Of a DNA stretch of 56,798 nucleotides, positions 1 through 56,798 are shown in pieces. The stretch is from contig JAJEHX010000024.1 of assembly GCA_022823465.1 (NCBI GenBank), positions 1 through 56,798 of the forward strand, given 5' to 3'. The stretch is from Candidatus Latescibacterota bacterium. GTDB lineage: Bacteria > JAAXHH01. Below the pieces are notes generated by a model that saw nothing but the letters and a program-made list of their open reading frames with translations, was not told the origin of the DNA and made no database searches. Position numbers and translations under genes: made by a program. The number at the start of each line of letters is the position of its first letter. Position 1 is the stretch's first letter.

Positions 1-3000
1 GCGGCACGGTCCCTTGCTCCAGCAGGTTCATGCACGCCTGCGAAAGCTCGTGCGCCAGCACCGGGTCGTCGCTCATCATCCGGTCGACGTCGATCGCCGC
101 AAAGCGCAGATTCTTGCGGAAGACGCTCAGGCTGAGCGCATTGTCGGAGTAGATATCGACCTTGCCGATCTCGCAGTGCCAGCCGCCCGGACGCAACGCT
201 TCCAGACACAGGGTGATATGGCGGCCGGCAAGGGAGTTCAGTACCACGTCGATTCCATCGCCGCCGGTCGCAGCCATCAGCTCGTCGTACCAGTCGTAGC
301 TGTGCGAATCGAACGTTGCGCATACGCCCAGCGCTTGCAGTTGCGCTCGCTTGCTCTCGCTGCCGGCCGTGGCGTAGATCTCCGCTCCCGCGTGCCTGGC
401 CAGGGCGATGGCCGCCTGTCCGACGCCGCCCATGGCCGAGTGGATGAGCACGCGCTGCCCCTTGCGCAGGCGGGCCAGGTGAATCAGTGAATAGTACGCG
501 GTGACGTATACCGACAGTACTGAGGCAGCTTCCTCCATGCTCAGGGACGGGGGCTTGGCGAACACCAGGTGTTCGTTGACCACGGCGCGATTGGTGACGC
601 ACCCGCCCTGGGTAAAGGCCACGGCATCACCGAACGCGGCACGCGCGCACGGCATCGCCGATGCGGCGCACGATACCACTGGCCTCCATCCCCACCGTGC
701 GGCCCAGCGCCGAGCGCTCGTAGGACAGGGCAGGCAGCAGCCCCAGCGTCACCATGACGTCGCGGAAGTTCAGCGCCGCAGCCGCTACGTCGATCTCCAC
801 GTCGTGCGGTCCCAGGGATGCGGGCTGGCAGGTCTTCATCTGCAGGCCGCCGATCTGTCCCGGATTGTCCAGGGCCAGCCGGTACGGGGGTTTCTCGTCC
901 GCCGGTACGAGCGGAGACCGTTCCCGGATGCTGATGAGCCTTGGCGTCCATACCTGTTTGTGACGCACCGCCAATTCGCGTTCGCGGAGGTCGCAGGACC
1001 CGAGCCAGGCCAACGTCTGCAGATCCTCCGGGGCGTCCAGGTCCACGAGCCGAAAATCAACCTGCGCCTCCGTGCCGACGTCCGCGGCGATCTCCTGGCT
1101 GATGCTGCGGACCGCTCCCCACACGGCACTCGCGCGCGGATCCTCCACCTCAAAGGCCGCACGTCGCGTCACTACGGTCAAGCGGCAGGGGCAACGCGCC
1201 TGCTCCACCCGAAAAGGGATCAGCGCTTTGACGAAGGCGACCAGGCACGCCACCAACTGTTCGCCGGTCGGGTCGTGCGGATCGGAGCCGCAGAAGATGT
1301 CGATGGCCTGCAGGTCGGCCGCCGCCGGCCAGTTGGGCAGGGTGTCGATGCGTTCATCCGACAGGTCCGCGTAGGGAATGGTGGACACCTCGGGCGAATC
1401 GAGGAGGGCCACCCACTGGCCGGACAGACTGTCGGGCTCGCCAATCACCCATCGGGGACCGGGTAGTTGTTGCAATTCGGGGGTATCCTCGGCGGCGTGC
1501 GGTGCCTGCAGCAACGTGGTGCGCTGACCGGCGCACACTTTAGTCCAGCCAGCGGCTGGCTCAATGGCTTCGCTTTCGGCGTGCGTGACCAGTGCCAGGC
1601 CACCGGGGACCGCCAGATAACTCAGCAGGTTCCATTGCTCCGCACCGTAATTCGCGGCGTCTTCATGGAGTAAGAGCAGTTCGGCGGCGTGTGGCCGCAG
1701 AAGGCCGGTATCCATATCCGGTGTCTGCCCCGTGGCGAGATCCAGGCAGGCAAAGCGCAGGGAGGCATCGGCGCTGTGGAAGGCATCGTAGTGGGCGCGG
1801 GTATGCTCCTCCGTATCGCCGACCAGCCAGAACTCAGTCTGCGCATCGGCGCTCCCGAGGTAGTCGAGGCATTGGTTGAGCAAGGTCTGCTCAGCGGGCT
1901 GTCCGCCCGCGTATTCTACGACATGGCAGGCCTGTCGATCGACGTCACCGGGTTTCTCAAGGACGGCGATCACCGCCGAGGGCTCGATTTCACCGGCGGG
2001 CAGCCGGTGCAGCAAGGCCTGCGCTTCCGGGACAAATTTGGGCTGCCAGGAGACGATGTGCTTGCTGCGAGGCAAGTCGTTCCAACGGGGGTTGGAATTG
2101 AAAGAGACGTATGCGTCTATGCACAGCACCAGATCGCCCGTATCGCCGTCGTAGAACCGGATGCTTCCTCCGGACCGCTCGCCGCGCCGTTCCGTGAACT
2201 GCCCCAGTTCGTTCACGTCCGCCCAGTCAGGGTCTTTCTTCACGTGACAGGTAAGACGCGGTCCGGTCGGCGGACGCAGAAAGGTCACCCCCGTAGCCCG
2301 CTGAGGGAGCGCGAAGATGTCCGTCGCGCGCAGCAGATGATAGAGAAAGATCTGCAGCCCGCCGTCAAGCAATGCGGGATTGGCCACGTAGCCTTCCTCG
2401 CGGCCCGTTGTCCATAACTGCTCGTCCATCTCTACGTCAAACAGATAGTCGCCCGTATTGTTGTCGCTCAGCACCTGCTTGATATTCTGGAAATAGGGTC
2501 CGTACTGAAACGTTTCGCCGAGACTGGCATCCACACGCTCGTAGAAATTGCTTTCGCCCACGTAGTAGTAGGGCACGAACGGGGTGGTGTCTACATCTCC
2601 CAGCCGCAACGGAGCGTTCACCGGGTGGTCGCTGTTCACCAGGCGCACCTTGCCGCGGGAGTGCAATTCACTCTGTGCCTCGTTCTCGTAGGACCGGGAG
2701 GAGATGGTGAAGGTGAATTCGTCCGGCGCGTTGGCAACCGGAAACAACTCGGTGTGCAGGCGCACCGGCGTCCTGGGGATCGGACACGGCTGGAGAAACT
2801 CCAGCGTTTCCACGTGCAGTGGAACACCTTCAAATGCCTGCAGGAGCAGTTCGATGTACCCCGCCGCCGGCATGATCGAGGCATGGTGCACGCGATGCTC
2901 CGCCAGCCAGGGAAAGTCCCGCTCCGACAACCGCGCTTCGAACAGCATGTGTTCACACGGTACCTGGTGGCCGATCAGTGGTCCGTGGGCGTACTCGCCC

Positions 3001-5732
3001 AGGTTGAGAAACATCTCGTCGTCGCTCATCTCGTCGGCTGCCAACTGATCGTCACGTGGATATCCGGGCAGCAGGTGGGCGATCGGTTCAGGGCGCGGGT
3101 ACTGTGCGGCGAAGTCCAGCTCCACCCCATTCCTGAATAGCGCACCAAGCGTCTCGTGGAAACCCAGGCAGACATCGGAGTCGCGCATGAGCGACGGAAT
3201 GCAGGCTGCTCCGGCCGCTTCCTGAGCACTGCCTTCCGAGCACTGTGCTATGGTGGGTTGCAGGGCGCTGTGCGGCGCGATCTCCAGCACGATGTCGGGT
3301 CTGTAATCCCGCATGATGGTTTCCATCGCCGCGGCGAACCGCACGGGCTGCCGGATGTTCGACCACCAGTAGGCGCTGTCCAGCCGCTCCGTCTGCTCGC
3401 CGGTCACCGAGGAAACGAGTGGCACGTCGGCGTCGAAGTTGCAATCGTCCAGGAAGGACAGGGCCGCCAGTGCGTCGTCTTTTATCGGATCCATGGCGCT
3501 GGAATGGAAGGCGATGTTGCCTGGAATCAATAGATTCTGCAGATTGCGTCGATCCAACTCTTCTATGACAGGCTGTAAAGCGCTCTTCTTGCCGCAGATG
3601 ACGGTGCTGGCCGGCGCATTCTCACAGGCAATCTCAACCTGCGATTTCCGATCGCTTTCGAGCCGAAAGGGGACCTGCAACCCGTCGAGAAGTTCCTCCA
3701 GGCCCTGCCGGTCGAGGCCGATTGCCAGCATGCGGCCGGAGCCTGCCCTGCGCTGCTGCAATGTGGCGCGATGATAAACCAGGTGCGTCGCCTCCGCCAG
3801 GGAAAGCGCTCCGCAGGCGTAGGCGGCGGCTACCTCTCCGGAGCTATGGCCGACGACGCAGTCCGGATAGACGCCCCAGGTCTTGAACAATTCGACGAGG
3901 GCGCACTGGATCATGAAGATGGCGGGCTGGGCCAGTTGAACCTCGTTGAGCGCCTCCTGGGGGGCTGAGAAACAGGCCTCGCGCAACGAAATGTCGGAAT
4001 GCTCCCGCCAGTGTTCCTCGATGGTATCGACAACGCGGCGGAAAACCGGGTCGGCGTCGTAGAGGGCGCGACCGCAACCGGCCCACTGCGTGCCTTGGCC
4101 GGAAAATACCATAGCGATCCGCCGCTCGCCCTCATCGACGGTGGCGGTGGGGGTTGGATCTTCGGCAAATTCCTTTAGCTCCTCAATCAGTTCCTGTTGG
4201 GTGCGCACGGCAAAGGAGGTGCGTGCGGCGAAGTGGGTGCGGCGACGGCTGAGATTGCCGGCCAGCGCGTAGAGGTCAAGCTCCTGCTCAGCGAGAGCTT
4301 CTCCCAGCTGTTGCGCGCTTTTTTCCAGCGTGCCGGACGTGCGCGCCGATAGGGGAATCATGAAGCCTGCGGTAGGTGCCGGCGGCATCGACCAGACCCG
4401 GGGTTGCTCGGGACGGTATTCGCGCACCACGCAGTGCCCGTTGGCCCCGCCAAAGCCGAAGGAGTTGATACCGACCACCACCGGGTGATCGGGAAACGGT
4501 TCGCAGTCGGTCTGCACCTGCATCGGGCAACTTTCGAAGTCGATCTCCGGATTCGGCACCAGGTAGTTTTTCGACACCGGTGCGAAGGTGCGCCGCTGCA
4601 TCATCAATACGACCTTGAGCAGTGAGCAGGAAAACGCGGCGGCCTCCATATGCCCCACGTTGCTTTTCACACCCGAAACCCGCAGCGGCTCGTCCCGCTC
4701 GACGCCACCGAACGCTTCGGAGATGGCGTTGCCCTCGATGCGGTCGCCCACGACCGTGCCGGTGGCATGGGCTTCGATATAGTCGAACTCCTGGGGCTTG
4801 CGGCCCGCGCGAGCGCTGGCTTCGCGCATCAATTCCACCTGGGCGTGACGCGTGGGCGCGGTGATGTACCGTCCCTGCGCCAGGCCTGCGCTGCCGTCGG
4901 CGGCGCCGGCCGAATTGACGGCTGTAGCCTCCACCACGGCATGGATGGGATCCCCGTCCCGTTCGGCCGCGGCCAGGGGTTTGAGCGCGAAGACGAAGGC
5001 TCCTTCCGAGCGCATGTACCCATTGGCTTCCGCGTCGAAGGAGTGGCACTTCCCGTCCGGACTGATGACGCCCAACGCATTGAATCCGGTGCTGAGCCGG
5101 GCCGAACCGAGGAAAATGGCCGATCCGAGAAAGGCCTGTTCGCAGTCGCCGGAGTGCAGTGCGTTGATCGCGGTGTGCAACGCCGTCAGGCTGGCGGAAC
5201 AAGCCGTGCAACAGGCGAGCGACGGCCCCATCAAGTTGAAGTGGTAGGAGATCCGGTTGGCCAGCATGGCCACGCTGATACTGGCTATAGAAAACTCGGT
5301 TGCCCCCATCGGCCTGCGCCAGTTGGACGTCGCTGGAACCTGCGCGCCGATGAACACGCCCGTGCGGCTGTTGCGCAACGATTGCAGGTCCCAGCCGACC
5401 CGCTCGCAGGTCTCCCACGTGCAGGTCAGCAGCATCCGCACATGGGGGTCGGCCGACAGCATTTCGTGGTGCGACATCCCGAAAAGACTGCGATCGAAGC
5501 GCTTTTCCTCCTCCTCCCGGATCAGCCCTTCATACGCGCTGGCGAAACGTCCCGGGCCGGAGAATTCGCCGATCGGCCGGTAGCCTCTGCCGAAGCGGTC
5601 GGTTATCGGCTCCCGGACGATTTCGCGTTCGCTGAGCAGCTTCCAGAAGTCGTCGTCGGTGCGGATTCCACCCGGCATGCGATAGGCGTATCCGACGATG
5701 GCGACTGGATCTGCGGATCTGGAAGTTTTCAT
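1..5732 (-). CDS. Type I polyketide synthase, KS-AT-DH-pseudoMT-pseudoKR-ER, partial and frameshifted
   Basis: Large cytoplasmic megasynthase that should build a reduced polyketide or branched fatty-acid chain. In order: ketosynthase (about 8-430; Cys177 in CTACSASL, His in HATGT and VGH), acyltransferase (about 540-870; Ser629 in GHSSGE; IAFH resembles the malonyl-type HAFH), dehydratase (about 910-1190; His945, with the usual Gly of HxxxGxxxxP replaced by His; second motif LLDGGLQ), a degenerate methyltransferase-like part, a KR structural-subdomain-like part (TVVTRRA...RLVDLD), then an enoylreductase. The reading frame stops at 627, but the ER continues without stops in another frame from about 645 to base 1 (HSAMGGVG NADPH motif), so the gene runs off the left edge; KR and ACP would be expected beyond. 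Start ATG at 5732 follows GAGGAG about 11 nt away. Strong as a PKS; product unknown. Confidence 0.93.
627..645 (-). other. Single-base frameshift inside the PKS enoylreductase
   Basis: Reading 5' to 3' on the minus strand the frame goes GDAVRACRVR then stop. Removing one base (the G at 632 on the plus strand) restores RVGDAVAFTQGG and a continuous enoylreductase to the window edge. This is either a sequencing or assembly error or a real one-base insertion that would truncate the protein inside the ER. Confidence 0.85.
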
Positions 5733-6016
5733 TCTGCGGAAATCTCCTCGACGACAAGTACGTAAAAGCCTTCCAAAAATCCCGGAATTAAACTGTACTC
5801 GCCTGCACGTCGCTCATACGTGGCCGAGAGTCGACCACTATGAGCATGTGCACGGAACGCAATCGGGATTTCGAAAAGGCTTCTCAGGGTGAGGAAACCG
5901 CCTGGACAGGCCTCTCAGGGTTTTCCCCAAACGCAGGCTCATGCCATGCATGTGCAACAACTACACAATGCACGCGTATCTATTCAGAACCGGTATGTAG
6001 AACGCACATCCCGATA

Positions 6017-6301
6017 TTACTTTTTGTCGACCAATTCATTAAGCGTCTCATCGGCCAGGTTGAACATCATTTCCAGGATCTGCTTCCGCCGCAATCGCAG
6101 TTCCTCGACCTTTTTCCACAGTGCGTCCTTTATCTTCTCGACGGCCTCGCTGCGCTGTTCGGCCGATAGGGTGGTATCTGTCCTGAATTCATACTTTTCA
6201 ACGGTGAAATCGGCAATGTCGAGTATGTTGTCCCCTACGACATTGAAATCGACAGAGCTTCTGACCTGCCCGATTTTTTCTTCGTTGCTAGGGTTGCTCA
6301 T
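6017..6301 (-). CDS. Small hypothetical protein, partner of STAS protein
   Basis: A 94-residue soluble protein that I do not recognise. The N-terminal half (to about residue 45) reads as beta-rich (DFNVVGDNILDIADFTVEKYEF). The C-terminal half is a charged, probably helical stretch (KIKDALWKKVEELRLRRKQ) that could form a coiled coil. ATG at 6301 is preceded by GAGGAG at good spacing. It lies 46 nt downstream of the STAS gene in the same direction, so the two are probably co-transcribed; a role in the same partner-switching or localisation pathway is inference only. No signal peptide or membrane segment. Confidence 0.6.
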   Translation of the reverse strand: MSNPSNEEKIGQVRSSVDFNVVGDNILDIADFTVEKYEFRTDTTLSAEQRSEAVEKIKDALWKKVEELRLRRKQILEMMFNLADETLNELVDKK

Positions 6302-6347
6302 CTTCGCTGCTCCTCGCGTGAAAGTGGATGTTGGAAAACGGTTCCGC

Positions 6348-6695
6348 TCACTGGGAATTCATTTCGTCGATCGCCGCATCGCGCGTCTGGTAAATCGAAA
6401 TGATCTTATCGAAGCCACTGATGGTGAACACCTCCAGCACCGGATCAGACGCGGCACAAAGTCCGAATCGCTTGTCCGGATCGTTGAATTGCCTTGCCAT
6501 TGCCAAACACACCCGCAGGCCCGCGCTGCTAATGTAGGCAACACGCCCGAAGTCCAGGAGCAAGGTGCGGTCGTCAGATTGTAGTCCCGCATCCAGGGCA
6601 CGATGAAACTCTTCGGAATTACTACCGTCGATGCGGCCCAGAACAATCGCGACCAGGATGTCCTGTATACGCTCCCATTTGATATCGAATCCCAT
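6348..6695 (-). CDS. STAS-domain anti-sigma factor antagonist-like protein
   Basis: A 115-residue single STAS domain, the fold of SpoIIAA/RsbV-type partner-switch proteins that are controlled by phosphorylation of a conserved serine and bind an anti-sigma kinase. The signature is DFGRVAYISSAGLRVCL, where the serine pair is the expected phosphorylation site. I place the start at 6695 (MGFDIKWERI) because AAAGGAGG sits 8 nt upstream; a start 27 bp further up has no such site. No kinase or phosphatase partner is seen nearby; the small gene downstream may be its functional neighbour. Family assignment is firm, pathway unknown. Confidence 0.82.
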   Translation of the reverse strand: MGFDIKWERIQDILVAIVLGRIDGSNSEEFHRALDAGLQSDDRTLLLDFGRVAYISSAGLRVCLAMARQFNDPDKRFGLCAASDPVLEVFTISGFDKIISIYQTRDAAIDEMNSQ

Positions 6696-6722
6696 CGAAT
6701 CTGCCTCCTTTGGAACCTGCAA

Positions 6723-7070
6723 AAGCGGGAGGTCGATTACTTAACTTTCGACCATCACCTGGACGGTTACTCAATTCATCGGGTTTTCTAAAGACTGGGG
6801 TAGCATAATGGATCTGTCCAGTAAATAAAGCACAAATTCGACCTCAAGTCATGAGCTAACTATGATTTTATTGTGATACCCGTTCAGGGATGTAACGGTG
6901 CGGTTGCTCAGGTATTCAGATCGGTGATGCCGGTGGGTGCGGATGGGCAAGACGATGCGACGCGTGGGCACGGCTGGGCGGGACGGGGCGATGCAAAGGG
7001 TGGGCAGCAACGCATGGACGACGCGTGGGCGAGGCGAGGCGTGCGCGAGGAGAAGTAATGCGTGCGCGCG
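6723..7070. other. Intergenic region with degenerate GC-rich repeats
   Basis: No gene seen. The part near 6940-7045 contains several degenerate copies of a GTGGGC-containing unit mixed with GACGCG and GATGC words, at irregular spacing of roughly 22-35 bp. It lies just 3' of the citrate synthase stop and upstream of the STAS gene; the AT-richer part at 6780-6880 may hold the promoter of the STAS operon, but no convincing -35/-10 pair was found. Confidence 0.4.
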
Positions 7071-8312
7071 CTACCGCTCGCCGATAGGCATCCACCGTCT
7101 GACATGGTCACCCGTGTATACAGATTCCGGCCGGAACAGCCGGTCGACGGCGCGCTGTTCAAAGCAGTGGGCTGCCCAGCCGGCTACGCGTCCTATGGCG
7201 AACATGGGCGTGAAGAGATCGGGATGGAGACCGAGGCCGTTGAGGAGCAGGGCGGTATAGAACTCGACGTTGGTTTGCAGGCGCCTGCCGGGCTTGTATT
7301 CTTCGAGGAGTTCGACGGCGGTTTTCTCGACGTGCAGGGCGAGGGTGTACAGGGCGTGATCCCGGGCGAAGAATGAACGCGCGGCCCGAGAAAGTACATC
7401 GGCCCGCGGGTCGCGAACGCGATACACCGCGTGTCCGAAACCCATGAGCCGTTCCCCCGATTCGAGCTTTTGACGAAGGTAGGATTCGGCGTTATCGGTG
7501 TCGCCGATCGCTTCGAGCATGGACAGGACCGGTCCCGGCGCCCCGCCGTGCAGAGGTCCCTTGAGTGCGCCGATGGCGCCCGTAACAGCCGAGACGAAGT
7601 CGGAACGCGTGGAGACGATGACGCGGGCAGTAAACGTGGAAGCATTCATGCCATGGTCGATCACCGTGTTGAGGTAGGTCGTGAGTGCGCGCACGCGGTC
7701 TCCGCTGCTGTCATCGCCGTCGCTGTCGCCGCCAGGATCGCCGTCGCCACGGTTGTCATCGCCGTCGCCGCCACCAGGGTTGTCGTCGCGGTCGCCGTCG
7801 TCGCCACCAAGGCTGTCACCGCCGTCGCCGCCACGGTCGCCGGGGACTTCACCGGTCAGCATGTACAGCAGGTTGGCGACGTGACCAAGGCCAGAGTCGG
7901 GATCCACCGGTTCTTCGCCCTGGAGAAGGCGCCAGTAGGCTGCCACGACGGTCGGCAGGCCAGCCACAAGGCCCCGGGCATCGGCGTTGTCGTCCCGGGT
8001 GGGAAGGGATGCAGCAGCCGCGCGGACGGCATCGATAACAGGGCGCCGCTCCCTGGCGGCGTTTCGCAGGATGTCGAGCGAGGCGCCGGGGATCCTTCGG
8101 CAGCCGGCCAGTTCCCGTTTGAACCGGCGCAACTCTTCCATGTCGGGCAGCCTCCCACGCCAGAGCAGGTGGACGGTCTCTTCAAAAGAGGCTCTTTCCG
8201 CGTATTCCTGGAGCGGGTATCCCGCGATGACCAGTTCACCGGCCTCGCCATCTACACTGCTGAGCCGCGTCTCCGCGGCAATGACGTCCTTTAGTCCGGG
8301 TGAATATGACAT
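7071..8312 (-). CDS. gltA: Citrate synthase with acidic low-complexity insertion
   Basis: Condenses acetyl-CoA and oxaloacetate to citrate at the entry of the TCA cycle (a methylcitrate role cannot be excluded). At 413 residues it is longer than the usual ~370 of this class because of an insertion at about residues 157-205 made almost only of Gly, Asp, Ser, Asn and Arg. Family motifs are intact: DHGMNASTFTARV, GPLHGGAP, and GFGHAVYRVRDPRAD with the catalytic His and Asp. The insertion falls between LTGEVP and VRALTTYL, in the loop before the first active-site His. ATG at 8312 follows AGGGAG. The gene lies 42 nt downstream of leuB and is probably co-transcribed with it; a second, HTH-fused citrate synthase is divergent 1.5 kb away. 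Confidence 0.93.
   Translation of the reverse strand: MSYSPGLKDVIAAETRLSSVDGEAGELVIAGYPLQEYAERASFEETVHLLWRGRLPDMEELRRFKRELAGCRRIPGASLDILRNAARERRPVIDAVRAAAASLPTRDDNADARGLVAGLPTVVAAYWRLLQGEEPVDPDSGLGHVANLLYMLTGEVPGDRGGDGGDSLGGDDGDRDDNPGGGDGDDNRGDGDPGGDSDGDDSSGDRVRALTTYLNTVIDHGMNASTFTARVIVSTRSDFVSAVTGAIGALKGPLHGGAPGPVLSMLEAIGDTDNAESYLRQKLESGERLMGFGHAVYRVRDPRADVLSRAARSFFARDHALYTLALHVEKTAVELLEEYKPGRRLQTNVEFYTALLLNGLGLHPDLFTPMFAIGRVAGWAAHCFEQRAVDRLFRPESVYTGDHVRRWMPIGER
7698..7844 (-). repeat. Gly/Asp-coding low-complexity insertion in citrate synthase
   Basis: About 147 bp (49 codons) of imperfect trinucleotide and hexanucleotide repeats (GGCGAC/GGTGAC type on the coding strand) inside the citrate synthase gene. 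It is bounded on both sides by Gly-Asp-Arg codons (VPGDRGG ... SSGDRVRA), as if an ancestral GEVPGDRVRALT had been expanded at that point. Repeat purity is highest in the middle, consistent with slipped-strand growth. Confidence 0.8.
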
Positions 8313-8354
8313 GATAATCTCCCTATAGGGAATACGCTCAATCCGGCGCTATGC

Positions 8355-9434
8355 TCATTCCTTCAACATTTCAACCACCAGGTCACCCATTTCCATTGTA
8401 GAAACCTGTTGTTGGTCTGTGGATGTCCATATATCGGCCGTCCTGTATCCGTCCCCGATCACTTTCCCCACGGCGCGTTCTATGTCCCCGGCGCCTTCCG
8501 GACATCCGAGGCTGTACCTGAGCAGCAGGGCCGCGCTCAGGATCGTCCCGATCGGATTCGCGACGTTCCTGCCTTCGATGTCGTTCGCGCTGCCGTGGAT
8601 GGGCTCGTACAGCGACGTGCCGTCCAGGGAGATTTCCGCGGACGGGACCATCCCGATAGAGCCGACCAGGACCGCCGCTTCATCGCCCAGTATGTCTCCG
8701 AACATGTTGGGCATGACGATCACGTCGTATTCGGAGGGCCTCTGGATCAGGTTCATCGCGCCCGCGTCGACGATTTCATGCCGCGTATCTACATCTGGAT
8801 ATTCCTGCGCCACTTCCTCGACCACGTCGCGCCAGAGCCTGGAGGATTCCAGGGCGTTCCACTTTGACATCGAGGTCAGTTTAGCCCGTCTCTGCCGGGC
8901 CAGTTCGTATCCATGGCGCGCCAGCCGTTCGACCTGGCAATCATAGTACTCGATCGTGTCGACGGCCCGCCTGCCCCGGGGCGTGTCTTCCCTGAATTTC
9001 GGCCGGCCGTAGTACGCACCGCTGGAAAGCTCACGCAATATGATGAAATCGATACCGGTCTCTATGATGTCGTTCTTGACGGCCGACGCATCCTCCAACC
9101 CCGCGTACAGCCTGAATTGTCTCAGATTCGCGTACACGGACAGCTCCTGCCGCAAGCGAATCAGGGCGTAATCGGCCCGGTCGGGCAGATCCAGGTGATC
9201 CCATTCAGGGCCGCCTGCCGCGCCGAACAGGACGGCGTCGCTGCGCCGGCATGTCTCTACAAGTTCATCAGGCAGCGCCACACCCTGCGCATCGATTGCC
9301 GCACCTCCGACCAGGTGGTGGGAGAAATCGAGATCTACCTGACGTTTCTCCCCAACGGCCTTCAGTACTTTCACGGCCTCCCGCGTAATCTCGGGACCTA
9401 TCCCGTCTCCGGGCAATACGGCGATGTGATACAC
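8355..9434 (-). CDS. leuB: 3-isopropylmalate dehydrogenase
   Basis: Oxidative decarboxylation of 3-isopropylmalate to 2-oxoisocaproate with NAD+, third step of leucine synthesis. 359 residues, the usual length. LPGDGIGPE at the N-terminus, the catalytic Tyr in RELSSGAYYG, Lys in SKWNALESSRLW, and the metal-binding Asp residues in VDAGAMNLI and NMFGDILGDEA are present, as is the typical ending LLLRYSLG...GYRTADI. Two usually constant spots differ: RELTGG is RELSSG and DKANVL is SKWNAL, so a related beta-decarboxylating dehydrogenase acting on another 2-hydroxyacid is possible. Start is GTG at 9434 with AAGGAGG 6 nt upstream. Citrate synthase follows in the same direction. Confidence 0.83.
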   Translation of the reverse strand: MYHIAVLPGDGIGPEITREAVKVLKAVGEKRQVDLDFSHHLVGGAAIDAQGVALPDELVETCRRSDAVLFGAAGGPEWDHLDLPDRADYALIRLRQELSVYANLRQFRLYAGLEDASAVKNDIIETGIDFIILRELSSGAYYGRPKFREDTPRGRRAVDTIEYYDCQVERLARHGYELARQRRAKLTSMSKWNALESSRLWRDVVEEVAQEYPDVDTRHEIVDAGAMNLIQRPSEYDVIVMPNMFGDILGDEAAVLVGSIGMVPSAEISLDGTSLYEPIHGSANDIEGRNVANPIGTILSAALLLRYSLGCPEGAGDIERAVGKVIGDGYRTADIWTSTDQQQVSTMEMGDLVVEMLKE

Positions 9435-9552
9435 CTGGCGCCTCCTTGTTCCTCAGAATTTCTGCTTTAGTCCCTTTAGTCCATATTCCCTGGCTGAACT
9501 TTCCTGCTTAAAATGAATAAATCTCTGTTCCAAATAAAACAGGGTTGATATA

Positions 9553-9583
9553 TTGTCAATATTGATTAGTTAATCAATATAAC
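9553..9583 (+). promoter_or_regulatory. Candidate MerR-type promoter with dyad in a 19-bp spacer
   Basis: TTGTCA (9553-9558) and TATAAC (9578-9583) are separated by 19 bp. The spacer and first bases of the -10 hold a perfect inverted repeat, ATATTGATTA / TAATCAATAT (9559-9568 and 9571-9580). A stretched 19-20 bp spacer filled by a dyad is the classical layout of promoters controlled by MerR-family activators. It points towards the HTH-citrate synthase, about 250 bp downstream, whose HTH could bind here. Prediction from sequence only. Confidence 0.5.
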
Positions 9584-9668
9584 TGGACTCGCGCTTTTCA
9601 TGATTCGCTCTTCCACGATTCACTCAGATCCCGGTATATCAGGGGTTCCGTCCACAATCGTTCATTCG

Positions 9669-9806
9669 AGGCAGAGGGTTCCGTGCACCCGGCGCAGAGG
9701 GTTCCTTACGTCCGAGGCAGAGGGTTCCTTACGTCCGAGACAGAAGGTTCCTTTCACCCGAGGCAGAAGGTTCCTTTCACCCGAGGCAGAGGGTTCCGAT
9801 CATGAT
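9669..9806 (+). repeat. 23-bp tandem repeat array (about 6 copies) in the 5' region of the HTH-citrate synthase
   Basis: Six head-to-tail units of 23 bp starting at 9669, 9692, 9715, 9738, 9761 and 9784. Each begins with a form of AGGCAGAGGGTTCC followed by a more variable tail (TTACGTCCG, TTTCACCCG or similar). The core AGAGGGTTCC is best conserved; the last unit decays into the sequence before the ribosome binding site. A further degenerate half-copy (AGGGGTTCCGTCCAC) lies near 9641. The array would be inside the 5' UTR if the promoter at 9553-9583 is used. Confidence 0.88.
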
Positions 9807-9836
9807 TCACTCACCCGCGACAGGAGGATACGCACC

Positions 9837-11045
9837 GTGAAATACAAGCGCCACCTGACGGCCCTGGAGGCGGCCGGCGCACTGAACGTCAGTCCCTCGA
9901 CGCTGTACTCCTACGTGAGCCGGGGCTTGATCCGCTCCGAAGCGAGCGGGACCGGCAGGCGCAAGAGGTTGTACCGCAGCGAGGACGTCGAACGGTTGAA
10001 GGCCCGGAAGAAGGCGCGCCGGAACCCGGGGTGGGCGGCAAGACAAGTGCTGCACACCGGGGATCCCGTGCTGGAGTCGGCGATTACCCTGATCGCAGAT
10101 GAGGGGTTGTACTACCGGGGACGGGATGTGTTGCATCTCGCGTCCGCCGAATCCTTCGAACGCGTCGCAGCCCTGATCTGGACGGGCGACACGAGGTTCC
10201 GGTTTTCCGTTCCACCCAGGAACATCCTGGATGACAGGGCATCGTGGTCGCGTTTGCGGACGCTCAAGCCCGTCGAACGGTTTCAGGCGCTGCTGCCCCT
10301 GGCGGAGGCCGAAGATTTCGCCGCGTATGACCTTCGGCCGGAAGCGGTCGCGGCCACGGGAATGCGGATACTCTGGTTCCTGACCGCGGTTGCCACGGGG
10401 GAGAACCCCTTGGGGGGCATCGCCCGGGCGGTGAGCAGGGCATGGACGGCGGAAAAGGATGGCGCCGCGGAGTTGATCAACACGACGCTGGTGTTGTTCG
10501 CGGACCACGAACTGAACGTCTCGACGTTTACCGCGCGATGTGCCGCGTCGGCCGGGGCGACGCCTTACAGCGCGGTGGGCGCGGGCCTGGCGGCGCTACG
10601 TGGATACAAGCACGGCGCGGCCCATGAGCGTGTCGAAACGCTCTTTCAGGAGGCGGAAGCCAGCGGCAGCGTGGAACAGACGATCGTAGCCCGTCTTCGG
10701 CGAGGCGAGGGGATTCCCGGTTTCGGGCACGCCGTGTACCGGGACGTGGACCCGAGGGCGAAGCTGCTTTTGGAAATGCTGGAAGCGCGCTTTCCGCGAT
10801 CGAAAGACCTGGCACTCGTCCAAGAGATCATCGAAACCACGCACCGGCTCGTTACAGACCGGTACAACATCGACCTGGCGTTGACGGCGCTGGTGCGCGT
10901 ACTGAACATGCCCGAGGGGAGTGGCATGGCGCTGTTCGCGCTGGGACGTTCCGCCGGCTGGATCGGTCACGTCATAGAGCAGTACGAAAGGGACCGGCTG
11001 ATCCGGCCCAGGGCGAAGTATGTCGGGCAGCGGCCGGTGATTTAG
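9837..11045 (+). CDS. Citrate synthase family protein with N-terminal helix-turn-helix
   Basis: 402 residues. The first ~60 form a MerR/excisionase-like HTH (LTALEAAGALNVSPSTLYSYVSRG, then a basic GRRKRLYRSEDVERLKARKK), followed by a complete citrate synthase domain: ADHELNVSTFTAR, YKHGAAHERV and GFGHAVYRDVDPRAK carry the expected His and Asp residues. It could be a DNA-binding enzyme or a citrate-pathway sensor. Start is GTG at 9837, chosen because AGGAGG sits 9 nt upstream; the open frame continues upstream only through the repeat array, which is unlikely to be translated. It is divergent from the leuB-citrate synthase pair and may regulate itself and/or those genes. HTH-citrate synthase fusions are known as an annotated family; their function is poorly defined. 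Confidence 0.88.
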   Translation: MKYKRHLTALEAAGALNVSPSTLYSYVSRGLIRSEASGTGRRKRLYRSEDVERLKARKKARRNPGWAARQVLHTGDPVLESAITLIADEGLYYRGRDVLHLASAESFERVAALIWTGDTRFRFSVPPRNILDDRASWSRLRTLKPVERFQALLPLAEAEDFAAYDLRPEAVAATGMRILWFLTAVATGENPLGGIARAVSRAWTAEKDGAAELINTTLVLFADHELNVSTFTARCAASAGATPYSAVGAGLAALRGYKHGAAHERVETLFQEAEASGSVEQTIVARLRRGEGIPGFGHAVYRDVDPRAKLLLEMLEARFPRSKDLALVQEIIETTHRLVTDRYNIDLALTALVRVLNMPEGSGMALFALGRSAGWIGHVIEQYERDRLIRPRAKYVGQRPVI

Positions 11046-11118
11046 TAGCTTGATCGTCTTCGCTGGCGGAGGGGACCGGAGCAGACTAATCTCTACGGAC
11101 CATCTACGGACGGACCAT

Positions 11119-11364
11119 CTACGGCGTTACATGAAAAGCACGACCAACAGGCTGAAAACCGGCAACATCTTCCTGTTCCAGTTTTGATCTGATCTCCTCA
11201 AAACGGGTTACAACCTCCGGCGCATATAGGCGTTCGCCACAGTGCAAACAGACTTCGGCGCGGACCGACAAGACTGCGGTATGGTTGCCACCTCTCAGGA
11301 TCTTCTCGACCTCTCTTTCCGCAAGTTCACCACCGCATGCCGGACATTTGTCAAAAGGCTTCAT
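11119..11364 (-). CDS. YgiT-type zinc-finger antitoxin
   Basis: 81 residues with two CxxC pairs (CPACGGE and CLHCGER) forming the YgiT/MqsA-type zinc finger, ending in a short helical tail that may carry part of the DNA-binding region. Such proteins are antitoxins for small DUF4258 or MqsR-like RNase toxins. Here the putative toxin gene ends 5 nt upstream, in the same direction, which is the normal arrangement (toxin first). ATG at 11364 has AGGAGATAG just upstream. Pairing and family are clear; activity is inferred. Confidence 0.8.
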   Translation of the reverse strand: MKPFDKCPACGGELAEREVEKILRGGNHTAVLSVRAEVCLHCGERLYAPEVVTRFEEIRSKLEQEDVAGFQPVGRAFHVTP

Positions 11365-11369
11365 CGATC

Positions 11370-11657
11370 CTATCTCCTTTTACGCCAGTTTATCCAGCGT
11401 GATGGGTCCGGGCGATAGACGGTGATTAGTACTGCCCATTTGTTCGCCTCGTTATACGCCCATACGCTATGGATGGGTGCGCCTCTTGAATTCAAACCAT
11501 GAATCAGACAACTAGGGTATGGATAGTCCGTTGGGTAGTCTTCAATGACTTCACCATTGCGTACGGATTGGAACACATCCTCAGAACTCAACCGATCAGC
11601 TTGTGATTCTTCATCTGCATGGTCAGTAACGTAGTATTTCTGACTTTCTATACACAC
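11370..11657 (-). CDS. DUF4258 family putative toxin
   Basis: About 95 residues: YYVTDHADEESQADRLSSEDV, then NGEVIEDYPTDYPYPSCLIHG and HSVWAYNEANKWAVLITVYRPD, the layout of DUF4258 proteins that pair with YgiT-type antitoxins as type II toxin-antitoxin modules (probable mRNA interferases, by analogy with MqsR). The best start is GTG at 11657, which shares one base with the stop of the upstream phosphatase gene (TAGTG), pointing to translational coupling; an ATG at 11735 would lie inside that gene. The module therefore hangs on the end of an APH-IMPase operon. Confidence 0.72.
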   Translation of the reverse strand: MCIESQKYYVTDHADEESQADRLSSEDVFQSVRNGEVIEDYPTDYPYPSCLIHGLNSRGAPIHSVWAYNEANKWAVLITVYRPDPSRWINWRKRR

Positions 11658-12481
11658 TAATCTGAACCGACTACCGAAATACTCGGAACCAGCGTCCGCT
11701 GTATCGACGCCCACATTTCCCTGTTCGCAGCGCAAAGCAGTCCCTTGCGGTCATCCACCGGGGAGTATCTGGTCCCGTCCAGCCTTCGAACGTAGCCGCC
11801 CGCCTCTTGCGCGATGAGGACGCCCGGCGCGTGGTCCCATATCAGGGTACGGTAGTAGAACAGGAACTGCACTACGTTCTTTGCGAAGGAAGGATAATTA
11901 TGGCCTGCGCATCGGATTCGCCCGATCGATCGAAAGATGCCCGATCCCGCTTCCGCCGCGGGGCGCAGGGAGTCCGGTAGAAACGTCGTCAGGAGCGCGC
12001 CGCGCAGACTGGACAGGGGCTGGGGCGAGGATTCCACGGACAGACGCGTACCGTCTTCGTAGGCGCCGCTTCCTTTTTCAGCACTCGTCATCGTACCGTC
12101 GATCGGATTCAGTATCCAGGCGCCGATGGTCATGCCGCGATGAACCAGACCGAGCATCACGGCAAATGGCGTTTTTCCCGACACGAAGTTCCTGGTTCCG
12201 TCCAGGGGATCGATGACCCACACGGGTGCGTCCGAATGCAGGACAGACAACAGGCCGGGGTTTTCGTGGACGCTTTCCTCGCCCAGGGCCACGGAGCCGT
12301 CAATCAAGCCGGGCAGGCGAGACGCCAGGAAGGACTCGCATCCGCTGTCCGCTATCGTGGTCAGTTCATCGCGCGTTTTTTCCGAAACGTCATCCCGACC
12401 GAGGTTCTGCCAGTAGGGCATGATTTTCCGTTCGGCCGCTTCGCGAAGGAGGGCCTCGACCTGGGCGTGAGGGATATTCAT
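11657..12481 (-). CDS. Inositol monophosphatase family protein
   Basis: 274 residues, Mg2+-dependent sugar- or nucleotide-monophosphate phosphatase of the IMPase/CysQ superfamily. Motifs: GEES (metal-binding Glu), VIDPLDGTRNFV and WDHAPGVLIAQEAGG, all intact. Substrate could be myo-inositol-1-phosphate, histidinol-phosphate or a PAP-type nucleotide; sequence alone does not decide. It follows the APH-like kinase gene by 15 nt and is coupled by TAGTG to the DUF4258 gene. Start ATG at 12481. Confidence 0.87.
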   Translation of the reverse strand: MNIPHAQVEALLREAAERKIMPYWQNLGRDDVSEKTRDELTTIADSGCESFLASRLPGLIDGSVALGEESVHENPGLLSVLHSDAPVWVIDPLDGTRNFVSGKTPFAVMLGLVHRGMTIGAWILNPIDGTMTSAEKGSGAYEDGTRLSVESSPQPLSSLRGALLTTFLPDSLRPAAEAGSGIFRSIGRIRCAGHNYPSFAKNVVQFLFYYRTLIWDHAPGVLIAQEAGGYVRRLDGTRYSPVDDRKGLLCAANREMWASIQRTLVPSISVVGSD

Positions 12482-12496
12482 GGCGAGACCTCGAAG

Positions 12497-13294
12497 CTAC
12501 CAGAATCCCAAATCATGCACTTTTTGATACGCGTTCAGTTTTTCCGGGTCCGGTTCCTCGAGACCATATGCCTTGAAGAACGGGCCGATCCACTCTTCAC
12601 CCAGGTTCCGGCGGATCGTTCCGCGGGCGGCCACGAGATCCAGGTACCGGTCGCCTATCCCGGCGTAGCCCAGGTCGATGTAGCCGCTCAGCCTGCCCTC
12701 CGTGAACAGGACGTTGGGCAGGCAGTAATCGCCGTGGGTAAAGACAAGGTCTTCCTCCCTGGGCACGGCCTCCTTTATATCAGACAGCTTTTCATACAAA
12801 AAGGTTCGGGACTCGCCTTCGGGGATGTCCTCGTCCAGCGCGCCGCTTTCGATCAACCCTTCCGCCCAGGGGATGAATCGCGACATGCGCCAGTCCAGGG
12901 TGCAGGACTCGGTGCTCAGGGCATGTACTTCCCGTAGCCCGCATGCGAACTCTCGCACGAGATTCGCTGGATCGGCGGTCACATCCGGATGAATCCCCGT
13001 GACGCCTTCCATCTGCGTCATGACCAGGTACTGCGTATCGCCTTCGACGTGGAAGCACCGGAGCTCGGGCACGGGGAGCTTGCCCCGCAGCCACGACAGG
13101 GCCACCGTCTCCGTCAGCAGGTCCGATTCCTGCGGTCTCAGCCGGACGTCTCTCGTCTTCAGGATCAGGCCCCTTCTCAGGGGGTGCGTGAAGAGATAAA
13201 CATCCGAGCAGGACTCGGTCCGCAGGTTCCGCCCATCGGACGAGTAGCCCCGCAGGCGATCGCGTACGGGATCCGGGAGATCATCGAATTTCAC
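12497..13294 (-). CDS. APH(3')-like aminoglycoside/small-molecule phosphotransferase
   Basis: 265 residues of the aminoglycoside phosphotransferase fold (protein-kinase-like). An ATP-site Lys lies in LILKTRD; the catalytic loop is HGDYCLPNVL (Asp base, Asn for metal) and the metal-binding Asp is in YIDLGYAGIGDRYLDL, closest to the APH(3') group. It may phosphorylate an aminoglycoside or an unrelated hydroxylated metabolite. Start is GTG at 13294, with the broken phosphoesterase gene ending 8 nt upstream and the IMPase 15 nt downstream, so these form one transcription unit. One of four APH-fold genes in the window. Confidence 0.83.
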   Translation of the reverse strand: MKFDDLPDPVRDRLRGYSSDGRNLRTESCSDVYLFTHPLRRGLILKTRDVRLRPQESDLLTETVALSWLRGKLPVPELRCFHVEGDTQYLVMTQMEGVTGIHPDVTADPANLVREFACGLREVHALSTESCTLDWRMSRFIPWAEGLIESGALDEDIPEGESRTFLYEKLSDIKEAVPREEDLVFTHGDYCLPNVLFTEGRLSGYIDLGYAGIGDRYLDLVAARGTIRRNLGEEWIGPFFKAYGLEEPDPEKLNAYQKVHDLGFW

Positions 13295-13302
13295 TGGTCA
13301 TC

Positions 13303-13808
13303 TCACAAGGGATATCTGCCGCCGAAGAATGTACGGATTATAAACTCCCGCTCGGGAACTTCGCGTTTCTCGAATCCTTGAAACAGCGTGCTATCATCAT
13401 ACGAAATGTGACGGACTTCCAGCTCATATCGATTCTGTCGACATTCGAGCACTGCAAATCGTGCAACTGGCTCAGTATGGCAACCCAGCGATCCCGGGTT
13501 TACATATCTGGCCTTACTCACTATGTCCGAATTCGGATGATGGTGGCCATAGAACACGATATCTGAATCCAGATTACTGAATATCTCATCCAGATCGGCG
13601 GGTTCAGGGTCCCTGATGATGTGCACGAAGTCTCGTCGGGATTCGGTGTGTTCAATAACAACTCGAGGCATTCCGCGGGATACGGCCCGATTCCAATGGA
13701 ATCACCGGTATGGAATATCGCATCGCAACCCTCTCGCCTGATGCCTCGCAGGGCTGCTTGGAGCGCCGGCAGGTTGCCGTGAACATCAGTCAAAACCGCA
13801 ATCTTCAT
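13303..13808 (-). pseudogene. Metallophosphoesterase (YfcE/MJ0936-like), frameshifted with internal deletion
   Basis: The 5' part (from ATG at 13808) reads MKIAVLTDVHGNLPAL...FHTGDSIGIGPYPAEC, the first two metal motifs of a calcineurin-like phosphoesterase. The 3' part, in a different frame, reads FVHIIRDPEPADL...FYGHHHPNSD...YVNPGSLG, the last motifs. Between them the central region with the GNHD motif is missing and the frames do not match (junction near 13650-13670). Total length is about 168 codons against roughly 230-250 in intact relatives. It was probably the first gene of the operon with the APH-like kinase and IMPase. Confidence 0.82.
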
Positions 13809-13934
13809 TTCCTGGGAGTCCGTTACCCCTTTCGTTGCTTCGGTATCCTAAGAGGATCGGTTAGAATAAAGCGGTCGTCGAGGGGAAGGCCAGCGCGCCC
13901 AGCAAGTGGTTTCAGCACGCTTTATAGAATCTGT

Positions 13935-14135
13935 CTATGCCTTCGCCTGATTCATTAAAGAACGAAGGGCTTCATTTACAGAATCGTCGGTGGGAAATGC
14001 CTTTGCAACGTCAGGATGCAGCAATACCAGGTTGGCACCTGATTGGAAGGACTTCAGATACTTTCCCCGGACGCCCGCACCGAGATCTTTATGGCAGTAC
14101 TCGGGGCGGAATCTGTCTGTATCAGCCTTCTTCAT
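13935..14135 (-). CDS. Small antitoxin-like protein
   Basis: 66 residues: RGKYLKSFQSGANLVLLHPDVAKAFPTDDSVNEALRSL. This matches from memory a widespread small family (RGKYxxRYxxGxNxVxLxPDVAxxFPDSxSVNEALR) that usually sits beside a toxin-like gene and is treated as an antitoxin. No toxin partner is recognisable on either side here: the flanking 120-190 bp carry no convincing gene. ATG at 14135 has an AAAGG upstream. Family recalled, function unproven. Confidence 0.6.
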   Translation of the reverse strand: MKKADTDRFRPEYCHKDLGAGVRGKYLKSFQSGANLVLLHPDVAKAFPTDDSVNEALRSLMNQAKA

Positions 14136-14321
14136 AGATATGCCTTTCTCTACATGTCATCATGCGAACGTGTATTATCCTTGTTTTTCCACGGCGGCGG
14201 GATGCGAAACTACCGTATCCCAATCAAACTCTATCTTTCGAAGGTTTCCTTATTTATTGTAACCATTTAACGTATGACTCCAAACACCAATACACCGTCT
14301 TATCTCTTTATGTATGGATTT

Positions 14322-15017
14322 TTACTCTAACCTCGTATTCACCATGGCTACCGCGTCCAATACGTCACGCACGTCGGTTACGGTCGCATCGGGCAGCTCA
14401 TCCGGTGTGCGCGGTTCCATGATGCTGTAACGCCCCCATCGTACCCAGATCGTCTTCATGCCAATTCGTTTCGCAGGGATGATGTCGTTGTCGAGCCGGT
14501 CGCCGATCATGACCGATTCGGACGCTTTCGTGCCTGCGTTGGCAAGGATGGTCTCAAAGAATCGTTGATCCGGTTTCTTGATTCCGATGCTTCCTGATAC
14601 GTCGGTATGTGTGAACCAGCGCAATACGCCGAAGTCTTCAAGGATGTCTGTCACCGAAGCGGGCGCGTTTGCGGCAAGGCCAAGCGTGTATTCGTCCGCC
14701 AACTTTTTAAGTAGTCCGCCTACTCCGGGATAGAGCCGGCTCTCGATCTGCCTTATCTCATCGTAGTGCGAACGCAACTTGCCGGTTATGTCGTTATACA
14801 GACTTACGTCCGGTCTGGCGAAGTGCCAGGTAACAGCATGCAGCGCGCTGGGGACGAACGATCGGACCTTCTCCTTGTCCAGCTGTGTATATTCGTCCCG
14901 CGTCAACTGGAAGCCGAAGCCCCCCAGTACCTTTCTGTGCACCTCCGCCAACGCGTACATCTGCGCTTCGGCATCCAGGATGGTTTCTCCGACATCGAAG
15001 AACAAGGTTGAAATCAA
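14322..15017 (-). CDS. HAD superfamily hydrolase
   Basis: 231 residues. Motif I FFDVGETI (second Asp replaced by Glu-Thr context, as in many HAD proteins of the DxGxT type), motif II LAANAPAS, motif III Lys in KKPD, motif IV IGDRLDNDI. A helical cap lies between motif I and II (about residues 15-90). Probably a phosphatase of a small phosphorylated metabolite. It is divergent from another HAD gene; the ~240-bp gap holds a 21-bp tandem duplication. Start ATG at 15017. Confidence 0.8.
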   Translation of the reverse strand: MISTLFFDVGETILDAEAQMYALAEVHRKVLGGFGFQLTRDEYTQLDKEKVRSFVPSALHAVTWHFARPDVSLYNDITGKLRSHYDEIRQIESRLYPGVGGLLKKLADEYTLGLAANAPASVTDILEDFGVLRWFTHTDVSGSIGIKKPDQRFFETILANAGTKASESVMIGDRLDNDIIPAKRIGMKTIWVRWGRYSIMEPRTPDELPDATVTDVRDVLDAVAMVNTRLE

Positions 15018-15054
15018 CGGTAGACTTTCTCAGAATGACTTGCGTGTTTACATT

Positions 15055-15096
15055 GTGCCATCGATGCAAGTGATTGTACCATCGATACAAGTGATC
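15055..15096. repeat. 21-bp tandem duplication between divergent HAD genes
   Basis: Two adjacent 21-bp units (15055-15075 and 15076-15096) share a core of CCATCGATRCAAGTGAT. Preceding bases (about 15033-15054) may be a third, strongly decayed copy. The core ATCGAT is palindromic, so the pair could be binding sites as well as slippage products. Confidence 0.75.
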
Positions 15097-15256
15097 GGCG
15101 CACCCGGGCGAGAAGCTTACTCACCGATTGGCGTTTCATGCCTCACTGTATACTAAAACTACGCGATTGTCGGATGATGTTCAAGAAAAGGGACGTAGGG
15201 TAAGACCGAAGAACTTAGAAGTGGCTGCTGAATCAGAAGAGAGGCACGCCGGACGC

Positions 15257-15907
15257 ATGGAAAAAGCGATCGTATTTGATTTCGACCTGACGTTAGCTGA
15301 TTCGACAAAAGGCGTGATAGAGTGTGTCAATTTCGCGCTGGATGGGATGGATTTGACCCGGGCCGATGATGAGCGAATCAAGCATACTATCGGTCTGTCC
15401 CTGAGGGCTACCTTTGAAAACCTGACAGGACAAGAACGGAGCGAGAATACAGATGAGTTCATCAGCCGTTACGTCGAACGAGCCGACCAGGTTATGGTGG
15501 ATCTGACGGTTATGTATAACTGTGTTCCGGACACGGCTGCTCAATTGATTGAAACCGGGTTCGAGCTGGGAATCGTGTCGACCAAGTTCCGATACAGAAT
15601 CGTAGATATCCTCGAGCGGGAAGGGCTTTCGGATCGCTTTGGCGTCATCGTGGGTGGAGAAGATGTAACGGAACACAAACCGCATCCCGAAGGATTGTTG
15701 ACCGCCGTGTCCAGGCTGCGAATGCAAACCGGCAACGTGTACTACGTAGGGGACAGTATGGTGGATGCGTTAACGGCCGAACGGGCCGGAATACCTTTTA
15801 TCGCCGTGCTGACAGGTACTACGGGCGAAAACGAATTCAATGAACTCCCCAACATCGCGGTTATCGACGACGTTTCAGCGTTACCCGGCCTGTTCGATGG
15901 TCGGTAG
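15257..15907 (+). CDS. HAD superfamily hydrolase, phosphoglycolate-phosphatase-like
   Basis: 216 residues. Motif I is FDFDLTLADS at the very N-terminus, which fixes the start at ATG 15257 (MEKAIVFDFD); the open frame upstream looks non-coding. Motif II GIVSTKF, motif III Lys in EHKPHPEG, motif IV VGDSMVDALTAERAG. The cap (about 20-85) is alpha-helical, as in subfamily I enzymes such as Gph and PpaX. Substrate unknown. Runs on its own; the next gene downstream is convergent. Confidence 0.82.
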   Translation: MEKAIVFDFDLTLADSTKGVIECVNFALDGMDLTRADDERIKHTIGLSLRATFENLTGQERSENTDEFISRYVERADQVMVDLTVMYNCVPDTAAQLIETGFELGIVSTKFRYRIVDILEREGLSDRFGVIVGGEDVTEHKPHPEGLLTAVSRLRMQTGNVYYVGDSMVDALTAERAGIPFIAVLTGTTGENEFNELPNIAVIDDVSALPGLFDGR

Positions 15908-15974
15908 AAACCCGGTCGCGAATTGGGTTGAGTATACGGATGGCCATTACACGCAGTAACGTTTTTCCCGCTGG

Positions 15975-16811
15975 TTACTCCGCACGCCACTCCCCATCAA
16001 AACCCGTATAACCATCGGTATAATGTCGGATACGGCCGGGAAGCCGTTCGGCGAGCGCTGCGGCCGAATCGGGCAGCGGCCAGGGCGCGTCAATGCGCCA
16101 GGCTTTAGGCCGGAACCCGATGCCGCAGGAGTAGCGCCGCTCGCGGGTGGCCATGTTGGCGTGCCAGGTGAGCGCGGCGAAGCAGATCAGGTCGCCGGGA
16201 TCGGCGACGACCGGGACGCAGCCTGGCACGGTCATCGCGTCATAGGGTGTTTCAGGCGTACCGCCCTCGGGGTACAAACCGCTCCGGTTCGGTCCCATGA
16301 CGAACCCCGCGGGGCCGTCCCATTCGGGATAGTGGGATTTCTCGATAACCGCGATGCCGCCGCGATCGGGATGGCTTCCATTGAGGTAGAACCAGCATCC
16401 GCTCGGGATGGGGTACCGGTTCAGGACGTCGTTGGCTTGCTGCGGCTTTTCTATATGTCCGCGGTGGTCCTGGTGCCAGCGGCCCATGCCCTCGCCCGGC
16501 GTGCGCAGTATGGCCGCGGAGCGGTGCAGGCAGAGGTCCGTCGTGCCGTGCACGGTTTGGATGAACTGCATGTAGGCCGGGTTGTCGACCAGGTCCCAGA
16601 CGGGCTCGCTGTCTTCCGCGAAGGCCATGTGATACCGGTTGGACGCCGGCGCCAGGTCGCCATCCGGGTCCAGGTGCCGGTCGATGGAGTTCTTCAAAGC
16701 AGCGACCATATCCTGGTCGATCACTTTCTGAATGACGCAGAATCCGTGTTCATCCAGGCAGGTCAGGGCCGCCTCGAGATCATCGCAATGAAAATGATAG
16801 TTGTAGTCCGG
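15975..16811 (-). CDS. Phytanoyl-CoA dioxygenase (PhyH) family protein
   Basis: 278 residues, Fe(II)/2-oxoglutarate-dependent hydroxylase fold. Facial triad: WHQDHRG (HxD) and the distal His in TWHANMATRERRY, followed by an Arg-rich strand that would bind 2-oxoglutarate. I prefer ATG 16811 (MPDYNYHFHCD) because GGAGG sits 5 nt upstream; a start 33 bp earlier has no ribosome binding site. Substrate unknown; PhyH proteins are greatly expanded in marine uncultured lineages. A second PhyH gene lies at 45.7 kb. Confidence 0.87.
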   Translation of the reverse strand, partial: PDYNYHFHCDDLEAALTCLDEHGFCVIQKVIDQDMVAALKNSIDRHLDPDGDLAPASNRYHMAFAEDSEPVWDLVDNPAYMQFIQTVHGTTDLCLHRSAAILRTPGEGMGRWHQDHRGHIEKPQQANDVLNRYPIPSGCWFYLNGSHPDRGGIAVIEKSHYPEWDGPAGFVMGPNRSGLYPEGGTPETPYDAMTVPGCVPVVADPGDLICFAALTWHANMATRERRYSCGIGFRPKAWRIDAPWPLPDSAAALAERLPGRIRHYTDGYTGFDGEWRAE

Positions 16812-16880
16812 CATGGTCTCCTCCGGGATGATCTCTTCCAGCATGGATCACTAACAACGAGTCGGACCGCTTTGAGTCTC

Positions 16881-17540
16881 TTACGACATTTCTAAAAACC
16901 GCTCAACCTCATCGGGATGGCCGATACAGGTGTACGGGCCGATCTCGGCGGCGGCCCTTTCGAACGTACTGATTTCCGCTTCGGTTTTCGACCACCTGGC
17001 GTCCAGGAACTTTACACCTGCCGCAGTCGCGGCCTCCAGGTCGCTCAAGGAATCACCTATGTAAATCGTCTCTGATGGCGAAGCGCCCAGGTTGGCCATC
17101 GCCTTTACGATGCCCTCGCTATCCGGTTTGGGTTCGGATACGTCGTCATCGAAGACCAGGGTGTCGAAGGGGGGCAGGGGGACATGCCGGAGCGTAATCT
17201 CCCAGGCACCCCGGCTTTTTCCGGTAACGATGCCCATCTTGTTTTCACGACTTCGGAGGGACTTCAACAGATCCTGAACGCCCGGGTAGACGCCGCCGAA
17301 ACAGGTCTCGTGGAGGGCATGGTAGTTAGCCAGAAACCGCTGATGAGCACCGCCCACCTCTTCCTGTGGAACGAAAAACCCCAACAGCCGCGGCTCGGAA
17401 TTCAGCCGGAGGGTCGCAAGCCGCTCTGCGGAAACTTCCTCGTGGCTGATCTCTTCGAGGGTGCGCTCCATGGCCCGTACGTACAGGTCCCAGGTATCAA
17501 TCAGCGTACCGTCCAGGTCGAAGAGCACACATCGAATCAT
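16881..17540 (-). CDS. HAD superfamily hydrolase
   Basis: 219 residues: motif I VLFDLDGTLIDTWDLY, motif II GIVTGKSRG, motif III Lys in SEPKPDSEG, motif IV YIGDSLSDLEAA. Phosphoglycolate/pyrophosphate-phosphatase-like with a helical cap. ATG at 17540 overlaps the stop of the Nudix gene (ATGA), indicating translational coupling in an operon sulfatase-Nudix-HAD. An upstream in-frame ATG at 17636 would lie well inside the Nudix gene and is rejected. Confidence 0.85.
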   Translation of the reverse strand: MIRCVLFDLDGTLIDTWDLYVRAMERTLEEISHEEVSAERLATLRLNSEPRLLGFFVPQEEVGGAHQRFLANYHALHETCFGGVYPGVQDLLKSLRSRENKMGIVTGKSRGAWEITLRHVPLPPFDTLVFDDDVSEPKPDSEGIVKAMANLGASPSETIYIGDSLSDLEAATAAGVKFLDARWSKTEAEISTFERAAAEIGPYTCIGHPDEVERFLEMS

Positions 17541-17995
17541 TTTCCGTTCGAACTCCGCCTGGATACAAGGGCCTCGATAGCCCGGGCCGTGTATTTGTCG
17601 ATCGGAAATGTCAGCGCTTCTTCCGGCGTCGACCACACGTAGTCCTGCGCTTCTTCGTTCATCTCCACATCAGTACAGTCGGTCCTGCAGGCGAAATCCA
17701 GGAAAATAAAGTGCTTCTTCTTCCAGAAGGAGTCGTCGAAAACGAAATCCTGGTAGAGCAGGAATTCCACGTCACGAATCTCGAGCCCGGTTTCTTCCCG
17801 GATCTCCCTTCGCAGCGCCTCCTCCGCCGTCTCCCCGAGTTCGATGTGTCCGCCGGGTATGGTGTACAGGTCTTTGAACTTGTGGGACTTGAGCAGCAGG
17901 ATCCTGCCCTCGGGGTCCTGAATCAGCGCTCCGGCCGTGGGTTCGGGGTATCCTGAGTTACTCAACAGCAGGCTCCAATTAGAAGGCTGATACAC
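17537..17995 (-). CDS. Nudix hydrolase
   Basis: 152 residues. A perfect Nudix box GGHIELGETAEEALRREI followed by REETGLEI (Gx5Ex7REUxEExGU) shows a Mg2+-dependent diphosphohydrolase acting on a nucleoside-diphosphate-linked compound, possibly a damaged nucleotide. Start is GTG at 17995, one base after the stop of the sulfatase gene, and its own stop overlaps the start of the HAD gene, so translation of the three is linked. Substrate cannot be told from sequence. Confidence 0.85.
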   Translation of the reverse strand: MYQPSNWSLLLSNSGYPEPTAGALIQDPEGRILLLKSHKFKDLYTIPGGHIELGETAEEALRREIREETGLEIRDVEFLLYQDFVFDDSFWKKKHFIFLDFACRTDCTDVEMNEEAQDYVWSTPEEALTFPIDKYTARAIEALVSRRSSNGK

Positions 17996-17996
17996 C

Positions 17997-19472
17997 TTAA
18001 CCCACTGCGGGCGAAGGCCTGTCCGAGATGCTTTCCGATTTCACCCGTTCCAGCATCTGCGACATCTCCCGGACGAGTTCCGGGTGGTCGCCGTACCGGT
18101 TTACCCGTTCTGATATGTCTTCGTCGAGATTGAAGAGCTCGCCCGGGTGTGTATGGGCCACGTAACCCCGCTCCTCCTTGAACCAGTCGGGTTCGCGGTT
18201 GTCGTCTCCGTCGGGGGAGTCGATGAAGACCCAGTTGCCCTTTCGAATGGCGAAGGTCCCATGACAACTGTGGTGTACGGCGAAGTCCCGCACCGGGCCG
18301 TCGGTATCGCCCTGCAGCAACGGCAGCATGCTCACGCCGTCCTCGCCTTCGTTCTCTCGCAGTTCGGTTCCGGTCAATTCGGCGCAGGTCGCCATGAAAT
18401 CACCCAGGATGGTGAGCTGGTCGCAGACCGTGCCGGCGGGTATGACGTCCGGCCACCGGGCAAGGAAGGGGACGCGATGGCCGCCTTCCCAGGTGTCGCG
18501 CTTGACGCCGCGCAGGTTCCCCATGCTGTAATGGCCGTGGACCCGCGCGTGCTCGTAACTCCCGCCATCCGCGGCGGGGGCGCACTCCGGACCATTGTCG
18601 CTCGTGAAGATCAGCAGGGTGTCGTCGGCGATGCCGTTTCGGTCCAGGGCCGCCATGACCTGGCCCACCACCCAGTCCACTTCGCACACGAAGTCGCCGT
18701 AAAGGCCCGAGCCGCTCCGGCCGATGAACGGCGCGTTGGGCACGATGGGCGTGTGGGGCGACGTGAGGGGGAAGTAGAGGAAGAACGGATCGGGCCCCGA
18801 CGATTCGATGTAGTTGACCACGCGGCGTATGAATGCGGGAATCATCTCCTCGAGCGCCCAGCCTGGTTTCATGACGCCGGGCCATCCGAACATGTCCTCG
18901 GGCTTGGGTACGGTCGGCTCCCCGGCAAGACGGTCCTGCTCGAACCAGGTGTAGGGCGGGAAATTCGGCACGTCCACGCCGAAGTACGTGTCGAAACCAC
19001 AATCGACCGGTCCGCCGCGCATGGGCCTGCCGAAATCGACGTGGCGTTCCCGTTCCTCCCGCAATTGACGGTCCAGCCTGCCCACCGCCGTGCCTTCGTG
19101 GGCCGGTTTCCCGTCGCGGGTGGCCCACTCCCAACCGAGGTGCCATTTGCCGATACACGCGGTACGGAATCCCTGCTGGCGAAGCAACTCGGCCACGGTG
19201 AGTCGATCATGCTCGATGAGGGGCGGATCGTAGGGCCACAGGACGCTGTCCTGCAGGGGAGTGCGCCAGCAGTAGCGGCCGGTCAGCAGGGCGTAGCGGC
19301 TCGGCGTGCACACGCTCGACGGGGCATGGGCGTCGGTGAACCGCATGCCTTCCTCGGCGAGCAGGTCCAGGTTGGGCGTCGGGATCTTCGAATCGGGGTT
19401 ATTGCACCCCATGTCGCCGTATCCCATGTCGTCCGCGAGGATGTATATGATGTTGGGCGTGGATTGGGGCAT
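17997..19472 (-). CDS. Sulfatase (arylsulfatase A type)
   Basis: 491 residues, alkaline-phosphatase-superfamily sulfatase. The formylglycine-type motif CTPSR has its Cys at about residue 55; the calcium-binding pair is D14-D15 in LADDMGYGD, and the second signature GKWHLG is intact. The metal ligands in TSDNGPE are also present. It would cleave sulfate esters, e.g. of sulfated algal or sponge polysaccharides. No signal peptide is visible at the ATG (MPQSTPNIIYIL), so it may be cytoplasmic or exported in another way. No maturase gene (FGE or anSME) is in the window. First gene of the operon with Nudix and HAD. Confidence 0.9.
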   Translation of the reverse strand: MPQSTPNIIYILADDMGYGDMGCNNPDSKIPTPNLDLLAEEGMRFTDAHAPSSVCTPSRYALLTGRYCWRTPLQDSVLWPYDPPLIEHDRLTVAELLRQQGFRTACIGKWHLGWEWATRDGKPAHEGTAVGRLDRQLREERERHVDFGRPMRGGPVDCGFDTYFGVDVPNFPPYTWFEQDRLAGEPTVPKPEDMFGWPGVMKPGWALEEMIPAFIRRVVNYIESSGPDPFFLYFPLTSPHTPIVPNAPFIGRSGSGLYGDFVCEVDWVVGQVMAALDRNGIADDTLLIFTSDNGPECAPAADGGSYEHARVHGHYSMGNLRGVKRDTWEGGHRVPFLARWPDVIPAGTVCDQLTILGDFMATCAELTGTELRENEGEDGVSMLPLLQGDTDGPVRDFAVHHSCHGTFAIRKGNWVFIDSPDGDDNREPDWFKEERGYVAHTHPGELFNLDEDISERVNRYGDHPELVREMSQMLERVKSESISDRPSPAVG

Positions 19473-19691
19473 GGTTGCGTCTCTACCTCAGTCCGATACG
19501 CACATTCAGGTGTTCTAATGAATCTGCTGCCGGATGCACCCGGTTATGCCGGTCGTTTTTTGGCCGAATTCCAATCGAGTGATCTCGAAATCGGTTTTAA
19601 TCTTGGGTTTTCTTCCAAAGATTAGCATTGTCCATCAGGTTACAAAGAATTATCAAGATAGTCAATTTCCAACGACAGGAGCGGTCTATCG

Positions 19692-20510
19692 ATGCCAGAA
19701 CACCATACTCCGGATAAACAGACTTTACTTAATCGCTTGTGTAATTGGCCGCATACGATCGGATTGCTGGTATTTGGCAGCTTTTCCAGAAAGGAAGAAC
19801 TGCCTGAATCTGATTTAGATTCATGGATGGTGGTAGATTATCCGGAAGTGGACATTGAATCCTTTCATATCACATTATCGGATGGGAGACGCTGCGATCT
19901 ATGGATACGCAGTGCTGATGACTTGCCTGAAATAATCAGACGAGTAAAGCAGGGGACAGGCAGCACCTGGGATCTCATTCCTGCATCAGCAGATATACTA
20001 TATGATCCAGATGGTATTCTACAGGACTTTAAGAATGAACTTAACGAGATCATTGCCGGAGGAGTTCCTTTTGCTCCAGGTAATTTAATGTTTCGACGCT
20101 TTCAAATTCAACACGGCATGGCAGCCTTGAAAAACCATCTTGAAAAAGAACCCGAGTCTTTGACCAAAATGATGATCGCAACAGAGGCCTTTACCTGGTT
20201 AGAGTCTTATTTTTTGTTTCAGGGATGGATTTTCACGGGTCAGCGACTTGCCTTGAGAGAACTACAGGAACGGGAACCGGAAGCATATGGGAAACTTCAG
20301 TCAGTTTTTGATGAACAGCTTTCATTGCCTGAAAGGGTAAACGCCCTGGAATCATTTGCGGATTTAACGCTCCGGCTTGTTGGAGGCCCTATACCCAAAG
20401 ATCAAGTTTTTGCTATAGGACGATCAGGTTCGCAAATAGATCTTTTTGAAATGGCGCATAGCTTTTTCAAGGAAGTACTAGGAAACAAACAAGATCATCC
20501 AACACCCTGA
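19692..20510 (+). CDS. Nucleotidyltransferase-fold protein
   Basis: 272 residues. The N-terminus has the polymerase-beta-like signature GSFSRKEELPESDLDSWM: Gly29-Ser30 and Asp41/Asp43 bind nucleotide and metal; a third acidic residue may be in RRCDLW. The rest is helical, as in aminoglycoside- or lincosamide-nucleotidyltransferases, but no specific subfamily is recognisable. By eye the gene is clearly more AT-rich than its neighbours, so recent acquisition is plausible. AGGAG lies 10 nt before ATG 19692. It would transfer a nucleotide to an unknown small molecule. Confidence 0.72.
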   Translation: MPEHHTPDKQTLLNRLCNWPHTIGLLVFGSFSRKEELPESDLDSWMVVDYPEVDIESFHITLSDGRRCDLWIRSADDLPEIIRRVKQGTGSTWDLIPASADILYDPDGILQDFKNELNEIIAGGVPFAPGNLMFRRFQIQHGMAALKNHLEKEPESLTKMMIATEAFTWLESYFLFQGWIFTGQRLALRELQEREPEAYGKLQSVFDEQLSLPERVNALESFADLTLRLVGGPIPKDQVFAIGRSGSQIDLFEMAHSFFKEVLGNKQDHPTP

Positions 20511-20552
20511 GAGTGTATATCCGCATAAGCATTAAAGAGGAAGGATCCGCAA

Positions 20553-21296
20553 GTGGCACTGAAGCACGACGATGGCTGGAACATACCAGCGGGCAGCCCC
20601 TTCTATCCGCCGCTGCCGGCGGTCTATCGAAACGTGCGGTTCCAGTTTGTCTTCTTCCACGCCGCGCCTGATGCCGTGCAGGCCTTTCTCCCGGAGCCTC
20701 TGATCACGGCGGAGGATGGACTGTGCGTCGCATCGGGGTTGGAGGTGCCTGATTGTGCGAACTATGGATCCTTCGAAGAGTCCTTTATTTTGATGAAGTG
20801 CCGATTCAGGGATCAGACCGGATTCTTCTGCTCACACGTTTTTCATAACGGTCCCGCGGGCATCGCCGCGGGCAGGGAGATTTACGGGACGCCGAAGGTG
20901 TACGCGGACTTAAAGGTGACCCAGGATGATCAGCGCATGGTAACGGAAACCGCCTACGGCGGCGTGCCGGTGTTGAATATCAGTACCAGGATGAAAACCG
21001 ATGCGCCCCAGGATGCCATGCCCGCCCTTACTCCGGCCTGGCGGCTGAAGATCATCCCCCGGGCCGACGGTCCGGGACCGGCCCTCAAACAACTCATCGA
21101 TTGTAGTGAAACAGCCCAGGATGTTGAGGTACACTCCTTCGCGAAGGGACGGGGCAATATCGAATTTGGCGCTTCTCTACGATGTGACCTTACGCCCCTG
21201 TCGCCGCTGGAGTACGGCGATGCTTTCCACATGGAGAGCAGCTACTCCGAAGGATATGCTCGGGTTGTATACGACTATCTGAGCGATGAAACGTAA
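20553..21296 (+). CDS. Acetoacetate decarboxylase family protein
   Basis: 247 residues with the acetoacetate-decarboxylase fold (also used by aldolase-dehydratases). The Schiff-base Lys is expected in GREIYGTPKVYADL; in classical enzymes two lysines are adjacent, here the second is Val. The Glu of the active site probably is in YGSFEESFILMKCRF. It may decarboxylate a beta-keto acid or perform a related imine-based reaction. Start is GTG at 20553 after GGAAGG. It is followed in the same direction by a racemase-like gene, with a 22-bp repeat array in the gap, suggesting a shared pathway. Confidence 0.8.
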   Translation: MALKHDDGWNIPAGSPFYPPLPAVYRNVRFQFVFFHAAPDAVQAFLPEPLITAEDGLCVASGLEVPDCANYGSFEESFILMKCRFRDQTGFFCSHVFHNGPAGIAAGREIYGTPKVYADLKVTQDDQRMVTETAYGGVPVLNISTRMKTDAPQDAMPALTPAWRLKIIPRADGPGPALKQLIDCSETAQDVEVHSFAKGRGNIEFGASLRCDLTPLSPLEYGDAFHMESSYSEGYARVVYDYLSDET

Positions 21297-21405
21297 CGGA
21301 TTGCGCGAGGAGTCGTAACGGTTGTGCAAGGAACCGAACAGATCGAGCGAAGATCCGAAACCGCTTGAGCAAGAAACCGATACAACTCGAGCAAGGACCC
21401 ACAAC
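21295..21405 (+). repeat. 22-bp degenerate tandem repeat, five copies, directly before a start codon
   Basis: Five units (21295-21316, 21317-21339, 21340-21361, 21362-21383, 21384-21405) fill the whole gap between the decarboxylase stop and the racemase ATG at 21408. Consensus is roughly AAC-G-TTGAGCAAGGA-CCGAAC. Each unit carries a purine run resembling a Shine-Dalgarno sequence (GAGGAG, AAGGAA, GAAGAT, AAGAAA, AAGGAC); the last one probably serves as the ribosome binding site. Confidence 0.82.
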
Positions 21406-21407
21406 AG

Positions 21408-22124
21408 ATGGAAGACAGGCTGAAGATCGGCATCCTCTACCCCGCCTACTCCGCGGAGGACGACTACCCGCGTCTTGCCGCCGCGCTGGAGCCGACGGTT
21501 GAAGTGCAGGTCGTTCATACCGACAGTCCGAACCTGCATCGGATCGACGAGACCCTGGTCACCGGCAGCCGGGAATGCCTGCTGGCCGGAGCGGAGGAAC
21601 TGCGTCCGCATCAGGTCGCTGTCTGCCTATGGGCCTGCACAAGCGCGAGTTTCGCCTTCGGCGTGGAGGGCGCACGGCGCCAGGTGCGGGACCTGATCGA
21701 TGCGCTCGGCGTCCCGGCCTCGAGCACGTCGCTAGCCTTCCTCAGTGCGGGCAGGGCACTCGGACTGAAGCGCGTCTCGGTCGCCGCGACCTACCCCGAA
21801 GCACTGTCAAAGGCCTTTCGCGCTTTTCTCGAGACTGGCGGCTTTGAAGTGGTCCACATGGGGTGTCTCGGTGTATGGACGGGAGACGAGTCCGCATTGA
21901 TCGAACGCGAAGAGGTGCTGCGCTTCGCGCGAGCCAACGATCATCCCGACACTGATGCGGTGCTGATCCCGGACACTGCCCTGCATACCGTCGGTTTTCT
22001 GCCCGAACTCGAGGCCGCGGTCGGGAAAACGGTGCTGACGGCGAACCAGGTGACGATGTGGGAAGCCCTGCGCCTTGCGGACCGCTTAACGCCGCAGTCT
22101 GATCTGGGCCGGTTGTTCAGTTGA
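21408..22124 (+). CDS. Asp/Glu racemase-superfamily protein (maleate isomerase/arylmalonate decarboxylase-like)
   Basis: 238 residues. The first half contains the family motif around the first catalytic cysteine (LWACTSASF). The place where the second Cys normally stands, SCTNLRT-like, reads IPDTALHT, so this Cys is replaced by Asp. The C-terminal LTANQVTMWEAL matches the family. Two-Cys members racemise or isomerise; members with one Cys can decarboxylate malonates, but those known keep the other Cys, so the reaction here is open. Neighbours are a decarboxylase-like gene and a DUF3830 gene, the latter separated by an inserted kinase gene. Confidence 0.8.
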   Translation: MEDRLKIGILYPAYSAEDDYPRLAAALEPTVEVQVVHTDSPNLHRIDETLVTGSRECLLAGAEELRPHQVAVCLWACTSASFAFGVEGARRQVRDLIDALGVPASSTSLAFLSAGRALGLKRVSVAATYPEALSKAFRAFLETGGFEVVHMGCLGVWTGDESALIEREEVLRFARANDHPDTDAVLIPDTALHTVGFLPELEAAVGKTVLTANQVTMWEALRLADRLTPQSDLGRLFS

Positions 22125-22152
22125 CCTTTTGATTTAATTTAAACAATTTCAA

Positions 22153-22169
22153 TTTTGAGATGGGTTCAT
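22153..22169 (+). repeat. 17-bp direct repeat, left copy
   Basis: TTTTGAGATGGGTTCAT, identical to 23316-23332. The two copies bracket the APH-like kinase gene; the offset between copies is 1163 bp. Confidence 0.85.
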
Positions 22170-22225
22170 TACAGAAGACATCCAGGCCAGGATGCATCAG
22201 TGAACAGACAGGAGCGCGGGATAGA

Positions 22226-23221
22226 ATGACAGAGGGAAAGGAACTGATGACGTTTCCGTTAGGCATGGCCGCGAGTGCCTACGGATTCTCACACATCGAG
22301 TTCATAGGATGGGCAGGAGGCATCTCATCGAAGAATGCGCTCGTCAGTGCAGGTGGATCCGACTTCGTGCTGAAGAGATTCCGTGGCGACTCCACGAAAG
22401 TCGATCGGATCGAAAGGGTCACCTCCCTCCTGCTGGGGAAAGGACTTCCGGTCATCGAAGCCATGATTTCAAGAGACGGCAAGCGACATTTCTTCTTCGA
22501 TGGTCACTTCTATGCGCTCTACCGAAGAGCGAAGGGGTTGATCCTTCACAGGGGTGGACTTGGAAAGAAGCATCTTGAGAACGCCGCTCTCCTGCTAAGT
22601 CAGATACACGGCATCAAGGGAAACGGCGGACTCAATCTCGAGTCCAGTCACCAGAGAGTTCCCTCGCTTGCCAATGCCATCAAGGTTCTGGAAGCAGCGT
22701 GCGACAAAGTGGCTTCTGGGAGGACCGATATTTCTAGATTGATACGCTCACTTACGGATTTGAAGAGATCGGTGCTATCGCAACTGGAAGAGGAGGGGGT
22801 GAGCCCCCCCAAACCTTGCTCACTGATACACGGGGACTACCACAACGAGAACCTATTGTTCCGGACAGATGGCAAGGTAGACTGCGTTCTGGACTTTGAG
22901 CACGTTCGTAACGGAGCGGCGTTCGAGGACGTCGTGACCTTCCTCAACCTTGCCTGTCTCGGTAGGAACTTCGATCAGGAAAGCCTGGAGAGTGGCCGCG
23001 AGTTTGTGAGGGCATACAGGAGGTTGCGCGAGCTAACGACAGATGACCTTGTCTGGGGCTTTAGATGGCATCTTCGGGACGTGTGTAGTTCTGCCTTTCT
23101 CGAAAGGGCTGCCGCGAGAGAACGGGAAAATCTGGGACTCATAGAAATGCTCGAACGGGACATTGTTCGGATCGACCGCCTGGCAAGTAGTCACGTAGAG
23201 ATCGCTGAGGCAATAAGCTGA
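22226..23221 (+). CDS. APH-fold phosphotransferase
   Basis: 331 residues, homoserine-kinase/choline-kinase/APH-type fold. ATP-binding Lys in FVLKRFRGD, catalytic loop HGDYHNENLL, metal-binding Asp in VLDFEHVRNG. Start taken as ATG 22226 (MTEGKEL) behind AGGAG; an ATG at 22160 in the same frame is part of the 17-bp repeat. Substrate unknown. The gene separates the racemase and DUF3830 genes, is flanked by 17-bp direct repeats and appears less GC-rich than its surroundings, so it may be a later insertion. Confidence 0.8.
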   Translation: MTEGKELMTFPLGMAASAYGFSHIEFIGWAGGISSKNALVSAGGSDFVLKRFRGDSTKVDRIERVTSLLLGKGLPVIEAMISRDGKRHFFFDGHFYALYRRAKGLILHRGGLGKKHLENAALLLSQIHGIKGNGGLNLESSHQRVPSLANAIKVLEAACDKVASGRTDISRLIRSLTDLKRSVLSQLEEEGVSPPKPCSLIHGDYHNENLLFRTDGKVDCVLDFEHVRNGAAFEDVVTFLNLACLGRNFDQESLESGREFVRAYRRLRELTTDDLVWGFRWHLRDVCSSAFLERAAARERENLGLIEMLERDIVRIDRLASSHVEIAEAIS

Positions 23222-23315
23222 CGGAGGCAAGAGTGATAGTGAGTCAACCGGGGCGTGGAGCGAAGGCGCTAATGATACATCACTATCATTTCGAAAACAT
23301 GTTTAAGTTTGCCTG

Positions 23316-23332
23316 TTTTGAGATGGGTTCAT
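23316..23332 (+). repeat. 17-bp direct repeat, right copy
   Basis: TTTTGAGATGGGTTCAT, the second copy, about 100 bp upstream of the DUF3830 start. Sequences just outside the copies do not match beyond a few bases. Confidence 0.85.
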
Positions 23333-23434
23333 GGCACCGGCGTCGAACGAGCGGCTATGTACGGGAGACCTGTTTCGAACCTGGAACGAAGTAATCTGGC
23401 AGGGAACATCCGGCACGTAACAGAGGAGACCGGC

Positions 23435-23920
23435 ATGGATCGATTTATAGAAGTGACCCTCAGGAAACGCGGCGTGAGCTGTATCGCGCGGATGCTGGAC
23501 GACCTTGCGCCGAAGACGTGCGAGGCGGTATGGAACGCCCTACCGCAGGAGAATGACGCCTATCACGCCAAGTACGCGAGCAATGAAGTCTATACCCTCG
23601 TCCCACCCTTCGCGCCAAGCGAGCCAGGTCTTGAGAACCCGACGATTACGCCAATCACCGGCGACCTGCTCTACTTCTACTTTCCACCCGGCGCCGTCAA
23701 CGTCCCATCGTTGCGCGAGGCCGCTTTCACCGTGGGCCTGGTCGATCTCGCGATCTTCTACGGACGGGACAATCTGATCCTTTCACCCAACATGGGACTG
23801 GTCCCTGGCAACCGCTTCGCCGAGGTTACGGAGCGTCTCGAGGAGATGGTGGAGGCGTGCAACAGTATCTGGCGCGAGGGATTTGCCGGAGAGCGGCTGG
23901 CGTTCAGCCGGGTGGGTTAG
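23435..23920 (+). CDS. DUF3830 family protein
   Basis: 161 residues with the DUF3830 pattern (GDLLYFYFPPG, VDLAIFYGRDN, NMGLVPGNRFAEV), a cyclophilin-like fold of unknown activity. As I recall the family, it often sits next to Asp/Glu-racemase-like genes, which agrees with the racemase-like gene 1.3 kb upstream. ATG 23435 has GAGGAG 7 nt upstream; upstream in-frame TTG at 23309 is part of the repeat region and is rejected. It ends one base before the convergent HAD gene's stop. Confidence 0.82.
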   Translation: MDRFIEVTLRKRGVSCIARMLDDLAPKTCEAVWNALPQENDAYHAKYASNEVYTLVPPFAPSEPGLENPTITPITGDLLYFYFPPGAVNVPSLREAAFTVGLVDLAIFYGRDNLILSPNMGLVPGNRFAEVTERLEEMVEACNSIWREGFAGERLAFSRVG

Positions 23921-23921
23921 A

Positions 23922-24611
23922 TCAAACACCCAGCATGCCAGGCAGTTCGGTAAGCGACGAAATTTCATGGTCCGGATCGATGTCCGATTCGTTCGCCTCG
24001 CCTACCCGATTCAGCCAGACACCGATTGCGCCAACAGCCTGCGCGGCCGCTACGTCGGTTTCCAGCGAATCACCCACGTGCATAATCTGGCTCAATTCGC
24101 ACGAAGCCCTTTCCGCCGCGATGCGGAAGATCCGCGGATCGGGTTTTTCTATTCGAACGTCCTGGGCAAAGACGGCGAAGTCAAAACGTCCCGCGAGACC
24201 GAAATATTCGGGGTAGTTGTTGCCGTTGGACAGAAGGCCGAGTTTGTAATGCGTGCCCAGGGCATCGAGCACAGGCACGACATCTTCGTACGGCTGGATA
24301 TCGTTGTAACGATGTTTCAGATATGACTCGTTGAGACGCTGCGAGAGATCAGGCCCCGAGTATCCGACATAGTCAAGCATCTTCAGGAATGAGTTTCGCC
24401 GAATTTCGTCGTAGTCTCTCACATCGCCCGTGTATCCTCTATCCTCCCGGTCACGAATAGACCACATCTGCTCCACCGTAAGACTCCGCGACCGCTCGCC
24501 CGGAACACACCTCATCAATTCATCGCGAACGGACTCCATGGACCGCATGATGACCTGATCCGTGTCGATCAGGGTCTGGTCCACGTCGAAAGATATCGTC
24601 GAGATATTCAC
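23922..24611 (-). CDS. HAD superfamily hydrolase (YjjG/L-2-haloacid dehalogenase-like)
   Basis: 229 residues: motif I ISFDVDQTLIDTD, motif II LLSNGNN, motif III Lys in IEKPDPRIF, motif IV MHVGDSLETDVAAAQAVG. The long helical cap (about 18-95) with its pattern resembles the YjjG-type nucleotidase/house-cleaning phosphatases. Ends convergently with the DUF3830 gene (1 nt between the stops). Substrate unknown. Confidence 0.82.
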   Translation of the reverse strand: MNISTISFDVDQTLIDTDQVIMRSMESVRDELMRCVPGERSRSLTVEQMWSIRDREDRGYTGDVRDYDEIRRNSFLKMLDYVGYSGPDLSQRLNESYLKHRYNDIQPYEDVVPVLDALGTHYKLGLLSNGNNYPEYFGLAGRFDFAVFAQDVRIEKPDPRIFRIAAERASCELSQIMHVGDSLETDVAAAQAVGAIGVWLNRVGEANESDIDPDHEISSLTELPGMLGV

Positions 24612-24674
24612 GGTTTCCGTAGAAGTTCCGGTTACTCAGACCAACTGATGGTTTATGATTCGGGCTAACGCGCT

Positions 24675-25148
24675 TCAGGTCTCCATCCACATGACGTGTC
24701 TGACGACCTGGAAGCCCCGGTTTTTGTAGAAAGATATAGCCTCTGTGTTAAAAGCGTATACGTCCAGACCTAACCGCCTGATACCGAGTTCCGATGCGAA
24801 CTCGATGGCCGCGCTAACCAGCGCAGTTCCTACGCCCTTCTCCCGGTGTCGACTGTGCACGGACATCTGGTGAATGTAGACCTGATTTCGTTCGTAAGTT
24901 GCCCAGGATTCATCTCGCCGGATTATCTGACAATACAGGTAGCCAGCCGGCTCGTCATTAACATGGGCCAGGAAGATCCTGTTGTCGGGCTTGGCCAGGA
25001 TTTCCAGGATTCTATCCACAGGCTGGGTAGCTTCGGGAGTCGGCTTGAATACTTGAGGCAAAGCCTCCGCATGCAGGCTTTGGGCTTCGCTGCTGAGCGT
25101 TGATATGACGCCGGCGTCCTTGGCAGTCGCAGTAGCGATGTTGATCAT
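24675..25148 (-). CDS. GNAT family N-acetyltransferase
   Basis: 157 residues. Acetyl-CoA binding motif A is HREKGVGTALVSAAI after the strand VYIHQMSVHS; the C-terminal GLDVYAFNTEAISFYKNRGF is the usual motif B. Similar to RimI- or aminoglycoside-acetyltransferase-like proteins; substrate unknown. Start taken at 25148 (MINIATATAKD) with GAGG upstream; ATG or other codons further up have no good site. Confidence 0.85.
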   Translation of the reverse strand: MINIATATAKDAGVISTLSSEAQSLHAEALPQVFKPTPEATQPVDRILEILAKPDNRIFLAHVNDEPAGYLYCQIIRRDESWATYERNQVYIHQMSVHSRHREKGVGTALVSAAIEFASELGIRRLGLDVYAFNTEAISFYKNRGFQVVRHVMWMET

Positions 25149-25287
25149 ATGATTGGCCTCATCGAGCAAAACCATACCAGGTAGTATGGACCTTCCATGG
25201 AACGGTGGTTCAACTCGCTCATCTTAAAATACAGCATACGCAGGAATGGTTCACCTGATTAAAATCAGGCAAGTTAAGCAATAAAAC

Positions 25288-25316
25288 TTGACAAAAAGTA
25301 AATTATACTTTACAAT
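25288..25316 (+). promoter_or_regulatory. Sigma-70-type promoter with overlapping dyad operator
   Basis: TTGACA (25288-25293), 17-bp spacer, TACAAT (25311-25316). Within the spacer AAAGTA and TACTTT (25295-25300, 25306-25311) form an inverted repeat, a likely operator for the XRE-type regulator encoded downstream (autoregulation). The surroundings are strikingly AT-rich compared with the window. Transcription would start near 25323, about 60 nt before the membrane protein gene. Confidence 0.7.
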
Positions 25317-25381
25317 ATATCATGCTTGTACGACATATTGAACAATATAACTTACATGCATAAGCGTGAGGGGAGGCATTG

Positions 25382-25765
25382 ATGATGCGGCGTTGTTCAT
25401 TTCGTTACCTTCTGGAGCTTTGCGGTTCCATGCTGGCCTATTCAGTCGTATTGGTGGTGTCACTGGTGTTTCTTAGAGAGAACCCCGATTCGCCCTGGCG
25501 GATTCCGGTAACGGTGGCGCCTGTGATTCCCATTGTGTTCGCGATGCAGGCCGTGATTCGTGCTGTCCGGCGTATGGATGAATTGCGCAGGCACATACAT
25601 CTGGAGGCGGTAATCATCGCATACCTCGCCACCTTGATATTGTGTTTCAGCTACGGGTTTCTGGAAAACGTGGGTTTTCCTTCTTTCAACACGATGTGGG
25701 TCGGCGTTGTCATGATTGGTCTATGGAGCATCGGGCAACTGCTCGCGAACAGGAAGTACCGATGA
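25382..25765 (+). CDS. Four-TM membrane protein paired with XRE regulator
   Basis: 127 residues with four hydrophobic segments: about 10-30 (LAYSVVLVVSLVF), 42-60 (VTVAPVIPIVFAMQAVI), 75-95 (AVIIAYLATLILCFSYGF) and 103-120 (MWVGVVMIGLWSIG). Small proteins of this type are commonly encoded directly before a short helix-turn-helix regulator. ATG 25382 chosen because GGGAGG sits 5 nt upstream. Its stop overlaps the start of the regulator gene (ATGA). Function unknown. Confidence 0.78.
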   Translation: MMRRCSFRYLLELCGSMLAYSVVLVVSLVFLRENPDSPWRIPVTVAPVIPIVFAMQAVIRAVRRMDELRRHIHLEAVIIAYLATLILCFSYGFLENVGFPSFNTMWVGVVMIGLWSIGQLLANRKYR

Positions 25766-25968
25766 GAAACCGTCTGAAGGTATTGCGCGCCGAACGAGAC
25801 TGGACCCAGGCCGAACTGGCGGATCGATTAAAAGTTTCCCGGCAGACGGTGAACGCCATTGAGAAGGGCAAGTACGACCCAAGCCTGTCCCTGGCCTTCA
25901 AGATCTCCAGAGTTTTCAATATGCCGATTGAGAAGGTGTTTGTAGACGAGGAGACTACAATTCCTTGA
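25762..25968 (+). CDS. XRE family helix-turn-helix regulator
   Basis: 68 residues, nearly all one Cro/CI-type HTH: NRLKVLRAERDWTQAELADRL, KVSRQTVNAIEKGKYDPSLSL, then ISRVFNMPIEKVFVDEE. Such minimal regulators are usually autoregulatory dimeric repressors. Overlaps the preceding membrane-protein gene by 4 nt (ATGA), so the pair forms a two-gene operon; the dyad in the promoter at 25288-25316 is the likely target. Its stop lies next to the convergent subtilase gene. Confidence 0.88.
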   Translation: MRNRLKVLRAERDWTQAELADRLKVSRQTVNAIEKGKYDPSLSLAFKISRVFNMPIEKVFVDEETTIP

Positions 25969-25970
25969 TG

Positions 25971-27632
25971 CTACGCGCGCCCCGGTTGCCAGACATCCCT
26001 GATCCATTTGTTCCAGCGACGTGCGAGATCCAGCCGGGATGCGCGGAGTTCGTCGGAATAGAACGGTTCACCATGCCTGTAAGGAGGCGTCAGTTCCAGT
26101 CGATGACCCGTTATCGCTTCCAGGGCACCCCTCCGGACTCCAAAGCTCGAAATACGATTCGCGAGGGCATCCTCCTCCAGGCCGGCCAGGATCGCACCGG
26201 TCATTCGCGGGTCCGCCATCTGTACAGCGAGCTGGAGGGCCGCGTAGCGGACGTCCGGGTTCGTATCGTTGAAGAGGTCCGGTAACGCCGTGGCACATTT
26301 GGACCATAGATCCGAATGATTGCGCAGCAGATATATGACGGCGGTGCGGACGAAGGGAGAAACGTCCCGGCAAGCTTCGATGATCTCGGAAGCGTTTACC
26401 GGAGAGGTTCCCATGGCAAGGGCGCACAGCGCAGCGGCGCGGATGCGGGGATCCGGATGTCGCAAACACGTCCGGAAGGGTATAAATACGTCGTCCGGCA
26501 GCGCTTGCTCATCGCCAACGAAAGAGAGGATAGCCGCTATAACGTGTTCAGGATCGCTGTCTTCCAGCATCCCCAGTCTGGACGCTACGGATAGCGAGCG
26601 TAACACGGACCAGGGCTGGCGGGGCCAGATTACATGGTCACGCCGGGCTGCCGATGGCTTCGAGTCCAGTGCGGTCCGGACCGAAACGAGACCGGCGCGC
26701 AGGTCGGCCCATCCCGGCTGTTGCATGGACGATTCGATGAGGGCCGACTTCATTTCCAAGCCCGTCCATTCGGGTCGTGCCTGCCAAAGACAGGCCGCGG
26801 CGCCGAGGACCATCGGTCCGGCGAACGAGGTGCCGTGTAGTCGCGCGTATCGACGGGGCAGGCCGTCGATCTTAGCATAGTAGTGGTGCTCGACCTCTTC
26901 GTCGGTTCCATGCGGCAGCACGACGTTTTCGGCCGGCGCAAGGATTTCCGGTACCCACTTCCCTTCGAAAGTCGTTCCCCGGCATCCGGGAAAAACTTCC
27001 GCGCTTCCGGGGTCTCCGTTCGATGGAATCACGACGCCGCCGACGGAAAGAACGGAAGGAGCCGCTGCTTCTGCCATAGCGGCCGTTCGGTCAGGCGTGT
27101 TTCCCGAACCGGATACGACAAGAACACCCTCGGACGCGATTTCCTCGCACAATACCCTGACCGGGTCCGACTGCCAGGGTAGAAGACTTGCGTCTATAAC
27201 GCCTCTTCTTGCCGATAAAACCCCCCGAATCTCGTACTTCCGCCAGTTGTCCCGGATCCATTCCAGTGACCTGAGATGCGCTTCATCTCTTTTTTCCGGT
27301 TGCCGGCTCTGTCCGGGAAAATACCGGGCAACGAGAAAGAGATCGGCGTCGTGCGCCAGACCCTTGTACAGCCCGCAGGATTCCGAGCCGGAACCCGCCG
27401 CGGCCGCCGCAGCCCAGAGCCCATGGGCGCCGCCCTTCCACGGCGCGGGTTCCGCGGTGAATTCCTTCGGTTCAGGATCGGGATCCATCACCATTACTTT
27501 ATATGTAGTACGGTGTTGGTTCGTAGAGATGTCGGGGTGACTCGGGAAATCGCCGTCGACTACGGCGATACGGACCCCTTTTCCTGTTAACTCATCGGGT
27601 ACATTCAGGAAATCCCGCAATGCTGGCCACAT
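25971..27632 (-). CDS. Subtilisin-like (S8) protease with C-terminal HEAT-like repeats
   Basis: 553 residues. Catalytic triad and oxyanion Asn fit S8: Asp26 (AVVDGDFPSHPD), His70 (GAHGLWAAAAAAGSG), Asn178 (VSGSGN), Ser269 (HGTSFAGPM). The His motif is HGLWAA rather than HGTHVAG. After about residue 350 come helical, HEAT-like segments (HPDPRIRAAALCALAMG, SPFVRTAVIYLLRNH, NPDVRYAALQLAVQM), likely a protein-binding or regulatory module. There is no signal peptide or propeptide at the ATG (MWPALRDFLN; AGGAGG 5 nt upstream), so it seems intracellular. Divergent from an ECF sigma gene; a regulated protease is an inference. Confidence 0.85.
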   Translation of the reverse strand: MWPALRDFLNVPDELTGKGVRIAVVDGDFPSHPDISTNQHRTTYKVMVMDPDPEPKEFTAEPAPWKGGAHGLWAAAAAAGSGSESCGLYKGLAHDADLFLVARYFPGQSRQPEKRDEAHLRSLEWIRDNWRKYEIRGVLSARRGVIDASLLPWQSDPVRVLCEEIASEGVLVVSGSGNTPDRTAAMAEAAAPSVLSVGGVVIPSNGDPGSAEVFPGCRGTTFEGKWVPEILAPAENVVLPHGTDEEVEHHYYAKIDGLPRRYARLHGTSFAGPMVLGAAACLWQARPEWTGLEMKSALIESSMQQPGWADLRAGLVSVRTALDSKPSAARRDHVIWPRQPWSVLRSLSVASRLGMLEDSDPEHVIAAILSFVGDEQALPDDVFIPFRTCLRHPDPRIRAAALCALAMGTSPVNASEIIEACRDVSPFVRTAVIYLLRNHSDLWSKCATALPDLFNDTNPDVRYAALQLAVQMADPRMTGAILAGLEEDALANRISSFGVRRGALEAITGHRLELTPPYRHGEPFYSDELRASRLDLARRWNKWIRDVWQPGRA

Positions 27633-27958
27633 ATACCCTCCTTCCGGTATCTTTTACAGTGGGTTGATTCAGTCACAACAGCATGATCGCCACATACGCT
27701 CTGTATTGACCTGTCTGGATGGGTTTTGGGTTCGTCCGGATGGAATTGGTTCTTTTTCAAACGGTTCCTCATCGTGGATCGTCGTAATTAGTAGATCGAC
27801 CCGGGTGATTGCATGTTGCGGTATCAATAGTCATTGTACGCGGATCAAGTTAATAGGAAAACCGCCATCCGCGGCAGACTGCCCCACGCGGCAGATCGTC
27901 ATAAGCATAAGAACTGCTCTGGGTTCATTTGCTCACAGTTTGATGATCGGATAAGCCT
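27633..27958. other. Divergent intergenic region, S8 protease / ECF sigma
   Basis: 326 bp without a gene on either strand. It must hold promoters for both flanking genes. I see no clear sigma-70 consensus pair and no strong repeat; the stretch around 27755-27850 is the most AT-rich part. Confidence 0.4.
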
Positions 27959-28471
27959 ATGACCGTTGGAGACCTTTATGAAACGTATGCCCCCCAACTA
28001 ACGAAATACGCTCGACATCTGACCGCGGACATGGACAACGCGGACGATCTGCTACAGGAAACGTTCATGCGGGCCATGAGAAACCTGAGTCTGCTCAAAT
28101 CGCTGTCACCCCACAAGAGACGTGCCTGGCTGTTCAGGACCATGGGCAATCTGTTCGTAGACAAACAACGCGCCCGACGGAGAGAAAGGGCATTCCTCGG
28201 GACATTACATCAAATACTACAGGAGGAGTCGATTCGCAAAACCGCTGGATGGAGGTCTGATACGGTTTCGCATATTTTCGAAACCATCAGCATACCCGAG
28301 ATTATGAGGTACATACCGAAGAAAGATCACGATCTTTTTCATATGCGTTTCGTAACGGGGATGACCAGCGAGGAAATCGCCACGCGTACAGGGATTCCGG
28401 CTTCGACGGTCCGTTACCGCCTTCATGTCGCCATCAGGAGACTGCGTGCACAAAAATCCCGATTCGCCTGA
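27959..28471 (+). CDS. RNA polymerase ECF-type sigma factor
   Basis: 170 residues. Region 2 (about 5-70): LYETYAPQLTKYARHLTADMDNADDLLQETFMR, with the DNA-melting helix KRRAWLFRTMGNLFVDKQR. Region 4 (about 115-165): IPEIMRYIPKKDHDLFHMRF, TGMTSEEIATRTGIPASTVRYRL, the HTH for the -35 element. No anti-sigma gene is adjacent; instead a repeat protein follows 95 nt downstream and an S8 protease is divergent. A protease beside a sigma factor may act in its control, but this is inference. ATG 27959 has only a weak ribosome binding site. Confidence 0.9.
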   Translation: MTVGDLYETYAPQLTKYARHLTADMDNADDLLQETFMRAMRNLSLLKSLSPHKRRAWLFRTMGNLFVDKQRARRRERAFLGTLHQILQEESIRKTAGWRSDTVSHIFETISIPEIMRYIPKKDHDLFHMRFVTGMTSEEIATRTGIPASTVRYRLHVAIRRLRAQKSRFA

Positions 28472-28565
28472 CGAAGCGACGGCTTAAAATCCCAATCACA
28501 CATGCCAAGGCACCACAGTTAAATGTTCCCGTTTTCGGATGCATTCTTAAGGACAGGAGGAAACA

Positions 28566-29828
28566 ATGAAACTCGAAGACCGCGCCCCCCGTTCGGTTCG
28601 AATCAATTGCGCCAACCTGGACATGCGGGAAACCACGGAACGGGTGGCGTCCAGGATCTTGCGCGTCAACGCCGGCAACGTGATGGTTACGCCGGAAACC
28701 AGAGACTTTCTGTCGATGTTTTCCAGTAACACGGGAAACCTGATCGAAGTTTCCAAGAAGGCCAGGCTGAAGACGGTTTTGTCGGATGAAATCATGGGCC
28801 GGGATGCGTTTACGGGTGAAGTAGAACCGTTTCTTGTCCTGAACATAAGCAACATCACGCTGGAACCGGATGTCACCGCAGAGGGAGTGGAAGGATCATG
28901 GCATGAAATCATTAACATGGGAACCATACTGTATCCTGAGCACGTGGCCGGACCGATCACGAACAAACTGACGGCGAATATGGGCGCACTTACGCCGTAC
29001 AGGACCTCCGCACGGCTCATTAAAGGGGACGTTATACTGGACGAAATCTTTCTGGCGTCGCTGGACGATGACGCAGACCTGGCCGTCACGGGGAATCTCA
29101 GGGTCGTGGAGCCCGTCCCGAACGACATGCTCGGCCGGAAGATCAATACGGTGCTCGTCAGGGGCGCTGTCTTCTGTCGTGCGGAGAACGTCAGCATGCT
29201 TCGTTCCAAATATGATCCCAAGGCCGTTACTCCGGAGACGATCGTCGTACCGGATGAACATGCACTGGTCGAACGCGACCTTTCGCTGACCGCCGGAAGC
29301 ATCCGGTCGTGGAAGGGGCGGAAGATCTACTCGACCGGCAACGTCACCATTCATGAGGACATTGACGCAGACGCGTTGGACAAAGCGCTCGACTGCCTCG
29401 TCTGCACGGGCACGGTCCTGTGCCCGGAACCGCTGAGCGAAGTCTTTTCGGGCGCATGCGATACATTGAGCACCGATGTCATCTTCTACAGCGGCACCCT
29501 CTGGGTCGTGGAGACCGATCTCACGCTGCGCAAGTCCCGTCTGGATCTGATCGACGGCACCTCCACATTGTGCAACTCGGGAAACGTGACCATCGAAGAA
29601 GACGTGGACGCCGGTATCCTGTATGACCGCCTGGCCGCAGTTTACAACTGGGGTACGATAACCTGCCTTCCAGATCAGATGAGCGCGGTCGAAGCAAGGA
29701 TGGCCGTCAATGAAGGGACGTTACACGAAGCAAGCGAACAAGAGGAAAGTGACGAAGAGAAGCAGGGAGAGCATGAAGAACACGACGACGGAACACTCAC
29801 GATCAACGCCGGGAACTACAAGCTATAG
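28566..29828 (+). CDS. Uncharacterised protein of five ~80-residue beta-rich repeats
   Basis: 420 residues, not recognised. Five copies of a ~80-residue repeat start near residues 13, 92, 174, 256 and 337 (spacing 79, 82, 82, 81). The first half of each unit follows a pattern like SGNVTIEEDVDA..L...L..V.NWGTI.CP: compare 256-298 and 337-379, which align almost gap-free. The second half carries further G-[NT]-L strands. The last unit is cut short and contains an acidic insert (about 388-408, EQEESDEEKQGEHEEHDDG) before a final TLTINAGNYKL. A beta-solenoid or bactofilin-like scaffold is plausible. No signal peptide or TM segment. ATG 28566 has a strong AGGAGG. Probably in one operon with the ECF sigma gene. 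Confidence 0.8.
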   Translation: MKLEDRAPRSVRINCANLDMRETTERVASRILRVNAGNVMVTPETRDFLSMFSSNTGNLIEVSKKARLKTVLSDEIMGRDAFTGEVEPFLVLNISNITLEPDVTAEGVEGSWHEIINMGTILYPEHVAGPITNKLTANMGALTPYRTSARLIKGDVILDEIFLASLDDDADLAVTGNLRVVEPVPNDMLGRKINTVLVRGAVFCRAENVSMLRSKYDPKAVTPETIVVPDEHALVERDLSLTAGSIRSWKGRKIYSTGNVTIHEDIDADALDKALDCLVCTGTVLCPEPLSEVFSGACDTLSTDVIFYSGTLWVVETDLTLRKSRLDLIDGTSTLCNSGNVTIEEDVDAGILYDRLAAVYNWGTITCLPDQMSAVEARMAVNEGTLHEASEQEESDEEKQGEHEEHDDGTLTINAGNYKL

Positions 29829-29979
29829 CCCTGAAGCCGGGGCGAACGGCCGGCGGCTGAGAACCGCATACACGTCAAGGTTCCGCCTGGATGAGATTTG
29901 ACATTTGTATGGTGGGATTCGTCTAACAGATAGGAGATTACACTGGTTTCAACCCTTCTGCAATGGTTAACATAGTGCC

Positions 29980-32385
29980 ATGTTCAAGAACTACCTGACC
30001 GTCATCTTGAGAAACCTGCTCGGGCAGAAGGGCATTTCGGCGATCAACGTGCTGGGCCTGGCCATTGGCATAGCCAGTTGCATTCTGATCATGCTCTATG
30101 TGCAGGACGAGCTCAGCTACGATCAGCACCATGAGAAGAAAGACAGGATTTACCGCGTAGCGATTTCCACATCCGACACCGCGGGCAAGACCGATGAATG
30201 GGCGATGACGCCTCCGCCCTGGGCCCCGGTACTGGCGATGGAATATCCCGAAATCGAGCATTTCACCCGACTTAAGCCGCCGAACTCCCGCTGGCTCATT
30301 CGTTACGGCGATAAACGGTCATACGAGAAGTACTTCGTTTTTGCGGATTCGTCGGTCTTTGACATTTTCACCATTCCTCTCGTTCAGGGCAATGCGAAAA
30401 CGGCCCTGGCCGAACCTCACGCCGTAGTGGTTTCAGAAACCATGGTCAAGAAGTTCTTCGGAGATGAAAACCCGATCGGGAAGGTGATTGCCGGAGATGA
30501 CAAATACATGTTCACGGTTACGGGGATCATGCGGGATATGCCGAAGAACTCGCATTTCCACGCGGATTTTCTGGCCTCCTTTGCCACCCTGCCGGCGACG
30601 GGCATATACTTCGTCCCGACCACGATGCAGAACCTGAACTCCTCTATGTATACCTATCTCCTGCTTAAGGACGGATATGCAGCCGGCGATCTGGAGGAGA
30701 AATTGCCTCAGTTTCTTGACAAGTACGTCGGCGAACAACTCAAATCAGTCGGCGCCGAAATGAGACCCTACCTGCAATCGCTCACCGATATCCACCTTTA
30801 TTCGAATCTGAAGAACGAAATCGAAGCGAACAGCGATATCCGGTACGTTTACATCTTCTCCTCGCTGGCCGCTTTCATATTACTCCTTGCCTGCTTCAAT
30901 TTCATGAACATTTCCACCGCCCGCGCCGCCCGCCGGGCGCAGGAGGTCGGCATTCGAAAGGTACTGGGCGCCCGCCGGGTCCAGCTGATCAGGCAGTTTA
31001 TCGGCGAGTCGGTCTTCTTCTCTTTTGTCGCGCTGGCCGTGGCGCTGGGACTAGTCCACTTGCTTCTGCCGCAGTTCAACCAGTTGTCCGGCAAAGTGCT
31101 GGAGATGGATTACGAATCAGCCTGGTTGCTTCCCGCCCTGGCAGCCATTGCATTGTTTACGGGGCTAGCTGCCGGCGGGTACCCCCCATTCATCCTCGCA
31201 TCCTTCAAGCCGGCGGCGGTGGTGAGCGGCGCGTTGAAAGCCGGCGTTTCCCAATCGATGCTAAGAAAGGCGCTGATCACCTTCCAGTTCATCGTCTCGA
31301 TCATCATGATCATCGGAACCGTTGTCGTGCTCGATCAAGTGGCGTACATGCAGGGCAAGAAACTGGGCTTCGACAAAGAACACCTGATCGTCATACGGCT
31401 TCCCGATCAGGCGGCCGTGCTCGGCTATCCTGCCTACAAGCGCGAGGTCACGCAGTTTCCTGAAATCGTAAACGTGAGTTTGTCGGCCAGTGTACCCGGT
31501 ACGGCAACCTCTCTCATGCGGATTCAACCCGAAGGATACCCTGAGGATCAGACGCCCCTGGTCTCCACGATTTGGGCGGACTTCGACTACGTGGAAACGC
31601 TGGATGTCGAGATCAAATCCGGCCGCACGTTCTCGCGGGCGTTTACCTCGGACAACAACGCTGTTGTGATCAATGAAACCGCCGCGCGAACCTTCGGATG
31701 GGAAGATCCGATCGGTAAAACCTTCAGGTATCCGGGCGCATCCGATACCGATCCATCCAAAAACGTCATTGGCGTCATGGCGGATTTCCACAACCAGTCG
31801 CTGCATCAACGCATCGAGCCATTGATTGTAATGTACTGGGGCGAAGGCAGGTTTATGGTTGTCAGGCTGCAGGGTCAGAACCTTCCCCGCGGACTTGATA
31901 TCCTCCAGGTACAGTGGCGGGAAACGTATCCGAACCATCCCGCCATGGACTACTACTTCCTCGACCAGGACCTCGAGCGACAGTACGCCGCCGAACAGAG
32001 GCTGGGGGCCGTCTTCATCGCCGGCGCGGTGCTTTCCATTCTGATCGCGTGCCTGGGACTTGTGGGACTGGCGTCCTACATGGCGGAACAGCGGACCAGG
32101 GAGATTGGCGTGCGCAAGGTCCTCGGCGCCACGGTTTCGAACGTTATCCTGCTGCTGTCGAAGGAATTCACCAGGCTGTTCCTGCTTGCGTTCGTTATTG
32201 GCGCTCCGGTGGGATACTATATCATGCTGGGATGGCTGGAGAACTTCCCGTATCGCATCGAAATGAGTATGTGGGTTTGCGTATTCGCCGGCCTTTCGGC
32301 GCTTATCATTACCTGGCTGACGGTAGGATACCACGCGCTGAAGGCCGCCACGACCAACCCCGTCGACGCGGTGCGGTCCGGGTGA
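29980..32385 (+). CDS. FtsX/MacB-type ABC transporter permease
   Basis: 801 residues, duplicated FtsX arrangement of the FCB-group type. TM1 about 20-42 (ISAINVLGLAIGIASCILIMLYV), then a MacB-like extracytoplasmic domain (about 45-280), three TM segments in the first FtsX domain (starting YIFSSLAAFILLLACFNFMNISTARA...EVGIRKVLGARR), a second extracytoplasmic domain (about 450-660), and a C-terminal FtsX domain with REIGVRKVLGATVSNVI. No ATPase gene is adjacent, which is common for this family. Substrate unknown (lipoprotein, peptide or antibiotic export are known roles). A second, antiparallel paralogue lies at 36.5-38.9 kb. Confidence 0.88.
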   Translation: MFKNYLTVILRNLLGQKGISAINVLGLAIGIASCILIMLYVQDELSYDQHHEKKDRIYRVAISTSDTAGKTDEWAMTPPPWAPVLAMEYPEIEHFTRLKPPNSRWLIRYGDKRSYEKYFVFADSSVFDIFTIPLVQGNAKTALAEPHAVVVSETMVKKFFGDENPIGKVIAGDDKYMFTVTGIMRDMPKNSHFHADFLASFATLPATGIYFVPTTMQNLNSSMYTYLLLKDGYAAGDLEEKLPQFLDKYVGEQLKSVGAEMRPYLQSLTDIHLYSNLKNEIEANSDIRYVYIFSSLAAFILLLACFNFMNISTARAARRAQEVGIRKVLGARRVQLIRQFIGESVFFSFVALAVALGLVHLLLPQFNQLSGKVLEMDYESAWLLPALAAIALFTGLAAGGYPPFILASFKPAAVVSGALKAGVSQSMLRKALITFQFIVSIIMIIGTVVVLDQVAYMQGKKLGFDKEHLIVIRLPDQAAVLGYPAYKREVTQFPEIVNVSLSASVPGTATSLMRIQPEGYPEDQTPLVSTIWADFDYVETLDVEIKSGRTFSRAFTSDNNAVVINETAARTFGWEDPIGKTFRYPGASDTDPSKNVIGVMADFHNQSLHQRIEPLIVMYWGEGRFMVVRLQGQNLPRGLDILQVQWRETYPNHPAMDYYFLDQDLERQYAAEQRLGAVFIAGAVLSILIACLGLVGLASYMAEQRTREIGVRKVLGATVSNVILLLSKEFTRLFLLAFVIGAPVGYYIMLGWLENFPYRIEMSMWVCVFAGLSALIITWLTVGYHALKAATTNPVDAVRSG

Positions 32386-32421
32386 GGCTGAACCGGGGTG
32401 GTTTCCGACCGTACATGAGAT

Positions 32422-32709
32422 TCATACAACCACGCGGAGTCTCGGGACTTCTTTCTCCGGCCGTTTCTTTGCCAGATCATGATTCCGTTGAAGATTCAGC
32501 CAGAACTCCGGCGTCGTACCCAGCGCTTGAGACAATAACCATGCAGTCTCGGGAGTAACTCCTCGCTTACCCCGAATGATCTCGTTTATCCTTTGACGAG
32601 GCACTCCGATATGGTTGGCAAATGCCACCTGTGTCATGCCCAGAGGTTTCAGGAATTCCTCCAGAAGCATCTCGCCGGGATGAGTTGGGATGCGGTTATC
32701 CGGTAACAT
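32422..32709 (-). CDS. higA: HigA family antitoxin (toxin partner decayed)
   Basis: 95 residues: THPGEMLLEEFLKPLGMTQVAFANHIGVPRQRINEIIRGKRGVTPETAWLLSQALGTTPEFWLNLQ, the typical HigA antitoxin HTH. Start at 32709 (MLPDNRI) with GGGAG 5 nt upstream. In an intact module higB would end just before this gene; the remnants of such a gene with several stop codons are seen at 32734-32900. The antitoxin frame is complete, so it may still act as a regulator or protect against a HigB encoded elsewhere. Confidence 0.88.
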   Translation of the reverse strand: MLPDNRIPTHPGEMLLEEFLKPLGMTQVAFANHIGVPRQRINEIIRGKRGVTPETAWLLSQALGTTPEFWLNLQRNHDLAKKRPEKEVPRLRVVV

Positions 32710-32733
32710 TTTGTCTCCCGTCATTTATACTTA

Positions 32734-32900
32734 TCAACAGTAGTCTGCTAGCGATACCTTCGTGCGCGGAGTCGCCGGCTACTTAATGATATCCTGTCAT
32801 TGGTTATTGACACGAATGCTGTGCTATCCTTGCAGGTCTCCATTCATAGCTTCCAATCGATTCCCTTCGGCGCTTGCAATTCCGGTCTTCGCAAAGCACC
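32734..32900 (-). pseudogene. Decayed higB toxin gene upstream of higA
   Basis: Reading one frame towards the higA start gives GNRLEAMNGDLQG-stop-HSIRVNNQ-stop-QDIIK-stop-PATPRTKVSLADYC-stop. This aligns with the conserved HigB C-terminus, of the type GNRLEALKGDRxGQHSIRINDQWR...VEIVDYH. The first two internal stops fall where Gln and Trp are expected (CAG to TAG, TGG to TGA type changes). The 5' half is not recognisable, so the left boundary of decay (near 32900) is approximate. The position and spacing to higA are those of a normal higBA module. Confidence 0.75.
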
Positions 32901-33069
32901 TTACTTTATTCGGTCGAGAAAGGTTGGATAATCTAGAATCGAAACTTGGCCCGATTGTCCGAATGCAACAAACCTGTGTGTAGAACAAGAGCGATTATTT
33001 GGTCGAAGTTGCTGATCATTATCGCATAGAACGGGAGTCTTCAATCCAACACCAGTCGACACAGTCCCG

Positions 33070-33981
33070 ATGACCATTTCAGAGTTATTTAAAGACGACA
33101 GTGCATTAGCAGAACGCATACGGCGCGCCTTTGACCTCGGCAGTTCCGCGCTCCCACTCCAAAGAATAGGTACAGGCTTCAAAAGCGTTGTGCTGGGAAG
33201 CCCCTCCGGCCTGGTTTTCCGGATAGCGCTGAACGAGAAGGCTCAAACAGGGCATAGAAGGGAGTGTTATATCCTTTCAAAGCTCCAGTCTCTGCTTCCC
33301 GTTGAGGTGCCGGAAGTCCTGGGTTACTGCGAGGCCTCGGAAGATTTCCCATTTGGCGTCATGATGCAGAAGAAAATCGAAGGACCGAACCTGGGTTCAG
33401 TTCTCAAGCAATCACGAAGAATCCAGCCTGTCGCGGGTGTGACCGGGGAGTTGATTCTGGCCATTCAATCGATCAAACCGAACGATCTGCCGGGACTGAC
33501 TTCAGCCGAGACTCCCCGACCTGAGGAAACATGGTCGTACGCGCATTCCTACCTGAAAGCGGCTCTTACACCCCGCGAACTGTGCAAGGCAGAAGACTGG
33601 TGGGAGCGGTACTGCCAGGACCTGGAAAGGGGTTTTGTGGATCACCGGTTTTATCACGGTGACCTGTGGCATGCACACATCATACTCGACCCGGTAAATG
33701 AAACACGGGTCGCCGGGGTCATTGACTGGGAATACGCGGGATTTGGTGATCCTATTGTTGATTTCATACCCCAGATGCGCCTAGGTCACGCATATATGAC
33801 CTATGTACTTGAAGCATACCAGGCGAAGGGGGGTGAATTCGGTCCCGATGCCGTCACGTGGATTGAACTGCACTACCCCTACAGAGAACTCGGAGGACTG
33901 TGCTATTGCCTGGAGACCGGCGATGAGCGTGAAGCACAGTTCTGTTTAGAGAAGTTCAGGACCGTGCTGAGTCCCGGCTGA
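33070..33981 (+). CDS. APH-fold phosphotransferase
   Basis: 303 residues. Gly-rich loop and ATP Lys region GTGFKSVVLGSPSGLVFRIALNEK, catalytic loop YHGDLWHAHIIL and metal-binding VIDWEYAGFGDPIVDF. The Asn of HGDxxxxN is His, a variant seen in some APH subfamilies. Similar to macrolide or other small-molecule kinases; substrate unknown. It precedes an MFS exporter gene, separated by a strong hairpin; together they could form a modify-and-export pair. Start ATG 33070, without a clear ribosome binding site. Confidence 0.8.
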   Translation: MTISELFKDDSALAERIRRAFDLGSSALPLQRIGTGFKSVVLGSPSGLVFRIALNEKAQTGHRRECYILSKLQSLLPVEVPEVLGYCEASEDFPFGVMMQKKIEGPNLGSVLKQSRRIQPVAGVTGELILAIQSIKPNDLPGLTSAETPRPEETWSYAHSYLKAALTPRELCKAEDWWERYCQDLERGFVDHRFYHGDLWHAHIILDPVNETRVAGVIDWEYAGFGDPIVDFIPQMRLGHAYMTYVLEAYQAKGGEFGPDAVTWIELHYPYRELGGLCYCLETGDEREAQFCLEKFRTVLSPG

Positions 33982-34045
33982 ACAGCTTCCAGCACCCTGC
34001 CTCTGATGCAGTGTTAAGCTCCCTTCTGAGCAATGAGACACGCTA

Positions 34046-34086
34046 TGACTTGAAACGCCGTCCAAGAGGGCCGGTGTTTCAAGTCA
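34046..34086 (+). promoter_or_regulatory. 15-bp RNA hairpin before the MFS gene
   Basis: TGACTTGAAACGCCG (34046-34060) pairs with CGGTGTTTCAAGTCA (34072-34086) over 15 bp, with one G-U pair and an 11-nt loop. It ends 22 nt before the MFS start codon and has no U-tract, so it is not a classical intrinsic terminator. It could be the end of the upstream kinase transcript, an attenuator-like leader, or an operator for a dimeric repressor. Confidence 0.65.
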
Positions 34087-34108
34087 GCATGAGCCAACGG
34101 GAAATCCG

Positions 34109-35365
34109 ATGACGACAAATAACGAGGTCCGTTCGAACTGGGCACCCCGCTTCTTTACGCTCTGGACTGGCCAGGCCCTGTCTTTGATCGGCAGCCGGGC
34201 GGCACAGTTTGCCTTGATCTGGTGGATGGTCGAGACCACAGGATCTGTTGCTGTGCTGGCAACAGCCTCTTTGTTTGCCTATCTCCCGGACGTATTCCTG
34301 GGACCGTTTATCGGCGCACTGGTTGACCGATGGAATCGACGGGTCGTAATGATTGTCGCCGATACGACGGTTGCCCTGGCAAGTGCATGGCTGGCTTATC
34401 TTTTCTGGGTAGATAGCGTTACGGTCTGGCATGTCTATGCCATCAACATAATCAGCAGTCTCGGGCGCAACTTTCAAGCATATGCAATGATAGCGTCCAC
34501 TTCATTAATGGTTCCGGAAAGACATCTGTCCCGCGTTCAAGGCGCCAATGAAACCCTGAATGGCATTTTGAACATCGGAGGACCGCCTCTGGGAGCGCTG
34601 CTTCTGGCCATTTTACCTTACCACGCCATCATGGAGCTCGATGTAGCCACCGCAGCTTTTGCCATCGTCCCTCTCTTCTTCATTGCTGTTCCGCAGCCCG
34701 CTAAAAAAACGACTGACACAGTTTCCGGATCGTCTCTGATCGTGGAGGTTCGAAGGGGCATAAGCTATATGTGGAGCTGGCAGGGACTCAGATACCTGGT
34801 TATGATTGGCGCGTCCACGAACTTCTTTTTTAACGCCTCGATTGCCATTATCCCCCTACTGGTAACCGAGCACTTCAAAGGTGATGCCATAGCGCTTGGC
34901 TGGCTGAATTCAGGTTTTGGAATCGGCGTCATCGCTGGGGGCGTGGCTTTGACGATATGGGGTGGTTTCCACAAACGCATACTGACCATACTGACGGGCC
35001 AAGTAATGGCAGGCCTGGGATTTCTGCTGGTAGGCGTAGCGCCGGAAGAAGCCTTCTGGCTGGCCTGGGGAGGCATGTTGCTTAGCGGGGTCGCCAGCGG
35101 TTCGGTCAATGGTTCTTTCAAAGCACTGATACAGGCCCGAGTTCCCCCTGATCTCCAGGGACGCGTGTTCAGCACCCATAACAGCGCCGTGCAGGCCACC
35201 ACCGTGTTGGGATTGGTCACCATCACCCCTGTCACCGCTTTTTTAGGCATTCGGTCCTGGTTTTTGGCCGGGGGGATTTTTGCTACGCTGTTGAGTTTCG
35301 TTGCGTTTTTCATGTCCTCTATTGTCAAAATAGAAAGTCGGAGCGCGCCACACAACAGGACTTAA
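34109..35365 (+). CDS. MFS transporter, drug-efflux type (MFS_3-like)
   Basis: 418 residues, about 12 hydrophobic segments. N-terminal FFTLWTGQALSLIGSRAAQFALIWWMVETTGS and the loop 2-3 motif GALVDRWNRR are typical of the MFS_3/EntS/Mef-type exporters. The C-terminal part has VPPDLQGRVFS, also characteristic. It probably exports a hydrophobic small molecule (macrolide- or siderophore-like). Lies downstream of an APH-like kinase gene and upstream of another; preceded by a strong hairpin. Inner-membrane protein. Confidence 0.88.
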   Translation: MTTNNEVRSNWAPRFFTLWTGQALSLIGSRAAQFALIWWMVETTGSVAVLATASLFAYLPDVFLGPFIGALVDRWNRRVVMIVADTTVALASAWLAYLFWVDSVTVWHVYAINIISSLGRNFQAYAMIASTSLMVPERHLSRVQGANETLNGILNIGGPPLGALLLAILPYHAIMELDVATAAFAIVPLFFIAVPQPAKKTTDTVSGSSLIVEVRRGISYMWSWQGLRYLVMIGASTNFFFNASIAIIPLLVTEHFKGDAIALGWLNSGFGIGVIAGGVALTIWGGFHKRILTILTGQVMAGLGFLLVGVAPEEAFWLAWGGMLLSGVASGSVNGSFKALIQARVPPDLQGRVFSTHNSAVQATTVLGLVTITPVTAFLGIRSWFLAGGIFATLLSFVAFFMSSIVKIESRSAPHNRT

Positions 35366-35447
35366 GGTAGCCTAAGTTAGAGATATTGACCCACTTGCCC
35401 CGAATCACTGGCAAGTAAAGGACAGGCTGATCATTCAGTACCCAGAC

Positions 35448-36395
35448 GTGACAACCCGGGATGTTGAAAACCTGCTCTTCAGCCTTGGACTGGACCATGG
35501 GCGGATCCATCCCATCATCGGCGGCTGGGCTTACTGGACATTCGAAGTCAAACTGGATGGCGGGGATGAGCAGGTCGAGTCCTTCAAGCTCGGCGAGTGC
35601 CACAACCCCGGCTGGATCTTTCGTTTTCCCAGGAATAGGGTTGTCGCAGAAAACCTGCAGAAAGAGCAGGCGGTACTGCCCGTGGTTGCCCCACGGGTCG
35701 ACTTCGCCGTACCGCGTTTCGAACACGCGGGAATTTGGAACGGCCAGCCCTATGCGGGATACCGACGGATTCCCGGCCGACCCCTGTCGGACCGCCAATT
35801 TGCCAATTGCGACCTGGCCGGTGAAACGGCCGGTTCCATAGCGGCGGCGCTTTCCTCACTGCATGATATACCCACGTCGCTAGTCGCCGACGCATGCGCC
35901 GTGGAACCCACGGTCGATGCATGGCGGCAGCGGTACCGCGCGCTGAGGGAAACCGTCCGTACCAGGGTATCGCCCTTACTGGACTCACGCACGCTCGACG
36001 CTGTAGAACGCGAATTCGAACGGTTTCTTCAGGAGGAACTCGCGACGCTGAAAGATGTCGCCCTAGTGCACTGCGACCTGGGCTGCGAGCATATCCTGAT
36101 CGGCGACGACGGGACGACCGTGAGCGGACTGATCGATTTCGAAGACGTGACCATCGGCGATCCGACGATCGATTTCGTCGGAATCTTCGTCACCTTTGGC
36201 ATGGAGGCCGTTGAAAGGATGCGAGCCTGCTACAGCCGCGAATTGGACGCCAATTTCGAGCGCAGGTTGCATTTCTACACCTGGATGGCTTCCTGTCACG
36301 AGATCATCTACGGATTGGAGGTAGGAAGAGCGGATCTCGTAGAGGATGGTGTAGAAGGGTTAAGAACAAGGCTCGGCAACGCCGGGTTGTTGTAA
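35448..36395 (+). CDS. APH-fold phosphotransferase
   Basis: 315 residues from GTG 35448. Catalytic loop VHCDLGCEHILIGDD and metal-binding LIDFEDVTIGDPTIDF identify the aminoglycoside phosphotransferase fold of the subtype with His at the Asn position (HxDLxxxHI). The frame stays open and protein-like upstream (DIDPLAPNHWQVKDRLIIQYP, reaching to 35376) without ATG, GTG or TTG, so the annotated start may be wrong, a non-standard start used, or the true 5' end damaged. Follows the MFS gene by 82 nt. Substrate unknown. Confidence 0.78.
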   Translation: MTTRDVENLLFSLGLDHGRIHPIIGGWAYWTFEVKLDGGDEQVESFKLGECHNPGWIFRFPRNRVVAENLQKEQAVLPVVAPRVDFAVPRFEHAGIWNGQPYAGYRRIPGRPLSDRQFANCDLAGETAGSIAAALSSLHDIPTSLVADACAVEPTVDAWRQRYRALRETVRTRVSPLLDSRTLDAVEREFERFLQEELATLKDVALVHCDLGCEHILIGDDGTTVSGLIDFEDVTIGDPTIDFVGIFVTFGMEAVERMRACYSRELDANFERRLHFYTWMASCHEIIYGLEVGRADLVEDGVEGLRTRLGNAGLL

Positions 36396-36460
36396 ATCGC
36401 ACGCAGCTATCCGGGTTCAAGCGCGCAAACCACTAGCGCGCAACCCGACATGCGACCTAC

Positions 36461-36505
36461 TCACTCATACCGCAGCGCGTCCACCCGGTTTGCCCGGGCT
36501 ATCTT
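36461..36505 (-). repeat. In-frame 45-bp duplication of the 3' end of the FtsX gene
   Basis: Directly after the TAG stop of the FtsX permease gene the same frame continues KIARANRVDALRYE then TGA, a near copy of the last 15 codons (VARANPVDALRYE). The offset is exactly 45 bp. It is either a tandem duplication or the only remnant of a second FtsX gene; reading through the stop would give a tandem C-terminus. Confidence 0.8.
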
Positions 36506-38908
36506 CTATTCATACCGCAGTGCGTCCACCGGATTCGCCCGGGCCACGCGGACGACGCGCAGACTCACCGTCATCAAGGCAATGACCAGGACGACCGCGC
36601 CGGCGATAATGAAAGCGGCCGGCCCGACGTCCACGCGGTAGGAGAACATCTGAAGCCATTGCCGCATAATGAGATAGGCAATTGGCGCGGCAATAGCGGT
36701 CGCGATCACTACCAGGCAGACGTACTCCTTCAAGAGCAGGCCCGCCGTTTGAAAAACCCTGGCGCCAAGAATTCGCCGCACGCCGATTTCCCTCGTTCGC
36801 CGCACCGTCATGAAGGACGCCAGTCCGAACAGCCCGGCGCAGGCCATGAATACCGCAATGAAGGAAAATACGCCGAATACCTCGCGCAGCGTCCGCTCGG
36901 CCGCGTAAAGCCGGTTGTAATCCTCGTCGAGAAACGAATATACCATGGGCACGTCCGGCATCAGCTGCTTCCAGGTCTCCTCGATCCGGGAGACCGTGCC
37001 ATTCAAATCGTCGTTGTCGATACGAATCGCGTAGAAGGGCAGGTTGTCTCTGAACCAGTGCCTGATGATCATGGGTTCGATGGGATGATGAAGCGACCGC
37101 ATGTGAAAATCCGCTATTACGCCGATGATCCGACGTTCGTGCACCCAAGGATTTCCCATATCGACCATGATTTCCCGGTCGATGGCTTCATAGGGCGCGT
37201 CCCATCCCAGCCGGCGCATGGCGGTTTCGTTGATCAGCACGGCCTCGCGCTCGTCGGTGCCGCGCGATCTCAACGGACTGCGGCCTGCCAGCAGGTCCAT
37301 TCCGAATACTTCTACGAAGTGGTCGGTGATGGTTAAGTCCTGGAAATTTCTCACGTCTTCCTGGGGCAGATCAGTCCGTTGCACTCCCGTCGTTGGGAGC
37401 ATCCCCTTACGCCCCGTGCGGCCGGGCAGCATCATGGCGGTACTGACCCGTTCGATCTGCGTTAACTGTTCAAGCGATTCCTTGAATACGGGATATTGAT
37501 CCACGAAGGATGGAAAGCTGGATGGTCCTACGAGCACCCGTTCCGCCTGCAGCCCCAGCCGCTTGTTCTGTACGTAGTCCAGCTGCGCGGTGAACACCCA
37601 GGTGCTGCCGATGAGCAGGATCACCATCACACACTGGCCCGTTACCAGTGCCCGTCGTACCATGTGACGTGTTGTGCCGGTTGCGGTAATGCCTTTCAAG
37701 TGCTGTATCGGTCTGAAGGCGGCTATGAAGAACGCGGGATAACTGCCGGAAACAAAACCGACCACGAGCGTTATCACGGCGATGCCGGCCCAGAATCGCC
37801 AGGACCTGAACACGTCGAGGGCGATCGATTTCCCGGTGAAATCCTGGAAGAAAGGCAAACTGAGTGCGACGAGCATCAGCGCGGTAGCCGTTGCAACCAA
37901 CGTGATGCTGAAAGACTCGCCCATGTACTGACGGACCAGTTGTCCCCGTTTTGCGCCGAAGACTTTCCGCAGCGCGACCTCCCGGATGCGCGTGAGCGAA
38001 CGGGCCGTCGCCATGTTCATGAAGTTGAAGCAGGCCTGGAGGACGACCACGATGGCTAGGGCCGCCAGCAACAGCAGGTACATGCCGTTGCCGTTCTCTC
38101 CGGCCTCGTTCTCGAGATGGGAGTTCAGGTAGATCCCGGTCAGCGGCTGCAGTTGGAGGGCCATCGTAACGTTTTTCGCTTCCCACTGGGCGCCGACCCG
38201 CTCTTCGAGCACACCCGCAATTTTCTGCTGGAAGTCGCCGGGATCCGCATCCGGGGACAGCAACAGGTAGGTATAGAAAAACGGCGCTTCCCAGCGTTCC
38301 AGGTAGTCATCGCCGAAGAACTCGGGCGCCGCGGTTATCCCAAGGAAGAAGTCCGCCTGAAAATGCGAGTGCCCGGGTATATCCCGGATCACACCCGTGA
38401 CGGTGAAACTCCACGTATCCAGCGTTATGATCTCACCGAGGGGGTCGGCGCTGCCGAAGTACTTGCGCGCTATTGATTCGGTGATGACGACCGTCCACGG
38501 ATCGCGTAGCGCCTGTTCGGGATTGCCCTGAACCAGTGGAAAATCAAAAATACCGAAGAGCTCCGGATCCGCCCAGAACACGCGGTCTTCAAAAAACGAT
38601 TGATCTTCATAGCGTATGACCCATCCACCCGACGGTGGACTAAGGCGGACAAAGGACTGAACCTCCGGTATGAGTCTTTGCAGGGCGGGGCCGAGGGCGG
38701 AGGTCGTCTTCGCATTGGTTCCGTTCACAATGCGATAGATTCGATCCGCGTTCGCGTGATACCGGTCGTACTGACGTTCGTCCTGTATGTAGAGGCCGAT
38801 GAGGACCGCACAGGCCATGCCTACGGCCAGATTCAGGATATTGAGCACCGCATAGTGTTTATGCCTGAGCAGATGTCTCGTGCCGATCGTGAAGTAGTGT
38901 TTCAGCAA
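36506..38908 (-). CDS. FtsX/MacB-type ABC transporter permease
   Basis: 800 residues, same architecture as the protein encoded at 30-32.4 kb: TM1 near 20-42 (AVLNILNLAVGMACAVLIGLYI), extracytoplasmic MacB-like domain, first FtsX domain with IREVALRKVFGAKRGQLVRQYMGES, second extracytoplasmic domain, C-terminal FtsX domain with TREIGVRRILGARVFQT. The two permeases are clearly paralogous but quite diverged and in opposite orientation. It starts 12 nt after the HAD gene, so it may be the last gene of the higA-GrpB-HAD operon. No ATPase subunit is adjacent. Confidence 0.88.
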   Translation of the reverse strand: MLKHYFTIGTRHLLRHKHYAVLNILNLAVGMACAVLIGLYIQDERQYDRYHANADRIYRIVNGTNAKTTSALGPALQRLIPEVQSFVRLSPPSGGWVIRYEDQSFFEDRVFWADPELFGIFDFPLVQGNPEQALRDPWTVVITESIARKYFGSADPLGEIITLDTWSFTVTGVIRDIPGHSHFQADFFLGITAAPEFFGDDYLERWEAPFFYTYLLLSPDADPGDFQQKIAGVLEERVGAQWEAKNVTMALQLQPLTGIYLNSHLENEAGENGNGMYLLLLAALAIVVVLQACFNFMNMATARSLTRIREVALRKVFGAKRGQLVRQYMGESFSITLVATATALMLVALSLPFFQDFTGKSIALDVFRSWRFWAGIAVITLVVGFVSGSYPAFFIAAFRPIQHLKGITATGTTRHMVRRALVTGQCVMVILLIGSTWVFTAQLDYVQNKRLGLQAERVLVGPSSFPSFVDQYPVFKESLEQLTQIERVSTAMMLPGRTGRKGMLPTTGVQRTDLPQEDVRNFQDLTITDHFVEVFGMDLLAGRSPLRSRGTDEREAVLINETAMRRLGWDAPYEAIDREIMVDMGNPWVHERRIIGVIADFHMRSLHHPIEPMIIRHWFRDNLPFYAIRIDNDDLNGTVSRIEETWKQLMPDVPMVYSFLDEDYNRLYAAERTLREVFGVFSFIAVFMACAGLFGLASFMTVRRTREIGVRRILGARVFQTAGLLLKEYVCLVVIATAIAAPIAYLIMRQWLQMFSYRVDVGPAAFIIAGAVVLVIALMTVSLRVVRVARANPVDALRYE

Positions 38909-38920
38909 AGCTTCACTCCG

Positions 38921-39580
38921 TTACCGGGCGTGCAGCATTTCTATGAATATCTCGTGATTCGAAAGGTCTTCGACCCAGTGTTCGCACTTGCCCTTCAACC
39001 GCGGTCCGACTCCGATGAAATGCCATCCCAGTTCCCGGGTTGCCCGAACATCCCATTCGGCATCGCCTGCGTACACGATGCGATGGAAGGAGTTCCCCAG
39101 GGCGTTCAAACACTTCTCCATGATCCCAGTTCGCTCGTCGCTGTCGTCGCTGGAGGCCAGGACGACGTTATTGAGGTCAAATCCCGCATGCTCAAGTTTC
39201 ATTCTGGCGGTATGGCTCCACCCTCCTGTCGCGAAACCAACTTCAAAACGGCTATCGTTGCGAAGTCTATGCAACAGGTCAATGGCGCCGGCTATAGAAC
39301 GGCATTCGCCTCCGCCGTCAACATACTGACTCGCTAGTTCCCCGAATCTCGTACGAACTTCATGTATACGTTCTTCTCCACGGATCTGGTTCTCTTCCAT
39401 TATCTGCCGCAGAACGCCCGAGTCGGTTACGTGCCTGTACGTACGCCAGTCATTTCGGATCCTAACCGGTCCCAGAACGGCTCTTACCGCGGAAATGTAC
39501 ACGTCATCTTCAAACCCGGAACTTTCGACCAGGGTTCCGTCGATATCGAATATCGCAGCCGTCTTGGTTGTATTCATACT
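38921..39580 (-). CDS. HAD superfamily hydrolase
   Basis: 219 residues from ATG 39580. Motif I AIFDIDGTLVESSGFED, motif II GFATGGWSHTA, motif IV YAGDAEWDVRATRELGWHFIGVG; motif III Lys may be in GIMEKCLNAL, a less typical context. The end (KGKCEHWVEDLSN) resembles phosphatases that list a threshold helix before the last strand. Lies between GrpB (35 nt upstream) and the FtsX gene (12 nt downstream), all in the same direction. Substrate unknown. Confidence 0.8.
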   Translation of the reverse strand, partial: SMNTTKTAAIFDIDGTLVESSGFEDDVYISAVRAVLGPVRIRNDWRTYRHVTDSGVLRQIMEENQIRGEERIHEVRTRFGELASQYVDGGGECRSIAGAIDLLHRLRNDSRFEVGFATGGWSHTARMKLEHAGFDLNNVVLASSDDSDERTGIMEKCLNALGNSFHRIVYAGDAEWDVRATRELGWHFIGVGPRLKGKCEHWVEDLSNHEIFIEMLHAR

Positions 39581-39614
39581 ATTCCGAGGATGCAGTATCG
39601 GCGTGCCAGAATGG

Positions 39615-40187
39615 TCAACTCCGTGTTGCACGAGCCTCTTTGATGGCTTCTGTAATAAACTCGGCCTTGGCGGCCAGATAAGCCTTTCGGTCTCTTGCCA
39701 GGCTATCCACCAGAGCGGTCTTCAATCTCCCGTATTCTTCCGCAACGCTCCGGTTCGATCTCAGGTGATCCCTGAACAGGATCAGTTTTGACCACTCCTC
39801 GCTGGGTGCTTCAACCATGTGAACATGATGGGTGCACGGCTCACCCTTCTGGAAATAGTGCCTGCGGGGAATGCCGTTTTCTCCTCTGTACGTGTACCCG
39901 AGTCCGATCAGGGGCTCAACACACACCGTGGCAGCCTCGAATTCCTCTACCGCAATCGCGATATCCAGGATCGGCTTGGCGCGCATTCCCGGGACCGACG
40001 TGCTGCCCACGTGCTGGATGTCCCTGACGCGATCCCCTGTCGCAGATACGAGGATCTTCTTTTCAGTCTCGAAGAGCGCGGGCCATTCGTCGCGGTAGGG
40101 CGAGAGGCGCAACTCGTTCTGGTTCAGACCGAGGGGAGGCAGGTAGGATGACCATCCCGAATTGGTGTTGCTCTTTTCAGGTTCCAT
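39615..40187 (-). CDS. GrpB family protein (UPF0157)
   Basis: 190 residues: LSPYRDEWPALFETEKKIL, IQHVGSTSVPGMRAKPILDIAIAV and HVHMVEAPSEEWSKLILFRDHLR are the hallmarks of the GrpB/UPF0157 family, which has a nucleotidyltransferase-like fold; some members occur as fusions with dephospho-CoA kinase. Function uncertain. Start at 40187 overlaps the end of the preceding small gene by 11 nt. Confidence 0.87.
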   Translation of the reverse strand: MEPEKSNTNSGWSSYLPPLGLNQNELRLSPYRDEWPALFETEKKILVSATGDRVRDIQHVGSTSVPGMRAKPILDIAIAVEEFEAATVCVEPLIGLGYTYRGENGIPRRHYFQKGEPCTHHVHMVEAPSEEWSKLILFRDHLRSNRSVAEEYGRLKTALVDSLARDRKAYLAAKAEFITEAIKEARATRS

Positions 40188-40587
40188 GCGTCTTCCAGTC
40201 TGCAAAATCGCCCCATTCAAATTCCGAGATAACCTGAACAGCCTCAGGATCACACAGAACCTGGTATATGTCGGAGTATAAAATCCGTCCTGCGATAACA
40301 ACCTGTAAAACGGTCGGTGGGGGCCTGACGACTGAGGCATGCCACTGCAACAGCCCCGAGTTCACATAGCGGTTCATCCCGGCTTCGGTCCACAAGGAAA
40401 CGGCTCCATCGAAATGTACGCCTATCCTGGGCAACCATGCGCCGTCGGGCTTGTCTGCGCGGCGAGGATCACTTGGAGGACACGCTCGACTCACAGCTTC
40501 GTATATACCAGTCTTTCCCGAGACTACGCGATAGAATCTGTTCAAAAGATGATGACTCCCATCTTCGAGATCAATCATTCCGGGCAC
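40177..40587 (-). CDS. Hypothetical protein
   Basis: 136 residues from GTG 40587 (or 133 from ATG 40578). Not recognised. Soluble, no TM or signal; the middle reads DGAWLPRIGVHFDGAVSLWTEAGMNRY and the C-terminus is acidic (SEFEWGDFADWKTHGT). It starts 6 nt after the higA stop and overlaps the GrpB gene by 11 nt, so it is co-transcribed with both. No convincing family call. Confidence 0.6.
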   Translation of the reverse strand: MPGMIDLEDGSHHLLNRFYRVVSGKTGIYEAVSRACPPSDPRRADKPDGAWLPRIGVHFDGAVSLWTEAGMNRYVNSGLLQWHASVVRPPPTVLQVVIAGRILYSDIYQVLCDPEAVQVISEFEWGDFADWKTHGT

Positions 40588-40593
40588 AAGTAC

Positions 40594-40914
40594 TCAGGAG
40601 GATGCGGCCTGCTTAGTCGCCTGATGTGGCCGAACTTCAATCGCCAGACGATCTGAGAGTTCGTCTTCGGCAATATTTAGAGCATAGTCCATCTGAATGC
40701 CCATCCAGAATTGTGGCGACATGCGGAAGTAGCGAGCCAGCCTGAGGGCCGTATCGGCAGTTATGCCTCGTTTTCCCAGGACGATTTCGTTGATGCGTCG
40801 GGGCGGTACGCCAATGGAAAGCGCAAGGCGGTTCTGGCTCAGGTCCAATGGCTTGAGAAACTCTTCCAGCAAAACTTCACCGGGATGCACAGGAGCCAGT
40901 TTCTCGTTTTGCAT
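40594..40914 (-). CDS. higA: HigA family antitoxin (toxin partner truncated)
   Basis: 106 residues from ATG 40914, with AGGAG 8 nt upstream: VHPGEVLLEEFLKPLDLSQNRLALSIGVPPRRINEIVLGKRGITADTALRLARYF, a clear HigA HTH, followed by the usual FWMGIQMDYALNIAEDEL. The gene directly upstream and overlapping it is a truncated higB (40877-41020). First intact gene of an apparent operon with a hypothetical gene, GrpB and HAD. A paralogous higA lies at 32.4 kb. Confidence 0.88.
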   Translation of the reverse strand: MQNEKLAPVHPGEVLLEEFLKPLDLSQNRLALSIGVPPRRINEIVLGKRGITADTALRLARYFRMSPQFWMGIQMDYALNIAEDELSDRLAIEVRPHQATKQAASS

Positions 40915-41020
40915 GGTAAGCTCTCCTAATAGACGTCCGTTGAATGTCACTGGGCAACTTCCGAGACCGGAAGCGACGGAAGATCTTCTCGGTTTCCCTA
41001 TCTGCGAAAGATCGTATCAT
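40877..41020 (-). pseudogene. Truncated higB toxin gene
   Basis: A 47-codon frame from ATG 41020. It begins MIRSFADRETEKIFRR then FRSRKLPSDIQR, which is the normal HigB N-terminus (MIRSFxDxETExxFRRxRSRKLPxDIQR). After about residue 28 the homology ends and the frame runs into the higA ribosome binding site and start, stopping at 40877 out of frame with higA. The remaining ~65 toxin residues, including the catalytic C-terminal region, are deleted. The upstream AT-rich stretch with TTATAA repeats may be the old module promoter. Confidence 0.82.
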
Positions 41021-41415
41021 TTTATAAGTTATAACGATTAGCGTTAAACGGAAAGGGATATAAAGCTCGTATCAGATCTTCTTGGCCCCGGTGAATGTCA
41101 TGATGCTGACACACTATGCAGTCGGTTTCCAAGGCGAAAACTCGACGCGGTGATGCTTCGCTCTAAGAAGTCTTCAAGGCGTGACTATCGATAGGATTGG
41201 ACAATTGTGCAGAGTCGTGTTATTTTAAGGCGGTTTGTCTGGCGGAAAGATCTTCGATGGAAACGCGGTGATGGAAACGCGGTGGCAATTCGAAGTAGTG
41301 AGCTTGAGAAGCGAGTTGGATCAGAATTAGAATGTGTTGTTAAGATGAAAGCTGAAACAGTCGGCAGGGATCACAGGTCCCCGAACCCTACAAGAGTAGC
41401 AAGGAGCATAAGAAG
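41021..41415. other. Intergenic region upstream of hisG with 14-bp tandem duplication
   Basis: 395 bp without a recognisable gene. Contains a perfect 14-bp tandem duplication (GATGGAAACGCGGT at 41256-41269 and 41270-41283). I saw no histidine-rich leader peptide and no T-box-like structure. A short stem TGTCA/TGACA near 41097-41112 is weak. Promoter for hisGC is presumably in 41190-41240 (AT-richer) but not defined. Confidence 0.5.
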
Positions 41416-42285
41416 ATGTTAGTCAAACTGGCGCTGCCGAAGGGAAGCCTGCAGGAATCCACCTTTGAACTCATGCGGAAGGCGGGGTTTCATTGCACGG
41501 TCAGCAGCCGCTCCTACTCACCCTGGGTGGACGACGAAGAACTGGAGATCATGCTGATCCGGGCCCAGGAGATCGGCCGCTACGTCGAGGACGGGGTGTT
41601 CGACGCGGGGCTGACGGGCAAGGATTGGATCATGGAGACCGGGGCGGACGTGGTGGAGGCGGCGGAACTGGTCTACGCCAAGCATACCCGGCGGCCCCTG
41701 CGGTGGGTGCTGGCCGTTCCGGAGGCTTCAGACATCCGGAGTGTCCAGGACCTGGAAGGAAAACGCATCGCCACGGAAGTCGTCAACATCACGGAAAACT
41801 ACCTAAAAAAGCACGGCGTGTCCGCGAAGGTGGAGTACTCCTGGGGCGCCACGGAGGCCAAGGCCCCGGACCTGGCGGACGCGATCGTGGAAATCACCGA
41901 AACAGGCGGTTCGATCAGGGCCAACAAGCTTCGAATCCTCGATACTTTACTGGTGTCCACCAACCGGCTCATCGCGAACAAGACGAGTTGGAAGGACCCG
42001 GAAAAACGGCGCAAGATAGAGAATATCGCCCTGCTGCTTAAAGGCGCCATGCTCGCCGAGGAAATGGTCGGCCTGAAGATGAACGTAAAGCGCGCGGACC
42101 TGGACGCCGTCGCCGATCTGCTGCCCGCGTTGCAGAACCCGACCGTGTCTCCCCTGGCCGACAGTGCGTGGGTGGCCATCGAAGTGATGATCGAGGAGCA
42201 CACCATCCGGCAGTTGATCCCGGCGCTCAAGCGTGCCGGCGCCCAGGGCCTGGTGGAGTACCCGCTGAACAAGGTGATCTACTGA
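41416..42285 (+). CDS. hisG: ATP phosphoribosyltransferase, long form
   Basis: First step of histidine synthesis: ATP + PRPP to phosphoribosyl-ATP. 289 residues, the long HisG form with a C-terminal ACT-like regulatory domain for histidine feedback (about 215-289, [20 protein letters not shown]...). N-terminal [16 protein letters not shown], the GLTGKDWI strand and the PRPP-binding [16 protein letters not shown] motif are clear. ATG 41416 preceded by AAGGAG. hisC follows after 3 nt; the remaining his genes are not in the window. Confidence 0.95.
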
Positions 42286-42288
42286 ACC

Positions 42289-43434
42289 ATGGCTGCCTCG
42301 ACGCGCGATAACACCGGTGAATCCTCCCCCCGAGACACAGAGACCGGAGACACCACCCCGGAAGATCCCGGCGCCCCGGCCGTGAAGGCGGCGGTCCGCG
42401 CCATGTCCGGCTATACCCTGGTCCAGCCGGACTGCCCGGTCAAGCTCAACCAGAACGAATGCCCCTTCGACGTGCCCGGGGACCTCAAGCGGGAGATCAT
42501 GGACGAGGCCCTGGCCAGCAACTGGGGCCGCTATCCAGGATTCGTGCCGCTGGAGACCAGAACGGCCATCGGTGAGCGGCACGGGCTGGATCCCGGGCAC
42601 ATCCTCATCGGAAACGGCTCCAACGAACTGATTCAGGCGATCTTCCAGGCTACTGTCGGCCAGGGAGACCGGGTGGTGCTTCCCGCGCCGACCTTCACCC
42701 TGTACGCCCTCATGGGCAGGGTTGCGGGCGCCGACGTACGGACGGTACACCTCAAGCTGGATCTGGCCTTCGATGTCGACCGGCTGGTGGAGGAAAGCGC
42801 TCACCCCGGCGTCAGGCTGGTGGTGCTCTGTTCGCCGAACAACCCGACCGGATCGATGATTCAGCCTGAAGAAGTGGCGGCGATCGCCGGGTCGACCGGG
42901 GGATTGGTCGTAGTTGACGAGGCTTACTACGAGTTTGGCGGCGTGTCGTGCGTTGAACTGCTGGACCGGCATCCCAACCTGGTGATCACGCGTACCTTTT
43001 CCAAGGCCCTGGGTGCGGCTGGCCTGCGGCTGGGCTACCTGGCCGCCGATCCCGCCCTGGCGAGCGAGATCGAGAAGGTCAAGCTGCCCTACAACGTCAA
43101 CACCATCTCCTTGCTTGCCGCGCGCAAACTGATCGGCCAGGAAGCACTGATCGAAGAACGGGCATCCTTGATCCGGGCCGAGAGACGGCGGGTCTACGAA
43201 GCCCTGCAGGACCTGCCCGGCATCCGGCCCTGGCCCTCCCACGCCAATTTCGTGCTCTTCGAAGCGGAACGCCCGGTGTCGGAGATCTTCCAGGGATTGA
43301 TCGACCGCGGCGTGCTCATCCGCGACGTCAGCCGCTATCCCATGCTGGAACGGGGCATGCGGGTCACCATCGGCCTGCCGGAAGAGAACGACGCTTTCCT
43401 CGATGCGCTGCGGGAAGTGCTGGCGGGGAATTAG
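42289..43434 (+). CDS. hisC: Histidinol-phosphate aminotransferase
   Basis: PLP-dependent class I/II aminotransferase converting imidazole-acetol phosphate to histidinol phosphate. 381 residues; the first ~30 (STRDNTGESSPRDTETGDTT) are a Thr/Asp/Glu-rich extension not found in typical HisC. Motifs: KLNQNECPF, NGSNELIQAIF, CSPNNPTG, VVDEAYYEF, and the PLP Lys in TRTFSKALGAAGLRLGY. C-terminal RDVSRYPMLERGMRVTIG is typical. It starts 3 nt after hisG. The N-terminal extension could mean the true start is a little downstream, but no better start with a ribosome site was seen. Confidence 0.92.
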   Translation: MAASTRDNTGESSPRDTETGDTTPEDPGAPAVKAAVRAMSGYTLVQPDCPVKLNQNECPFDVPGDLKREIMDEALASNWGRYPGFVPLETRTAIGERHGLDPGHILIGNGSNELIQAIFQATVGQGDRVVLPAPTFTLYALMGRVAGADVRTVHLKLDLAFDVDRLVEESAHPGVRLVVLCSPNNPTGSMIQPEEVAAIAGSTGGLVVVDEAYYEFGGVSCVELLDRHPNLVITRTFSKALGAAGLRLGYLAADPALASEIEKVKLPYNVNTISLLAARKLIGQEALIEERASLIRAERRRVYEALQDLPGIRPWPSHANFVLFEAERPVSEIFQGLIDRGVLIRDVSRYPMLERGMRVTIGLPEENDAFLDALREVLAGN

Positions 43435-43472
43435 TCCGTCTTCTTTTACACAATCCGCGTACAATCCGCGCG

Positions 43473-43691
43473 TCAGTTGACCCTGGCCTTCCGTGCTTTG
43501 CATCTGCCCCACACCAGGAAGATCGCTAGGGCCAGCGCCCCACCGTAGATCGAGAATGCCGGCGTGTCGGCGCCCTGATCTCCGAGCATGAAATTGATCA
43601 CGCCACCGGCAAGAACGCCGATCATTATGGCAAGCAGGGCCTTTACAAAGGTGGGCATTGGGGCATTCCTCTTCGGCTTCGGTTTACTCAT
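43473..43691 (-). CDS. Small membrane protein
   Basis: 72 residues with two hydrophobic segments: about 14-34 (TFVKALLAIMIGVLAGGVINFML) and 46-62 (FSIYGGALALAIFLVWG), basic ends (KPKPKRNAP, RCKARKARVN). Not recognised as a family. Its start overlaps the end of the SnoaL-like gene by 8 nt, so both are translated from one message. Confidence 0.7.
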   Translation of the reverse strand: MSKPKPKRNAPMPTFVKALLAIMIGVLAGGVINFMLGDQGADTPAFSIYGGALALAIFLVWGRCKARKARVN

Positions 43692-44070
43692 CGTTTAATT
43701 CAATCGAGTAGGAGGTCATGGTTTTGATCTTCGTGCCGGCCGTACTGGCAAACTGAACGACATCGCAGAATGCGTGGGACTGACCGGCGTTAGATCGGAT
43801 CACGCCGTTGACTGCTGCTTCCCGGCCGTGAGTGATGATGGTTTCGATGACGAGATCGCTCGTTCCAACGTTTTGCATCCCCTCCATCATTTCGCGGACG
43901 CTCTCTTTGCCTTCTATCACGGTTTCGCCCACCAGATGCCAGACGATATCGTCGCTCATGGGCGCCAGGATGGCGTCGATATCGCCGTGCGCGAAGCCGA
44001 TGACGAGGTCCCGCAACAAAGCCTTTTCAGGCGAATTGCCACAGTCGGGTTTAACGGTGATGTTTGGCAT
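43684..44070 (-). CDS. SnoaL-like (NTF2-fold) protein
   Basis: 128 residues: LLRDLVIGFAHGDIDAILAPMSDDIVWHLVGETVIEGKESVREMM, the pattern of SnoaL/NTF2-like proteins that form a hydrophobic cone used for steroid-type isomerisation, cyclisation or simply ligand binding. The active role is unknown. Start at 44070 (MPNITV) lies behind GGAAAGGA; this ribosome site plus ATG is duplicated directly upstream. Overlaps the following small membrane-protein gene. Confidence 0.75.
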   Translation of the reverse strand: MPNITVKPDCGNSPEKALLRDLVIGFAHGDIDAILAPMSDDIVWHLVGETVIEGKESVREMMEGMQNVGTSDLVIETIITHGREAAVNGVIRSNAGQSHAFCDVVQFASTAGTKIKTMTSYSIELNDE

Positions 44071-44099
44071 TGCCAGTCCTTTCCATTGCCGGTCCTTTC
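44068..44099 (-). repeat. 16-bp tandem duplication of a ribosome binding site and start codon
   Basis: Two adjacent 16-bp units (44068-44083 and 44084-44099) each reading, on the coding strand, GAAAGGACYGGCAATG. Both carry a Shine-Dalgarno plus ATG. As 16 is not a multiple of three, initiation at the upstream ATG would be out of frame with the SnoaL-like protein. Confidence 0.85.
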
Positions 44100-44126
44100 C
44101 GTTAATGTCCGGACGCACAGCCGTTC

Positions 44127-44996
44127 TCAGGTTTCAAGTAATGAATGCACAACCTGGCGTACGGCGGGCCACGTCACGGAGCCCGGAACCATGAATTCGT
44201 GGTGACCGGCGTCCCGGATGATGATGTGTTCGATATCATCCCCGGCATTCCGCGCCGCTTCCGCGTATGCTGCGCCCAGATTCGGCGGCACGACCCAGTC
44301 GTGTTCCGCGCTGATCATGACCTGTCTCACGCCAAGAGGCAGCATTTGGACGGGAGACCCAAAACGAAACCGCTCCTCCAGCTTGTCAGATGATACGCCG
44401 GTGCCTCCGAGCAGTTCCGTCACGACGCCCTGCCTGCATTCTGCGTCCGCATGGGGCGTGAAACGCTTCAGATCTCCGGGACCGCCCAGGACCACGATGC
44501 CTCGGAGCGGCAACGGGTCCGCGGTCCATAACGGGCTTGTCGTGGGCAGCCGGTGGCGAACGGCTGTCCACAGCGCCAGGTGACCGCCCGCCGAGTGGCC
44601 GATCGTGATCACCCGGTCCAGGTCGAGATTGTGGTCCGCGGCCAGTGTGCGCAGGTGATCCGTCGCCCGCCCAACGTCGAGAAACGTCCCCGGCCAGCCG
44701 CCGCCATCCTGATCCACGCACCGGTATTCGACGTTCCAGGTTGCGATACCCTCGTCTCTCAGTGCGTCGGCCAGCGCGTCCGCATTGTGCAGGTCCGCGT
44801 AGAGCGACAGCCAGCATCCCCCGTGAAGGACCACGGCCACGGGATGGGGTCCATTGCCCTTCGGCAGGCGCAATTCGCCGAACTGCGCAGGTGCCGGTCC
44901 GTAAGCGGATCGCACATCCGCAGGCTTGCTCGGAAGGGCGTTGACCACGTCCGGGGTCACGAAGGGATGATTGTCGGACGTGAATTCAGATGGCAT
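44127..44996 (-). CDS. Alpha/beta hydrolase (esterase/kynurenine-formamidase-like)
   Basis: 289 residues from ATG 44996. Oxyanion motif VVLHGGCW, nucleophile elbow TIGHSAGGHLALW (Ser), acid in SAEHDWVVPPNLG, and His in DAGHHEFMVP: a complete BD-FAE/carboxylesterase-like triad. Starts like PDVVNALPSKPADVRSAYG, typical for this group. The frame is open further upstream to 45152, but that part overlaps the DCC-family gene and repeated sequence; 44996 lacks a clear ribosome site, so the start is uncertain. Substrate unknown, possibly an ester or formamide. Confidence 0.82.
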   Translation of the reverse strand: MPSEFTSDNHPFVTPDVVNALPSKPADVRSAYGPAPAQFGELRLPKGNGPHPVAVVLHGGCWLSLYADLHNADALADALRDEGIATWNVEYRCVDQDGGGWPGTFLDVGRATDHLRTLAADHNLDLDRVITIGHSAGGHLALWTAVRHRLPTTSPLWTADPLPLRGIVVLGGPGDLKRFTPHADAECRQGVVTELLGGTGVSSDKLEERFRFGSPVQMLPLGVRQVMISAEHDWVVPPNLGAAYAEAARNAGDDIEHIIIRDAGHHEFMVPGSVTWPAVRQVVHSLLET

Positions 44997-44999
44997 GGC

Positions 45000-45105
45000 G
45001 GGTGGGATGGAGGATGCCGACCGATGCCGGACGCTCCCGGTCAGTAACAGATTCCGCTCGTCAGGGCAGTGATTGATCCGGCTCGTCAGGGCAGAAACCG
45101 ATCCC
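45000..45105. repeat. Degenerate ~25-bp tandem repeat upstream of the alpha/beta hydrolase
   Basis: Around 45050-45105 three units start with GATYCCGCTC (or GATCCGGCTC) and two share CTCGTCAGGGCAG; spacing is about 24-25 bp. The right end overlaps the 3' end of the DCC-family gene. Lies in the leader of the hydrolase gene (minus strand). Confidence 0.6.
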
Positions 45106-45580
45106 GCTCCTCCGGTGTGGGCAGCCGGCACTCGTCGCGTCTGCCGAACCACCTGTACCGGTTTCGTGCGACGATACGGTAGACAAAATCACGAATCGGT
45201 CTGGGAAAAACGAAAAGCAGTCCAGTCAGCCGCCATGCCCCGCCCAGCCGCCTCAAAGCCAGCAGAACGGCACTGGACTGTTCGTATCGTTTGTCTTTTT
45301 CCAGGAAAACGAAGGAATGGGGGTCGCCGGCTTGGGCCTGGTCCCGCGGCCCAAGCATTCGTCGCGCGGTTTCGCCCTGCAACGGCGCGTATCGAAACCG
45401 ATTCCGGCGATCGGCCTTCAGCAATAGATCGACGAACCGGTTGCAGAGGCCGCACACGCCGTCGAAGAAGAGGATGGGTCGGGCTTGGTCTGTCCTGCCG
45501 GTCGAATTTTCAGGGCCGCCGTGGTCTGACCAGTCATTTTGATCCGCGTGCTTCGCACCACTATGGACCGAGTCGTTCAC
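45086..45580 (-). CDS. DCC family thiol-disulfide oxidoreductase-like protein (DUF393)
   Basis: 164 residues from GTG 45580. The DCC signature DGVCGLCNRFVDLLLKAD (DxxCxxC) begins at about residue 40; the rest (RYAPLQGETARRML, DPHSFVFLE, SSAVLLALRRLGGAW) is typical of DUF393. The first ~35 residues (MNDSVHSGAKHADQNDW) are low-complexity and lie next to a degenerate repeat, so a later start is possible, though no other good one was found. Putative redox role, unproven. Follows the PhyH gene in the same direction. Confidence 0.8.
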   Translation of the reverse strand: MNDSVHSGAKHADQNDWSDHGGPENSTGRTDQARPILFFDGVCGLCNRFVDLLLKADRRNRFRYAPLQGETARRMLGPRDQAQAGDPHSFVFLEKDKRYEQSSAVLLALRRLGGAWRLTGLLFVFPRPIRDFVYRIVARNRYRWFGRRDECRLPTPEERDRFLP

Positions 45581-45692
45581 AGCTCCGCGTCCTTTACCGG
45601 GTCGGGCACTTCATGGCACGAGTTTTATCGGGCCGCGTTCTTCATGGCACAGGTTGATTCACCGGCCCGAGCAGTTCACCGCGCCCAGGTCC
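45576..45692. repeat. Degenerate 15-17-bp tandem repeat between DCC-protein and PhyH genes
   Basis: About seven units beginning with a form of TTCAYVG on the plus strand, starting near 45576, 45593, 45610, 45626, 45641, 45658 and 45675 (spacing 15-17 bp). The best pair is TTCATGGCACGAGTTT and TTCATGGCACAGGTTG. The right end runs into the last codons of the PhyH gene and the left end into the start of the DCC-protein gene. Confidence 0.62.
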
Positions 45693-46530
45693 TGTTCTCG
45701 AGGACCGACTGGTTTTCGTAGATCGAGCCGCCTCTTTCCGCCCCGGGAAGGGGCATGCGGACGGGCAGTTCGGCCATGCGTGGGACGTTGGTCGGTTCAC
45801 CCCGGAGCAGGTTGCCGTTGAATGCGTCCCAGTCACCCGCGCCGGTCAACGGCCAGGCGTCCGCGGCGCACATCTGAAACAGGAGCAGGCGCCGGGGCGC
45901 GCCGGAATAGTTCGGCGCCGAACCGTGCAGGGTCCGGACGTGGTGGATGGATATCCCGCCGGCGGGCACTTCGAGTGCAACGACGTTTTCGGGCGTGAAG
46001 TCCGGATCGGTCACGGCGCCGCAGAACCGGCCGTGCTGGTGGTGATCGTAGGTCGGCCCCTTGTGGGAACCGGGAATCACGAGTAATGCGCCGTTGGCCT
46101 CGTTCATTTCGTCGATGCAGACGCCGACGGCCAGGATATCGTCATTGGTATGGGGATAGAAGGCCCAATCCTGGTGCCATTCGACCGGACTTCCGTAGTC
46201 GGCGGATTTCATGTTGAGCTTGTTGCCGTTGGTCCGAATGGAGTCGCCGACCAACTGGGCCACAATGTCCAGGATGTTGTCGTGCTTGATGGTACGCATG
46301 TACACGTCGTGGTGTTCGATCGGGCTTTTGAGGCGGCGCACCTGCGGATCATCTGCCGAGTGACCGGGTTCGAGATCATAGAAATCCGTATGTTCGGTGA
46401 TGACCCGGGCTTTATCCACGAATTCATCCGTCACCCGCTGCAGATCCGCGACCTCGGCCTGCGAAAGCACTTTGTCGACGGTCAGGTACCCGTTCTCGTG
46501 GTAGAATTCAACCTGCTCCTGGGATAGCAT
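45676..46530 (-). CDS. Phytanoyl-CoA dioxygenase (PhyH) family protein
   Basis: 284 residues. N-terminal EQVEFYHENGYLTVDKVL, metal-binding HxD in VEWHQDWAFYPHTNDD, distal His in HHVRTLHGSAPNYSGAPRR with the 2-oxoglutarate-binding Arg, and NEANGALLVIPGSHKGP between them. A complete Fe(II)/2-oxoglutarate dioxygenase; substrate unknown. It lies downstream of two GH172 genes in the same direction (79-nt gap), suggesting a shared carbohydrate- or lipid-related locus. ATG 46530 has GGAGG further upstream. Confidence 0.9.
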   Translation of the reverse strand: MLSQEQVEFYHENGYLTVDKVLSQAEVADLQRVTDEFVDKARVITEHTDFYDLEPGHSADDPQVRRLKSPIEHHDVYMRTIKHDNILDIVAQLVGDSIRTNGNKLNMKSADYGSPVEWHQDWAFYPHTNDDILAVGVCIDEMNEANGALLVIPGSHKGPTYDHHQHGRFCGAVTDPDFTPENVVALEVPAGGISIHHVRTLHGSAPNYSGAPRRLLLFQMCAADAWPLTGAGDWDAFNGNLLRGEPTNVPRMAELPVRMPLPGAERGGSIYENQSVLENRTWAR

Positions 46531-46609
46531 TTGGACCTCCGTTTATGGGACTCGTCTTCGTCCGCGATTCCTTTCACCTTGAGCCATTCAGCCTGGCGTC
46601 AGATCACCC

Positions 46610-47689
46610 TCAGCCATACCGCTCTTCGTTCGGCCGCGGCAGGCGCGCCTCGACCGGCAGGATAGCCGGTCCGCCGCAGCGCGGTTCGGACAGGTAGTAG
46701 TAGGCCGTGCTGGCGTAATCGTTGCTCAGCTTGTTCGCATGGCCGTGCTCGATAGACATGCGAAAGCTTTTCCGAAACCGGATCGGATCCTCGATGTGAT
46801 ACCGATAGACGGTGTTCTTGCCTTTGAATCTCCAATCGGGATTCCCACTGTAGAGAATGATCCCGTGATAGGGCGCCTGGAACTCCGTCGTCGGACCGTA
46901 GGCGCCGTGATACCAGTCCTCGGTCCCCGTACCGTGCAGCGAAGGCGGCCACGCCTCGCCGTCGATGAACATCATGTCGTCGCCTTCACCGTACCAGTCG
47001 TTCGGGTTGCGCTGAAAGCAGTCGATGTCCAGGTGGGCGCCGCAGTAGACGCCGTCGCCTTCCACGTCGCAGATGACGTAGTTCTCGCTGTCGCTCGTAT
47101 TCAGCCAGCGGGGGTCGTCCCGATACGCATCGGGTTTGAGCCCTTCCTCGAAGGCCCACCCCTTCGTATCGGCTTCCCTGCGCCATTGCACGTGAAAATA
47201 AGCCTGATCGGCCACCGCGTCAACGGTGGGATACGTCTCGTAGTCGATATAGAAGTAGTGAAAGTAGCCTTCCGTGCCCTGGTTCTCCACCTCCAACACG
47301 GCTTTTTCCTTAAAAGGCATGGGCCACCAGGCATTGAATCCCTTGCCGTCCTGCGGGCTCATCTGCAGCGGCGCCGTGATGAAATCCTTGCGCATGCCAT
47401 GGCCCAATCCGAAGAAATCGCCGATGGGGCATTCGACGCTCGGTTCATCGCAGCCGTCCCAGTAGATGCGCAGCACGATGCGGCGGCAGTAGTCCTCGGC
47501 CGGGATCCCGAGCGTCATCCAGATATGCTTGATACACCCCGGCCCGTCGATCTGCCCGATGACGCGTTTTTCGCCGGCCTCGATCCGCCAGGCGTCGGTG
47601 TTGCCCCCCGTTTCTTCCCAGCTCGAAATCCGATGGCTATTGTAGGTGCGCAGCGCGGGCAGCGACGCCAGGCTGGTCTGACCGATCAT
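46610..47689 (-). CDS. GH172 (DUF2961) family glycoside hydrolase-like protein, copy A
   Basis: 359 residues. DUF2961 is now glycoside hydrolase family 172, whose characterised members act on alpha-D-arabinofuranosides or alpha-D-fructofuranosides. Recognisable parts: GPGCIKHIWMTLG, VECPIGDFFGLGHGM, NAWWPMPF, HLDIDCFQRNPNDWYGEGDDMMFIDGE, LHGTGTEDWYHGAYG (catalytic Glu expected here), YRYHIEDPIRFRKS. No signal peptide is visible, so it may be cytoplasmic. About 85 percent identical by eye to copy B, 38 nt upstream: a tandem duplication. Substrate not determined. Confidence 0.88.
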   Translation of the reverse strand: MIGQTSLASLPALRTYNSHRISSWEETGGNTDAWRIEAGEKRVIGQIDGPGCIKHIWMTLGIPAEDYCRRIVLRIYWDGCDEPSVECPIGDFFGLGHGMRKDFITAPLQMSPQDGKGFNAWWPMPFKEKAVLEVENQGTEGYFHYFYIDYETYPTVDAVADQAYFHVQWRREADTKGWAFEEGLKPDAYRDDPRWLNTSDSENYVICDVEGDGVYCGAHLDIDCFQRNPNDWYGEGDDMMFIDGEAWPPSLHGTGTEDWYHGAYGPTTEFQAPYHGIILYSGNPDWRFKGKNTVYRYHIEDPIRFRKSFRMSIEHGHANKLSNDYASTAYYYLSEPRCGGPAILPVEARLPRPNEERYG

Positions 47690-47727
47690 ATTCCCTCCCT
47701 TTCAGGTGCAGGGCTGTGAGTCGTCCG

Positions 47728-48810
47728 TCACCCTCCGTACCGCGGCTCATCCGGCCGGGGCAGGCGCTCCTCCACCGGCAGCAGAGCCGGACCGCTATGC
47801 CGCGGTTCGGACAGGTAGTAGTAGGCCGTGCTGGCGTAGTCGTTGCTCAGCTTGTTCGCGTGGCCGTGTTCGATTGAAATGTGGAAGCTTTTCCGGAACC
47901 GGATCGGGTCCTCGATATGATAGCGGTAGACCGTGTTCTTGCCCTTCCACCGCCATTCGTCGCTCCCGCTGTACAGAATGATGCCGTGATACGGCGCGTT
48001 GTACTCGTCCGTCGGGCAGTAGGCGCAATGGTACCAGTCCTCCGTGCCGGTCCCGTGGAGCGAAGGCGGCCAGGCTTCGCCGTCGATGAACATCATGTCG
48101 TCGCCCTCGCCGTACCAGTCGTTCGGGTTCCTCTGAAAGCAGTCGATGTCCAGGTGGGCGCCGCAGTAGATGCCGTCGCCCTCCACGTCGCAGATGACGT
48201 AGTTGTCCCGCTCGCTCAGGTTCGCCCAGCGCGGGTCGTTCCGATACGTCTCCGATTTGAGCCCCTCTTCATAAGCCCAGCCCTTCGTGTCGGCTTCCCG
48301 GCGCCACTGCACATGAAAATACGCCTGGTCCGCAACCGCTTCGGCCGTGGGATACGTCTCGTAGTCGATGTAGAAGTAGTGATTGAATCCCTCGGTGCCC
48401 TGGTTCTCCACTTCGATCACGGCCTTCTCCCTGAAAGGCATGGGCCACCAGGCATTGAATCCCTTCCCGTCCTGCGGGCTCATCTGCAGCGGGGCGGTGA
48501 TGAAGTCCTTGCGCATGCCGTGGCCCAGGCCGAAGAAGTCGCCGATGGGACACTCCACGCTTGGTTCCGTGCGGCCGTCCCAGTACATGCGCAGCACGAT
48601 GCGGCGGCAGTAGTCCTCCGCCGGGAGTCCGAGCGTCATCCAGAGGTGCTTGATGCATCCCGGTCCGTTTATTACGCCAATCACGCGTTTTTCACCCGCT
48701 TCTATCCGCCAGAAATCGGCGTTCTCGCCCGAATGATTCCAGCTGGAAATCCGGCGGCTTTCATAGGTGCGCAGCGAAGGCAGCGACGCCAGGCTGGTCT
48801 GACCGATCAT
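47728..48810 (-). CDS. GH172 (DUF2961) family glycoside hydrolase-like protein, copy B
   Basis: 360 residues, same motifs as copy A (GPGCIKHLWMTLG, IGDFFGLGHGM, LHGTGTEDWYHCAYC, YRYHIEDPIRFRKS). Differences cluster in the N-terminal 60 residues and around residues 195-275, which may tune substrate choice. Its ATG overlaps the stop of a small membrane-protein gene (ATGA), so translation is coupled. No signal peptide. The intact catalytic region in both copies argues that both are active. Confidence 0.88.
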   Translation of the reverse strand: MIGQTSLASLPSLRTYESRRISSWNHSGENADFWRIEAGEKRVIGVINGPGCIKHLWMTLGLPAEDYCRRIVLRMYWDGRTEPSVECPIGDFFGLGHGMRKDFITAPLQMSPQDGKGFNAWWPMPFREKAVIEVENQGTEGFNHYFYIDYETYPTAEAVADQAYFHVQWRREADTKGWAYEEGLKSETYRNDPRWANLSERDNYVICDVEGDGIYCGAHLDIDCFQRNPNDWYGEGDDMMFIDGEAWPPSLHGTGTEDWYHCAYCPTDEYNAPYHGIILYSGSDEWRWKGKNTVYRYHIEDPIRFRKSFHISIEHGHANKLSNDYASTAYYYLSEPRHSGPALLPVEERLPRPDEPRYGG

Positions 48811-49001
48811 GGATTCTTCCTTTCTGTGGTGTTTATTTCGAACAAACCCCCTGGGGTGTTTAAATCATAGAGTAACCACATAGAATAGATGAGCACTGCT
48901 ACACCAAAGATTACTATAAACCGTAATAACTTTGTACGGGTCTGCCTGTCGAGTTGCCACCACCAGTTTCTTCGGATCCTGTTCATCCGCATCCTGTTCA
49001 T
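48807..49001 (-). CDS. Single-pass mini membrane protein coupled to GH172
   Basis: 64 residues: a basic N-terminus (NRMRMNRIRRNWWWQLDRQTR), one TM helix (about 27-46, FIVIFGVAVLIYSMWLLYDL) and a short polar tail. Not recognised. ATG 49001 is preceded by AAAGGA; the 5' codons include a 15-bp near-duplication (ATGAACAGGATGCGG). The stop overlaps the GH172 copy B start (ATGA). A membrane anchor or export helper for the enzymes is conceivable but unproven. Confidence 0.68.
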   Translation of the reverse strand: MNRMRMNRIRRNWWWQLDRQTRTKLLRFIVIFGVAVLIYSMWLLYDLNTPGGLFEINTTERKNP

Positions 49002-49084
49002 ACAGTCATCCTTTACTTAAGCGCCTGATTCCTCTCTAATTTGGACTTTTGCTGCCAGTCCTGATGTTGGAAAGGTCAGCCTCC

Positions 49085-50944
49085 TCACCACTTCGGCATC
49101 CCCACCGTCACCAGGGCCTCGGTCACCTGTCCGAAGGGCCGCCCGCCCACCGTCAGATTCAGCGCAACGGGCTGCCGCCGACACCGCGTGCCCTCAGGAA
49201 CGTGAAGCACCAGGCGGATTTCTTTCTGCTCCCGCGGTCCCAGGGACAGGGTTACGGTCTCGCTCTGCCAGCCTTCGGGCCCCACGAGCCGGATGCGCGC
49301 CGGCTGCTCCGTGGGGAAGGGGTTGAGCACCCACCCGGTGAATTCGATGGGGCCGCCTTCCGGTGCATGGGCGCGATAGGGCACCAGCTTGCCGCCCTGC
49401 GACTCGGCGCCGAAATGGGCCGCATCGTCATCCAGCAGCATGAGCGTGCGGTGCACGTCGTCGAAGGCCTCGGCGGCCCGGCCGATCTCGGCGTACCAAT
49501 CGGGTGACGTACGGTAGGGCCGGGTGTGGCCCGTGATGACCAGTTCCGGTTCGAACCGTTTGAGGTCTTCCAGGAACCGTTTGTAACATCCCAGGTCGAG
49601 CCCGTTCTTGTAGACGTGGTTGGTGAACATGCGCGCGCCGGACTGGTAGCCCACGCCGCCTTCCGCGTCGAAGAAGGCCTGGTCGCCCGTATGGGCCACG
49701 CGGGTCCCGTCGACCTCCATGCAGATCAGCGTGGCAAAACGGGTGTGCCCTGACATGGGATGCAGCGTGATGGGGATGTTCTCCCAGTAGACTGTCGTCC
49801 CGTTGGGGATGTGCCGGGACACCCGGATCGGCTCGTGCCAGAGACAGGGGCGGTCGTACTTTACCGGGTTTTCGAGCAGGTCGCTGAACTGTTCGCCCGC
49901 GAGGACTTCTGTCCCGTAGAGACGCTGCAGCATGGGGATGCCGTTGACGTGGTCGTCGTGAAAATGGGAGACGAGGGTCGCGTCGATCCGGTCGATCCCG
50001 AAGCGCTTCCTGAGCCCGCTGATCCCGTGGAGGATCGGCCTTCGGTTGGACACGTGGGACTTGGCCGGCTGGAAACCCGTCTTCAGGTTGTAGCCGTAGT
50101 CGATGGACATGACCTTGCCGGTGTCGCTGAGCACGAAGTGGGTCTCCGCCCCCGCGTACTTCGAGCGGTACAGGTGGGGCAGCACCTCCTCGATATCGTC
50201 TTCGTCCGGGTCCTCCAGTGGTTCGGACACCCCGGGCTGGATCTCCTCGAGGCGCTTCAGATTCGCCTTGAACGTCGCTATGGCGCCGGCCGGATCGTCC
50301 ACCGGGTCGCCCAGGCTGGGGAGTAGCCGGTCCGCCCCGGTAGCGAGCAGCCGGTTGGCGGCGTGGTACAGGTTCCACGCCCCGGTGTAGTCGTTGTAGT
50401 TGTACTGCAGAGGCGCCAGGCGGGTCGTCTTCCCCGTTCCGCAGATCACTTCACCGACGAAACCCACGCGCCTTTCGCCGACCGTCACCACGTAGCTGCT
50501 CGCTCCGTTGGTCATGCCCGGCGTGGGCACAACCTCCCAGGACAGCCCCGCGATGTCGCGCGTCTCGTAATCCATCATCCAGCCGTCGACCGGCACGGGC
50601 CGGACGGGCGAGAAACGGTCCCACCGGTTGTCGTATGAGTTCCAGTGCTGGCGTTCCCGGAAGTGCTGTTCCGGGTCTACGAGATACTCCTGGTCCCAAT
50701 ACGGGCCAAGTACCCGGGCGCCCTTCTCGTGCAGGCGGATGGCGCCGTCCGTGTGGTCGCGGAAGTGGTGGGTGAGGAGGACCGTCATCGGCCTGCCGCC
50801 CGCGATCTCGTCAAGGTGATCCGCGGCAAGACCCGTACCGGCGTTGACGAGCACGACGCCCTCGGGTCCCTCGACGGCATACACGTGACAGCTATCCTGA
50901 AACCGGTGGATACCTTCTTCGATACGTTCCCATCGGGAAGACAT
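49085..50944 (-). CDS. Double metallo-beta-lactamase-fold protein with C-terminal domain
   Basis: 619 residues. Two MBL-fold domains: the first (about 5-235) has LLTHHFRDHTDGA, in which the second His of HxHxDH is Phe, so metal binding may be impaired; the second (about 265-480) has an intact LVSHFHDDHVNGIP plus SGHT, HTGDQAFF and TGHTRPY. The last ~120 residues (GPIEFTGWVLNPFP...EQKEIRLVLHVPEGTR) look like a beta-sandwich. Likely a hydrolase; substrate unknown. No signal peptide. Divergent from the topoisomerase gene across ~480 bp of repeat-rich sequence. Confidence 0.83.
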   Translation of the reverse strand: MSSRWERIEEGIHRFQDSCHVYAVEGPEGVVLVNAGTGLAADHLDEIAGGRPMTVLLTHHFRDHTDGAIRLHEKGARVLGPYWDQEYLVDPEQHFRERQHWNSYDNRWDRFSPVRPVPVDGWMMDYETRDIAGLSWEVVPTPGMTNGASSYVVTVGERRVGFVGEVICGTGKTTRLAPLQYNYNDYTGAWNLYHAANRLLATGADRLLPSLGDPVDDPAGAIATFKANLKRLEEIQPGVSEPLEDPDEDDIEEVLPHLYRSKYAGAETHFVLSDTGKVMSIDYGYNLKTGFQPAKSHVSNRRPILHGISGLRKRFGIDRIDATLVSHFHDDHVNGIPMLQRLYGTEVLAGEQFSDLLENPVKYDRPCLWHEPIRVSRHIPNGTTVYWENIPITLHPMSGHTRFATLICMEVDGTRVAHTGDQAFFDAEGGVGYQSGARMFTNHVYKNGLDLGCYKRFLEDLKRFEPELVITGHTRPYRTSPDWYAEIGRAAEAFDDVHRTLMLLDDDAAHFGAESQGGKLVPYRAHAPEGGPIEFTGWVLNPFPTEQPARIRLVGPEGWQSETVTLSLGPREQKEIRLVLHVPEGTRCRRQPVALNLTVGGRPFGQVTEALVTVGMPKW

Positions 50945-51072
50945 GGATCGGGCGCTCCTTGTGATCTTTCATGCCTGGTTCGTTGTGAGCATGGTTCAGA
51001 TGTTGCTTCCGGGCGCTGCTTTCGGCCGCGAACGCCGCGCACGCCGCGCACGCCGCGGCCCGCGAACGCCGC

Positions 51073-51101
51073 GGCCAATGATTCCACGTGTGCCATTGGC
51101 C
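51073..51101. promoter_or_regulatory. Inverted repeat, possible operator
   Basis: GGCCAATG (51073-51080) and CATTGGCC (51094-51101) form perfect 8-bp arms around a 13-bp centre containing the palindrome CACGTG (51085-51090). Located between the divergent MBL-protein and topoisomerase genes; suits a dimeric regulator. No T-run, so not a terminator. Confidence 0.5.
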
Positions 51102-51129
51102 GGAATGGATCATTATGCATGCGAACCGA

Positions 51130-51198
51130 CCCGCTGGCAACACCTGGATGTGCCCGCTGGCAACATCTTCACAGGCCCGGTGCCATCAGTACAAGTTC
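51130..51198 (+). repeat. 23-bp tandem repeat, three copies
   Basis: Units at 51130-51152, 51153-51175 and 51176-51198. The first two share CCCGCTGGCAACA at their 5' end and more beyond; the third is decayed (CCCGGTGCCATCA). A fourth, unrecognisable unit could precede at 51107. Confidence 0.72.
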
Positions 51199-51277
51199 GG
51201 CGACACCCTTACAAATGTATTGTATTTCGCCATCTGAGCGTATAAGTTCAATACAGCGATTGCTTTATTCCCCCGGA

Positions 51278-51411
51278 ATCCGATGCGCGTCTGTATAAAC
51301 TCTGATCCGCGTTTGTACAGATTCCGGTTCGCGGCCGGGCTGTATCCGGTGCGTGTGCAGATATCCGGTTCGCATTCGTACGAAATTCGATCCGCGTCCG
51401 TATCTCTACAG
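51278..51411 (+). repeat. Degenerate ~16-28-bp repeat directly upstream of the topoisomerase gene
   Basis: Six copies of a motif of the form ATCCG-(G/A)T-GCG-T-GTA are packed into 134 bp: near 51278 (AATCCGATGCGCGTCTGTA), 51305 (ATCCGCGTTTGTACAG), 51321 (ATTCCGGTTCGCGG), 51344 (ATCCGGTGCGTGTGCAG), 51363 (ATCCGGTTCGCATTCGTACG) and 51385 (ATTCGATCCGCGTCCGTA). Spacing varies from 16 to 27 bp. The array ends just before the ribosome binding site of the topoisomerase gene. Confidence 0.68.
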
Positions 51412-51421
51412 GGGCCTGATC

Positions 51422-53821
51422 TTGGCTGATGTAGAAACCCTATACGACCGCTATTTCCTCGAATACGCCACCTACGTCGTCAAGAACCGCGCGATTCCCG
51501 AAATCGACGACGGCCTGAAGCCTGTTCAGCGCCGCATTCTCCACACCCTCTTCGAGATCGACGACGGCAAGTACCACAAGGTGGCCAATGTCGTCGGCCA
51601 GACGATGCAGTTCCACCCCCACGGCGACCAGTCCATCTTCGGCGCCCTGGTGTCGCTGGCCAACAAGGACCTGTTCATCGACAAGCAGGGCAATTTCGGG
51701 TCGGTGCTCACCGGGGGACAGGCCTCGGCGGCGCGGTACATCGAATGCCGGCTCACGCCGCTTGCCCGGGAAGTGCTGCTCAGCCCGGACATCACGGAGT
51801 ACGTGGACTCCTACGACGGGCGGGCCCGCGAGCCCGTGGTCTTCCCGGCCAAGATCCCGGTGGCGCTCATCCTGGGCGCCGAGGGCATCGCCGTGGGCAT
51901 GTCCACCCGCATCCTGCCCCACAATCCCATCGAGGTCATGGAAGCCCAGGTGTCCTGCCTCAAGGGCGAGCCCTTCCATCTCTTCCCCGATTTCCCGACC
52001 GGCGGGCTCATGGACGTCAGCGAGTACGAAGACGGAAACGGGCGCGCGTATACCCGCGCGCGGCTGGAGCCCCGGGAGGAAGGCGTGATCATGGTCCGGG
52101 CCCTGCCCTTCGGCGAAACGACGGAAAGCCTGATGAAGTCGATCGAGGAGGCCGCCCGTTCGAAACGCATCGCGGTGACCGGCCTGACCGACTACACCAC
52201 CGACGGCGTGGAGATCGAGATCCGCACCGACCCCGGCGCGGTCACCGAAGACGTCCTCCGGGGCCTCTACGCCTTCACGTCTTGCGAGGTCGCCATCGAC
52301 GCCAACCTCCTGGTCATCAGCGACGGCCATCCCCGCGTGACGACCGTCACGGACATGATCCGGCACAGCACGAACCGGCTGCTGGAGATCCTCGAAGCCG
52401 AACTGAAGATCGAGGAGCGGGACCTGCGCGCCCGGCTCCGGGCCCGCAGGCTCGAGCAGGTCTTCATCGAGAACCGGGTGTACAAGGAGATCGAGGACGT
52501 CGAGGACATCGAGGGCGTATACGCCGCCGTACGGGAGGCTATCGCGAAGTACAGCCCCGTTTCGACCACGGCCCGCGCCGTGGACCGGGGCATGAACGAA
52601 CTGAACGCCGCCCCCGCGGAGATTCGCGACGCGGCCCGCAGCCTGCTGACGACCGTATACCGCAGCCTGGCCTTCGAACACTACGGTCCGAGCCGCGAGA
52701 TGATCGCCCGCAACCTGGACGCGGTCGGCCACGGACCGGTGGAGCACCGGCGGCTGGTGCGGTCGCTATTGTCGGCGATCCGGCACGAGCTGACCGCGAC
52801 GCGGCGCATGGCCGCCGTGGAGGATATCATCACCGCAGACAACCTGACGCAGGAGGACATGGACAGGCTCCTGGACATCCCGATCTACCGCATCACCCGG
52901 TACGGCATCGACCGGGCGGAGGCCGAGATGCGGGAGATCGAGGGGCAGCTTCGGACGGTGCTGCACAACCTGCATCACCTGACGGATTTCGCCATCGATT
53001 TCCTGGAGCAACTCATACGCACTTATCGGGACGAACATCCCCGCCGTTCGGAGGTCAAACCCTTCACGCCCGTACAGGAACGCGACGCCGCGGCCCGGGA
53101 CCTGGTACTCCGCTACGATACGGAAACCGGGTACATGGGCTATACCATCGAAAGCGGCCGGCCGCTGTTCAACGTCTCCCTCTACGACCGGGTCGTGATC
53201 GTGCGGTCGGGCGGCGTCGCGGGCGTCCACAATACCCTTGACAAAATGTACGTCGACCTCGATATCCTGTATTGCGCCATGGAGGAACCCGGGCGGGTAT
53301 TCACCATCGCCTACCGCGACCTCGAAGGCTACGCCTGCATCAAGCGCTGCCGCATGGACCGCTGCCGGATCAACCAGCTCTACGAACTGGTGCCGGGGGA
53401 TTCGGAGCTCCTGGCCTTCACGCCGGAACCCGATCCGGAAATCGTGCTGATCATCAGTGAGGACGGGGCTGACCAGGAGACTGGGCACGCGGAACCAGAA
53501 CAGGAAAGCCGGCAGGAGGCCGGTGAGGAAACCGGCCAAGATTCCGAGCGCGAAACCGACCGAAAGATCGCCCAGGAGGCCGGCGAGGAAACCGGCCGAG
53601 CAACCGCTCACGAGCGCGAGACCCGGAAATACCTGAAGGCGGACGATTTTGCCATACGCAGCCACCGCGCCCGGGGCGACCGAATCGAGCAGGCCGGCAT
53701 AGCGCACGTCGAGTTTGAGATCCGGAAGGATCGGGAAACCGGTGGACAGGACCAGAACGAGCAGGTGTCGAACGGTCAGGAAAACGGTGACGAGCATCCA
53801 TTAAACCAGGAACAGCATTAA
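51422..53821 (+). CDS. parC: DNA topoisomerase IV subunit A (ParC-like)
   Basis: Cuts and rejoins double-stranded DNA to decatenate chromosomes. 799 residues from TTG 51422 (AGGGG 7 nt upstream; the frame upstream runs through the repeat array). Catalytic Tyr106 in ASAARYIECRL, DGLKPVQRRILHTL, FHPHGDQSIFGALV, GIAVGMSTRILPHN. The type resembles the divergent Bacteroidota ParC. The C-terminal region ends in an acidic low-complexity stretch (QEAGEETG repeated, about 700-755), then a short conserved-looking tail (DDFAIRSHRARGDRI). At the positions of E. coli GyrA Ser83 and Asp87 it has Gln and Gly. parE is not adjacent. exoA/xthA follows 18 nt downstream. Confidence 0.9.
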   Translation: MADVETLYDRYFLEYATYVVKNRAIPEIDDGLKPVQRRILHTLFEIDDGKYHKVANVVGQTMQFHPHGDQSIFGALVSLANKDLFIDKQGNFGSVLTGGQASAARYIECRLTPLAREVLLSPDITEYVDSYDGRAREPVVFPAKIPVALILGAEGIAVGMSTRILPHNPIEVMEAQVSCLKGEPFHLFPDFPTGGLMDVSEYEDGNGRAYTRARLEPREEGVIMVRALPFGETTESLMKSIEEAARSKRIAVTGLTDYTTDGVEIEIRTDPGAVTEDVLRGLYAFTSCEVAIDANLLVISDGHPRVTTVTDMIRHSTNRLLEILEAELKIEERDLRARLRARRLEQVFIENRVYKEIEDVEDIEGVYAAVREAIAKYSPVSTTARAVDRGMNELNAAPAEIRDAARSLLTTVYRSLAFEHYGPSREMIARNLDAVGHGPVEHRRLVRSLLSAIRHELTATRRMAAVEDIITADNLTQEDMDRLLDIPIYRITRYGIDRAEAEMREIEGQLRTVLHNLHHLTDFAIDFLEQLIRTYRDEHPRRSEVKPFTPVQERDAAARDLVLRYDTETGYMGYTIESGRPLFNVSLYDRVVIVRSGGVAGVHNTLDKMYVDLDILYCAMEEPGRVFTIAYRDLEGYACIKRCRMDRCRINQLYELVPGDSELLAFTPEPDPEIVLIISEDGADQETGHAEPEQESRQEAGEETGQDSERETDRKIAQEAGEETGRATAHERETRKYLKADDFAIRSHRARGDRIEQAGIAHVEFEIRKDRETGGQDQNEQVSNGQENGDEHPLNQEQH

Positions 53822-53839
53822 CCAGGAAAGGTGATCTAC

Positions 53840-54616
53840 ATGTCTTCATGGAGACTGATGAGCTGGAACGTGAACGGAGTAAGGGCGGTGGCGAAGAAGG
53901 GATTCCTCGAGTGGTTCCAGGAAGAGGCGCCCGACATCCTGTGCCTGCAGGAGACCAAGTCACAGGAGTCGCAGCTGGACGCCAAGATCACCGACGTTGC
54001 CGGGTACAAAAGCTACTGGTCGTCCGCGGAGAAAAAGGGCTACAGCGGCGTGGGGGTATATACCCGTCACGAACCGCTGAGCGTAGCCGGGGGATTCGGC
54101 GAGGACCGGTTCGATTCCGAAGGCCGGACCCTGGTGCTGGAATATCCCGATTTCACGCTGTTCAACGTGTATTTCCCGAACGGCAAGCAGAACGCGACGC
54201 GGTTGCAGTACAAGATGGACTTCTACGACGCGATTCTCGCCCACTGGGAATCGCTCCGCGCCGAAGGCAGGAAAATCGTCATCTGCGGCGACGTTAACAC
54301 GGCCCACAAGGCGATCGACCTTGCCCGCCCCAAAGACAACGAAAAGATCTCCGGGTTCCTGCCCATGGAGCGCGAGTGGATCGACAAGATCATGGGAATG
54401 GGGTACGTGGATACCTTCCGGCAGTTCGACGAGGGACCGGACAACTACACCTGGTGGCACCTCATGTCCGGTGCGAGAAAGCGGAACGTGGGCTGGCGGA
54501 TCGATTACTTCTACGTGACCGAGGACCTCATGCCCGCCGTCTCGAACGCGTGGATCGCGCCGGACGTCATGGGTTCGGACCACTGTCCGATCGGGATCGA
54601 GGTTGGGGTGGGGTAA
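53840..54616 (+). CDS. xthA: Exodeoxyribonuclease III (AP endonuclease)
   Basis: 258 residues, exonuclease III/APE1-type repair enzyme that cuts at abasic sites and trims 3' ends. Motifs: SWNVNGVRA, CLQETKSQ (metal Glu), GDVNTAH (Asp-Asn), GWRIDYFYVT and GSDHCPIGIEV (Asp-His). ATG 53840 has AGGAAAGG 8 nt upstream. Follows the topoisomerase gene closely, so both may form a housekeeping operon. A weak hairpin at 54653-54670 may end transcription. Confidence 0.93.
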   Translation: MSSWRLMSWNVNGVRAVAKKGFLEWFQEEAPDILCLQETKSQESQLDAKITDVAGYKSYWSSAEKKGYSGVGVYTRHEPLSVAGGFGEDRFDSEGRTLVLEYPDFTLFNVYFPNGKQNATRLQYKMDFYDAILAHWESLRAEGRKIVICGDVNTAHKAIDLARPKDNEKISGFLPMEREWIDKIMGMGYVDTFRQFDEGPDNYTWWHLMSGARKRNVGWRIDYFYVTEDLMPAVSNAWIAPDVMGSDHCPIGIEVGVG

Positions 54617-55029
54617 GGAGATGCCGTTATCTGATCATCATGTAGTAGTTTTAACCGACATAAATCGGTTTTCCGTTGGTGAGAACAACTCCTAAACCCA
54701 TTGAATATATTTATAGTTGATTTAACCTTCATCAAAGTTTAGCTTCTCCAATAGACTAAAGATAGAAAAACATGACTGTACACATACGATTTATGGTGTC
54801 TCTTTCGAAAGCTTGAGATGAGAACTGCTGATCTCCTGTGTTTTGCCAGAACCCGAGACCAGACTTGTATTATTCGAGTATAACAAGGGTTTCGAAAACT
54901 CCAGGAGAAGGCAATCCTCCCTTGGATACCTCTCACCCGCAAACCTCGAAAGGTACTGCACGAAAACCGCCTGAACTACAAACTGCAACCTGTCCGCTAA
55001 AACAGGATAACACTGTATAGGAGGATGGT
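54617..55029. other. Intergenic region, AT-richer, with weak terminator-like hairpin
   Basis: 413 bp with no convincing gene. AACCGA (54653-54658) and TCGGTT (54665-54670) form a 6-bp stem with a 6-nt loop followed by TT, a weak terminator candidate for xthA. Base composition drops towards AT from here to the end of the window. A strong AGGAGG at about 55018-55025 precedes the next gene. No clear promoter found. Confidence 0.5.
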
Positions 55030-55572
55030 ATGGACGCGAGCACACCCACGCCAATCGAGGTAGATGACGCGATTGTCATGATTCTAGGTGCGCCATCCGA
55101 TGCACCTACCCTCCAAGGAAGAGTTGAAGGAATTACACGCCTAGAAAAGCTAGTTTTTCTGCTACAGAAAGAAAGTGAGATTGGTTCACTTCTAACTGAA
55201 GACCCTGACTATCGACCAGACAACTTCGGCCCATTCTCTGTTAAGGTCTACCAAGCTGTCGAAACCCTTGCCGCTGCAGATCTAATCATGGACTCATCCG
55301 AGTTATCTCAGTCTACAGAAGACATGTGGGAGTCTAGCCAGATCGTGGGAACAGAGGCGGATCCATACGCAACTAGGAACTTCTCGTTGACACAGCGAGG
55401 GCAAAAGTACTATCTCGCTTTGATCAACGAATTGCCCGAAGACACAGAGAACAAACTCGCGCAGTTAAAGAACCGGTTTGCACCTCTTCCATTGCGTCAA
55501 CTTATTAGATATGTTTACACGAAATATCCTGAGTTCACTCAGAAATCCCTAATCAAGGATGATATCCTTTAA
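55030..55572 (+). CDS. SocA/YwgA-like protein
   Basis: 180 residues. The N-terminal part (about 30-85: GITRLEKLVFLLQKE, YRPDNFGPFSVKVYQAVETLAAADLI) resembles the SocA/YwgA (Panacea-like) helical fold, which is found in antitoxin-like proteins. The C-terminus (about 115-180) is helical. Strong AGGAGG before ATG 55030. Overlaps the next gene by one base (TAATG). First gene of a four-gene overlapping operon, where it could serve as an antitoxin or regulator; this is inference from family and context. Confidence 0.55.
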   Translation: MDASTPTPIEVDDAIVMILGAPSDAPTLQGRVEGITRLEKLVFLLQKESEIGSLLTEDPDYRPDNFGPFSVKVYQAVETLAAADLIMDSSELSQSTEDMWESSQIVGTEADPYATRNFSLTQRGQKYYLALINELPEDTENKLAQLKNRFAPLPLRQLIRYVYTKYPEFTQKSLIKDDIL

Positions 55573-56129
55573 TGACCGCTGCTTCACTAGTCATTGCTCC
55601 ATCTTTAATCCTGTTATTGGCGATCATCGGAGGACTTTGGAAATTCGCTAGTTTCCGCGGCGATATCTTCGAAAAATGGAGTTCACGAACTGAATTAGCA
55701 AAAGCTGGTCTATCCGTGAAAGCTGTGGAAGAGTTACGTCAAATTCAGCGACAGATCGCGGAACTGATGGGAGCAGAAGGGCAGTTCGATCCAACCAAAG
55801 TTATAGCAGAACCAGCAGATCTCCTCTCAAGTGTTCTATATTTCAAGCAGCTTATTGATGCAAGGGAAGGCACAAACAGGTGGTTGTCATACCTTCTTAG
55901 ACTGGACAAGATCCTAATTACATCGTTGATTTCACTGGCTATTGGGGTTGGACTTACCGCCCTATGCTTGCTAGGTTCTCTGGCTGTCTGGTATTGGTTC
56001 GCAATTGCCGTCTTTCTCGATGTCACCTCGTTATTGATGCTCGGAGGGTGTTGGATAGCTTATTTTATTGCAATGCGAAGACTGAGTCAGGCAGAAACTC
56101 TCTCAACCATGGAAAGAAACACCGTATGA
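55572..56129 (+). CDS. Membrane protein of an overlapping operon
   Basis: 185 residues, three hydrophobic segments: about 5-25 (LVIAPSLILLLAIIGGLWKF), 112-136 (ILITSLISLAIGVGLTALCLLG) and 140-166 (WYWFAIAVFLDVTSLLMLGGCW). Between the first and second lies a soluble helical region (VEELRQIQRQIAELMG). Not recognised as a family. TAATG overlap with the upstream gene and ATGA overlap with the next: tight translational coupling. Possibly a membrane-targeting effector or anchor. Confidence 0.7.
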   Translation: MTAASLVIAPSLILLLAIIGGLWKFASFRGDIFEKWSSRTELAKAGLSVKAVEELRQIQRQIAELMGAEGQFDPTKVIAEPADLLSSVLYFKQLIDAREGTNRWLSYLLRLDKILITSLISLAIGVGLTALCLLGSLAVWYWFAIAVFLDVTSLLMLGGCWIAYFIAMRRLSQAETLSTMERNTV

Positions 56130-56545
56130 CAAGTGAGAAGGATCTTATACAGCCATTAATCGACTGGCTTCGTCGGACTGGTCGTATTCGAGAGGATACG
56201 ATCATCGTCCATGAACTACCCTGGCAAGGCAGAAGAATTGATCTGGTTACATTGACAAGATCCGGTAGGATAACCGCCTACGAACTTAAACTCAATGGAA
56301 GCAAACGAGCTCTTTTGCAAGCCCTCTATAACAGTGCTTCGTTCGACAGAAGTTACGTAGTAACAGCCAGCAAACCTGGTGAAAGGAACATGGCGGTGGC
56401 TCACAGTGTCACTGTCGGAGTTATTTTGATATCCAAAGATTGTAATCCTCGGTTGATCTCGAATTGTGGGAGGAAAGATCCCGACCCATTGGTAAGGAAT
56501 CATCTACTGCGGAAGATTCGTTCCCGAGTCACGACACATGTTTGA
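56126..56545 (+). CDS. PD-(D/E)XK-like nuclease
   Basis: 139 residues. GRRIDLVTLTRSGRITAYELKL supplies the acidic residue, then E-x-K of the PD-(D/E)XK fold, followed by a helix (KRALLQALYNSASFDRSYVVT) as in restriction-endonuclease-like proteins. Start ATG 56126 overlaps the upstream stop (ATGA). Small size and lack of other domains suggest a DNA-cleaving subunit that works with its operon partners. Family-level prediction; catalytic residues fit but a search is needed for a subfamily. Confidence 0.62.
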   Translation: MTSEKDLIQPLIDWLRRTGRIREDTIIVHELPWQGRRIDLVTLTRSGRITAYELKLNGSKRALLQALYNSASFDRSYVVTASKPGERNMAVAHSVTVGVILISKDCNPRLISNCGRKDPDPLVRNHLLRKIRSRVTTHV

Positions 56546-56798
56546 AACACCATTCGATCACTATCTGACTTATGGATCAACTGATCAACGCACATTACGT
56601 GAGTTGCAGGATTCATTCACAGGATTGATAGTTCCCGGTACTGTCGCCGCCTTCCAGAGGGAAGGAACAGGCGGTTTCGTCCTAACATTCTCCGCTACAC
56701 AGGCGGCGACTCCCTACCTGATTGACTCCCGCTTTCCACTATTCCAGAAAAAACTCTCGTCGCCCAAAAAATCGCATATAGAGTTAGCCGCTGTACTA
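56538..56798 (+). CDS. Unknown protein, cut by window end
   Basis: 87 codons from ATG 56538 (8-nt overlap with the nuclease gene), continuing past the window edge without a stop. Reads MFETPFDHYLTYGSTDQRTL...FQREGTGGFVLTFSATQAATPYLIDSRFPLFQK. I do not recognise a family. It begins as a normal soluble protein and would be the fourth coupled gene of this operon. Confidence 0.65.
   Translation, partial: MFETPFDHYLTYGSTDQRTLRELQDSFTGLIVPGTVAAFQREGTGGFVLTFSATQAATPYLIDSRFPLFQKKLSSPKKSHIELAAVL

Follow-up and report, generated by a model that had tools for sequence, protein, structure and literature searches.

A conserved operator upstream of genes for citrate synthases with an N-terminal helix-turn-helix domain in about a dozen bacterial groups

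The HTH-citrate synthase locus

The stretch of DNA that was analysed, here called the window, comprises 56,798 bp from a “Candidatus Latescibacterota” bacterium. It contains a gene on the plus strand (9837..11045) for a protein of 402 amino acids, hereafter HTH-CS, which begins with a GTG codon at 9837 and is preceded by the Shine-Dalgarno (SD) sequence AGGAGG at 9822-9827. The earlier note on this DNA had read the product as a MerR-like helix-turn-helix (HTH) joined to a citrate synthase, and the domain searches agree: the HTH domains MerR_1/HTH_17 (PF13411, E-value 7.4e-8, above the gathering score; PF12728) are followed by the Citrate_synt domain (PF00285, E-value 1e-62). The MerR/Xis-type winged HTH spans residues 6-62 (9852..10022) and the citrate synthase domain residues 76-392 (10062..11012). 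The AlphaFold model (mean pLDDT 91) consists of the winged HTH, a less certain linker helix and the citrate synthase body; helices 48-62 and 64-73 precede the citrate synthase domain, and the linker has a pLDDT of 55-59 in this single-chain model. The modelled HTH aligned with Xis (Z-score 7.8), SoxR (6.8), BldC (6.5) and CarH (6.3), all below 8, which assigns it to a fold class only, and a weak sequence similarity to SoxR and TipA is consistent with these matches.

In structure comparisons, the citrate synthase body matched type II citrate and methylcitrate synthases. The residues H224, H259, H298, R307, D346, R371 and R390 are kept in 108-112 of 112 HTH-CS proteins, and we take them, from the motifs in which they lie, to be the equivalents of H229, H264, H305, R314, D362, R387 and R407 in Escherichia coli. 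Among solved structures, only plain citrate synthases were matched and none that bears an HTH, and we found no description of an HTH-fused citrate synthase or of its operator in the open-access literature. A “citrate synthase-related protein” in Geobacter (PMC2700814) is a methylcitrate synthase candidate and not relevant here.

Divergent from HTH-CS are leuB (8355..9434, minus strand; TIGR00169 above cut-off), which lies beside the operator described below, and gltA (7071..8312, minus strand), which encodes a plain citrate synthase. A gene of this kind is what usually lies divergent from HTH-CS. Tandem repeats in gltA, at 7738-7830, code for a Gly/Asp-rich insertion in this protein. The leader of the HTH-CS gene also holds a tandem repeat, with a unit of 23 bp in 5.7 copies (9667..9797, plus strand). 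Leader repeats are found at the same position in most members of the genus (also L004, L005, L007, L008 and L010), with a unit that differs from genome to genome, 23 bp in the window and 16-18 bp in others; these repeats are fast-changing.

The dyad is the core of a larger operator

Between leuB and HTH-CS, the plus-strand hexamers TTGTCA (9553-9558) and TATAAC (9578-9583), which the earlier note had taken for the -35 and -10 boxes of HTH-CS, are separated by 19 bp (9559-9577), as the coordinates confirm. The dyad said to fill this spacer, ATATTGATTA-GT-TAATCAATAT (9559..9580), is perfect, with two arms of 10 bp around 2 bp, and does fill it, but the fit is not exact, as the dyad extends into TATAAC by 3 bp. 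No other perfect dyad with a gap of up to 10 bp is as long in the whole 56.8-kb window, and equally good dyads arose in 0.06% of sequences from a local Markov model of the same AT-rich 121 bp.

The dyad is the core of an operator, TGTCAATATTGATT-AGTT-AATCAATATA (9554..9581, plus strand), which contains the three half-sites GTCAA, TTGAT and ATCAA and has the consensus TGTCAATMTTGATT-N4/5-AATCAATATA across loci. Its left end is overlapped by an additional, genus-specific inverted repeat, TTGAT-ATATT-GTCAA (9545..9559), which has the form TTGAYATATYGTCAA in relatives and is kept in the same-genus loci that were read.

Conservation of the operator across bacterial groups

To follow the operator in relatives, HTH-CS loci were retrieved with the recognition-helix motif TLY[TSA]YVSRG, so that the sample covers HTH-CS proteins with this type of recognition helix. 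The best 80 matches, many of them from metagenome-assembled genomes (MAGs), span the Chloroflexota, Rubrobacter and other Actinobacteria, Bacteroidota, Deinococcota, Acidobacteria, Gemmatimonadota, Poribacteria and Verrucomicrobiota, as well as a cyanobacterial MAG and alpha-, beta- and deltaproteobacteria. Each locus was scored against TGTCAATMTTGATT-N-AATCAATATA within 450 bp upstream of the gene. A score of at least 17 matches out of 24 was reached in 74 of the 80 best-matching HTH-CS loci; of 656 control segments taken from these loci, one attained it. In three further loci, the site either overlaps the start of the gene (L092) or lies about 1 kb upstream (L069 and L080); in the latter two, an inserted gene separates it from HTH-CS and it still adjoins the divergent citrate synthase. 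The operator is thus found at 77 of the 80 best-matching loci, which represent about 12 groups at the level of phylum or class, so that the search upstream of orthologues proposed in the earlier note finds the dyad conserved.

The identity between groups is 82% and 77% in the two blocks of the site and 25-26% in the flanks (39 loci, 12 groups), and a base-frequency profile of 65 non-redundant sites showed that GTCAA, TTGAT and ATCAA are nearly invariant. The gap measures 4 bp in most groups and 5 bp mainly in alpha- and betaproteobacteria. Three loci (L058, L060 and L065) contain two copies of the operator within one intergenic region. The divergent gene varies among the loci and may encode a citrate synthase, LeuB followed by a citrate synthase, a CoA-transferase III, an HMGL-like protein (similar to homocitrate/isopropylmalate synthase), an MFS transporter, a cupin or other proteins, and the operator stays with HTH-CS whatever this gene is. 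The dyad in the window is one copy of a DNA switch that fronts HTH-CS genes in about 12 bacterial groups, and this suggests that HTH-CS, as an enzyme or as a sensor that resembles one, controls its own gene and the neighbouring gene.

The HTH-CS genes of the Myxococcota (L031-L055) lack the AT-rich operator and have a conserved TCGA-repeat, GTCGAGTCGAGTCGACAATG, upstream instead. The wing of their HTH also differs (TKENRY), and the two differences possibly represent a joint change of protein and DNA.

The operator in the genus of the window

Orthologues of HTH-CS that are 73-88% identical were identified in ten genomes of the same genus; in one of these, a contig end interrupts the gene. In the same-genus loci with upstream DNA, the block TTGAYATATYGTCAATATTGATTA...ATCAAT between leuB and HTH-CS is kept and the remainder of the intergenic region has diverged. 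The closest named record among the best 80 listed is a MAG, Gemmatimonadetes bacterium IRC1_bin_16 (L056).

The genome of the window contains a second site (G000:C31:15336-15360; position 2861 of L172, minus strand), located about 40 bp upstream of thiO, which encodes glycine oxidase (TIGR02352 above cut-off). In those members of the genus that were examined, the thiO site was seen with a gap of 4, 5, 6 or 8 bp. In eight genomes of the genus, here called clade B, the gap of the operator at HTH-CS has changed to 8 bp and the TATAAC hexamer is gone, and the same gap of 8 bp is found at the thiO site and at a few more loci per genome. If one trans-acting protein binds these sites, their spacing would be expected to change in parallel, as it did here. 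Sites of the form ATTGTCAAYNTTGATT-N8-AATCAACAT occur several times per genome in clade B (L164, L166, L169, L170 and L171), near thiO, a gene for a PfkB-type kinase and a rhamnose-mutarotase-like gene. One assembly that is 87% complete (G009) contains the operator upstream of thiO, and HTH-CS was not found in it.

The regulon was searched for with patterns. The strict form, RTCAAYNTTGATTN{4,5}RATCAAY, had 18 matches, one each in 18 of 25 HTH-CS genomes, every one in the HTH-CS locus when its position was compared with the retrieved loci. A slightly relaxed form had 20 matches in 18 of 25 further HTH-CS genomes, all but one at the HTH-CS locus. Both scans together gave 38 matches in 36 of 50 genomes, and 37 of these lie in the HTH-CS locus. 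In a panel of 96 genomes of relatives, the pattern was present in all 12 genomes from the genus of the window and had no match in the 84 genomes outside it. The reversed control pattern had no match in any of the three scans. The near-confinement of the site to the HTH-CS locus, whatever the neighbour, suggests a regulator of almost a single locus, with a site that accompanies its gene.

Promoters at the operator and alternative explanations

The promoter that is conserved at the operator is directed away from HTH-CS. The left half-site, read on the minus strand, includes TTGACA (9554..9559), the -35 box of the divergent leuB-gltA promoter, which abuts the dyad; the candidate -10 box, TATTTG (9531..9536), follows after a 17-bp spacer and is weak in the genus of the window. 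Of 65 loci, 23 have a TAnnnT hexamer exactly 17 bp away, whereas no other spacing is found in more than 2, and this holds in loci with and without a citrate synthase as the divergent partner. The operator is therefore placed directly upstream of the -35 box of the divergent gene, and the dyad lies outside the spacer of this promoter.

The earlier note had suggested a stretched promoter of the MerR type; on this reading, HTH-CS would bind in the spacer of TTGTCA-19-TATAAC, untwist the DNA and thereby activate its own promoter. Promoters of the MerR family do have a spacer of 19 or 20 bp that holds a palindromic site (PMC1526738), a geometry also described in PMC8113463, and the plus-strand distance from TTGTCA to the TATA-like hexamer, 19 bp for a gap of 4 and 20 bp for a gap of 5, matches it, as does the 9-4-9 palindrome. 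Moreover, a TATAT beyond the dyad is partly conserved in the profile of 65 sites, and TATTAC in L002 and TATATT in L003 retain the 19-bp spacing. However, TAnnnT at 19 or 20 bp was infrequent, being seen in 7 of 36 loci and in 3 of 29, which does not exceed its occurrence at 21 or 22 bp, and the hexamer is lost in clade B. In about 20 loci (for example L090, L094, L091, L084, L115 and L124), the start codon of HTH-CS is at the hexamer or within 6 nt of it, so that a transcript from such a promoter would lack the start codon, and in L078 it is the SD sequence that sits where the hexamer falls. The conservation of TTGTCA itself is explained by its overlap with the half-site and with TTGACA on the opposite strand. 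A scan for sigma-70 promoters with spacers of 16-18 bp found none at 9553-9583. A stretched promoter toward HTH-CS is seen in the window and may work there, with a leader of about 250 nt, but as a conserved feature it is weak and incompatible with the start codons in many loci. Activation through it is not supported as the conserved mechanism and is, overall, an unlikely account of the dyad. Where the operator lies over the start of the gene itself (L090, L091 and L092), its position points to autorepression.

Even less probable is that the site belongs to another regulator, for example of the FNR/CRP type, that controls citrate synthase genes. The half-sites of FNR are TTGAT and ATCAA, 4 bp apart in the FNR box, and the identity of these half-sites with those of the operator, together with the thiO site in the assembly in which HTH-CS was not found, would fit such a regulator. 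The distance between TTGAT and ATCAA is 6, 7 or 10 bp here, a spacing on which the identification as an FNR box was rejected, and one or two sites per genome that co-occur with HTH-CS are ill-suited to a global regulator. It could also be argued that the region serves chiefly as a divergent promoter whose -35 boxes overlap, and that the dyad is only a by-product of AT-rich promoter DNA, as the conservation of TTGACA-17-TAnnnT on the minus strand might indicate. This we consider very improbable, given that the most conserved elements, TTGAT and ATCAA, fall outside the hexamers in a region that is otherwise unconserved, and that the same sequence is absent from the 84 other genomes.

Discussion

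The computation yielded an operator that is linked to HTH-CS, a promoter for the divergent gene, and conserved residues. From these we infer, with a probability of about 0.8, that HTH-CS binds the operator and thereby regulates both its own gene and the divergent one, probably in a manner coupled to a ligand. The conservation across groups and the linkage to HTH-CS, which carries the DNA-binding domain shared by the loci, also bear out the suggestion in the earlier note that the dyad belongs to this protein and is placed to control both its own and the divergent genes.

The binding, the autoregulation, the ligand control and the effect on the divergent gene are proposed to be as follows. A dimeric citrate synthase body would place two HTH domains one helical turn apart on TTGATT-N4-AATCAA, with the third half-site, GTCAA, beside them. 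The bound protein would cover or block its own promoter and start region, leading to autoregulation, most likely repression, and would at the same time sit against the TTGACA box of a normal 17-bp promoter that would drive leuB-gltA here and usually a plain citrate synthase elsewhere. Binding of oxaloacetate, acetyl-CoA or citrate probably alters the binding to DNA, which would couple the expression of citrate synthase genes to substrate supply; this effect is predicted because the active-site residues are kept, which also makes it plausible that HTH-CS senses TCA metabolites, as had been suggested. Some observations fit this model less well. The gap between the half-sites varies, from 4 or 5 bp across phyla to 8 bp within part of the genus, and such variation would be unusual for a single dimer; moreover, there are both an operator without an identified HTH-CS (G009) and HTH-CS genes without the operator (Myxococcota).

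HTH-CS resembles the MerR family (MerR, SoxR, CueR, BmrR; CarH; BldC) in its N-terminal MerR/Xis-type winged HTH, in the palindromic 9-4-9 site near a promoter, and in that the gene of the regulator frequently lies divergent from the target and is subject to repression only. It differs in that the effector part is a whole citrate synthase, in that the model appears to lack the long coiled coil of MerR, and in that the dyad is located upstream of the -35 box of a 17-bp promoter rather than within the spacer. Although the HTH is of the MerR/Xis type, filing HTH-CS as a MerR activator would be wrong, according to the promoter test. The fusion of a metabolic enzyme to a DNA-binding domain, and the expected coupling of a substrate level to transcription, are shared with the trigger enzymes BirA, PutA and NadR (and with the enzyme-fold regulators GabR and PdxR). 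The enzyme in HTH-CS is a citrate synthase, for which no such regulator was found in the open-access literature. As compared to the type II citrate and methylcitrate synthases (PrpC, the Thermus citrate synthase and CitA of Mycobacterium tuberculosis), the fold and the catalytic residues are alike, and HTH-CS has an additional N-terminal winged HTH and a shortened, divergent large domain. Since the catalytic residues are kept, HTH-CS may belong to the trigger enzymes, and its mode of action may be that of an enzyme-based regulator.

More broadly, widespread and catalytically competent citrate synthases could be transcription factors in about a dozen bacterial groups, in which the occupancy by oxaloacetate, acetyl-CoA or citrate gates a near-invariant operator and thereby sets the dose of citrate synthase or of a neighbouring CoA/keto-acid enzyme. 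We put this forward tentatively, at slightly below even odds. The operator is highly conserved and rare in each genome, so that the role of a large family of proteins with an odd “citrate synthase” annotation could be tested directly, and the family reaches many culturable species, including members of Paraburkholderia, Agrobacterium, Calidithermus and Pandoraea. Entry into the TCA cycle is catalysed by citrate synthase, and the proposed regulation, if true, would represent a direct feedback from the flux into the cycle to gene expression.

Follow-up and report, generated by a model that had tools for sequence, protein, structure and literature searches.

ECF sigma factors that are co-encoded with an anti-sigma factor, typified by the SigW/RsiW system of Bacillus subtilis, share a characteristic organization, with a small sigma factor consisting of two regions, a downstream partner in the same operon, a bipartite promoter with AAC at the −35 and CGT at the −10 position, and autoregulation. 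Most classical anti-sigma factors have a transmembrane segment. A review recognizes 157 ECF groups, of which 102 lack mechanistic insight, and also notes groups whose conserved neighbors are unknown (PMC8103513).

The locus described here is part of a 56,798-nucleotide contig from a Candidatus Latescibacterota bacterium (the window). It resembles the SigW/RsiW type in comprising a two-region sigma factor, a downstream partner, an AAC/CGT promoter and autoregulation, the latter predicted from sequence, but the partner is a repeat protein of ~400 residues without a predicted membrane segment or anti-sigma domain. We regard the system as a variation on ECF regulation in which the partner is unusual. 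Literature searches retrieved no description of this sigma-repeat protein pair, and the sigma lineage may already be numbered among the published ECF groups. Our preferred reading, to which we assign a probability of roughly 55%, casts the repeat protein as a soluble regulator in the cytoplasm that adjusts the activity of an autoregulated ECF sigma factor, with the two genes representing one regulatory module. The principal features are the following:

27758 to 27785, forward strand: putative ECF promoter for autoregulation, CAAACGGTT-N13-CGTCGT, lying 173 bp upstream of the start codon of the sigma gene (genus alignment; AAC-N17-CGT spacing in other lineages; only strict match in the genome)
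27959 to 28471, forward strand: ECF sigma factor gene, 170 aa, regions 2 and 4 (Pfam; partner-sigma clade)
28566 to 29828, forward strand: gene for the repeat protein paired with the sigma factor, 420 aa, a predicted cytoplasmic β-β-α solenoid (ORF call, self-comparison, AlphaFold, charge and hydropathy)

Repeat architecture, family identity, and predicted fold

The initial annotation described five units of an ~82-residue repeat, and this repeat is real: ungapped self-comparison of the protein yielded top offsets of 163 (score 92), 81 (67), 82 (51), and 244 (51), far above the shuffled controls (n = 60; mean maximum, 32.6; SD, 5.1; highest, 49). The five units start near residues 9, 87, 170, 251, and 332, with a spacing of 78 to 83 residues. 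The segments 256–298 and 337–379, initially called nearly superimposable, are clearly related, but with 14 of 43 positions identical (33%), that wording was too strong. The units and the C-terminal region, all on the forward strand, map as follows:

28590 to 28823: repeat unit 0 (residues 9–86), the most divergent unit, with the family-conserved N-x-x-x-L-D motif
28824 to 29072: repeat unit 1 (residues 87–169), from self-comparison
29073 to 29315: repeat unit 2 (residues 170–250), from self-comparison
29316 to 29558: repeat unit 3 (residues 251–331), containing Cys286, nearly invariant in the family
29559 to 29738: repeat unit 4 (residues 332–391), truncated; the corresponding unit in relatives is the best match to the C-terminal part of RHH_8
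29739 to 29825: acidic linker of varying length, followed by the conserved C-terminal end INAGNYKL (residues 413–420), from family comparison

AlphaFold modeling of the full protein, based on two sequences, gave a low overall pLDDT of 57, with values of ~75–90 over most of residues 140–280, and for this reason, two units (residues 88–250) were folded separately, with units 3 and 4 aligned to them in the repeat register. The resulting model has a pLDDT of 84.8 and a pTM of 0.73. In this model, a coil runs through a strand, a turn at N/G, a short strand, and a helix, and each 82-residue unit consists of two such β-β-α coils and a longer third segment. Thus, the proposed β-solenoid is borne out insofar as a solenoid is predicted with good local confidence, but it is not a pure β-solenoid because the coils carry a helix. 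LRR proteins, including L domains and the FNIP/FGxxFN types (PMC9525666), similarly consist of coils of about 22–26 residues with a β strand and a helix, and LRR folds occur among the weak Foldseek matches of the repeat protein, but their E values exceed 0.1 and their TM-scores do not reach 0.3; furthermore, the coils of the repeat protein contain a second strand, and neither a Pfam LRR match, in the window protein and the relatives scanned, nor a significant Foldseek match was obtained. Overall, Foldseek searches of the models against the PDB and viral models returned nothing at E = 0.001 or better, which may reflect either novelty of the fold or insufficient detail in the model for a match.

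Searches of Pfam, NCBIfam, PHROGs, PADLOC, and the PDB sequences yielded no match to the window protein, and the family profiles retrieved nothing from the PDB. The claim that the repeat belongs to no known family therefore stands for every library searched, in all of which the repeat family is unnamed. The absence of a PADLOC match leaves no sign of a defense system, and a mobile-element protein is rejected as far as phages, plasmids, and viral contigs show, none of which yielded relatives.

Bactofilins are cytoplasmic, β-rich repeat proteins. The window protein is likewise β-rich, repetitive, and predicted to be cytoplasmic, but contains helices in its coils, shows no sign of polymerization, and, together with the relatives scanned, gave no match to the bactofilin profile at E values up to 1–10. 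The repeat proteins are strongly acidic (net charge of −6 to −32 among the members tested), and no membrane segment is predicted in any member tested, the highest 19-residue Kyte-Doolittle mean being 0.91–1.71. The initial suggestion of a filament or scaffold made under sigma control finds no support in an acidic protein that lacks a predicted membrane segment, a sign of export or polymerization, and a bactofilin match.

A lead, rather than membership in a family, comes from RHH_8 (PF17723), ribbon-helix-helix regulators with a match in Methanocaldococcus jannaschii. The C-terminal half of this Pfam profile matches several relatives of the window protein over about 45 residues, equivalent to one coil pair; the match is above the cut-off in three genomes (G666, G752, and G761), just above it in a fourth (G324), and absent in the window protein. 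Such matches raise the possibility of a co-regulatory function, in which the repeat protein would act with the sigma factor on DNA or polymerase, its coils representing a regulatory domain, as may also be the case in the RHH_8 regulators. We consider this unlikely: the matches span profile positions 32–119, mostly 65–119, and never reach the N-terminus, so that the DNA-binding, ribbon-helix-helix half is matched in no family member; RHH_8 accommodates about one unit compared with five here; and the repeat protein, besides being strongly acidic, has no RHH_8 match in the window itself.

Distribution and co-inheritance with an ECF sigma lineage

In the genus of the window, the repeat protein is present in 9 of 12 genomes, with relatives 80–84% identical and one at 56%. 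A profile of the genus copies retrieved a full-length homolog from an unrelated genome, G270 (E = 5.6e-33), and the extended profile identified two further homologs in the phylum of G270, 10 among 400 genomes from one class of Bacillota, which was sampled because the center genome carries Spo0A_C, and two more in a sample of 399 genomes from that phylum. The family is sparse, given these frequencies of 10/400 and 2/399 and the single unrelated genome among the relatives covered by a further search. Single-sequence matches at E values of 0.05–0.5 in unrelated genomes proved to be noise when read. The diverged full-length relatives come from Bacillota and a third phylum-level group and are 21–26% identical to the window protein. 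Twelve columns of the alignment, most of them Gly or Asn, are invariant across the groups, and nearly all members end with the motif N-x-x-x-x-x-[LI]. Cys286, the sole cysteine in G752 and G761, is retained in nearly all lineages. In a sister genus (G012, L022, about 3400–3980), a frameshifted and truncated copy of the repeat gene, not preceded by a sigma gene within the stretch read, resembles a module in decay.

The window sigma factor contains only Sigma-70 regions 2 (Sigma70_r2, E = 1.7e-14, residues 6–75) and 4 (Sigma70_r4, E = 1.4e-9, residues 113–164 of 170) and conforms to the ECF size of about 170–190 residues, which confirms the ECF sigma gene initially placed upstream of the repeat gene, at a gap of 94 bp. 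The link between the two genes is far stronger than could be gleaned from the window alone. An ECF sigma gene is located directly upstream of the repeat gene, on the same strand, in all 23 full-length loci read, nine from the genus of the window and 14 from G270, G324, G290, G531, G600, G641, G666, G744, G752, G761, G764, G800, G873, and G957; in this count, the sigma gene of G290 is frameshifted in the assembly, that of G800 is cut by the contig end, and the repeat gene of G764 is divided between two contigs, of which that with the N-terminal piece carries the sigma gene. The two genes overlap or are separated by up to about 15 bp in most Bacillota, by 94–108 bp in the window's genus, and by about 220 bp in G270. 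The other neighbors vary between loci.

Phylogenetic analysis traced this association to one sigma lineage. In the first sigma tree, 14 partner sigma factors formed a single clade (support 100/99) to the exclusion of 40 other ECF sigma factors from the same genomes, although these 40 were chosen from the stronger Sigma70_r2 matches rather than comprising all ECF sigma factors of the genomes, such that a sigma relative without a repeat protein could have been missed. After the addition of G873 and G957, the 16 partner sigma factors lay on one side of a branch with support of 96/88, recovered in 97% of the bootstrap trees. The repeat-protein tree contains the same main groups as the sigma tree. 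Together, these phylogenies show that the sigma factor and the repeat protein make up one co-inherited module in at least three distant bacterial groups. Adjacency within one genus would by itself be compatible with unrelated neighbors brought together by chance or shared transfer, but the matching clades across three phylum-level groups and the adjacency in 23 of 23 loci make this explanation highly improbable, and the trees refute it in practice. The obligate 1:1 pairing with one sigma lineage also fits a regulator better than a structural product.

A different arrangement is found in G637 (L073, about 4700–5970), where a partial repeat protein of 233 residues is encoded upstream of, and overlapping, a sigma gene of another lineage, which falls outside the partner-sigma clade. 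The reversed gene order and the short form possibly define a second subfamily.

Putative promoter, predicted targets, and the proposed role of the repeat protein

The 94-bp gap between the two genes (28472–28565), where the initial annotation suggested looking for a promoter, contains no sigma-motif site; the conserved site precedes the sigma gene. In the genus alignment of the region before the sigma gene, CAAACGGTTCCTCATCGTGGATCGTCGT is a strongly conserved block, except in the most diverged species. The AAC-N17-CGT spacing recurs upstream of the sigma gene in G752, G744, G531, G761, G600, G666, G324, G270, G290, G873, and G957, with a weak instance in G002 and none in G641; such a site has a chance probability of 3–11% per region tested. 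Beyond the six fixed positions, the sites agree in ACTTT, T or C before CGT, and TAT after it. Thus, nearly all lineages carry sequence evidence of a bipartite AAC/CGT promoter upstream of the ECF operon itself, and the conserved site strongly suggests that the sigma factor transcribes its own operon, such that, in the window, the promoter at 27758–27785 drives the sigma gene and the repeat gene together. The leader between promoter and sigma gene (27786–27958) and its genus counterparts vary in length and contain short GC-rich elements (ACCCGCGGC...), with several repeats in some relatives.

The strict genus motif occurs once per genome in seven genomes of the genus, always at the module locus, and one-mismatch promoter-like sites elsewhere are found at near the control rate. 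Among five one-mismatch sites read, only that in G290 (C114) is followed by a plausible gene start, at a distance of 36 bp, for a 92-residue protein. In G873 (L184), a near-identical promoter copy precedes two ABC exporter half-transporter genes adjoining the module; the promoter-containing stretch of ~48 nt is duplicated almost letter for letter (2698 and 4559), which suggests that copying of the promoter brought a new target under sigma control. Further sigma targets seem to be few and species-specific.

This promoter distribution has to be weighed against the main rival explanation, in which the repeat protein would be the chief product under sigma control, a cytoplasmic scaffold or protective protein whose synthesis the autoregulated sigma factor switches on; this corresponds to the initial suggestion minus the filament. 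With the strict promoter present in the genus only before this operon, the repeat protein would be the sole product besides the sigma factor, and an obligate output gene would give the same neighborhood and promoter. We regard this alternative as a serious but rather doubtful one: sigma targets usually drift between phyla, yet the repeat gene stays with its sigma factor, other targets seem to be present in other species, and neither an export signal nor a known scaffold family was found.

A regulatory role of the repeat protein is favored because of its obligate pairing with the sigma factor, its acidity, the lack of a predicted membrane segment and of a known anti-sigma factor, and the variability of the other neighbors; neither the window protein nor any relative scanned matched an anti-sigma domain of Pfam or NCBIfam. 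Apart from the output argument, the evidence that runs counter to a regulator consists of the reversed order with a sigma factor of another lineage in G637, the missing motif in G641, and the remnant in G012, sigma-less in the stretch read. From the balance of these observations, we infer that the repeat protein acts on or binds the sigma factor. Under the regulatory scheme, the repeat protein would fold as a β-β-α solenoid in the cytoplasm and bind the sigma factor or its complex with RNA polymerase, releasing or assisting it upon an internal signal. This signal might be sensed through the nearly invariant Cys286, a speculative candidate for the sensing residue. The repeat protein would thus occupy the role of the membrane anti-sigma factor in classical ECF systems.

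More tentatively, the module could represent a class of ECF systems whose membrane anti-sigma factor is replaced by a soluble solenoid repeat protein from an unnamed family, possibly with a new fold, such that the sigma factor reads a cytoplasmic signal, with the module and the promoter code common to at least three distant groups. With its partner defined, its promoter code predicted and, in one genome, an exporter as a candidate target, the module makes the control of an ECF sigma factor without a membrane anti-sigma factor directly testable in a Bacillota host. It also brings to attention a repeat family nameless in the libraries searched, whose predicted coil lacks a significant match among solved structures.

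Genes surrounding the module

A MacB/FtsX permease gene (MacB_PCD/FtsX; 29980–32385, forward strand, in the window) directly follows the module in only six of the nine genus genomes and was accordingly rejected as a third module gene; it is missing from this position in the other three, although G011 seems to retain a remnant of it. The divergent upstream gene in the window (25971–27632, reverse strand) encodes a subtilase fused to HEAT repeats. In G270 (L035), a truncated second sigma ORF containing region 2 only (6942–7208, reverse strand) immediately precedes the intact sigma gene, and a membrane protein encoded downstream of the repeat gene (4034–4915, reverse strand) resembles, by eye, DUF2807/GIN-domain proteins. 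Two APH-type phosphotransferase genes (22160–23221 and 33070–33981) flank the region in the window, and the ORF at 35448–36395 is also similar, by eye, to APH-type phosphotransferases.
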